Of a stretch of 32,586 bases of DNA, positions 1 to 32,586 are shown piece after piece. This DNA is from Synergistes jonesii. Lineage in GTDB: Bacteria > Synergistota > Synergistia > Synergistales > Synergistaceae. Where the stretch lies: the NCBI RefSeq assembly GCF_000712295.1, contig NZ_JMKI01000027.1, positions 8-32,593 of the forward strand, given 5' to 3'. The notes beneath the pieces were generated by a model. It had not been told where the DNA came from. It made no database searches and worked only from the letters and a program-made list of their open reading frames with translations. Every line of letters begins with the position of its first letter. Position 1 is the stretch's first letter. The position numbers and the translations under genes are program-made.

Positions 1-926
1 GCGCTACCGTCCTCATGCGGCAGCACTGCAAACCTGCGGTTATAGTCGCTGATAAAACCTTCCGCTATCATCTTATTAGCGTCAGCGATGTTTGTGATGG
101 ATGAAAACCTCAATTCGGCGATGAGCCTGTCCTGAAATGTATTCCAGAGCCTTTCTATACGTCCCTTGGCCTGAGGGCTGTGCGCCGTTATCTGCTTTAT
201 ACCAAGCTCATACAGCGCCTTGCCAAAGTTTGACAGCGGCAGCTCCGTTCCGCTCAAAATCTCATCGTCGGTCAACTCCTTGGGCGAACGGAATATAGTA
301 TGGCGGTCGCTGTATATGGACAGAGGCAATCCATATGCAAGCATCCCTTGTTCCAGCGCCGCGGCATAGCCGCGCATACATTCAGTTTCAGTAAAGAACG
401 CCCCTGTAACGACCCCTGTCGCATCGTCTATATATGCGTGCAAAGTTGCATATCCGTGTTCTTCACCAAACCACTTGTGTCTGCTTGCATCGGTCTGCCA
501 CATAATACCGGCGGTCGTCTTCCTTGGACACGGCCGGTGCTGTTTTGCTTTATGCTTCACTGCCTTCTTGCTCTTTATACCAGCTCCTTTAAGCACACGG
601 AACACCGAAGAACGGCTCACAGACATTCCCTCCGCTTCGTTCAGGCGTTCAGTGAAATGAGAGAAATTATAGTCAAAATACTTCCCCTCAAACAGCTCGA
701 CAATCCTCGTTTTAACCTCATCTGAAAGAGCGTGCCTCGGCTTCCGTCCCGCGTTTCCATGCACCATCCCCCTTGCGCCGTTTCTGGCAAAGCTGGCTTT
801 TAGCCTTATGATTTGTCTTATAGAAATACCAAGCTGTTCAGATGCCTCCCCATTAGTCACTAAGCCTGATGACGCGGCTCCTATAATCCTTACCCTTCTC
901 GCTTCATCGTTTGTCATACTCATCAT
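1..926 (-). CDS. ISNCY-family DDE transposase (partial, 3' end off window)
   Basis: Reading the minus strand from 926 gives an uninterrupted frame of about 308 residues that runs off the left edge. It begins with a helix-turn-helix region (NGEASEQLGISIRQIIRLK), followed by a retroviral-integrase-like catalytic core. The acidic triad is visible as D in MWQTDASRHKW, D in IYSDRHTIF and E in KGRIERLWNTF. The transposase catalyses excision and insertion of the element. ATGs at 938, 926, 923 and 917 are in frame. I chose 926 because GAGG lies about eight bases upstream, within the coding sequence of the 938 start. No frameshift or stop is visible, so the gene appears intact as far as it can be read. 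Confidence 0.85.
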   Translation of the reverse strand, partial: MMSMTNDEARRVRIIGAASSGLVTNGEASEQLGISIRQIIRLKASFARNGARGMVHGNAGRKPRHALSDEVKTRIVELFEGKYFDYNFSHFTERLNEAEGMSVSRSSVFRVLKGAGIKSKKAVKHKAKQHRPCPRKTTAGIMWQTDASRHKWFGEEHGYATLHAYIDDATGVVTGAFFTETECMRGYAAALEQGMLAYGLPLSIYSDRHTIFRSPKELTDDEILSGTELPLSNFGKALYELGIKQITAHSPQAKGRIERLWNTFQDRLIAELRFSSITNIADANKMIAEGFISDYNRRFAVLPHEDGS

Positions 927-940
927 GATCTGCCTCATAG

Positions 941-984
941 TGACATTATCTCAGAACGATTAGAGGCTGACATTATCTCAGAAC
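941..984. repeat. Direct repeat pair at the IS end
   Basis: Two identical 17-base copies lie 27 bases apart, at 941-957 and 968-984. A partial third copy (TGACATTTTCG) is at 1010-1020. They lie between the transposase start and the presumed IS boundary, where transposase would bind. Confidence 0.8.
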
Positions 985-1008
985 AACAACAGACAAAAAT
1001 TTTTGGGG

Positions 1009-1037
1009 TTGACATTTTCGAAGAGGCGCACTAAAAT
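1009..1037 (+). promoter_or_regulatory. Near-consensus sigma-70 promoter at the IS boundary
   Basis: TTGACA at 1009-1014 is separated by exactly 17 bases from TAAAAT at 1032-1037. It points away from the IS toward the leader ORF and the CoA ligase gene. The -35 box overlaps the partial third copy of the IS terminal motif, so the element probably completes or supplies this promoter. Activity is inferred from sequence only. Confidence 0.7.
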
Positions 1038-1085
1038 TCCCTGTATTAAGCGCATGGCGCATTTGATTTAAAGGAGGCATACGTT

Positions 1086-1187
1086 ATGGCGACAGCCGAT
1101 ACGCTTTCATCACGCGATATTTACGCCAGATCGTTCTCCTTTACCGGCGCGGGTCCTCTTCAGGGGATCTGCGCGGAGAATGCATGA
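1086..1187 (+). CDS. 33-residue leader-like ORF upstream of the CoA ligase
   Basis: A strong ribosome binding site (AAAGGAGG, 1071-1078) precedes ATG at 1086. The frame encodes 33 residues beginning MATADTLSSRDIYARSF and stops at TGA 1185-1187. I recognise no family. It lies between the promoter at 1009-1037 and the terminator-like hairpin at 1230-1266, which is the arrangement of a leader peptide before an attenuator. It has no run of one amino acid, so it does not look like a classical amino-acid-starvation sensor. It could instead be the 5' stub of a gene truncated by an old deletion. The clean ribosome binding site argues that it is translated. Confidence 0.45.
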   Translation: MATADTLSSRDIYARSFSFTGAGPLQGICAENA

Positions 1188-1229
1188 TTCGTAAACGTTA
1201 GAATCCACGCGCCGCGTATATGCCGCTGA

Positions 1230-1266
1230 AGCAGGGTCCGCAGTTTAAGCGAGCCCTGCTTTTTTT
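1230..1266 (+). terminator. Intrinsic terminator or attenuator before the CoA ligase
   Basis: AGCAGGG (1230-1236) pairs with CCCTGCT (1254-1260), with an inner CGC/GCG extension, and is followed directly by a run of seven T (1260-1266). It stands between the 33-codon ORF and the ligase start at 1319. Transcripts from the upstream promoter must read through it to reach the ligase. Confidence 0.75.
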
Positions 1267-1318
1267 GCGCCTGCGGCTTTTTATTAGGAAAATAAATTCC
1301 GGAAAGGAAATGGTACGA

Positions 1319-2623
1319 ATGGGAAAGAAGTATTACCAAGAAGATATTGAATGTGCTCCGCGCGAAGAGATATCGAAGTGGCAGAGCGAAGGCCTCGTCA
1401 GAAGCGTCAGGAATGCCTACGAAAACTCCGAGTACTACCGCGGGAAGATGGAGGAGCGCGGCGTGAAGCCCTCCGACGTCAAAGGTGTCGAGGATATCCA
1501 CAAGCTGCCCTTCGTATCGAAGGAGGATCTGCGCGAGGCTTATCCTTACGGGCTGCTCTGCCGTCCGCTCTCCGAGTGCGTGCGCATCCAGTCGACGAGC
1601 GGCACAACCGGCAGGCGCGTCATCGCCTTCTACACACAGCACGACATAGACGCATGGGAGGAGTGCTGCGCGCGCGCCATCGTCGCGGCGGGGGGGACGA
1701 GGGATGACGTCGTACAGGTATCCTACGGCTACGGGCTCTTCACCGGCGGCGCGGGGCTCAACGGCGGTTCGCACAAGCTCGGCTCGCTGACGCTGCCCAT
1801 GTCCTCCGGCTCGACCGAACGTCAGATTCAGTTCATGCAGGACTTGGGAACGACGATTCTCTGCTGTACCCCGTCGTACGCCGCGTACCTCGGCGAGACG
1901 GTCTCTGAAAAAGGGCTCAAGGGGACGATCAAGCTTAAGGCCGGCATCTTCGGGGCGGAGGCCTGGAGCGAGGAGATGCGCCGCGACATCGAAGAGAAAC
2001 TCGGCATCAAGGCCTACGACATATACGGCCTGACCGAGCTCGAAGGCCCCGGAGTCGGCTACGAGTGCGAAGAGCAACGCGGCATGCATATCTGCGAAGA
2101 TCAATTCATCGCGGAGATCATCGACCCCAATACTGGCGAAACGATGCCGGACGGCGAGAAGGGGGAGCTGGTCTTCACGTCGCTCAACAAAGAGGCTTTC
2201 CCGATGATTCGCTATCGCACGCGCGACATCTGCGTGCTTTCGCATGAAAAATGTTCCTGTGGGCGCACCCACGTACGCATGGCGAAGCCGATGGGGCGCA
2301 GCGACGACATGCTCATCATCAAGGGCGTCAACGTCTTCCCGTCGCAGATCGAAACGGTGCTTATAAACAACGGCTACTCGCCGAACTACCAGCTTGTGGT
2401 CGACCGCGTCAACAACGCCGACACGCTCGATATCAACGTCGAAATGAATCAGGAGATGTTCAGCGACACGCTCAGCGAGATATCGGCGCGCGAAAGGGCG
2501 CTCGTGGGCGCGTTGAAGGGATTCTTAGGCATATACGCGAGGGTGCACCTCGTCTCGCCGAAAAGCATCGAGCGCAGCGAGGGCAAGGCAAAACGCGTCA
2601 TAGACAAACGCAAATTATATTAA
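1319..2623 (+). CDS. paaK: Phenylacetate-CoA ligase family protein (AMP-forming)
   Basis: The 434-residue product matches the PaaK family in length and motifs. It has the nucleotide-binding loop STSGTTGRR, the adenylation motif YGLTELEGPG, the C-terminal hinge region YRTRDIC, a CSCGRTH segment, GRSDDMLIIKGVNVFPSQIE, and a lysine-rich end (KAKRVIDKR) that supplies the catalytic lysine. The family activates aryl-acetates or related acids to acyl-AMP and then to CoA thioesters in the cytoplasm. In amino-acid fermenters such ligases often handle acids from aromatic amino acid breakdown; that role here is inference. The start at 1319 is chosen over 1310 and 1220 because AAAGGA ends ten bases upstream. 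The ACT-domain gene follows after 32 bases, probably in the same operon. Confidence 0.9.
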   Translation: MGKKYYQEDIECAPREEISKWQSEGLVRSVRNAYENSEYYRGKMEERGVKPSDVKGVEDIHKLPFVSKEDLREAYPYGLLCRPLSECVRIQSTSGTTGRRVIAFYTQHDIDAWEECCARAIVAAGGTRDDVVQVSYGYGLFTGGAGLNGGSHKLGSLTLPMSSGSTERQIQFMQDLGTTILCCTPSYAAYLGETVSEKGLKGTIKLKAGIFGAEAWSEEMRRDIEEKLGIKAYDIYGLTELEGPGVGYECEEQRGMHICEDQFIAEIIDPNTGETMPDGEKGELVFTSLNKEAFPMIRYRTRDICVLSHEKCSCGRTHVRMAKPMGRSDDMLIIKGVNVFPSQIETVLINNGYSPNYQLVVDRVNNADTLDINVEMNQEMFSDTLSEISARERALVGALKGFLGIYARVHLVSPKSIERSEGKAKRVIDKRKLY

Positions 2624-2655
2624 GCTATGGATTATAATACAAGGAGGAGAACACT

Positions 2656-3111
2656 ATGAAGGGGGAAAAGACAATGGCAGTCAAACAAATTTCCGTCTTT
2701 ATGGAAAACAGGCCGGGGACGCTGGCGGAGTTCGTAGAGCTTCTGCGCGGCCACGGAATCGATATGCGGGCCCTTTCTCTCGCGGAGGCGGCCGACTTCG
2801 GCGTCCTTCGCACGATAGTCAGCGACCCAGATAAGGCGCAGCGCGTGCTTGCCGAAGCCGGTTTCATCTCGGCGGTGACTCCGGTGCTCGCGGTAGCGGT
2901 ATCCGACGAGCCGGGCGCTCTCTACCACATTCTCGAAACATTGAAAAACGCCGGCATAAACCTTGAGTACAGCTATGCGTTCACCACGCGCAAAAATCAG
3001 GGCGCGTACATGGTCTTCCGCGTCGCCGACGACTGCCTCCAGAAGACGGCCGAACTTCTTGAGGAAAACGGGATAGGGATGATAGCGCAGGAGGAAATTT
3101 ACAGCCTGTAG
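2656..3111 (+). CDS. Tandem ACT-domain protein
   Basis: This 151-residue protein holds two consecutive ACT domains. The first covers about residues 8-75 (QISVFMENRPGTLAEFVELL) and the second about 78-148 (VAVSDEPGALYHILETLKNA). ACT domains bind small ligands, usually amino acids, and control partner enzymes. There is no catalytic domain, so a regulatory role is likely. Stand-alone tandem ACT proteins are common beside phenylacetate-CoA-ligase genes, which fits the 32-base spacing here. AAGGAGGAG at 2641-2649, six bases before ATG 2656, decides the start; the internal ATG at 2674 lacks such a site. A strong terminator follows. Confidence 0.88.
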   Translation: MKGEKTMAVKQISVFMENRPGTLAEFVELLRGHGIDMRALSLAEAADFGVLRTIVSDPDKAQRVLAEAGFISAVTPVLAVAVSDEPGALYHILETLKNAGINLEYSYAFTTRKNQGAYMVFRVADDCLQKTAELLEENGIGMIAQEEIYSL

Positions 3112-3131
3112 CGCGAAGCTGATATTTAAAG

Positions 3132-3172
3132 AACGGCAGGATAGGGAGCCTCTCTAAATCCTGCCGTTTTGT
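3132..3172 (+). terminator. Intrinsic terminator of the ligase-ACT operon
   Basis: The perfect 11-base stem AACGGCAGGAT (3132-3142) / ATCCTGCCGTT (3158-3168) is followed by a T-rich tract. It lies 20 bases after the ACT gene stop. Confidence 0.9.
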
Positions 3173-3301
3173 TGTTTTCGGGCGTTAGCTATTTAATTTT
3201 TTGCAATCGAAAGCCCTTATAAAATATTGAAAAATACATGAGGCTATATTATAGTTTTACGGTATGTGAAGCAATACAAACTATAGGGGGAGAGATACTT
3301 C

Positions 3302-3411
3302 ATGAAATGTAAGCGGACGGCATTCTTTCTTTTAACGCTCGTATCCGCGGCGGCGCGTTTGAAGAAGCGTACGACGACGGTGCGATAGTAGCCGTCAGCA
3401 CGCCGGAATAG
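3302..3411 (+). pseudogene. Remnant of a small exported-protein gene
   Basis: A good ribosome binding site (AGGGGGAGAG) precedes ATG 3302. The N-terminus, MKCKRTAFFLLTLVSAAA, looks like a signal peptide. The frame then stops at 3386-3388 after 28 residues. Moving one frame over, an open stretch, AFEEAYDDGAIVAVSTPE, runs to a stop at 3409-3411 and looks like a genuine C-terminus. The simplest reading is a secreted or lipoprotein gene that lost its middle and its frame. The original family cannot be told. Confidence 0.5.
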
Positions 3412-3681
3412 ACGAGTTAAACGCTTTACTCAAAGTGCTCGGCGGAACGCCAGACTGAACGTCGGCGAGCGAGCCCTCCTTGATTAAAGGGGGAGCGCCG
3501 AAGGAGCGTATTTTGATAAAGGAAGCAATCAGCGTTTTCTTAGCGTACGAGAGGGCGCCGAATGAAAAAATAAATCTCAGGAAGGAGAACGCAGACGGTA
3601 TTTCTGAATAAAGAGCCAAAAAAGCTTATTGTTTTGCGGCGATTTAAAATATACTATGCCGTCTGCGACCAAAGATAAAAA
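3412..3681. other. Non-coding or decayed spacer before the cysteine-synthase-like gene
   Basis: No intact gene is supported here. In the plus strand a short open stretch (DELNALLKVLGGTPD) ends at a stop near 3464, and a second open stretch continues to a stop near 3610. These look like decay products. An imperfect inverted segment around 3470-3497 (CCCTCCTTGATTAAAGGGGG) resembles dispersed intergenic repeats of other genomes. No convincing promoter for the downstream gene is seen, although AT-rich sequence at 3645-3660 could hold one. Confidence 0.4.
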
Positions 3682-4611
3682 ATGATTTATGATACTATAT
3701 TGCAGGCCATTGGGAATACTCCGATGATTCGGCTGAATCACATCGCTGATGAGGACAGCGCTGTGATTTTGGTGAAATTCGAGGCTTTAAACGTAGGCGG
3801 CTCCATTAAGACGAGGACCGCCTACAATATGATCTGTCAAGCCGAGAAAGAGGGCCTGCTGAGCAAAGACTCCATCATTGTTGAACCCACCAGCGGAAAT
3901 CAGGGCATCGGGCTTGCTCTGGTAGGCGCTGTCAAAGGCTATAAAACCATCATAATCATGCCGGATTCTGTAAGCGAAGAGCGCAGAAAATTGGTCCGCC
4001 ACTACGGCGCCAAGGTAAAACTGGTGCACGATTCAGGCGATATCGGCTCTTGTATCGACGAATGCCTTCAGACCGCGCTGAGAATGGCGAAAGAAAATCC
4101 GCTGGTTTACGTTCCCCAACAATTTTCCAACCCCAATAATACGATGGCGCACGTCAATCACACGGCGTTGGAGATACTTGCGCAGGTGGACGGGCCGATT
4201 CACGGCTTTTGTTCCGGAATCGGGACCGGCGGTACGATCACCGGCATCGGCAAGACTTTGAAGGAAAAAAATCCCGACATGACGATTTGGGCGGTGGAAC
4301 CGGAAAAAGCGGCGATTTTATCGGGAGGGCTGATCGGCACCCATATCCAGATGGGAATCGGAGACGGCATCATCCCTGAAATCCTGGATCGGCGGATTTA
4401 TGACGACATCTGCATCACCACAGATGACGAGGCGCTTGAGATGGCGAAGAGGCTGGCCCGGGAGGAGGGTTTGATGTGCGGCATCTCCAGCGGCACAAAC
4501 GTCGTCGCGGCCGTGAAGCTTGCAAAGAAGCTTGGAGCGGGAAAGACGGTCGTTACCGTGCTGCCAGATACCGCCGAACGCTACTTCTCGACGCCGCTGT
4601 TCGAAGAATAA
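3682..4611 (+). CDS. Cysteine-synthase-like PLP enzyme (fold type II)
   Basis: The 309-residue protein has the order and length of the O-acetylserine sulfhydrylase/cystathionine beta-synthase family. The PLP lysine is K43 in GGSIKTRTA. The substrate loop is EPTSGNQGIGLA (about 69-80), the phosphate-binding loop is GIGTGGTITG (about 180-190), and SSGTN lies near 265. The family forms cysteine or related beta-substituted alanines from an activated serine and a nucleophile such as sulfide. Two departures from ordinary CysK are visible: GNQG replaces GNTG in the substrate loop, and KTR replaces the usual KDR after the lysine. The exact substrate is therefore open. No clear ribosome binding site precedes the ATG. 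The gene sits 88 bases before mcrB in the same AT-richer block. Confidence 0.8.
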   Translation: MIYDTILQAIGNTPMIRLNHIADEDSAVILVKFEALNVGGSIKTRTAYNMICQAEKEGLLSKDSIIVEPTSGNQGIGLALVGAVKGYKTIIIMPDSVSEERRKLVRHYGAKVKLVHDSGDIGSCIDECLQTALRMAKENPLVYVPQQFSNPNNTMAHVNHTALEILAQVDGPIHGFCSGIGTGGTITGIGKTLKEKNPDMTIWAVEPEKAAILSGGLIGTHIQMGIGDGIIPEILDRRIYDDICITTDDEALEMAKRLAREEGLMCGISSGTNVVAAVKLAKKLGAGKTVVTVLPDTAERYFSTPLFEE

Positions 4612-4699
4612 TTTCGACGGCTCACTGACGAAGGTAATCGCTACGGTATGCTGAATGGTCGATAATCCGGCTTTGAAAAAAGATTTGAAGGAGGATCGC

Positions 4700-7102
4700 A
4701 TGATTGATTTAGAGAAATTAAAAACAATACTCACCGGGTATAAAGCATACTTTCCGAGCCATTGGGATGATGAAAAATATAAGTGGGAGGCCGTCAAGCA
4801 TTTTCAGGAGCGCTGGGATATCGATGCCGAGAACTTTGGCGAGATGTTCAAGCAAGCTACGGATAAGACCTACAATCTGCTTTCATCAGGCTATACCTAT
4901 CCCAGGGGAATGATCACAAATTTTGCCAAGGCCGACGGTGGAGCGGTTCGTGCAATGTTCCTGGCTCTGTTTGATGAGACCGTTGATTTGGCTGTAAGGG
5001 TTGACGCGTTCCAAGCCGCCGCGGAAGAACTTAGAGCGAAGTACGACGACGGAACGTGGCGTAACCATTATCAAAACACGAATGCGATCAGCACCTATTT
5101 ATGGCTGCGCTATCCGGACAAATATTACATTTATAAGTATGAGCTTTTCAGGGCCGCCGCATCCGAGCTGTCCGCTAATTATATGCCGAAAAGAAATGGT
5201 TCTGTAGATAGTTTGATCGGCGGCTATCGGATGTATGACGAAATATGTGCCGTTGTTAAGGCTGATAATGCCATTCGGGGTATGATTAGGAGCGCTTTAA
5301 CGCCGGCGTGCTATCCTGATCCGGAAATGAAAACGGCTACCATCGATGTGGGATTCTATTTGGCCCGCTTTTATCCGGAGGAAAGAAAGTCCGAGGAAGA
5401 GGGAAAAGAATGGTTTCCGAAGGACTACTCTCCAAATCTGAGCGTCGATGATTGGGTCGGCTTGCTTAAAGACGCCTCCGTCTTTACGTACAGCGCCCTT
5501 CAGATCGTAGCCCGTATGAAAGATTACGGCGGCCAGGCCACTTGCAAGCAGCTGTCGATTAAATATGGCGAGAGTCCGAACTTTTATAATGGGGTTTCTT
5601 CTGCTCTTGCACGCCGCATCGCAGAGAAGACTGCGTGCCCCGTTATGCCTATGGATACAGAAAACGCTAAGTGGTGGCCTATTCTTTACACTGGCAAGAA
5701 CGCTGATAGAAGCGTTGAAGGTACCTATATATGGAGGCTGCGCAGCGAGCTTAGCGAGGCTTTGGATAAGGTCGACCTTAGTGGTGTGGCGCTGTATGCG
5801 GATACAAAGGAGAAAACCCACGGATATTGGTGGTTGACCGCTAATCCGAAGATCTGGAGCTTTGCCGATATTAAGGTCGGCGAGGAACAGAGCTATACCC
5901 TCTACAATGAAAACGGGAACAAGAGACGCGTCTTCCAAAACTTCCTTGATGCAAAGGCAGGCGATATCGTTATCGGGTACGAGGCCAATCCGGTGAAGAA
6001 GGTCGTCGCTATCGCCCGTATCACGCAAGAAAACGATGGGAAGGCCATTTACTTTGAGAAGACCGAGGGGCTGCCGACGCCTATAGAGTATGCGGCGCTT
6101 CGGGAATGCCCCGAGCTTGATAAAATGGAGTTTTTCGTCCAGCCGAACGGCAGCCTCTTCAAGCTGACAAAGGGTGAATATGGTTTTATCATAGATATCA
6201 TCAGAGAAGAAAATCCTCTTAGGCAGTCGGATGGCGTTGTTCAAAAATACACAAAGGCCGATTTTTTGAATAAGGTTTATATGACCGAGGAGCGATACGA
6301 CGTGCTTGAGGCATTGCTTCGCAGCAAGATGAACGTCATCCTGCAGGGCGCGCCAGGTGTGGGAAAGACGTTCACTGCGAAGAAATTAGCCTATGCCCTG
6401 ATGGGCGAAGCGGATGATTCCAGAATCGAAATGGTGCAGTTCCATCAGAATTACTCTTATGAAGACTTTATCATAGGCTATCGTCCTGATGGCGCTGGCT
6501 TCAAACTGACGGAAGGTATTTTCTATCGCTTTTGCCAAACGGCGGCAAACCACCCGGAGAAGGAGTACTTCTTTATCATAGATGAGATAAACCGGGGAAA
6601 CATGAGTAAAATTTTCGGCGAGCTCCTGATGCTGATTGAGAGGGATTATCGTGGAACGAAGACGACGCTGGCATATAGCGGGATGCCGTTCTCTGTTCCG
6701 GGCAATCTGTACATTATCGGCATGATGAATACAGCGGACCGGAGTTTGGCGATGATAGATTATGCACTTCGTAGGAGATTCAGCTTCTTTGAGATTGAGC
6801 CGGGCTTTAATTCGGAGGGATTTACAAATTATCAGAGCTCCCTTGCCAACGAGACCTTTAACGCTCTGATCGACCAGATCAAGCTGCTCAACAAAGAAAT
6901 CACAGATGACAAGTCCCTTGGCCGCGGCTTCCAGATCGGTCACAGCTATTTCTGCGGCAGAGAAAATGAGGGCTGTTCTAACGAGTGGATGCGTTCCGTA
7001 GTGGAATTTGACATATTGCCTATGCTTGGCGAGTACTGGTTTGATGCACCTGCAAAGCTGCAGCGTTGGGAAAAGAATTTGCGCGGCCTGTTTGATGACT
7101 AA
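4700..7102 (+). CDS. mcrB: McrB-type restriction ATPase with EVE domain
   Basis: The 800-residue protein is the motor subunit of a McrBC type IV (modification-dependent) restriction system. The C-terminal AAA+ module (about 535-790) has Walker A GAPGVGKT at 550-557, Walker B FFIIDEINRG with its acidic pair at 628-629, and the McrB signature MMNTADRS from about 675 followed by RRRFSF. Before it, residues about 375-505 (YWWLTANPKIWSF onward) look like an EVE domain, a reader of modified bases. Residues 1-220 and 260-340 hold further N-terminal modules of unclear fold, the second resembling a winged-helix segment. It should hydrolyse GTP or ATP to translocate DNA toward McrC cleavage. The start is set by AAGGAGG at 4689-4695, five bases before the ATG. 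mcrC follows directly. Confidence 0.9.
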   Translation: MIDLEKLKTILTGYKAYFPSHWDDEKYKWEAVKHFQERWDIDAENFGEMFKQATDKTYNLLSSGYTYPRGMITNFAKADGGAVRAMFLALFDETVDLAVRVDAFQAAAEELRAKYDDGTWRNHYQNTNAISTYLWLRYPDKYYIYKYELFRAAASELSANYMPKRNGSVDSLIGGYRMYDEICAVVKADNAIRGMIRSALTPACYPDPEMKTATIDVGFYLARFYPEERKSEEEGKEWFPKDYSPNLSVDDWVGLLKDASVFTYSALQIVARMKDYGGQATCKQLSIKYGESPNFYNGVSSALARRIAEKTACPVMPMDTENAKWWPILYTGKNADRSVEGTYIWRLRSELSEALDKVDLSGVALYADTKEKTHGYWWLTANPKIWSFADIKVGEEQSYTLYNENGNKRRVFQNFLDAKAGDIVIGYEANPVKKVVAIARITQENDGKAIYFEKTEGLPTPIEYAALRECPELDKMEFFVQPNGSLFKLTKGEYGFIIDIIREENPLRQSDGVVQKYTKADFLNKVYMTEERYDVLEALLRSKMNVILQGAPGVGKTFTAKKLAYALMGEADDSRIEMVQFHQNYSYEDFIIGYRPDGAGFKLTEGIFYRFCQTAANHPEKEYFFIIDEINRGNMSKIFGELLMLIERDYRGTKTTLAYSGMPFSVPGNLYIIGMMNTADRSLAMIDYALRRRFSFFEIEPGFNSEGFTNYQSSLANETFNALIDQIKLLNKEITDDKSLGRGFQIGHSYFCGRENEGCSNEWMRSVVEFDILPMLGEYWFDAPAKLQRWEKNLRGLFDD

Positions 7103-7136
7103 AGATAAGGGCATATTCATAAAAAACATATATTAA
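7095..7136 (+). pseudogene. Detached original N-terminus of mcrC
   Basis: ATG 7095 overlaps the mcrB stop by eight bases and opens a 13-codon frame, MTKDKGIFIKNIY, ending at TAA 7134-7136. McrC proteins normally begin with the segment (V/I)(R/K)NIYYML(S/T)YA. Here KNIY is in this frame and MLSYAF is in the next one, so one base appears to be missing from the sequence TATTAATG at 7131-7138. The stop and the next ATG overlap as TAATG, which could allow reinitiation. Confidence 0.65.
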
Positions 7137-8161
7137 TGCTTTCTTACGCTTTTCAGTCGTTGAAGCAATTAGACTATGAAGAGGTGTCCTCGGAGGCGTT
7201 TGAAATGGGCCAAGACCTCTTTGCGGCGATTCTTTCTAAGGGTATCGCGCGGCAGTTGAAACAGGGGCTACACCGTGAATATATAACGAGGAATGAGACT
7301 CTTCCCGTGATGCGGGGAAAACTGGATATGCCGGAAACGATGTGCAGCCGAGTCCGGCGTGAGCAGAAACTGGCCTGTGAATTTGATGAGCTTTTGGAAA
7401 ACAATCTTCCCAATCAGATTCTGAAAACGACTATGCATTATCTGGTGCGGGATGATGGAGTGGAAGTTGATCGTAAGGCAGCGTTAAAAAAGATTTTGGT
7501 ATTTTTCGACGGGATCGATCTATTGGCGCCGCCAGAAATACAGTGGAGCCGCCTGCATTATCAGCGAAACAATGCTAACTATGAAATGCTGATGAACATA
7601 TGCTATTTCGTTTTAGACGGGATGTTGCAGACCACGGAAAAAGGCGGCTACAAGATGGCGGTTTTCTCGGATGAACATATGGAGCGTCTGTATGAAAAGT
7701 TTATTCTGGAATACTACCGTCAGCGCCATACTTATCTAACAGAGGTCAAGGCGGCTCAAGTGAAGTGGCACCTTGCCGGAGAGGATAGCGAGGCTATGCT
7801 TCGCTTCCTTCCGGTTATGCAGACGGATATCATGCTCCGGTTGAATGAAAAGATACTGATTATTGACGCCAAGTACTATGGACGGACGCTGCAGCGGCGT
7901 TTTGATAAGTATACGCTGCCTTCGGGAAACTTGTATCAGATTTTCACTTATGTGAAGAATCAGGATAAAGAGAACAGCGGAAATGTTGCCGGGATATTGC
8001 TTTATGCCAAAACAGAAGAAACTATCGCTCCGGATTGCATGTTTAATATGGGGGGCAATTGGATAGGCGCGAAAACGCTTGATCTGAATGCCGACTTCAA
8101 ATTTATATCCTCGCAGCTGGATAAAATCGCGGAAGACTTCTTTAGCGTTAAGGCTGTATGA
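7136..8161 (+). CDS. mcrC: McrC-type restriction endonuclease subunit
   Basis: The 341-residue frame is the nuclease partner of McrB. The PD-(D/E)XK core is visible as LPVMQTDIMLRLNEKILIID followed at once by AKYYG, giving the D...DAK catalytic set. The surrounding MLSYAFQ start, FDELLENNLPNQILK and SGNLYQIFTYV segments also match McrC. The complex cleaves DNA carrying modified bases. Measured against relatives, the first dozen or so residues are missing from this frame and lie in a different frame at 7095-7136. The surviving ATG at 7136 overlaps the upstream stop (TAATG) and has no clear ribosome binding site of its own. Expression would rely on translational reinitiation, and loss of the short N-terminus may or may not inactivate it. 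Confidence 0.85.
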   Translation: MLSYAFQSLKQLDYEEVSSEAFEMGQDLFAAILSKGIARQLKQGLHREYITRNETLPVMRGKLDMPETMCSRVRREQKLACEFDELLENNLPNQILKTTMHYLVRDDGVEVDRKAALKKILVFFDGIDLLAPPEIQWSRLHYQRNNANYEMLMNICYFVLDGMLQTTEKGGYKMAVFSDEHMERLYEKFILEYYRQRHTYLTEVKAAQVKWHLAGEDSEAMLRFLPVMQTDIMLRLNEKILIIDAKYYGRTLQRRFDKYTLPSGNLYQIFTYVKNQDKENSGNVAGILLYAKTEETIAPDCMFNMGGNWIGAKTLDLNADFKFISSQLDKIAEDFFSVKAV

Positions 8162-8261
8162 AGTGGTGGATGGAAAAAGCGCCGGACGATTAGATTAATC
8201 ATCGCAGGCTTCGATATTCTGCCTGCAAGCCAGTTATACTCCATTGAAAGTCCGCGTGCGC

Positions 8262-8288
8262 AAAAAAACAGGCCCTTTGCCGGGCCTG
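8262..8288 (-). terminator. Terminator of the beta-helix protein gene
   Basis: CAGGCCC (8269-8275) pairs with GGGCCTG (8282-8288). On the minus strand it is followed by seven T (8262-8268). It lies 27 bases after the stop of the minus-strand gene and may also slow convergent transcription from mcrC. Confidence 0.85.
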
Positions 8289-8315
8289 CTTGCTGTTGGA
8301 TCTGGTTGTCGAATC

Positions 8316-9761
8316 TTACTTCCTCCTGCGGATGAGCGCCGCGCCGCAGAGGGCGAGCGTCGCGGCTCCGAACGCTCCGGCGTTGCAGCCGCCGGATGAG
8401 CCGTCGCGCGGCTCGGAGTCGATGCGGTCTGAGTAATGAGTCGTGATGTTCTCGTTGCGGTCTATAGTGCCGACGTGGTTGCCGCCGTTGCTGGCGAACT
8501 TGCCGTCGTAGCGCGCCTTCCAGAGTTCGCCCGTCCAAAAGGGGAATTCGCTCGGATCGCTCTCCGCCGTGATCATACCCTCGGGCGGATACTTTTCTTT
8601 GTTTACCTGCCGTCTTGCCTCGGCCGTCTCTTCGTCGGTGTAGTTGATGCTGATGTCCTGCGCCGTCTTTTTGTCGCCGCTTACGACATAGTTGTTTATG
8701 ATCTCGCAGTTTTTGAACGTCGCTTCGCCGACGGTTTTCATCACGTTGTCGGCGTGCGAGCCGTCGAACGCGTAGAGCCCCGCGCCGTCGGCCGTCGCTT
8801 CGTTGCCGCTGATCGTGCAGTTCTCGAGGGTCACGGTGCTCGCGACGTCTAAGATCATGCCACCGCCGCGGTTGCCCCTGTTGTTGACGACCCGGCAGCC
8901 GACCATCTTCGCCGCCGAACTATAGAAGAGGATGCCGCCGCCGTAGCCGAGGCTGTTGGCGGTGACGTCGTTGTCTTTGAATACGCAGTTCTCGAAGTAA
9001 TTCTCTTTGCCGTTTTCCGAGTTGATGTAGGCGCCGCCGCCGCGTCCGCCCTTATGTCCGCTGACGGTGCAGTTGTACATCTTCACATTGCCGCCCCAGT
9101 CGCCGCCGCGCTTGGCGCCTTTGCCCGGGTCGACGTAGATGCCGCCGCCGCGCGAGCCGCTTCTGTTGTCGCGGATGTCGCAGCTCGTAAGGATCGCGCT
9201 GCCTTTGAGGTAAAGGCCGCCGGAGCGGTCCTTGCCTACGTTCTCGGCGATCGTGCAGTTGTCGAACGTGACGGTCGCCTTCGGCTCTATAAAAAGAGCG
9301 GCGCCTCCCTGCTCCGTGTGCACGCCGGCCACTGTTCCGTTCTTGACGATTTTACAGCCCTCGAACGCGACCCGGCTGCCCTCGCCGATGAACGCGCCGC
9401 CGCCGGAAGCCGTCTGCGCACCGCCGCCTTCGGTTATCGTGAGGTCTTTTAGCGTGACCTTCGCGCCGTCGGCGGTGACGCCGCTTATGTAGAAGCAGCG
9501 GACCTCTCCCGCGCCCGATACCGTGTGCCCGGCGCCTTCGATCGTGATCGGTTTGCTGATGACTATGCCCTCTACGCCGGCTGCGCCGTCGGCCGCCGGG
9601 TCGTAGCTGTAGTCGTCGGCGAGCGCGACCGTCGCGCCGTTGCCCGCCGCGTCGATCACTCCCTGAAGGTCGCTGAAATTACCAGCTTCAGCGGCCGCGC
9701 CGCCGAACAGGAGCAGTGCCGCGCACAAAATACCCACATACCTTGCTGCCGTCCGTTTCAA
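8316..9761 (-). CDS. Secreted parallel beta-helix protein with Synerg-CTERM tail
   Basis: This 481-residue protein starts with a signal peptide (about 1-26, ending near AAAEAG). Its long body of short repeats, such as VTFDNCTIAENV, ILTSCDIRDNRS, VTLENCTISGNE and ATFKNCEIINNY, is typical of a right-handed parallel beta-helix. The C-terminus has a Gly/Cys motif (SSGGCNAG), a hydrophobic stretch and a basic RRRK end. This is the Synerg-CTERM pattern, presumed to direct processing and surface attachment in Synergistota. Beta-helix proteins are often polysaccharide-binding or cleaving, or adhesive; no catalytic residues can be named. The start is TTG: GGGGGG lies eight bases upstream, and no ATG is better placed. 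It is monocistronic with its own terminator. Confidence 0.88.
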   Translation of the reverse strand: MKRTAARYVGILCAALLLFGGAAAEAGNFSDLQGVIDAAGNGATVALADDYSYDPAADGAAGVEGIVISKPITIEGAGHTVSGAGEVRCFYISGVTADGAKVTLKDLTITEGGGAQTASGGGAFIGEGSRVAFEGCKIVKNGTVAGVHTEQGGAALFIEPKATVTFDNCTIAENVGKDRSGGLYLKGSAILTSCDIRDNRSGSRGGGIYVDPGKGAKRGGDWGGNVKMYNCTVSGHKGGRGGGAYINSENGKENYFENCVFKDNDVTANSLGYGGGILFYSSAAKMVGCRVVNNRGNRGGGMILDVASTVTLENCTISGNEATADGAGLYAFDGSHADNVMKTVGEATFKNCEIINNYVVSGDKKTAQDISINYTDEETAEARRQVNKEKYPPEGMITAESDPSEFPFWTGELWKARYDGKFASNGGNHVGTIDRNENITTHYSDRIDSEPRDGSSGGCNAGAFGAATLALCGAALIRRRK

Positions 9762-9979
9762 TTTGAAGCCCCCCTAATTATTTTGTTGTTGCAACTTTGT
9801 ACCAACTTACTGATTATCGTATACCGAGGGCTTCTCTGTCTATTTTTTGGTCAGTTGAATTTATTTTTGCCACTTTGTTTCATTTATATTTTTTGAGAGA
9901 TCGACCGTGATTTGTATTAAAAACATATAATGAGTTTTTTGCTTCGATTCCCTCGCCTCCGTCCGGCTACGCCTCGGGC

Positions 9980-11056
9980 TCAGAGCGAGCGCAGGATTTT
10001 TTCCACCTCTTTATTTTCTTCGGGAAGTCCTATCGAAAGGCGCACTGCAGGCATGCCTCGGCACGTCATGAAGCGCGCGGCTATCCCTTTTTCTTCGAGC
10101 GCCGTTCTGAGCGCGTCTCCCTTTTCTCCCGGGAACATTAGGATGAAGTTAGCGCGCGACGGCACGAAGCGTATGCCGCGCTCTTTAAGGACGGCGCTTA
10201 GCTTTTCGCGCTCTTCCGCCGTCCTCGTCCGCGTTTCGCTCAGGAAGGCTTCTTCGTCGAGAGCCGCCGACGCGCCGGCTTCGGCCGCCGCCGTTACGCA
10301 GTAGGGCTCGCGCACGCGATAGAGGCAGTCTATCAGCATCGGATGCGCCGCTCCCCAGCCGACGCGCAGCCCCGCAAGGGCGAATATTTTTGAGAAGGTG
10401 CGGCATATCATCAGATTTGGAAAATCTTTGAGCAGAGAGAAGGGCTCGGCGTCGTCGGCGCCGCTGAATTCCGCATAGGCCTGGTCGAGTATCACGATGA
10501 CGTGCCTCGGGATTTTTCCAAGCATCGCGCGGATGCCGGCCGTTTCGGCGAGCGTGCCGGTAGGGTTGTTCGGGTTGCAGAAGAAGAGCATTTTCGTCGC
10601 CGGCGTTACCGCTTCGGCGAATTTCGCCGGTTCCTGCTCAAACGCGGCGGAGAGCGGGACCTTTACGACCTTCGCGCCGGCTATCGCGGCGTTCGAAGCG
10701 TAAACGCCGAAGGTACATTCGCCGCAGACTACTTCGTCGCCTTTATCGAGGAATGCGCGCGAGAGCATCGTAAACATGCCGTCAAGGCCGTTCGACGTGA
10801 TGATCTGCTCCGGCGCGAGTCCGAAGCGCGCGGCGAGCTTTTTGCGCAGCGCCGTGTTCCTGCTGTCGGGGTAGCGGTTGCCCTTTTCGAGAGCGGCGCG
10901 CATCGCTTCGAGCGCGCCTTTAGGCACTCCGGCGTTGTTTTCGTTCGCCGAGAGTATTATCTTCGGCTCCGAGATCGGCGCGGCGTCGTAGGGCGCTACA
11001 TTCCTGACGGAAGGGCGCGTCAGTTTTTCAAAATATTCTTTTAAATCTTCCGGCAT
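9980..11056 (-). CDS. hisC: Histidinol-phosphate aminotransferase
   Basis: The 358-residue fold-type-I PLP enzyme converts imidazole-acetol phosphate and glutamate to histidinol phosphate and 2-oxoglutarate. Visible landmarks are the N-terminal SANENNAGVP, NPNNPTG at 161-167, D191 in ILDQAYAEF, and the PLP lysine K223 in RTFSKIFALAGLRVGW. The C-terminal RLSIGLPEEN carries the arginine expected to bind the substrate carboxylate. GGGAGGA before the ATG supports the start. It lies 21 bases after the HAD phosphatase gene on the same strand, and this pair diverges from the main his operon, which strengthens the hisC call over other aminotransferases of the family. Confidence 0.88.
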   Translation of the reverse strand: MPEDLKEYFEKLTRPSVRNVAPYDAAPISEPKIILSANENNAGVPKGALEAMRAALEKGNRYPDSRNTALRKKLAARFGLAPEQIITSNGLDGMFTMLSRAFLDKGDEVVCGECTFGVYASNAAIAGAKVVKVPLSAAFEQEPAKFAEAVTPATKMLFFCNPNNPTGTLAETAGIRAMLGKIPRHVIVILDQAYAEFSGADDAEPFSLLKDFPNLMICRTFSKIFALAGLRVGWGAAHPMLIDCLYRVREPYCVTAAAEAGASAALDEEAFLSETRTRTAEEREKLSAVLKERGIRFVPSRANFILMFPGEKGDALRTALEEKGIAARFMTCRGMPAVRLSIGLPEENKEVEKILRSL

Positions 11057-11077
11057 AAAAATTTTCCTCCCTTGTTT

Positions 11078-11872
11078 TTAATCGAAGGAGTCGGAGAGAG
11101 CGTCCGCCACCGCCTCTTCTGTCGTGTCGTATCTGAATTCCGCTTCGGGCAGCATGGTGCCTATTGCGGCGAAGCGCCCCCTTCCGAAGGCCTCCGCCGC
11201 CTGCATGTCGCTCGCCGTGTCGCCGAAGAATACGGGCGACGACGCGCCGAGGCGGCGGCAGAGTATTTCAAGCCCCAGCGGCGACGGCTTCGTTATGCCG
11301 CTGTCCGATTTGATCACGAGCTCGTCGGGGAAGTCCTCCCAGCCGAGGCTCTCCTTCGCGAGCTCCCATTCGAGCGTGTCGCGGCCGGAGTATATCGCAG
11401 CTGGCGCGCCAAGCTCGCGCCAATGCCTATTCAGCATCGGCGTTTCGAGCAGGTGCAGCCCCTTCCCCTTCGTCCCGTAAAGCTCCGAGCATAATTTTCG
11501 GATTTCGCGGCGCGGCGCGGCCTCTCCATATTTGATCGCCACCCATTCGCCTAGGGGGTCTTTATAATCCGCGATCTCGGCGGCTAGCTTCCAGGCGCGC
11601 GGCAGAGCGCGCGAGAGCAGCTTTTCTCCGCTCGCCGCGGCGACGCAGAGGAGCGTCCAGGCGATGTCGTAGTCGTCGTTGAAGGCGCCGTGACGCTTCA
11701 GCACGCGCTCCATGTCGGCGTCGTATCCGCCGCAGTCCGCCGCGCCTCCGCAATATTTTTCCCAGCCCTTCATGACGGCCCGCTTTATCACCTCGGGAAA
11801 CGATTCCCGCACGTCGAGCAGTACGCCGTCGACGTCGAATATCAAAGCGTCGGCTTTGAAATTTCCCTTCAT
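11078..11872 (-). CDS. HAD-superfamily phosphatase, candidate histidinol-phosphatase
   Basis: The 264-residue protein has all four HAD motifs. Motif I is DVDGVLLD with nucleophile D13 and acid D15, motif II is IYSGRDT, motif III is the lysine in ITKPSPLG, and motif IV is VFFGDTASDMQAA. A helical cap lies between motifs I and II. HAD proteins hydrolyse phosphate esters. Its place directly upstream of hisC, divergent from a his operon that contains no histidinol-phosphate phosphatase, makes that activity the leading guess, but it is inference from context. GGGGAG at 11879-11884 abuts the ATG at 11878 and sits six bases before the ATG at 11872, so I prefer 11872; the longer form adds two residues. 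Confidence 0.8.
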   Translation of the reverse strand: MKGNFKADALIFDVDGVLLDVRESFPEVIKRAVMKGWEKYCGGAADCGGYDADMERVLKRHGAFNDDYDIAWTLLCVAAASGEKLLSRALPRAWKLAAEIADYKDPLGEWVAIKYGEAAPRREIRKLCSELYGTKGKGLHLLETPMLNRHWRELGAPAAIYSGRDTLEWELAKESLGWEDFPDELVIKSDSGITKPSPLGLEILCRRLGASSPVFFGDTASDMQAAEAFGRGRFAAIGTMLPEAEFRYDTTEEAVADALSDSFD

Positions 11873-11952
11873 CTTCATCTCCCCGTTCCATTCGCGGCTC
11901 TTTTCCGCGGCTTGCCGCGCCTTAAAATGTCATAAATACTTCTCCGCGCCGT

Positions 11953-11981
11953 TTGCAAAAACCGCATTAAGATGATATTAT
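11953..11981 (+). promoter_or_regulatory. Promoter of the his operon
   Basis: TTGCAA (11953-11958), a 17-base spacer and TATTAT (11976-11981) form a good sigma-70 promoter about 80 bases before hisZ. The short leader contains a small AGCTA...TAGCT inverted repeat (12005-12020) but no terminator or leader peptide, so attenuation is not evident. Confidence 0.65.
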
Positions 11982-12059
11982 ATATCGCACGTAAAAAAAT
12001 ATCAAGCTATCTATTTAGCTAAGTAAAATAATAGCATGGCTGAAGAAAGGATGACGCGT

Positions 12060-13262
12060 ATGATAAGAAATCCGAAAGGCTGCGACAATATCGGCGGGGC
12101 GCTCGCCGCGAACATGGAAGAGTGCAGAGGCGCGCTGATGCATTTATTTTCCCTTTACGGATATCATCCCTTCAGCCCGGCGGAATTCCAGCTGATAGAG
12201 GACGTTTGGGGCAAGCTCTCGACGGCGCGCGCCCGCAGGCTCATCCCGGTGATGTCGCCGCTCGGCGAGCCGTGCGTGCTTCGCGGCGACCTTACGCTTT
12301 CCGCCGTAGCGTATCTCGCGGGGCACCACACTCAAAGCGAATGGCCTCTGCGCCTATCTTATGCGGACAGAGTCTATTCCGTGCCGGCGCCGCCGAAGAG
12401 CAACCTCGAGGAGAGCCAGGTCGGAGTGGAGCTGATAGGCTGCGACGACGAGGGCGCTGATGCGGAGGCCGCGGCGCTGCTTTTCCGCGCGCTCGACCTG
12501 CTCGGCATCGAAAATTCCGCGGTCGTGCTCGGCGACGTCTCGTTTTTGTCGTACCTCTTCTCGCCGCTGCCGCAGGCTCTTTCTTCCGAACTTGCCGACG
12601 CGCTGAGCGAAAGGGCCTATACGAGGTACAGCGCGCTGCTCGGCTCGGCGCCGCTCTCAGGCGAGAGGCTGCGGCTGTTGAAGCGCATCCCCCTTCTCAA
12701 AGGAAATGCGGCCGTGATAGGCGAGGCGATGGCCCTGCTGGACGATCCCGGGATACTGATGCCGCTCAGGCGGCTCTGCGGCGAGCTCTGCTCTCTCGGC
12801 TACGAAAGGCGGCTGCGCGTCGACCTTTCCTTCGTGCGCGACCTCGGCTACTACAGCGGCCCGATCTATAACGCCTATTCCGCGGACGGCGCGCTGCTCG
12901 GCGGCGGCGGACGCTACGACGGGCTGCTCGCGGCGGAGGGCATCGGGGGGCAGGCGGTCGGCTTCGGGCTCAACCTTAAGGAGCTCGCGTCGCACTGCGC
13001 CGCGCAGCAGCGCGCGCCCCTCGTGACTCTCTGGTGCGGCGGCTGCAAGTCTTCCGACGCGCTGCGCTATGCGGACGCGCTTTCCAAGAAGGACGTTTTG
13101 TTCGAGCTCTCGTGGACGAGGGACGCGGAGGCGTCGCGCGCCGGCGCGAAGCGGCGCGGCTCCCGCTGGTGGGCGGATCTCGGCGCTAAGAGCGCTCTTA
13201 TGCTCGCGCGCGATCGCGCGGCGTCGCTCAAAGATTTTGAAGAGGAGGCGCTCTCATGCTGA
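12060..13262 (+). CDS. hisZ: ATP phosphoribosyltransferase regulatory subunit
   Basis: HisZ is a catalytically inactive class II histidyl-tRNA-synthetase-like protein that pairs with short-form HisG and carries histidine feedback control. Synthetase-derived features are visible: VLRGDLTLSAVAYLA (motif-2 region), the substrate-loop relic GYYSGPIYNAYS, and GGGGRYDGLL with the following VGFGLNLKEL (motif-3 region). The product is 400 residues from 12060. In-frame ATGs also exist at 12036 and 12051; 12060 is preferred because AAAGG lies nine bases upstream and the protein then begins MIRNPKGCD. It overlaps hisG by seven bases, suggesting translational coupling of the two subunits. Confidence 0.88.
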   Translation: MIRNPKGCDNIGGALAANMEECRGALMHLFSLYGYHPFSPAEFQLIEDVWGKLSTARARRLIPVMSPLGEPCVLRGDLTLSAVAYLAGHHTQSEWPLRLSYADRVYSVPAPPKSNLEESQVGVELIGCDDEGADAEAAALLFRALDLLGIENSAVVLGDVSFLSYLFSPLPQALSSELADALSERAYTRYSALLGSAPLSGERLRLLKRIPLLKGNAAVIGEAMALLDDPGILMPLRRLCGELCSLGYERRLRVDLSFVRDLGYYSGPIYNAYSADGALLGGGGRYDGLLAAEGIGGQAVGFGLNLKELASHCAAQQRAPLVTLWCGGCKSSDALRYADALSKKDVLFELSWTRDAEASRAGAKRRGSRWWADLGAKSALMLARDRAASLKDFEEEALSC

Positions 13263-13909
13263 CCTTAGCGCTTCCCACCGGGCGCTCGTTCGGCGAATGC
13301 GTGAAGATACTCGAGTGTTCGGGGCTTCCCGTCTCCGGGCTGAAAGACGCGGGGCGCAGCCTCGTTATAGAGGAAGGCGCGTTCCGTTACATCCTGTCTA
13401 AGCCCTCCGACGTCCCGGCGATGGTCTATTATGGAGCGGCCGACCTCGCCCTCGCGGGCAACGACGTGATAGAGGAGGCGGGCATAGCGCTCGCCGAGCT
13501 GCTCGACACTGGGCTCGGCCGCTGCCGCATGGCCGTCGCCGGGCCGTCGGAGATCGCCGAGAAATTCCGCGGCGGCGCGCAGCGCCTGATGGGGCTGAAG
13601 GTCGCGACGAAATACGCGCGCCTCGCCGAGAGGACCTTCGCCGGCTGGGGAGTCCAGATAAAGCTGCTGAAGCTGAACGGCTCCGTCGAGCTCGCTCCCG
13701 CGCTCGGCCTCGCGGACTGCATATTCGACGTCGTACAGACGGGAAAGACGCTCGAAGCGAACGGCCTTTCCGTTATAAAAGAAACCTTGCCGGTGTCGCT
13801 GCGCCTCGTCGCGGGCGTTTCGTCGATCCAGCTGCGCTGGAACTCGATATTCGGCGTCGTCGGCGCTGTAAATTCGGCTGTGGAGGCGAAAAAATGGAAG
13901 CAAGGATAG
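13256..13909 (+). CDS. hisG: ATP phosphoribosyltransferase, short form
   Basis: HisG condenses ATP and PRPP to phosphoribosyl-ATP, the committed step of histidine synthesis. The 217-residue length is that of the short form, which lacks the C-terminal regulatory domain and needs HisZ, encoded just upstream. Signature segments are YYGAADLALAGNDVIEE near the N-terminus and ELAPALGLADCIFDVVQTG with TLEANGL, which holds the PRPP-binding region. The start ATG overlaps the hisZ stop (ATGCTGA), and the 3' end overlaps hisB by 16 bases. Confidence 0.93.
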   Translation: MLTLALPTGRSFGECVKILECSGLPVSGLKDAGRSLVIEEGAFRYILSKPSDVPAMVYYGAADLALAGNDVIEEAGIALAELLDTGLGRCRMAVAGPSEIAEKFRGGAQRLMGLKVATKYARLAERTFAGWGVQIKLLKLNGSVELAPALGLADCIFDVVQTGKTLEANGLSVIKETLPVSLRLVAGVSSIQLRWNSIFGVVGAVNSAVEAKKWKQG

Positions 13910-14463
13910 TAAGGCGCACAAAAGAGACAAGCATAGAACTGATTTTGAACGATGAATTCAGCGGAAGGAAAATATATATAAACTGCGGCTTTTTGGCGCA
14001 TATGATCGACCTGCTCTGCCATCGCGCCTCTTTAGGCGTAGAGCTGACGGCGCACGGCGACATAGAGGTAGACTCGCACCACCTGACCGAGGACGTCGGG
14101 ATGGTGATGGGGCAGGCGCTGCGCAGAATCGCCGCGGAACGCCCGATACGCCGCTACGCGTCGGCGCTGCTGCCGATGGACGGCTCCTTAGCGCGGATCG
14201 CGCTCGACTTCAGCGGGCGCGGCGGCCTCTGGTGGCGCGGCGAATTCCCGTCGCAGAAGTGCGGCGACTTCGACACGGAGCTCGTCCCAGAATTCTTCGC
14301 CGGCTTTGCGCGCGAAGCGGGGCTGACGCTGCACATCGCGCTGCTTGAGACGGACAACTCGCATCACGCGGCGGAGGCCGTATTCAAAGGCGTCGGGCTC
14401 GCGCTGAAAGAGGCGCTTGCGCCCTCTGAAAGCGCGCCGAGCACGAAGGGCGTCTGGCTGTGA
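13894..14463 (+). CDS. hisB: Imidazoleglycerol-phosphate dehydratase
   Basis: The 189-residue monofunctional enzyme dehydrates imidazoleglycerol phosphate to imidazole-acetol phosphate. Its metal-binding histidine motifs are present: DSHHLTEDVG and TDNSHHAAEAVFKG, the two halves of the Mn-binding site. The first conserved segment reads GFLAHMIDLLCHRASLG, where relatives usually have an aspartate in the FLDHM position, so one commonly conserved acidic residue is alanine here. There is no fused phosphatase domain, unlike enteric HisB, which leaves the phosphatase step to another gene. It overlaps hisG upstream by 16 bases and hisA downstream by four. Confidence 0.9.
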   Translation: MEARIVRRTKETSIELILNDEFSGRKIYINCGFLAHMIDLLCHRASLGVELTAHGDIEVDSHHLTEDVGMVMGQALRRIAAERPIRRYASALLPMDGSLARIALDFSGRGGLWWRGEFPSQKCGDFDTELVPEFFAGFAREAGLTLHIALLETDNSHHAAEAVFKGVGLALKEALAPSESAPSTKGVWL

Positions 14464-15173
14464 TAGTCTTTCCCGCTGTAGACCTCTACGGGGGCAGGGT
14501 AGTGCGCCTCCTGCGGGGCGACTATTCGAAGATGCGCGGATACGCCGTCGACCCCGTGGAGGCGGCGAAGGGCTTCCGTGACGCCGGCTGTTTACAGATT
14601 CATATAGTCGACCTCGAAGGGGCGAAAGCGGGAGAGCCGAAGCATCTGGACGCGCTCGAAAAAATCGCCGCGCTCGGCCTCTTCGTGCAATACGGCGGCG
14701 GGCTGCGCAGCGCCGACGCGGTCGCGCGCGCGCTGAATTCCGGCGCGGCGCGCGTGATGGCCGGCAGCCTCATATTTAAAGATATGAGGCGCGCGCCGGA
14801 GCTGGCTGCGCGCTTCGGCGGCAAAATAATGGCCGCCGTGGATGTAAAAGAAGGAAAAGCCGCTTACGCCGGCTGGCTGAAAAAGAGCGCGCTGAGCGCG
14901 CGCGAGGCGGTGGAGCGCCTTTCCTCCGCGGGCTTTTCGTCGTTCCTGATAACGCAGACCGAGCGCGACGGAACGATGGGCGGCACGGACGCCGATTTTT
15001 ACCTTCCCTTTACTGTTAAGGGCAGGTATATCGCGGCGGCTGGCGGCGTGACGGACGAACGCGATATCGCGGCGCTCGCGCGCGCCGGCGTCGACGCGGC
15101 GGTAATAGGAAAAAGCCTTTACGAAGGCGGAATCACGCTGAAAGCCGCTCTTGCCGCGGCAAAAAGCGCTTAG
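14460..15173 (+). CDS. hisA: ProFAR isomerase
   Basis: HisA is the (beta-alpha)8-barrel isomerase that converts ProFAR to PRFAR. Of 237 residues, the acid/base pair is visible as D8 in FPAVDLYGG and D128 in MAAVDVKEG. Phosphate-binding loops are YGGGLRS and AAGGVTDE. The closing helix after VIGKSLYEG is as expected. The start is GTG, inferred from the four-base GTGA overlap with the hisB stop. The half-barrel symmetry with HisF is apparent in the paired glycine-rich loops. Confidence 0.92.
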   Translation: MIVFPAVDLYGGRVVRLLRGDYSKMRGYAVDPVEAAKGFRDAGCLQIHIVDLEGAKAGEPKHLDALEKIAALGLFVQYGGGLRSADAVARALNSGAARVMAGSLIFKDMRRAPELAARFGGKIMAAVDVKEGKAAYAGWLKKSALSAREAVERLSSAGFSSFLITQTERDGTMGGTDADFYLPFTVKGRYIAAAGGVTDERDIAALARAGVDAAVIGKSLYEGGITLKAALAAAKSA

Positions 15174-15190
15174 AAAGAGGAAAAAGATAA

Positions 15191-15826
15191 ATGATGAAAC
15201 TTGACCTTGCCAAAATAAAATTCGACGACGCAGGGCTCGTCCCCGTCGTCGTACAGGACGCTCTGACGGCGGAGGTGCTGATGACGGCGTGGGCTGACGC
15301 CGCGGCGCTCAGGCTCACGGAAGAGCGCGGCGAGCTCGTCTTCTGGAGCCGTTCGCGCTCTTGCCTCTGGCACAAGGGCGAGACGAGCGGCAACAAAATG
15401 CGGCTGCGCGAGATGAGGATAGACTGCGACGGCGACACGCTGCTCGCGCTCGTCGATCCGGCCGGCCCCGCGTGCCACACCGGCCGTCGCAGCTGTTTCC
15501 ACAGGACGCTCTTCGGCGAGGGGGGCGCCGGCGAGCCGACCTTCCTCGGCAGGCTTTTCCGCTATCTGAGCGTCAGGAAGAACGACAGCCCAGACGAAAG
15601 CTATACCGCGCGGCTGCTCTCCTCGGGCCTTTCGCGCGTCGCGCAGAAGGTCGGCGAAGAGGGCGTCGAGACGGCGCTGGCCTGCGCTACGCGCGACAAA
15701 GACGGCTTCCGCCGCGAAGCGGCCGACTTACTCTATCATCTGCTCGTCGCCTGCATAGCTTCCGGCGTCTCCCTCTCCGACGTATTGAGCGAGCTCGCGT
15801 CGCGCCACAAGGAAAAGAAAAAATGA
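15191..15826 (+). CDS. hisI: Bifunctional PR-AMP cyclohydrolase / PR-ATP pyrophosphatase
   Basis: The 211-residue fusion carries out steps two and three of histidine synthesis. The N-terminal cyclohydrolase (about 1-112) shows SRSRSCLWHKGETSGN, the metal-binding aspartates in DCDGDTLL, and the zinc cysteines in GPACHTGRRSC. The C-terminal pyrophosphohydrolase (about 118-208) shows the helical pattern QKVGEEGVETALA and EAADLLYHLLV with its Mg-binding acids. This is the HisIE arrangement. AAAGAGG lies before the paired ATGs at 15191 and 15194; either may start. The 3' end overlaps hisH by four bases. Confidence 0.92.
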   Translation: MMKLDLAKIKFDDAGLVPVVVQDALTAEVLMTAWADAAALRLTEERGELVFWSRSRSCLWHKGETSGNKMRLREMRIDCDGDTLLALVDPAGPACHTGRRSCFHRTLFGEGGAGEPTFLGRLFRYLSVRKNDSPDESYTARLLSSGLSRVAQKVGEEGVETALACATRDKDGFRREAADLLYHLLVACIASGVSLSDVLSELASRHKEKKK

Positions 15827-16440
15827 TCGGCGTGATAGATTACGGCGCGGGAAACCTCCGCAGCGTCGAAAACGCGCTTTCGGCGCTCGGCGCGGAGTGC
15901 GAAACGGCGGCCTCCGCCCGCGATATAGAAAGGGCGGACGCGCTGATACTTCCCGGCGTAGGGGAGTTCGGCAGCGCCGTTAAGGAGCTCTCTCGGCGCG
16001 CCCTCTGCGGCGCGATAAAGGGCGCCGCGGCGGACGGCGTGCCGCTGCTCGGCATCTGCCTTGGAATGCAGCTGCTCTTCGGCGCGAGCGAGGAAGCGCC
16101 TGAGGCGCGCGGACTCGGCATACTCGCAGGGCGTTCGCTGCGTTTCCCGGACGGCCCGGGGCTGAAAGTCCCGCACACCGGCTGGAACTCGATAACGCCG
16201 CTTAAAGAATCGGCGCTTTTGAGCGGAGTGCGCGCCGGTAGCTGCATGTACTTCGTCCATTCCTTCTTCGTCCGCTGCGACGAACGGGCGGACGCCGCGG
16301 CGGAAGCGTTCTACGGAAGCCGCTTCGACGCCGCGGTCGAGCGCGGGAACGTCTTCGGCTGTCAGTTCCACCCGGAAAAGAGCGGAAGCGCCGGCCTTTC
16401 GATATTAAAAAATTTCATAAAAATTTCAGGAGGAAAATAA
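15823..16440 (+). CDS. hisH: Imidazole glycerol phosphate synthase, glutaminase subunit
   Basis: HisH is a class I glutamine amidotransferase that passes ammonia to HisF. The 205-residue protein has the nucleophile C79 in [12 protein letters not shown] and the His/Glu pair H183 and E185 in CQFHPEKSG. The oxyanion-strand region [10 protein letters not shown] and the N-terminal IDYGAGNL are also typical. Its frame is open far upstream through hisI, but the true start is ATG 15823, which forms an ATGA overlap with the hisI stop, with AAGGA about nine bases upstream. hisF follows after a single base. Confidence 0.93.
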
Positions 16441-16441
16441 A

Positions 16442-17200
16442 ATGTTTGCCAAGAGAATAATACCGTGCCTGGATATTAAAGAGGGACGCGTCGTGAAGGG
16501 CGTCAACTTCGTAAAGCTGCGCGACGCCGGCGACCCCGTCGAATGTGCCGCGGCCTACGAAAAGGCGGGGGCCGACGAGATCGTCTTTCTCGACATCGCC
16601 GCGACGAGCGACGGAAGGAAGACGGTCTCCGATCTGGTGCGCCGCGTCGCCGAGAAGGTCTTCATACCGATCACGGTCGGCGGCGGCATAAGAAGCGCGG
16701 AGGACATACGCGAAATACTGCGCGCCGGAGCCGACAAGGTCTCGCTGAACACGGCGGCGGTGAAAAATCCGGCGCTGATAAGTGAAGCGGCGGAAAAATT
16801 CGGCCGACAGTGCGTCGTCGTCGCGATAGACGCGAAAAAGCGCGGCGACAGCTACTGGGAGGTAGTTACCTCGGGAGGCCGCGTGCCGGAGCACATCGAC
16901 GCCTTCGGCTGGGCCGTGAAGGCCGAAGAGCTCGGAGCCGGCGAAATACTTCTGACGAGCATGGACCGCGACGGTACGAAGGCCGGCTACGACCTCGAAC
17001 TGACAGAGCTCATTTCATCGTCGGTAAAAATCCCCGTCATCGCCTCCGGCGGCGCCGGAGCGCCGGAAGACTTCTACGACGCGCTGACGAAGGGCAAGGC
17101 CGACGCGGCGCTTGCGGCCTCGCTCTTCCACTTCAACGAGGTACCCATCCCGGAGCTTAAGGAATATCTATCGCTGAAGGGCGTGCCCGTGAGGAAGTGA
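16442..17200 (+). CDS. hisF: Imidazole glycerol phosphate synthase, cyclase subunit
   Basis: The 252-residue barrel uses ammonia from HisH to convert PRFAR to imidazole glycerol phosphate and AICAR. The catalytic aspartates are D11 ([15 protein letters not shown]) and D130 (VVVAIDAKK). Phosphate loops are TVGGGIRS and [17 protein letters not shown] immediately before the ATG gives strong initiation. It is the last gene of the his operon and is followed by a terminator. Confidence 0.95.
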
Positions 17201-17253
17201 GCGCCGCCAGACGCGCCTTAAGCGCGCGAGGGAATTGCGCCCGTATGAAACAG

Positions 17254-17302
17254 GCGGCGGAGCAGAGCGGATACATTTCGCGCAACTCCGCCGCTTTAAT
17301 TT
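17254..17302 (+). terminator. Terminator of the his operon
   Basis: GCGGCGGAG (17254-17262) pairs with CTCCGCCGC (17286-17294) and is followed by TTTAATTTTATT. It lies about 50 bases after hisF. Confidence 0.8.
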
Positions 17303-17438
17303 TATTCACATATAATCGAGTTAAAATTTAAGGGGTATATTTCAAATGCGTACAGCTTTGTTTTTGAAGGTCAATGAGCGTACTCGCGCTTTGCCGTTTT
17401 GATAATGCGCCCCTTTTTCGCGTTTTATTTATAGATAT

Positions 17439-17467
17439 ACGAGTTCCGCCGGTGAAAATGTTATAAT
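17439..17467 (+). promoter_or_regulatory. Putative promoter of the CdaR-type regulator
   Basis: A perfect -10 hexamer TATAAT lies at 17462-17467 in AT-rich sequence. The -35 region at the ideal distance (ACGAGT, 17439-17444) is poor, so the promoter may need an activator, possibly the regulator itself. It would give a leader of about 100 bases to the start at 17576. Confidence 0.5.
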
Positions 17468-17575
17468 ATGACAATGTACGGCACGAAAGCCGAGGTTTTT
17501 GCCGACGTGCCGCCCGCCCGGAAGCGTGAGCCGCCGCAGGGGTACGGGGAATCGTCGATTCTGGGAGGTAGGGAT

Positions 17576-18820
17576 TTGCTCGCAAAGTACGCGCAGGAAA
17601 TATCTGAGTATCTGAGCTCCATGATGGGGCGAAGCATAATCATCACCGACATCAACGGCATAATCATCGGCGCTCCAGCAAAGGAGAGGATCGGGGAATT
17701 CCACCCGCCGTCCATCCCGTGCATAAAATATAAAAAAATGAGCTTCGACGACGCCGAAGGCGCGAAGAAGCTCGGAGTCTGGTACCCGGGCTCGACGGTG
17801 CCGCTCTTTTACAACGGTCGCGTGATAGGCACGGCTGCGATCGCCGGGGAGCCGGAGGTCGTGCTGCAGTTCACGATGCTCGTCAAGAATCAGATCGAAA
17901 GCATGTTGCGCGAGAAGATATATTCGCCGGGCGCCGGCTCGCCGCAGAAAAAGATAAACGAGCTCGTGCACGACATCGCGTCCTTCGACCCCGCGAGCGG
18001 CGACCACGCGTCGCTTACGCTGAAGGGCGCGCATATCGGCGTCGACCTCGACAGGCCGCGAGGCGCGATAGCGGTCTTCTTTTCCAACTTCTGCGGGCTC
18101 GGCGGCCTTGAAAACAATCCGGTAAAGATCACTTACGAAAATTACAGCGACCCGATAGAGGCCGAAATAGATTACTCGGCGATGCACGGGCGCGTGATAG
18201 TCCTGTTGCGCGAAATATTCCAGGACCCGCAGGCGATAATCGCGAGCGTCGCGCGCGACCGCTTCGCCGTGATATGCCCGAGGGAGACCGACGATAAAAA
18301 GTCTCCAGACGAAGAGATAGAGGCGCTCTGCGACTCCGCAGACAAAATTTACAGCAAGCTTAAGAGCGCGTCGCTTGAAACGATCGTCGGCGTCGGCTTC
18401 CCGGCGCGCAATCTCTTCGAACTGCCCGCCGCCTATAAAAACGCGTGGGAGGTCGCCGGCATCGCGGAGAAGCTTTCGATGCCGCCCGGTGCGTACAGCT
18501 TCAACAGGTTGCTCTTAGAGGGCATCCTGTCGTCGGTTAAGCAGAACGTGGCGCTGCGCTATATCGACAAGAAGCTCTCCGACGCTGAAAGTGAGAGCGA
18601 CGCGCAGATGCTGATAGAGACCTTCAAGGCCTACTGCGAATCGTTCTTCAGCAAACAGAGGGCCGCCGAGAGGCTTCACCTTCACAGGAACACGCTCTCT
18701 TACCGCCTCGCGAAGCTCGAGGAGTACCTCGGCATCTCTATGGAGGACTTCAAGCAGGTCATGGCGTTTTATCTCGCCCTCGGGATACGCGATCTGCATA
18801 AGAAAGGATGCGCGCGCTAA
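17576..18820 (+). CDS. CdaR-family transcriptional regulator
   Basis: The 414-residue protein begins with a sugar-diacid-recognition-type sensor domain (about 1-130, with IIITDINGIIIGAPAKERIG). A central GGDEF-like region follows (about 150-310). The C-terminal helix-turn-helix is of the PucR/CdaR type (FFSKQRAAERLHLHRNTLSY, then RLAKLEEYLGI). Such regulators sense carboxylic acids and usually activate nearby catabolic genes. The adjoining convergent cluster with a TRAP receptor and B12 mutase is the natural target. The start is TTG 17576, with GGGAGG seven bases upstream and the family-typical beginning MLAKYAQEI. An ATG at 17468 would add 36 residues that do not match the family and touches the -10 box. 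Confidence 0.85.
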   Translation: MLAKYAQEISEYLSSMMGRSIIITDINGIIIGAPAKERIGEFHPPSIPCIKYKKMSFDDAEGAKKLGVWYPGSTVPLFYNGRVIGTAAIAGEPEVVLQFTMLVKNQIESMLREKIYSPGAGSPQKKINELVHDIASFDPASGDHASLTLKGAHIGVDLDRPRGAIAVFFSNFCGLGGLENNPVKITYENYSDPIEAEIDYSAMHGRVIVLLREIFQDPQAIIASVARDRFAVICPRETDDKKSPDEEIEALCDSADKIYSKLKSASLETIVGVGFPARNLFELPAAYKNAWEVAGIAEKLSMPPGAYSFNRLLLEGILSSVKQNVALRYIDKKLSDAESESDAQMLIETFKAYCESFFSKQRAAERLHLHRNTLSYRLAKLEEYLGISMEDFKQVMAFYLALGIRDLHKKGCAR

Positions 18821-18850
18821 AGCGTTCTTCGGTAAAAAACAATATAAGCA

Positions 18851-18893
18851 AAAAGCGGCGGAGGCGGGCTTGTTCCCGTCTCCGCCGCTTTCC
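18851..18893. terminator. Bidirectional terminator between convergent genes
   Basis: A 16-base stem, AAGCGGCGGAGGCGGG (18853-18868) / CCCGTCTCCGCCGCTT (18875-18890), is flanked by A-rich sequence on the left and T-rich on the right. It can serve both the regulator gene and the minus-strand dctP gene. Confidence 0.85.
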
Positions 18894-18916
18894 TCCCGTC
18901 GGGCTTGAGGAAGGGG

Positions 18917-19948
18917 CTATTTCGTGCTGTCCGTGATCTTCTTCATTTCCGTCTTGAACTCGGCCATCAGATCCTTGCCCTTCGTTTCGTCGAGCTTGCC
19001 CCACGTCGAAGCGAAGGCGTCCATAATAGGTTTGAGTTCTTTAGGCGTGTACATGTGGACCTTTATGCCCTTCTTGCGCATAAGGTCTAAGTACTTCATG
19101 TCGTTCGCTTCGGCCGTCTTGATGGAGTTGGCCGCCATCTTGGCGGCCGCGGCCTGCAGTATCTTTTTGTCGGCGGCCGAGAGCTTCTCCCATAGCTTGC
19201 CGCTGATCATTATGCCGAGGCATTCAGTGTTCTTGTTATAGTTGTACCAGTGTTTGAGGACGTCGCCGAGCGCCGTGTAGGCCGCGACGATAGAGTAGCC
19301 GGTGTCGCCGTCGCATACGCCCGTCTGGATCGACTGATAAACGTCGGCGAAGGGGATGGAGATCGTGCGGAAGTGCGCGCCCTCGAGCGCCGTCTTGAAG
19401 ACGTCCATGTTCGGTATGCGGAGCAGGACTCCCTTGTCGATCTTCGGGTTAAGCGGCTCCCTCAGTTCTTTCGTGGTGCCCATTCCGACCATGCCCTCAA
19501 GGTACATTCCGAGCAGCTTGACGCCGAGCTCTTTGTTGAACTCGTCCATCTTTTTGAAGAACCACCCGTTCGGGTCGTAGACCTTCGCGACCTGCTTATA
19601 GCTGCTTGTGTAGCCCTGTACGTATATGAGGTCCATTCTGTTGTCGAACTGGCTCGGGAAGGAGATGGCGGCCATTTCTATCGTACCGCGGATGAGCTCC
19701 TCGTAAACGAGCGAATAGTCGCCGAGCTGATTTGCCGGATAGACCTTGACCTGGATGCGTCCCTGCGTCTTTTCTCCGACCTCTTTGGCGAAGCCGTTCA
19801 TAGCGATCGTCGCGTGGTGGTCGGGCGGGTTCTGCCCCGCGAATTTGACGATGAGCGGTGCCGCCTGCGCCCCCTGCGCGAGCAGCGCGGCGGAGATTAC
19901 TGCCGCCGACAGCGATGTGAGGTGCTTGATGACGCCTTTTTGAAGCAT
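18917..19948 (-). CDS. dctP: TRAP transporter solute-binding protein (DctP family)
   Basis: The 343-residue protein has a signal peptide (about 1-29, ending AQGAQA) and the DctP fold. Landmarks are VYPANQLGDYSLVYEELIRGTIEMA, the ligand-clamping arginine region LLRIPNMDVFK, and FADVYQSIQTGVCDGD. It would capture a carboxylate or acidic solute in the periplasm. The membrane subunits DctQ and DctM are not in this window. The gene follows the B12 mutase gene by 38 bases on the same strand, with GGGAGAG before its ATG, so co-transcription is likely. The solute may be the mutase substrate or a precursor. Confidence 0.9.
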   Translation of the reverse strand: MLQKGVIKHLTSLSAAVISAALLAQGAQAAPLIVKFAGQNPPDHHATIAMNGFAKEVGEKTQGRIQVKVYPANQLGDYSLVYEELIRGTIEMAAISFPSQFDNRMDLIYVQGYTSSYKQVAKVYDPNGWFFKKMDEFNKELGVKLLGMYLEGMVGMGTTKELREPLNPKIDKGVLLRIPNMDVFKTALEGAHFRTISIPFADVYQSIQTGVCDGDTGYSIVAAYTALGDVLKHWYNYNKNTECLGIMISGKLWEKLSAADKKILQAAAAKMAANSIKTAEANDMKYLDLMRKKGIKVHMYTPKELKPIMDAFASTWGKLDETKGKDLMAEFKTEMKKITDSTK

Positions 19949-19986
19949 AAGAATCTCTCCCTTTTTTATTTATGGCGTTGCAAAAA

Positions 19987-21753
19987 TTATCTGCTTTCTT
20001 TTCTTGCCTCGGCCGCCCTTGTAGGAAGACGCGACAGGTCTGATACCACCGCGATGCCCATCTCTTCGAGCCTGTCGCTGACGTCTACCGGCGTCGTGCC
20101 CTCTTCGGTGTTCTGGTTGAGCACGCCGCCCATGCAGACCGGGACCTTGTAGTCCTCCTCCTCCATCTCGTCAAGGAGGTTTCTCGAATATTCGAGGGCC
20201 ATTCCGTTGTGCGTGCTTACGAAGATCATCTCCGCGCCGCACTTTGCGGCTTCAGATACGACCTCGTCGGGGTTGCGTTCGGCGCCGATGTTCACGACGT
20301 CCGCGCCGGCCGCGCCGAGGAGGCGGCTTATCAAAAGCAGGCCGTGCTCATGCACGTCAGTCGAGGCGGCGAGGACCTTTATCCCGGAGAGCTTTGCGCG
20401 CGTCTCCGCGCTCTCGTAGCTCGGACGCCATAGCTCCACCTGTTCGAGCGTCCTCGTGAATATGTCGTTGGGAATTGGCGCGTCCTCCGTCGTTTTGCGT
20501 CCCGCGCCGGGGTTGAGCTCCTCTTCGAAGGCGCGCGGGCCGATCTTTTTCAGGACGTAAAGCATCTGTACCGCGTCCCTCGTGTCCACGCCGCAGTCGG
20601 CGAAGAAGGCGAGCGCGTTGGCGTATATCCTCTTTCCCTTTGTGCAGACGGACCTCGCGAAGTTTTTGCTGGCGGTGAAATCGAAGTGCGGATGCATTCG
20701 GCGCGCGATCTTTTCCATGTCGTGGGCCCACTGCTGAATTTCGCATATCTCGTCGAGCGACGGCGCGCGCAGCGCCTCGGTGAAAGGCACTGGCATCAGC
20801 CCGTGTCCCGTCGGGCATTCGATTTGCGCCATGATGTCCCAGAGCAGGTATTCCGTCGCCAGCTTGCGGTTCTCCTCCGGTTCCGTGCTTGCCGAGATCG
20901 TGTCGCCGTAGAACATCGAGCCGACGCAGTCGTGCCCGTGTATCTCGTCGAGCGCGAAGACCCAGCCGGTGCGCTTGATCGGATCCGACACAAGGCCCCC
21001 GACGCAGTGCGCGAGCTTCGCGCCGAGCAGCTCTTCGACGATATATTTTTCGAGATAAGCCCACGCCGCGCCTGTCGCGCAGTCGAGGAAGAGCGCGCCG
21101 AAGCCGTCGTCGAGGTAAGAGTGCATCAGCGTCCCCCTGTCGCGCAGTACGCCCATTATGCCGATGGCTTTGACGGTCTCTATCGTTGTGATGTCTGCGC
21201 GCTTCCACATCGGCGCCTCGTGCGCGAAGAACTGCGAGAGGTTGCCGACCGTCGTTACCCCGGCGCGCAGTGCGGCGACCGCGTTAGTCGTCGACGCTGG
21301 GAAGCCGATTATGAAGTCGCCCATATGAGGCTGTATGGGGGCCGCCCGCCCCACGCCGCGCCAGTCCTCTTCCGTTTCGAGGTACGGCCCGCTCTCCTGC
21401 GGCGCAGATTTTCTCATCTCCGGCGGCAGGGACATCCTGCGGTCGAGGCAGATGCCGGCGCGGTCGACCCTGAAGCCGTTCGCTTCGGCGTAGTCGTAGA
21501 GCCCGCCGAGCGCCGCCTCGGTCTCCTTCCACGTGTTCATGCCTATATGCGCGTGATACATGATGCGCCCCTCTTTTATGCAGCGGCGCTTATATTCCAG
21601 CTCCGACGAGACGTCGAATTTTTCCATGAATTTTGTGCGGCCTATCGTGACCTCGGAGGCTATCCTGCGCGATTCCTCCAGAACAGCGGCGGCTTTGGGA
21701 AGCTGCGCTTCTTTAAGTATTTCTGAAATCCGTTCTTTCAGCGCCGTTATCAT
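19987..21753 (-). CDS. B12-dependent mutase-like protein with fused cobalamin-binding domain
   Basis: The 588-residue protein ends in a cobalamin domain of the base-off/His-on type (about 455-580). DVHEHG at 466-471 is followed after 41 residues by STH and after 26 more by GG, the classical spacing DxHxxG-(41)-SxL-(26-28)-GG, except that the SxL leucine is histidine. The first about 440 residues resemble a TIM-barrel mutase subunit. GFPASTTNAVAALRAGVTTV and the following segment recall the epsilon subunit of glutamate mutase, although similarity is remote. Carbon-skeleton or amino-group rearrangement of an amino or carboxylic acid is the likely reaction; the substrate is unknown. AGGGGG precedes the ATG. 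It lies between an ASKHA ATPase gene upstream and dctP downstream. Confidence 0.75.
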   Translation of the reverse strand: MITALKERISEILKEAQLPKAAAVLEESRRIASEVTIGRTKFMEKFDVSSELEYKRRCIKEGRIMYHAHIGMNTWKETEAALGGLYDYAEANGFRVDRAGICLDRRMSLPPEMRKSAPQESGPYLETEEDWRGVGRAAPIQPHMGDFIIGFPASTTNAVAALRAGVTTVGNLSQFFAHEAPMWKRADITTIETVKAIGIMGVLRDRGTLMHSYLDDGFGALFLDCATGAAWAYLEKYIVEELLGAKLAHCVGGLVSDPIKRTGWVFALDEIHGHDCVGSMFYGDTISASTEPEENRKLATEYLLWDIMAQIECPTGHGLMPVPFTEALRAPSLDEICEIQQWAHDMEKIARRMHPHFDFTASKNFARSVCTKGKRIYANALAFFADCGVDTRDAVQMLYVLKKIGPRAFEEELNPGAGRKTTEDAPIPNDIFTRTLEQVELWRPSYESAETRAKLSGIKVLAASTDVHEHGLLLISRLLGAAGADVVNIGAERNPDEVVSEAAKCGAEMIFVSTHNGMALEYSRNLLDEMEEEDYKVPVCMGGVLNQNTEEGTTPVDVSDRLEEMGIAVVSDLSRLPTRAAEARKESR

Positions 21754-21924
21754 AACGATGCCCCCTAATATTACCTTTCGTCCTTTACGATAAAACTCTA
21801 TCCTAAAAGATTACGGCGGTCACTGTAAATTTTTGAAAAAACTTGAACGTTCGCGGATTTGAATATGTGCAAAATATACAATCAAACGAATTCTTTGAAG
21901 AATTTAAATAAATTATTAAACATA
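21754..21924. promoter_or_regulatory. AT-rich spacer with palindromes upstream of the mutase gene
   Basis: This 171-base gap separates two minus-strand genes and is much richer in A and T than both. It contains a 16-base inverted repeat, AATTCTT-TG-AAGAATT (21889-21904), and the palindrome GAACGTTC (21845-21852). These are plausible operator sites, perhaps for the CdaR-type regulator, and the mutase gene may have its own promoter here. No clear -35/-10 pair stands out, and I see no cobalamin riboswitch. Confidence 0.4.
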
Positions 21925-23553
21925 TTATTGTGCGTTATGCATAAACGCGCGCCCGCCGAGCCTCGCCGAAGCGAGGCGCCGAGGGACTTTCTCCCTTCCG
22001 ATGCACTCGTACTCCTCGCTTATCTCGACGGAAACGCCTTCGAAGCCCATCTGCGCGGCGCTCTTCGTCAGATACGCGGCGAGCGCGGCGCGCGAGCGGG
22101 CCAAAACGTCTTCGAATACCTCGCCCTTTATCTGCCCTTCGGGGAGGAAGGCGTAGAATTCGCCGTCGAAGAAGCTGTGCTGCAGCGAAACGCTGCACGA
22201 AAGAGATAGAGAGCTCGACGCCGCTCCGACCGCGCTCGCTATTTCGGCAAGCTCAGGCACCGTGCAGCCTGCGGCTTTAGCGTAGGCCGGCGCCGGAGCG
22301 CCGACGCATACGCGCCTTGCCGTTCCGAGCCGCGCGAATTCGTCCGACAGCCTTTTTGAGACCTCGCGGCGGACCGCGCGTGCGAAATCGGCGCCGGAGA
22401 GACCTATGCGCTTTCCCAGCCCGACAGACGCGGAAAGGCTTTTCTCGCTGCCGCCGAGGCCCGCCGCGCCGAGCGCCGCCAACGCGTCGGTCGGGGTGTA
22501 GGCGCAATCTTCGCCGGCCGCCGCGCGGCAGCAGGGGACGACCCTTTCGGGGCCTATTTCGAGCGCGCCTTCCTTCGTCACGCAGACTCTGCTGTCTCCT
22601 CCGAGCGCGACCGAGCGGATCTCGAGCGACGGTATCATAGTTCTGTACGCGCCTATCTCGGCGCCGCCCTCCGAGAACAGCGCTTTCCCGCCGCGTACCT
22701 CGCCTATGTCGGTGGAGGTGCCTCCCATGTCGGCGATCAGCGCGTCTCCCTCTTTAACTCCGGCGAGCAGCATCGCGCCCCTCATGCCAGCCGCCGGACC
22801 GGAAAAGAGCGTTTCGAGAGGGAAGCGCGAGCACCAGCTGCCGCATACGAGCGAGCTGTCGCTGCGCACGAACATCACCGGACAGCTGAGCCCGTGCGAG
22901 GCGGCACAGAGCTCCACGCCGCCGATAAGCCTGAGCGTGAGGTCTATCAGAGAAGAGTTCAGATATGCCGATAGCGTACGCTTGACGGAGTTGAGCTTCG
23001 AGCGCGCCATTTCGTGCCCGCAGGTGATTCCGGCGCAGCCCGCCCTGCTGATGATCGCGGCGGCTTCGACCTCGTGCGCCGGGTTGCGCGGCGAGTAAAG
23101 AGAGGATACCGCGAAAAATTCTCCCGCATGCTCCTTCGCGAATCTTGCGACGGCGTTTCTGTCGAGCGGGGTGCGCTCCTCGCCCCAGGAGGTGTGCCCG
23201 CCGCTCACGGAAATGAAGGCCGAAGGCGAGGCGACGGAAAGGATTTCATTTTTTATATGCGGGAAGTCGTCGTAGCCTATGAGGACGAGGGCGACCGGCG
23301 AGCCCTTGCCTTCGAGTATCGCGTTTGTCGCAAGGGTGGTCGAGATGTTCAGAGAAATTATCTCCCGCGGAGATGCGCTGCGTATGAATTTCCCGATCAC
23401 CGCTTCGATGGAGCTTTTATAGTCCAAATGGTTCGTCGGCGCCTTTGTGAAAGCCGCTATTTCGCGTTTCCTCGTATCGTAGAGGACCCCGTCCGTGTTC
23501 GTCCCTCCGACGTCGATGCCTATAGTCAGCCTCTTCCGCGAATCTTCGCACAT
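21925..23553 (-). CDS. Hydantoinase/oxoprolinase A-like ASKHA ATPase
   Basis: The 542-residue protein belongs to the hydantoinase-A/oxoprolinase ATPase family. The first phosphate loop is IGIDVGGTNTDGVL near residue 12. ISLNISTTLATNAILEGKGS is the hydantoinase-A N-terminal signature, and the second phosphate loop is IADMGGTSTDIGEV near the middle. Family members use ATP to activate amide or keto substrates, generally with a partner B subunit; no B subunit is present. Another ASKHA use, reactivation of B12 enzymes as in MutL/GlmL, is suggested only by the mutase gene 171 bases downstream. The start at 23553 fits the usual N-terminus; an upstream ATG at 23637 adds 28 residues with no family match. 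Confidence 0.78.
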   Translation of the reverse strand: MCEDSRKRLTIGIDVGGTNTDGVLYDTRKREIAAFTKAPTNHLDYKSSIEAVIGKFIRSASPREIISLNISTTLATNAILEGKGSPVALVLIGYDDFPHIKNEILSVASPSAFISVSGGHTSWGEERTPLDRNAVARFAKEHAGEFFAVSSLYSPRNPAHEVEAAAIISRAGCAGITCGHEMARSKLNSVKRTLSAYLNSSLIDLTLRLIGGVELCAASHGLSCPVMFVRSDSSLVCGSWCSRFPLETLFSGPAAGMRGAMLLAGVKEGDALIADMGGTSTDIGEVRGGKALFSEGGAEIGAYRTMIPSLEIRSVALGGDSRVCVTKEGALEIGPERVVPCCRAAAGEDCAYTPTDALAALGAAGLGGSEKSLSASVGLGKRIGLSGADFARAVRREVSKRLSDEFARLGTARRVCVGAPAPAYAKAAGCTVPELAEIASAVGAASSSLSLSCSVSLQHSFFDGEFYAFLPEGQIKGEVFEDVLARSRAALAAYLTKSAAQMGFEGVSVEISEEYECIGREKVPRRLASARLGGRAFMHNAQ

Positions 23554-23864
23554 TGCCGCCACCGTCCCGCGATGATATTTTATTTTTGCCGCTATCCTAA
23601 ATAAAATCCCGCAAATTGTCATTATCGGAGGGCACAAGCTGAACGCGGCGCGTCGCCGCTTCGTTGTGCAAAACGCCAGCGGCGCGTAAAAAGCGCCTGA
23701 CGAAGAGAGGCTTCGCCGAAGGGCTCGGCGGGCGGCGCTCCCCTGCGAATTGCGGGCGAGCCGCCTAAAAATAAAAAGGGGCGCGCTGCGGCGAGAAATC
23801 GCCTCTGCGGCCCACTGCCGTTTAAAATTTTATATAGTCATTCAACTTGTATGCGATAACGTAG
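23554..23864. other. Intergenic region without a recognised gene
   Basis: No coding frame here looks real. A GC-rich imperfect hairpin lies near 23727-23763 (GGCGGCGCTC against GAGCCGCC, with an inner CCCTGC/GCGGG), followed by A-rich sequence. It could be a transcript end or a small RNA fold but does not match an RNA I recognise. The promoter of the minus-strand ATPase gene should lie at the left of this region, though I could not pin it down. Confidence 0.35.
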
Positions 23865-23993
23865 GACGGAAATGAGCGCCTCGTTTATTTTTTATGTTTT
23901 TGTCACGCGGATTTGCTCAAGAGCAACGCCCTTCGCACTTTTTTTTCGTGAGCGGCGTCAGCCGCGAACAAATCCGTGTGATTTACTTCCGTC
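23865..23993. repeat. Multi-branched inverted-repeat element (MITE or structured RNA)
   Basis: Outer arms GACGGAA (23865-23871) and TTCCGTC (23987-23993) enclose a 13-pair stem, TCACGCGGATTTG (23903-23915) with CAAATCCGTGTGA (23969-23981), all paired apart from one G-U. Inside are small hairpins GCTC/GAGC (23915-23924) and GCGGC-GTCA-GCCGC (23952-23965), plus a run of eight T. The nested symmetry is too regular for chance. It could be a miniature mobile element or an untranslated structured RNA. Confidence 0.5.
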
Positions 23994-24100
23994 AAGCATG
24001 TATTTTACAGCGCGTTCTCCTAGGCCTTTAGAATATACTGTCATGAGTTTCGGATACGCCTTATCCTTACTCTTGTATAGTTGACGTAGTTATAATATCG

Positions 24101-24943
24101 CTATTTATCCATCCAGCGCCCTTTATTCTTCACGAAGAGATGGCGCAGGGCCTGCGCGACGGGGCCGGGGCGTCCGTTTCCTATCTTTACCGCTCCGATG
24201 CGTACGACGGGAAGTACTTCCTTCACGCTGCCGGTGATGAACGCCTCGTCGGCTTCGGCGAGCTCGCTTTCGCGCGGGCAGCGCTCTTCGACCTTGAAGC
24301 CGTTCTCCGCGGCGAGAGTCAGGATGATGTCGCGCGTTACTCCCTTCAGGACCTTGCCCACCGGGGCCGTGACGATCTTTCCCTCCTTGCAGATGAAGAA
24401 GTTGCTGCTCATCGACTCAGTAACTTCGCCCTCCGGCGTGATGTAGAGCGATTCGAACTTAGCGTCTTCGGCCTTGCCGAGCGGGATGAAGCCGAAAAGA
24501 TAGTTCGTGCTCTTGATGAGGGGGAAGGGACGCGCGGTGTGGTTCGGCACGAGGACGACGCCCTTCTCCCTCTCCTCGGGCGTGGGGCCGTGAGAGTCCT
24601 CGAAAATCACGAAGAAGCGCGGATTCGGGAAAACTCCCCTGTTGTTGACGTCCCCGCCGGTTATATAGGGTTTAGCGAGGCCGTCGAAACCTCTGTTTTC
24701 CTCCTGCGCGAGCCATCCGCGGATGACGCCGGGGAGCTTCCCGATTATACCCGCCGCCTCTATCCCAGCGCCCGCCACGCTCCCCGCCAGTCTGTCAAGG
24801 TGCATGGTCATTGCGAAGGGCGTACCGTCGTATATCCTTATAGATTCAAAGGCCCCCACTCCGCGCTGGATCGCCAGGTCCGTCAACGGCAGAGAGCATT
24901 CCTCCATCGGGGCGTATTTTCCATCGTAATAGCATACAGCCAC
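24101..24943 (-). CDS. Class IV aminotransferase (branched-chain/D-amino acid type)
   Basis: The 280-residue PLP enzyme shows the class IV fold. LPLTDLAIQRGVGAFESIRI near the start, PLP lysine K144 in PLIKSTNYLFG, and the phosphate-binding GEVTESMSSNFF and KGVTRDIIL are visible. The family includes branched-chain aminotransferase, D-alanine aminotransferase and aminodeoxychorismate lyase, and sequence alone does not settle which. The start is GTG 24943, with AAGAAGG eight bases upstream, giving the usual family length. The longer frame to 25072 adds 43 residues that do not resemble the family. A large inverted repeat lies upstream. Confidence 0.85.
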   Translation of the reverse strand: MAVCYYDGKYAPMEECSLPLTDLAIQRGVGAFESIRIYDGTPFAMTMHLDRLAGSVAGAGIEAAGIIGKLPGVIRGWLAQEENRGFDGLAKPYITGGDVNNRGVFPNPRFFVIFEDSHGPTPEEREKGVVLVPNHTARPFPLIKSTNYLFGFIPLGKAEDAKFESLYITPEGEVTESMSSNFFICKEGKIVTAPVGKVLKGVTRDIILTLAAENGFKVEERCPRESELAEADEAFITGSVKEVLPVVRIGAVKIGNGRPGPVAQALRHLFVKNKGRWMDK

Positions 24944-25348
24944 TTGCAATACCTTCTTTCGATCCAAATAAAAAATTATCTCGGCCGGCCGCATTTCGGC
25001 CAATTCACAAAAGTATACCACTATGCGGCGCGCCGCGGCGGATTTCCGAAAAAACGCCCTCTTTCTGACCATTTCAGCGCCTTTTCAACACTCTGGTTAG
25101 AATGTGTTAGAAAGCGTTGGAAAGGCGCTGGAATGAAAAGCTGCTAAACGAAACTGGGGCAAACGCCGTCCATCCGCGGCTGTTTTCGCTGTCGTTGCCT
25201 TGTCCAAAGAGACGCGTCGGGAGACGGCCTTCGCGCGCCCGCCTGTTCGAATATAGCGAGCGCGCCCTTCAGTTCGAGGAAGAAAAAGTCGTCATCCGTA
25301 AGGATCGCCGCCGCTCCCCGCGAATCGCCCGCTTCGGCGGCGTCCGGC
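24944..25348. other. Leader/intergenic region of the aminotransferase gene
   Basis: About 400 bases separate the PQ-loop-like gene from the aminotransferase, both on the minus strand. The inverted-repeat element at 25070-25135 lies here. A minus-strand open stretch at about 25345-25150 (including ILTDDDFFFLELKGALAIFE) looks protein-like but has no acceptable start, so I do not call it a gene; it may be a fragment of one. Confidence 0.4.
25070..25135. repeat. 20-bp inverted repeat overlapping 10-bp-phased tandem repeats
   Basis: The arms at 25070-25089 and 25116-25135 pair over 20 bases with only two G-U pairs, centred on AGCGCCTTTTCAAC / GTTGGAAAGGCGCT. Inside, AACAC (25088-25092) can pair with GTGTT (25104-25108). 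The right half also reads as four consecutive decamers, GTTAGAATGT, GTTAGAAAGC, GTTGGAAAGG and CGCTGGAATG, starting at 25096. No T run follows on either strand, so it is not an ordinary terminator. Confidence 0.65.
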
Positions 25349-25639
25349 TCAGCCGAATATGTCCGGCAGCCCCTCGTCGATCCTGTAGTTCCTGTAATAG
25401 AGGACTACGTCGCAGGCGACGAGCGTCATGTTCACCGAGTAGGGTATCAGCATATAGGCCGCCGTCCCGCTGATCAGGACCTTTGTTATGCCGGCCAGGT
25501 AGCCGGCGAGGATGATCAGCATGAAGGCGAGGCTTTTGCCCTTCCTTGTGCGGCTGACCCAGGATTTGTGTATCGACGCCGGCCAGGCCGCCGCAAAGCA
25601 TAAAAGCATTATCGTTTCAAATATATTTCCCCACGGCAT
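25349..25639 (-). CDS. Small PQ-loop/SemiSWEET-like membrane protein
   Basis: The 96-residue protein has three hydrophobic segments (about 6-22, 37-57 and 62-82). Between the first and second is the motif WPASIHKSWVSRTRKGKSLA, which resembles the PQ-loop region of SemiSWEET-type half transporters. Such proteins form dimers that pass small solutes across the inner membrane, but most relatives of this exact type are uncharacterised. It starts one base after the dedA stop, with only a weak upstream ribosome binding site, so its translation is probably coupled to dedA. Confidence 0.65.
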   Translation of the reverse strand: MPWGNIFETIMLLCFAAAWPASIHKSWVSRTRKGKSLAFMLIILAGYLAGITKVLISGTAAYMLIPYSVNMTLVACDVVLYYRNYRIDEGLPDIFG

Positions 25640-25640
25640 T

Positions 25641-26288
25641 TTATTTTTTTCTCTGCCTCCTTTTATATATTACTACGTAAACCGCTATCAGCGCGGTGCA
25701 CCCCACGATCAGAGACATACTCGCTTTTTTCATTTCGCTGTGTATCAGCTCGCCGCTGCTGCCGAAGAAGTATCCGACGAGGGCCAGTATAACGACCCAG
25801 ACGCCGGAGCCGAGAGCGGTGTAGAAGGTGAACTGCGGCAGGGGCATCCTCGCGAGTCCCGCCGGCAGAGATATGTACTGGCGTATCACTGGCAGCAGAC
25901 GTCCCGTGAAGGTGCTGATGTGCCCGTGGCGCGCGAAAAATTTTTCGGCTTTTTTCAGCGATTCTTCTGTGACGAAGAAGTATTTTCCGTATTTCTCAAA
26001 CAGCGGACGCCCCCAGCGGACGGCTACCCAATAGTTGAATAGCCCCCCCAAGACGCTTCCGGCGATGCCGCTCGCTATTACGAGGAAGAGATTCATTTCG
26101 CCCTTCCACGCGAGATAGCCGGCCGGAGGCACGACGACCTCGCTCGGGAAAGGGAAGAAAGAGGATTCAAGGAACATGAGCCCCGCGATTCCCGCGTAGC
26201 CCATACGGCCTATGACGCCGACGAGCCACTGTACGAGCGTCGAGAATATTTCCGCCGCGTGAGCGATGATGTATGCTGCCGAGTCCAA
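25641..26288 (-). CDS. DedA-family membrane protein
   Basis: The 215-residue protein belongs to the DedA/VTT family of inner-membrane proteins, several of which move lipids such as undecaprenyl phosphate or phosphatidylethanolamine across the membrane. Typical segments are FLESSFFPFPSEVVVPPAG (re-entrant loop), GSVLGGLFNYWVAVRWGR, and FTGRLLPVIRQYISLPAGLA, whose arginines are conserved in the family. Several membrane helices and a basic C-terminal tail are visible. The start is TTG 26288, because GGGAGGAG lies eight bases upstream. The longer GTG start at 26306 would place that ribosome binding site inside the coding region. Confidence 0.88.
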   Translation of the reverse strand: MDSAAYIIAHAAEIFSTLVQWLVGVIGRMGYAGIAGLMFLESSFFPFPSEVVVPPAGYLAWKGEMNLFLVIASGIAGSVLGGLFNYWVAVRWGRPLFEKYGKYFFVTEESLKKAEKFFARHGHISTFTGRLLPVIRQYISLPAGLARMPLPQFTFYTALGSGVWVVILALVGYFFGSSGELIHSEMKKASMSLIVGCTALIAVYVVIYKRRQRKK

Positions 26289-26481
26289 AAGCGAAACTCC
26301 TCCCACGAGAATTTAACATTAAGAAGATATACTCAACGGCCGTAAAAGTCCATAGGGTCTTATTCAAATTGCGGCATCTGCGGCATTTGAGAGCGGTAAT
26401 TTGAAACATATGCGGCTTTGCGCTAAAATGCAACATGGAAGATAAGCGTTTGCATGATGGGTAACGGATGGAGGAATGGAT

Positions 26482-27477
26482 TTGCTTCCGCAGACAAAAT
26501 TAGCGCTTGTTATTGCAGGCAACTTTTTTTCCGACGAGGACAACGCGGACCCGGGGCTTCTGCTCGGCTATCTGCCCGAAGAGCTCGCGGCCCGCTGCGA
26601 AATCAAAGAATGGAGCACTCAGCCAAGCTCTCACTATTCGATGTCGATGACGCTCGCGATGGAGGGGATGTTCGAATCCCTCGCCGACGAAGGATACGCG
26701 GGGATAATCGTCGTGTCGGGAAGCGGGGTCATGGAGGAGATGGCTTATCTCGTAAATCTTCTGTGGCAGCATGAAGCGCCGGTGATATTCGCAAATCTCA
26801 TGGTGCAGGGACGCGCGGGCGTGAAGGAGGGGCTGATGAACCTTCACTGCTCGGTGCTAGCCGCGCTCTCAGACGACGCGAGGGGCAGGGGCGTCCTTCT
26901 CTGTTCGAGCGGGGAACTCTTCGCGGCGGACGACGTGACGCTCGCCGACCCGGGCTCCCCCGACAACGCCTTCCAGTCGCCTGACAGAGGCTCCGTCGGC
27001 AAGATGTTGAACGGCGAAATAAAATTTTTCTGCGAAGCGAAGCGCCCCTCTTTTCTCGCGCGCCGGCCGGAGGAACTGCCGAACGTCGAAATAATGCTTG
27101 CGTGCCTCGGCGGCGGCGACATACTCATTTCTTCGCTTGCCTCGAGCAGGGATCTCGGCGGGCTCGTCTTGGCCGGCTTCGGCGCGGGAAACGTCCCGCC
27201 GTCGTGGGTGCCGACCGTGCGCAACATCCTGCGCCGCCGCATCCCCGTCGTCATCACCTCTCGCTGTCTTCTCTCGCACGTCCATAAGACGAACGATTTC
27301 GAGGGCTCCTTCGACAAGCTGACGGAAATGGGCGTCATGTCGGGAGGCAGGCTGAACCCCTACAAAGCCCGCATACGCCTTGCGCTCGGCATCTCGGCCG
27401 GGCTCACGGACGACGGGCTCTCGCTCTATCTGCTCAACAGACCCGTCTGCGATGATGTGAAGACCCTTTATAAATGA
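26482..27477 (+). CDS. Asparaginase-like protein with altered catalytic motifs
   Basis: The 331-residue protein follows the asparaginase/glutaminase fold. VVSGSGVMEEMAYLV aligns with the usual HGTDTMEETA strand, SPDRGSVG and the C-terminal-domain motif GFGAGNVPPSWVPTVRN are recognisable. The N-terminal TGGTI loop with the nucleophilic threonine is replaced by IAGNFF, and the Thr-Asp pair of HGTD is Ser-Gly. Ordinary asparagine hydrolysis is therefore doubtful; it may bind a ligand or use a different mechanism. GGAGGA at 26470-26475 sits six bases before TTG 26482 but touches ATG 26476, so the TTG start is preferred; the difference is two residues. It overlaps rimO by ATGA. Confidence 0.72.
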   Translation: MLPQTKLALVIAGNFFSDEDNADPGLLLGYLPEELAARCEIKEWSTQPSSHYSMSMTLAMEGMFESLADEGYAGIIVVSGSGVMEEMAYLVNLLWQHEAPVIFANLMVQGRAGVKEGLMNLHCSVLAALSDDARGRGVLLCSSGELFAADDVTLADPGSPDNAFQSPDRGSVGKMLNGEIKFFCEAKRPSFLARRPEELPNVEIMLACLGGGDILISSLASSRDLGGLVLAGFGAGNVPPSWVPTVRNILRRRIPVVITSRCLLSHVHKTNDFEGSFDKLTEMGVMSGGRLNPYKARIRLALGISAGLTDDGLSLYLLNRPVCDDVKTLYK

Positions 27478-28766
27478 AAATATTCTGTTTGACGCTCGGC
27501 TGCGCGAAGAACAGAGTCGACAGCGAATGCCTCGCCGGCGCGCTCGACGCGGCTGGGCATACCGTCGTGCCGTTGGTCGAAGAGGCTGACTGCGCGCTCG
27601 TCAACACCTGCGGCTTCATACGCCCCGCGGTCGAGGAGAGCGTCTCCGTGATTCTCGACCTCGAGGAGCTGAAAAAAAATAAAAAGTTAAAGATGATAGG
27701 CGTCGTCGGCTGCCTGGTGAACAGATACGGAGACGACCTGCGAAAAGAGGTGCCCTCCGTCGATTTCTGGGCGCGCTGCGAAGAGTGGGGCAAGGTGCTC
27801 GAAGCGCTGAAAACGCCGCTCCCCGACCTTCGCAGGCGAGGTTTCCTGCCGTCCTCTTCCCGCTTCTCGCGCTATCTGAAGATAAGCGAAGGCTGCGACA
27901 ACAGATGCTCCTACTGCGCGATTCCTTTTATACGCGGACCGCTGCGCTCCCTGCCTATAGACGTCGTCGTCCGCGAAGCCTGCCAGCTTGTCGGGGAGGG
28001 CGCGCGCGAGCTCTGCGTCGTCGGGCAGGACCTGACCGTCTACGGAACGGATTTTGACGGCAGGCCTCGTCTTATAGAGCTGCTCGACGCTCTGGAAAGC
28101 TCCCTGCCGCGGGATCTGTGGATAAGGCTGCTCTACCTGCACCCGTCGCGCGTGAACGAAAAGCTGATAGAGCGCGTCGCGGGCGGCACGCAGATACTGC
28201 CCTACCTCGACATACCGGTGCAGCACGGCGACCCTGAGATGCTCGCGACGATGAACCGCGGCATAGAGCCGGACGCGTTGCGCTCCATCTTCGCCGCGGC
28301 GCGCACAATAAATCCCGACTTCGCGCTGAGGACGACCTGCATGGTAGGCTTTCCCGGGGAAAAGAAAAAGCACTTTGATAATTTAATGAATTTTATAAGA
28401 GAAGTGCAGTTCGACAGGATGGGAGCCTTCTCCTTCTTCGCCGAAGAGGGCACGCCCGCCGCCGAGCTGCCGGCGCAGCTGTCGGAGCGCACGAAGAAAA
28501 AACGCCTCGGCGAGCTTATGGGCCTGCAGGAGGAGATATCGCTCGGCCGCCAGAATCGCTTTGAAGGGCGCGAATTGAAGGTGCTCGTCGAAAAAATAGA
28601 CAAAGAAGAAAATTACGCCGAGGGGCGTTCGTACCGCGAAGCGCCGGAGGTGGACGGAACGATAGAAATACGCGACATAAGGGACGGCCTGAAGGAGGGC
28701 GACGTAATCGCGGTGCGCGTGACCGGCGTTATGCCGCACGATATGATGGGAGAAGAAATAATATGA
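27474..28766 (+). CDS. rimO: Ribosomal protein S12 methylthiotransferase
   Basis: RimO is a radical-SAM enzyme that adds a methylthio group to an aspartate of ribosomal protein S12. The 430-residue protein has the N-terminal cluster cysteines C10 (LGCAKNRVDSE), C46 (NTCGFI) and C80 (VVGCLVNRY). The radical-SAM motif CDNRCSYC has C141, C145 and C148. LDIPVQHGDPEMLATMNRG and the C-terminal TRAM region (about 365-428) follow. The LGCAKNRVDSE beginning and the S12-type TRAM favour RimO over MiaB. It overlaps the asparaginase-like gene upstream and pgpA downstream by ATGA. Confidence 0.92.
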   Translation: MKIFCLTLGCAKNRVDSECLAGALDAAGHTVVPLVEEADCALVNTCGFIRPAVEESVSVILDLEELKKNKKLKMIGVVGCLVNRYGDDLRKEVPSVDFWARCEEWGKVLEALKTPLPDLRRRGFLPSSSRFSRYLKISEGCDNRCSYCAIPFIRGPLRSLPIDVVVREACQLVGEGARELCVVGQDLTVYGTDFDGRPRLIELLDALESSLPRDLWIRLLYLHPSRVNEKLIERVAGGTQILPYLDIPVQHGDPEMLATMNRGIEPDALRSIFAAARTINPDFALRTTCMVGFPGEKKKHFDNLMNFIREVQFDRMGAFSFFAEEGTPAAELPAQLSERTKKKRLGELMGLQEEISLGRQNRFEGRELKVLVEKIDKEENYAEGRSYREAPEVDGTIEIRDIRDGLKEGDVIAVRVTGVMPHDMMGEEII

Positions 28767-29251
28767 TACTCACCGATGAAATGAAAACATGGTACGGAAT
28801 GGTCGCGACGCTCGGGACGCTAGGGCGCTTTTCAAAGATGCCGGGCACGCTCGGCTCGATCGCCGGCACGGCCATATGGCTCGCGGCCGGCGGGCTGCCC
28901 GTATGGGCGATAGCGGCCGCCGCCGTCGTCGGCTGCGCCGCGGCAGACAGGTACGAAAAGGCCGCGGAGCGTGCGGATCCGGGGGAAGTAGTAATCGACG
29001 AAGTCGTCGGCGTCTGGATATCGTCGTGGGGGTTCGACCTCTCCTACGCGGTAGTGGCGCTCTTCCTTTTCCGTCTAATCGACATCACCAAGCCCTTCCC
29101 GATCAAATTGTTCGAAAAGCTGCCAGGCGGCGTCGGGATCGTGGCCGACGACTGCGTCGGCGGCGTGATAGTCAACCTGCTTATCCGCGCGCTGCACTGG
29201 CTCTTCTTCGCCGGTGGCCTGACCGTGATACTGGGGATGGTCGGAAGATGA
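28763..29251 (+). CDS. pgpA: Phosphatidylglycerophosphatase A
   Basis: PgpA removes phosphate from phosphatidylglycerol phosphate in the inner membrane to make phosphatidylglycerol. The 162-residue protein has the family motifs MPGTLGSIAG, DPGEVVIDEVVG (metal-binding acids) and FRLIDITKPFPI followed by LPGGVGIVADDCVGG. Hydrophobic segments near 45-60, 90-105 and 140-158 are membrane helices. GGGAGAAG lies about eight bases before the ATG. It overlaps rimO and pncC by four bases each. Confidence 0.92.
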   Translation: MILTDEMKTWYGMVATLGTLGRFSKMPGTLGSIAGTAIWLAAGGLPVWAIAAAAVVGCAAADRYEKAAERADPGEVVIDEVVGVWISSWGFDLSYAVVALFLFRLIDITKPFPIKLFEKLPGGVGIVADDCVGGVIVNLLIRALHWLFFAGGLTVILGMVGR

Positions 29252-29745
29252 CGGATAGAATCAAAGCTCTCGCCGTGGAAGTCATAGAGGCCTTCCGTTC
29301 GCGCGTCATCTCCCTTTCGCTCGCCGAGTCGTGCACGGGCGGCATGATCGCCGCCGCCGTCACGGAGATAGCCGGCGCGTCGGACATATTCAGCGGCTCG
29401 GCCGTGACATACGTCAACGAAGCGAAAGAAAACATCCTCGGCGTATGTCCTGAGACGCTTGCGGAGCACGGCGCGGTCAGCGAAAAGTGCGCGCGCGAAA
29501 TGGCCGAGGGTTCGCGCAGGATATTCGGCTCGGACATCGCCCTTTCCGTGACCGGTATAGCGGGCCCCGGCGGCGGCTCGACCGCGAAGCCCGTCGGAAC
29601 GGTGTGGTTCGGTTGCGCTTCCGCGGCGGGGACGGAGGCCTTCGTCTGCCATTTCGGCGGCGGACGCCGCGACGTGCGCCGCCAGAGCGTGGAGCGCGCG
29701 CTTTCGCATCTGCTGAAGGCGTGCGGCGAAAGCGGAGTAAAATGA
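29248..29745 (+). CDS. pncC: Nicotinamide-nucleotide amidase (CinA C-terminal domain only)
   Basis: The 165-residue protein equals the C-terminal amidase domain of CinA, which converts nicotinamide mononucleotide to nicotinic acid mononucleotide in NAD recycling. LSLAESCTGGMIAAAVTEIA holds the catalytic serine, and SGSAVTYVNEAKENILGV holds the tyrosine and lysine partners. VTGIAGPGGGSTAKPVGTV is the third family motif. The N-terminal MoaB-like domain of full CinA is absent, which is common. Its frame is open upstream through pgpA, but the ATGA overlap fixes the start at 29248. It lies two genes before recA, a frequent neighbour. Confidence 0.92.
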   Translation: MTDRIKALAVEVIEAFRSRVISLSLAESCTGGMIAAAVTEIAGASDIFSGSAVTYVNEAKENILGVCPETLAEHGAVSEKCAREMAEGSRRIFGSDIALSVTGIAGPGGGSTAKPVGTVWFGCASAAGTEAFVCHFGGGRRDVRRQSVERALSHLLKACGESGVK

Positions 29746-30323
29746 CCTCCGGCCGCCCCGTGGAGCTCACGCGCGCCTTCATCTGCGTGAAGCTGCCGCA
29801 GACGCACACAGAGGCGCTCGGTGCGTGGCTTGACGCGCGCCGAGCGGACTGCCGCAGCATAAGGTGGGTATCGGCAAAAACCCTCCACATAACGCTGAAA
29901 TTCTGCGGCGAGATAGAGCCGGAAACACTCTCGGCGATATGCGGGCTGCTGAGAAAAGAAAAACTCGGCGGGAAATTCTCCCTCTCCCTATCCGGCGTCG
30001 GCGGCTTCCCGAAACTTTCGTCGCCACGCGTGATATGGAGCGGGATAAACGGAGACATCGAGAAACTGGGAAAACTGCACCGTGCCGTGGAAGAGTACGC
30101 GCACCGCTGCGGCGTCGCGAAAGAAAAAAAATTCTCGCCTCATATAACGCTTGGGCGTAGAAAAGAGACGGGCGCGCTTGCGGAAAATATCGTCGCGTCG
30201 CTTCAAAAAGATAAGATCGAGCTTCCGGAGTGGAGCGTTGAAGAAATAATAATGATGAAGAGCGAACTGACGCGGGACGGCCCTGTCTATACGCCGCTTG
30301 AGCTCTTTTCACTGCAAAAATAA
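29742..30323 (+). CDS. thpR: RNA 2',3'-cyclic phosphodiesterase
   Basis: ThpR (LigT-type 2H phosphoesterase) opens 2',3'-cyclic phosphates at RNA ends. The 193-residue protein carries both HxTx motifs, HITL in KTLHITLKFCGEI and HITL in FSPHITLGR, which form the active site. The N-terminal RAFICVKLP and the C-terminal MKSELTRDGPVYTPLE are typical. The start ATG overlaps the pncC stop as ATGA. A -10-like TATAAT just after the gene probably begins the recA transcript. Confidence 0.9.
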   Translation: MTSGRPVELTRAFICVKLPQTHTEALGAWLDARRADCRSIRWVSAKTLHITLKFCGEIEPETLSAICGLLRKEKLGGKFSLSLSGVGGFPKLSSPRVIWSGINGDIEKLGKLHRAVEEYAHRCGVAKEKKFSPHITLGRRKETGALAENIVASLQKDKIELPEWSVEEIIMMKSELTRDGPVYTPLELFSLQK

Positions 30324-30327
30324 CTGA

Positions 30328-30333
30328 TATAAT
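30328..30333 (+). promoter_or_regulatory. Probable -10 box of recA
   Basis: A perfect TATAAT follows the thpR stop by four bases and lies about 50 bases before recA. The -35 region at the right distance is weak and falls in the end of thpR. No LexA-type operator is convincing. Confidence 0.45.
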
Positions 30334-30381
30334 ACTGTATGTAAACATAAAATAAAAAATGCAGAGGACGGAGGCAGAAAC

Positions 30382-31551
30382 ATGGCAAAGAAAAGTTCAG
30401 GTTCCGCGGCTGTGACGAAAGAAGACGTGCTGACCCAGGCCATCAACGAGATAAAAGGAAAATTCGGCGACGGCTCCATAATGCGCCTCGGCGACGAGGT
30501 GCAGAAGGCCGTCGAATTCATACCGACCGGGATACTGCCGCTCGACGTGGCCCTCGGCATCGGTGGAGTCCCGCGCGGGCGGGTCGTCGAGATATTCGGC
30601 CCGGAGGGCGGCGGCAAAACCACTATAGCGCTGCACATACTCGCCGAAGCGCAGAAAGCCGGCGGCATAGCGGCCTTCATAGACGCGGAGCACGCGCTCG
30701 ACCCGCGCCTCGCCGCGACGCTCGGAGTAGACACGGCGAACCTTTACCTTTCGCAGCCGGACAGCGGCGAGCAGGCGCTCTACATCGTGGACACGCTCGT
30801 GCGCAGCGGCGCGCTCGACGTCATTGTCATAGATTCGGTCGCCGCGCTGACCCCTCAGGCGGAGATAGACGGAAAAATGGGCGAAGGCAACCAGGTCGGC
30901 CTCCACGCGCGCCTGATGAGCTACGCTCTGCGCCGCCTAACCGCGTCGATAGCGAAAAGCAAGACGACGGTCATATTCATCAACCAACTGCGTTCGACGA
31001 TAAGCACCGGCTACAGCAGCGGCCCGACAGAAACCACGACCGGAGGCCGCGCGCTGAAATTCTACAGCTCCGTCAGAATCGAAGTAAAGCGTGGCAAAGC
31101 CGTTACGCAGGGCGAAACCACGATAGGACACGAGCTCTACATCAGAGTAGTGAAAAACAAACTCGCGCCGCCCTTCCGCACAGCCCACACGACGCTGATC
31201 TACGGCAAGGGTGTGCCGAAGGCGATAGCCGTCCTCGACATGGCCATCGACCACAACGTCGTGAAGCGCAGAGGCTCGTGGCTCGCGTACCACGGTGAGA
31301 CGTTGGCGCAGGGCAAAGAGACGACGGCCGCGTATATCGGAGAGCATCCGGAACTGATGGAAGAAATAAGGAAAGAAGTCCTCGACAAAGTCGCGGCGGG
31401 GCTCGGCCTCATCGACGCGCCGAAAGAAGAAGAGCCGGAAGAAAATCCGCTCGACGACAGCGTCGAAGCGCTCCTTGAAGAGGGCGTCCTAAAGCTCGAC
31501 ATATCGGAAGATACCGACGACGCCAAAGATTCTAGCGAAAACGCCGAGTAG
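30382..31551 (+). CDS. recA: Recombinase RecA
   Basis: RecA forms filaments on single-stranded DNA, drives strand exchange and triggers the SOS response. The 389-residue protein has Walker A GPEGGGKT at 73-80, where most bacteria have GPESSGKT, and Walker B VIVIDSVAALTPQAEIDG. NQLRSTISTGYSSGPTETTTGG contains the DNA-binding loop region, and GGRALKFYSSVRIEVKR follows. The C-terminal tail is unusually long and acidic (about 340-389, rich in E and D), as in many RecA proteins where it restrains activity. ACGGAGG lies before the ATG. A terminator follows. Confidence 0.97.
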   Translation: MAKKSSGSAAVTKEDVLTQAINEIKGKFGDGSIMRLGDEVQKAVEFIPTGILPLDVALGIGGVPRGRVVEIFGPEGGGKTTIALHILAEAQKAGGIAAFIDAEHALDPRLAATLGVDTANLYLSQPDSGEQALYIVDTLVRSGALDVIVIDSVAALTPQAEIDGKMGEGNQVGLHARLMSYALRRLTASIAKSKTTVIFINQLRSTISTGYSSGPTETTTGGRALKFYSSVRIEVKRGKAVTQGETTIGHELYIRVVKNKLAPPFRTAHTTLIYGKGVPKAIAVLDMAIDHNVVKRRGSWLAYHGETLAQGKETTAAYIGEHPELMEEIRKEVLDKVAAGLGLIDAPKEEEPEENPLDDSVEALLEEGVLKLDISEDTDDAKDSSENAE

Positions 31552-31587
31552 CGCGAGCTGAAAAATCTAATCAGAAAATAAAAAATT

Positions 31588-31630
31588 AAAAACGCGGCGT
31601 CCTTTTTCGATAAAAGAGCGTCGCGTTTTT
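31588..31630 (+). terminator. Terminator of recA
   Basis: AAAAACGCGGCG (31588-31599) pairs with CGTCGCGTTTTT (31619-31630) with one G-U pair. The stem ends in a T run. It can also work on the opposite strand. Confidence 0.8.
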
Positions 31631-31735
31631 AAATGTCAACTAACACCCCAACAATAAAATTGAGAATAAGCTTTTCGTTTTGAAAAGAAAACAAATAGAT
31701 TGCTTTTAGACAGTTTTAGTGATTTTTAGTGTTTA

Positions 31736-31763
31736 TTGACGTAGGGTTTTTGTATGCTATACT
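31736..31763 (+). promoter_or_regulatory. Ribosomal RNA operon promoter
   Basis: TTGACG (31736-31741), a 16-base spacer and TATACT (31758-31763) form a strong promoter. Upstream sequence (31640-31735) is AT-rich, with repeated TTTTAGTG, like an UP element. The start would be near 31770, about 195 bases before mature 16S rRNA. Confidence 0.8.
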
Positions 31764-31769
31764 TATCAA

Positions 31770-31963
31770 TGCGCTGTCAAAGAGGGCGCCGCCCTCAAAA
31801 ATAGCGCAGGCACCATGACAAAGGGATAAGGAAAGCAAAGTAGAAGCGTCCTTAGAGCAGAAAGCCGAGAGGCGGTAGCGCTAAGGTAGCGGGCCTGAGA
31901 GAAAAGGAGCCCTGTGCCCGGTCAAGCCGGGAGAGGGAGACCAGTCGAGCAGCGCGTCAGCAT
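31770..31963 (+). other. Leader of the 16S rRNA transcript
   Basis: This GC-rich leader begins with a tight hairpin, GAGGGC-GCC-GCCCTC (31782-31796). It has no coding frame. It should hold the 5' half of the RNase III processing stem, whose partner lies beyond the window. I found no clear boxA antitermination motif. Confidence 0.6.

Positions 31964-32586
<623 letters not shown>

Follow-up and report, generated by a model that had tools for sequence, protein, structure and literature searches.

A conserved Synergistota gene cassette built around an unnamed B12-enzyme family, probably of radical mutases

The window analysed here, a 32,586-nucleotide stretch of a Synergistes jonesii contig, contains four genes that are kept together as a cassette built around an unnamed family of B12 enzymes. 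Three of them lie in a row on the minus strand: a gene for a HyuA-type ASKHA ATPase (21925–23553), a gene for a 588-residue B12 protein (19987–21753) and dctP, encoding a TRAP solute receptor of 343 residues (18917–19948). The gene for a CdaR-type regulator converges on them from the plus strand (17468–18820). ORF calls and Pfam domains place this arrangement where a preliminary description of the locus had put it. The HyuA-like frame spans 21925–23637 on the minus strand, and its ATG at 23553 yields a 542-residue product that matches its homologues in length. On balance, we consider it moderately likely that these genes form a small catabolic unit organised around an adenosylcobalamin-dependent carbon-skeleton mutase, from a family that the libraries searched do not name. 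The number of known B12 carbon-skeleton mutases is small, and every one of them has opened a catabolic route.

Full-length homologues of the mutase occur in 18 of 188 Synergistota genomes, including that of S. jonesii. A HyuA-like gene adjoins the mutase gene in all 17 Synergistota relatives, and within the 70–83% group dctP comes next in 11/11 loci and cdaR is convergent in 8/8, counting those loci whose contigs reach so far. The order hyuA–mutase–dctP followed by convergent cdaR is kept in close Synergistota relatives wherever contigs allow it to be followed. The genes flanking the cassette vary among the genomes that carry it, and the spacings within it are steady among loci (59–197 bp between hyuA and the mutase gene, −32 to 47 bp between the mutase gene and dctP). 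Given the number of homologues and the constancy of their neighbours, the cassette is not a chance assembly. The preliminary description had named two outcomes as fatal to its proposal, namely the lack of a conserved neighbourhood in related Synergistota and the identity of the 588-residue protein with a corrinoid methyltransferase or a known mutase; neither came true.

A radical mutase, with an amino-acid-like compound or a carboxylic acid as its substrate, is the probable identity of the 588-residue protein. Its C-terminal B12-binding domain (residues 456–588; 19990–20388, minus strand) is recognised by Pfam (E 4.9e-13) and by structural alignment, with a Z score of 16.1 to GlmS. This Rossmann domain carries the DxHxxG cobalt-ligand motif as DVHEHG (residues 466–471; 20341–20358, minus strand), in which Asp466 and His468 are invariant in 60/60 alignment rows. 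The family falls into three clades, and Gly471 is replaced by alanine in 25 of the 38 clade-1 rows. In the AF2 model (pLDDT 87), the B12 domain is joined to a predicted TIM barrel comprising approximately residues 55–441 (20431–21591, minus strand), the proposed catalytic domain, so that the model combines the barrel, B12-binding fold and DxH ligand of the mutase class. VIA-align Z scores for the predicted barrel are 27.7 to GlmE and 26.0 to KamD; OraE is also matched, and MCM is matched over the whole length of the model. Conserved arginines at positions 98, 114, 261 and 329, together with an extra pair (105/106) specific to clade 1, are candidate carboxylate ligands. By this reading, the mutase would homolyse adenosylcobalamin above the barrel, abstract a hydrogen from its amino-acid-like or carboxylic substrate and then rearrange the carbon skeleton. 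A FIST match scored below its cut-off and was discarded.

The B12 domain taken alone also scores against MtaC, MtbC and MetH models, as would be expected of a corrinoid-dependent methyltransferase or methyl carrier. We regard such a function as highly improbable. GlmE and KamD supply the nearest barrel folds and MetH trails them widely at a Z of about 14; the protein has no match to the B12-binding cap domain PF02607, a mark of corrinoid methyltransferases. Nor does an activase or methyltransferase gene adjoin the gene; its partners are instead ProC-like, GlmL or HyuA.

The preliminary description held that the mutase lies outside the named systems, and this agrees with the comparisons made here, in which the protein is unlike GlmE/S, 2-methyleneglutarate mutase (MgM), the PLP-dependent aminomutases and the CoA-mutase domain; the barrels of the known mutases show no sequence match to its barrel. 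Glutamate mutase (GlmE and GlmS, with GlmL/MutL) shares with the cassette a GlmE-like predicted barrel, a GlmS-like B12 domain and an adjoining ASKHA gene, but it has separate S and E subunits where the cassette enzyme is one fused chain. Sequence likeness between the barrels is undetectable, a HyuA-type protein replaces GlmL in Synergistota clade 1, and the cassette adds DctP and CdaR. The protein has no match to Pfam PF06368 (GlmE), the GlmE of Synergistota has no profile match to the barrel, and hhalign of the barrel with GlmE returns a probability of 0.1 percent, the GlmE profile being shallow (two sequences).

Yardsticks for 2-methyleneglutarate mutase were traced within the E. callanderi family by means of the neighbouring PrpF, and the corresponding nicotinate clusters (loci L179–L183) were picked by eye from gene order and an MgM length of about 614 residues. 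The mutase of the Eubacterium barkeri-type nicotinate cluster is likewise a single chain of about 600 residues; its B12 domain, also C-terminal, is about 30% identical to that of the cassette enzyme, and an ASKHA gene lies close by. Only the B12 domain is common to both proteins (hhalign aligns columns 457–555 alone); the barrels are unrelated by sequence, and the neighbours of 2-methyleneglutarate mutase are nicotinate genes, unlike those of the cassette. Judged against loci L179–L183, no Mii (PrpF), DmdAB or nicotinate gene adjoins the mutase gene among the window ORFs. Methylmalonyl-CoA/isobutyryl-CoA mutase shows the same overall layout of a barrel followed by a C-terminal B12 domain, and the alignment extends over about 470 residues, but the 588-residue protein has no Pfam match to the MM_CoA_mutase domain at E 0.1, and no MeaB-type GTPase is seen adjoining it.

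It is nevertheless conceivable that a new protein family here catalyses a known reaction, with the protein as a highly diverged, iso-functional glutamate or 2-methyleneglutarate mutase. GlmE is the closest barrel fold; PF06368 is absent from the S. jonesii genome, which leaves the glutamate mutase role vacant there; and the two extra arginines conserved in clade 1 could bind a dicarboxylate. Set against this, the barrel has no sequence likeness to GlmE or MgM, and methylaspartase, Mii and DmdAB, the typical neighbours in glutamate and 2-methyleneglutarate pathways, are missing from the cassette. We therefore consider this identity unlikely.

KamD as the second closest barrel, the match to OraE and the amino-acid transporters in the neighbourhoods are features that would also fit a PLP- and B12-dependent aminomutase, whether of the lysine 5,6- or ornithine 4,5- type or the gene-less leucine 2,3-aminomutase. 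The lysine 5,6- and ornithine 4,5-aminomutases share the barrel fold and B12 domain with the cassette family. We take the PLP lysine of KamE and OraE to lie 11 residues past the cobalt-ligand histidine; a lysine at this position is found in 0/65 cassette-family sequences (60 alignment rows that could be tested plus five sequences from plasmids), and the near-invariant Lys55 and Lys402 both sit outside the B12 domain. An aminomutase is thus very unlikely. A Pfam OAM_dimer search for an aminomutase yardstick matched nothing anywhere and is not informative on this identity, and six long B12 proteins considered as yardsticks were set aside as MetH-like.

A B12 protein family predicted in 2009 has an N-terminal B12-like domain and a gene beside octopine dehydrogenase (PMC2667541), and on that description is a different family. 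Among open-access papers, nothing relevant was found on B12 mutases of uncharacterised function that occur with hydantoinase or TRAP genes, and two papers on rumen Synergistota contain no passage on the cassette locus.

The ASKHA partner is recognised by Pfam as Hydant_A_N (1e-27) and Hydantoinase_A (9e-29). Its AF2 model (pLDDT 87.8) is closest to acetone carboxylase/HyuA-type subunits, sharing their fold over 486 of 542 residues (Z 27.6), but it has a shorter C-terminus than the hydantoinase/oxoprolinase and acetone carboxylase subunits and comes without HyuB. Where the function of a HyuA-type protein is known, it is that of a catalytic subunit in a carboxylase or hydrolase. The preliminary description correctly identified a hydantoinase-A-like ATPase. 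No HyuB accompanies it in the cassette, and none is present in the 15 relatives within the family that bear the cassette, two of which have single-contig genomes. For this reason the protein more probably reactivates the mutase than hydrolyses a substrate or acts as a separate pathway enzyme; genome G000 has one HyuB, on another contig. GlmL has been proposed to exchange damaged cobalamin on glutamate mutase, and by analogy the HyuA-type ATPase may swap damaged cobalamin on the cassette mutase. Its likeness to GlmL is one of position: the remote profile match (E 4.5e-5) covers the N-terminal half only, and by sequence the protein falls outside the GlmL/MutL family. The structural comparison leans the other way, toward the catalytic subunits, as diol dehydratase reactivase matches the model at a much lower Z of 13.4.

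The HyuA-like protein might, with a smaller but appreciable probability, instead activate a substrate within this pathway by ATP-dependent phosphorylation of an amide, lactam or ketone, before or after the mutase acts. Its nearest relatives in fold and sequence are the catalytic subunits of hydantoinase, caprolactamase and acetone/acetophenone carboxylase, and the gamma-glutamylcyclotransferase-like proteins encoded near family members at 12 other loci are potential sources of lactams of the 5-oxoproline type. Those loci, however, have no HyuA-like gene, and the consistent lack of HyuB again argues against activation. The cassette would also provide a test of whether HyuA-type ATPases can act as reactivases of B12 enzymes.

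Mutase genes elsewhere are accompanied by an ASKHA gene as well: clade 2 has GlmL beside the mutase gene at 24 distinct loci, and a GlmL-like gene is nearby in 5/5 MgM clusters. In clade 1 outside Synergistota neither HyuA nor GlmL adjoins the mutase gene, which can thus do without an ASKHA neighbour. The ASKHA–mutase pairing represents few independent evolutionary events, and the counts weigh correspondingly less.

The hyuA–mutase spacer (21754–21924, minus strand) was examined by alignment of 13 loci and a pattern scan. It carries a TGCAYAAA-type box at about 21865–21872 and a promoter-like TTTACA-18-TAGGAT element at 21829–21800. Because this promoter-like block is conserved, a single transcript for the cassette is not certain. 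No cobalamin riboswitch was detected within the window at Rfam thresholds.

DctP is a TRAP receptor by Pfam (E 3.9e-41) that keeps the LLRIP arginine motif, and its orthologues in the cassettes are 73–83% identical. DctQ and DctM are absent within the window and adjoin dctP, upstream, only in genomes G138 and G170; about 16 full-length DctM-like genes lie elsewhere in G000. The TRAP uptake previously proposed thus retains its receptor but lacks its partners in most of the cassettes, and with DctP an orphan in most genomes, uptake of the mutase substrate by this receptor is only plausible. DctP may bind the mutase substrate, or an acid related to it, and deliver it to a TRAP permease whose genes lie elsewhere in the genome, and the CdaR-type protein, which combines Diacid_rec (4e-25), a GGDEF_2-like region and the PucR-type HTH_30 (1e-19), may sense the same kind of compound. 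The longest frame of this regulator encodes 450 residues; the start first given for it, 17439, lies 29 bp ahead of the frame's first start codon, and homologues of about 412–419 residues suggest that the true start is further inside. The cassette offers a defined mutase candidate with few test partners (ATPase, receptor, regulator and, elsewhere in the family, an imine reductase), which makes identification of the substrate through receptor binding practical.

About eight bacterial phyla contain relatives of the mutase, whose genes neighbour those for amino-acid uptake and imine reductases, so that the family is likely to mark a catabolic step not yet described. A pyrroline-5-carboxylate-reductase-like (ProC-like) gene and amino-acid or peptide transporters lie near most non-Synergistota clade-1 members and the rhizobial plasmid clade, ProC-like genes being present in 23 distinct loci and Dpp-type ABC systems in 8. 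Further neighbours include SNF-type and LIV transporters, GntR and the proline racemase family. The reductase, transporters and cyclotransferase-like proteins recurring outside Synergistota point to an amino-acid-like substrate, narrowing the earlier suggestion of an organic acid in general.

A more specific and rather doubtful possibility is that members of the family act on a cyclic imine or imino acid of the proline, hydroxyproline or pyrroline type, derived from an amino acid, and rearrange it, with the P5CR-like dehydrogenase interconverting amine and imine and the mutase migrating the unsaturated C=N carbon by addition–elimination. In known mutases, thioester carbonyl or acrylate groups migrate by this mechanism; we know of no B12 mutase in which an imine is the migrating group. 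The genomic context that brings this chemistry to mind consists of the ProC-like genes and of proline racemase-family genes at four distinct loci, one of them within a hydroxyproline-type set.

The hosts of the family include anaerobic fermenters as well as aerobic Rhizobiales (plant-associated rhizobia) and Roseobacteraceae, and the fermentative role originally envisaged is accordingly too narrow. The genes are often plasmid-borne, and plasmid records name their products only as ‘cobalamin-dependent protein’ or ‘hypothetical protein’.

The cassette is composed of three consecutive minus-strand genes and one convergent plus-strand gene, identified by open reading frame and domain searches: a HyuA-type ASKHA protein (21925–23553 from its ATG), a 588-residue protein with a C-terminal B12-binding domain (19987–21753), the TRAP receptor DctP (18917–19948) and a CdaR-type regulator (17468–18820, plus strand). 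All four genes named in the preliminary description are present at the positions it gave, apart from its left edge at 17439, which falls 29 bp short of where the regulator frame has its first start codon. At the window edges are an open-ended minus-strand frame resembling a transposase helix-turn-helix protein (3–938) and the start of a 16S rRNA gene (31964–32586) that runs past the end.

The conserved neighbourhood anticipated from the sequence is found in Synergistota relatives. Full-length relatives of the B12 protein (54–83% identical) bring the count to 18 of 188 Synergistota genomes, including the 2.74-Mb S. jonesii genome; G171 and G172 are same-genus relatives. The same search revealed a second, paralogous clade at 33–36% identity. 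The HyuA-like gene adjoins the B12 protein gene in 17 of 17 relatives. In the 70–83% identical group, every locus with enough contig sequence has dctP next (11 of 11) and then cdaR in convergent orientation (8 of 8). Beyond the cassette, gene content varies within this group. The cassette around this unnamed, probable B12 mutase family is real and conserved, and the proposed mechanism belongs to a known class.

Spacer lengths are also steady (mutase–dctP, −32 to 47 bp; hyuA–mutase, 59–197 bp). Two elements of the hyuA–mutase spacer (window 21754–21924), a box of the TGCAYAAA type and one resembling TTTACARTGAC, are kept in most of 13 loci and are a candidate operator and promoter. Because a pattern scan also places a promoter-like match here, hyuA and the mutase–dctP pair may be separate transcripts. 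Another TTGCACAA copy lies upstream of hyuA (about 23664–23671).

Sequence profiles (Pfam, NCBIfam and PDB) recognize only the B12 domain of the 588-residue protein. In its AlphaFold2 model (pLDDT 87; 20 aligned sequences), the barrel is nearest to the glutamate mutase subunit GlmE (Z 27.7, rmsd 3.7, 386 residues), followed by the lysine 5,6-aminomutase KamD (Z 26.0); the B12 domain finds its nearest matches in GlmS and the corresponding domains of other mutases, and the whole chain resembles methylmalonyl-CoA mutase. An alignment of up to 62 family members shows no variation in the DxH motif (60/60 rows) or at R98, R261 and R329; R114, H67 and H69 occur in all rows but one, and R105 and R106 in clade 1 alone. 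No aligned row has a lysine at His+11, the residue to which PLP is bound in KamE and OraE.

GlmE is absent from the S. jonesii genome and rare in its taxonomic family. Five genomes carry clusters resembling the Eubacterium barkeri nicotinate cluster, with a 613–615-residue B12 protein at the spot expected for 2-methyleneglutarate mutase (MgM); these clusters were located by searching for PrpF in the family of E. callanderi, and their B12 protein served as the yardstick. The B12 domains are alike (columns 457–555), but the rest of the MgM-type chain has no match to the 588-residue family. Judged by sequence, the protein is neither glutamate mutase nor MgM, since it has no profile similarity to GlmE and its MgM match is limited to the B12 domain. 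Pfam finds no CoA-mutase domain. The earlier proposal of a mutase outside the named systems agrees with these sequence comparisons, none of which gave a match beyond the B12 domain.

The HyuA-like model matches acetone carboxylase beta (Z 27.6, 486 residues), indicating a HyuA-type subunit; it scores Z 13.4 against diol dehydratase reactivase and has a remote profile link to GlmL, the proposed glutamate mutase reactivase. A role in a two-subunit hydrolase or carboxylase is unlikely, because the usual partner HyuB is missing from the genomes of all 15 cassette-bearing relatives in the taxonomic family, two of them single-contig. From this absence and the position of hyuA, we infer that the protein probably acts as a reactivase.

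DctP carries an LLRIP arginine motif resembling the arginine that binds carboxylate in other TRAP receptors. DctQ and DctM are not adjacent to dctP in the window; the genome has about 16 full-length DctM-like genes. In two genomes, G138 and G170, the full set of TRAP genes together with a ProC-like gene lies directly upstream of hyuA.

A scan of named genomes gave 61 loci of the family. In a tree, clade 2 (SH-aLRT 99) comprises Clostridia, some Synergistota and Planctomycetes, and clade 3 (SH-aLRT 100) is a rhizobial plasmid clade. Clade 1, which contains the window protein, stands apart, with its Synergistota on one side of a branch with support 86; its other members come from Desulfobacterales, Pseudomonadota, Myxococcota, Chloroflexota, Bacteroidota, Aminicenantes and others, although several source genomes are metagenome bins and single-phylum assignments may be wrong. 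A plasmid search recovered clade 3 proteins from Shinella, Sinorhizobium, Neorhizobium and Phyllobacterium; they are annotated, if at all, as ‘cobalamin-dependent protein’ or ‘hypothetical protein’; they retain the DxH motif and arginines and likewise lack the PLP lysine.

Considered jointly, the neighbouring genes suggest that the substrate is an amino-acid-like compound or a related organic acid. A pyrroline-5-carboxylate-reductase-like gene adjoins most clade 1 members outside Synergistota (23 distinct loci overall, four in Synergistota), and gamma-glutamylcyclotransferase-like (12 loci), Dpp-type peptide ABC (8) and GntR (about 13) genes lie near those mutases. Rhizobial plasmid neighbours include LIV or polar amino-acid ABC transporters and FAD oxidoreductases, with a proline racemase/FAD oxidoreductase/DapA/aldehyde dehydrogenase set in Phyllobacterium. 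GlmL adjoins the clade 2 mutase in 24 distinct loci. Three Ruminiclostridium loci have TRAP genes immediately ahead of a clade 2 mutase; the displayed stretch of one of them includes DctP, both permease genes (small and large) and a CdaR-type regulator. In E. callanderi, and likewise in UBA4066, a Synergistota genome, a 4-hydroxybutyryl-CoA dehydratase-like gene lies near the mutase in a cluster that includes 2-oxoacid oxidoreductase pieces. Dehydratase-like genes of this kind (L066:18859–20322 and L092:4218–5678, the latter matching PDB 1u8v at E 2e-172) lie near mutases of two different clades, and a DUF362-like gene recurs beside them and the oxidoreductase pieces.

A transporter-like membrane protein of about 370 residues, with no Pfam or NCBIfam match in one member examined, recurs near the mutase in seven distinct loci (L105:11803–12960; also L112, L104 and L100). 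In Oscillibacter, a barrel-only paralogue (L091:7157–8557 and L111:9902–11227; 441–466 residues, 33% identity) without the B12 domain is followed by GlmL and the full-length mutase. By analogy with bacterial methylmalonyl-CoA mutase, paralogue and mutase could possibly form an alpha/beta pair.
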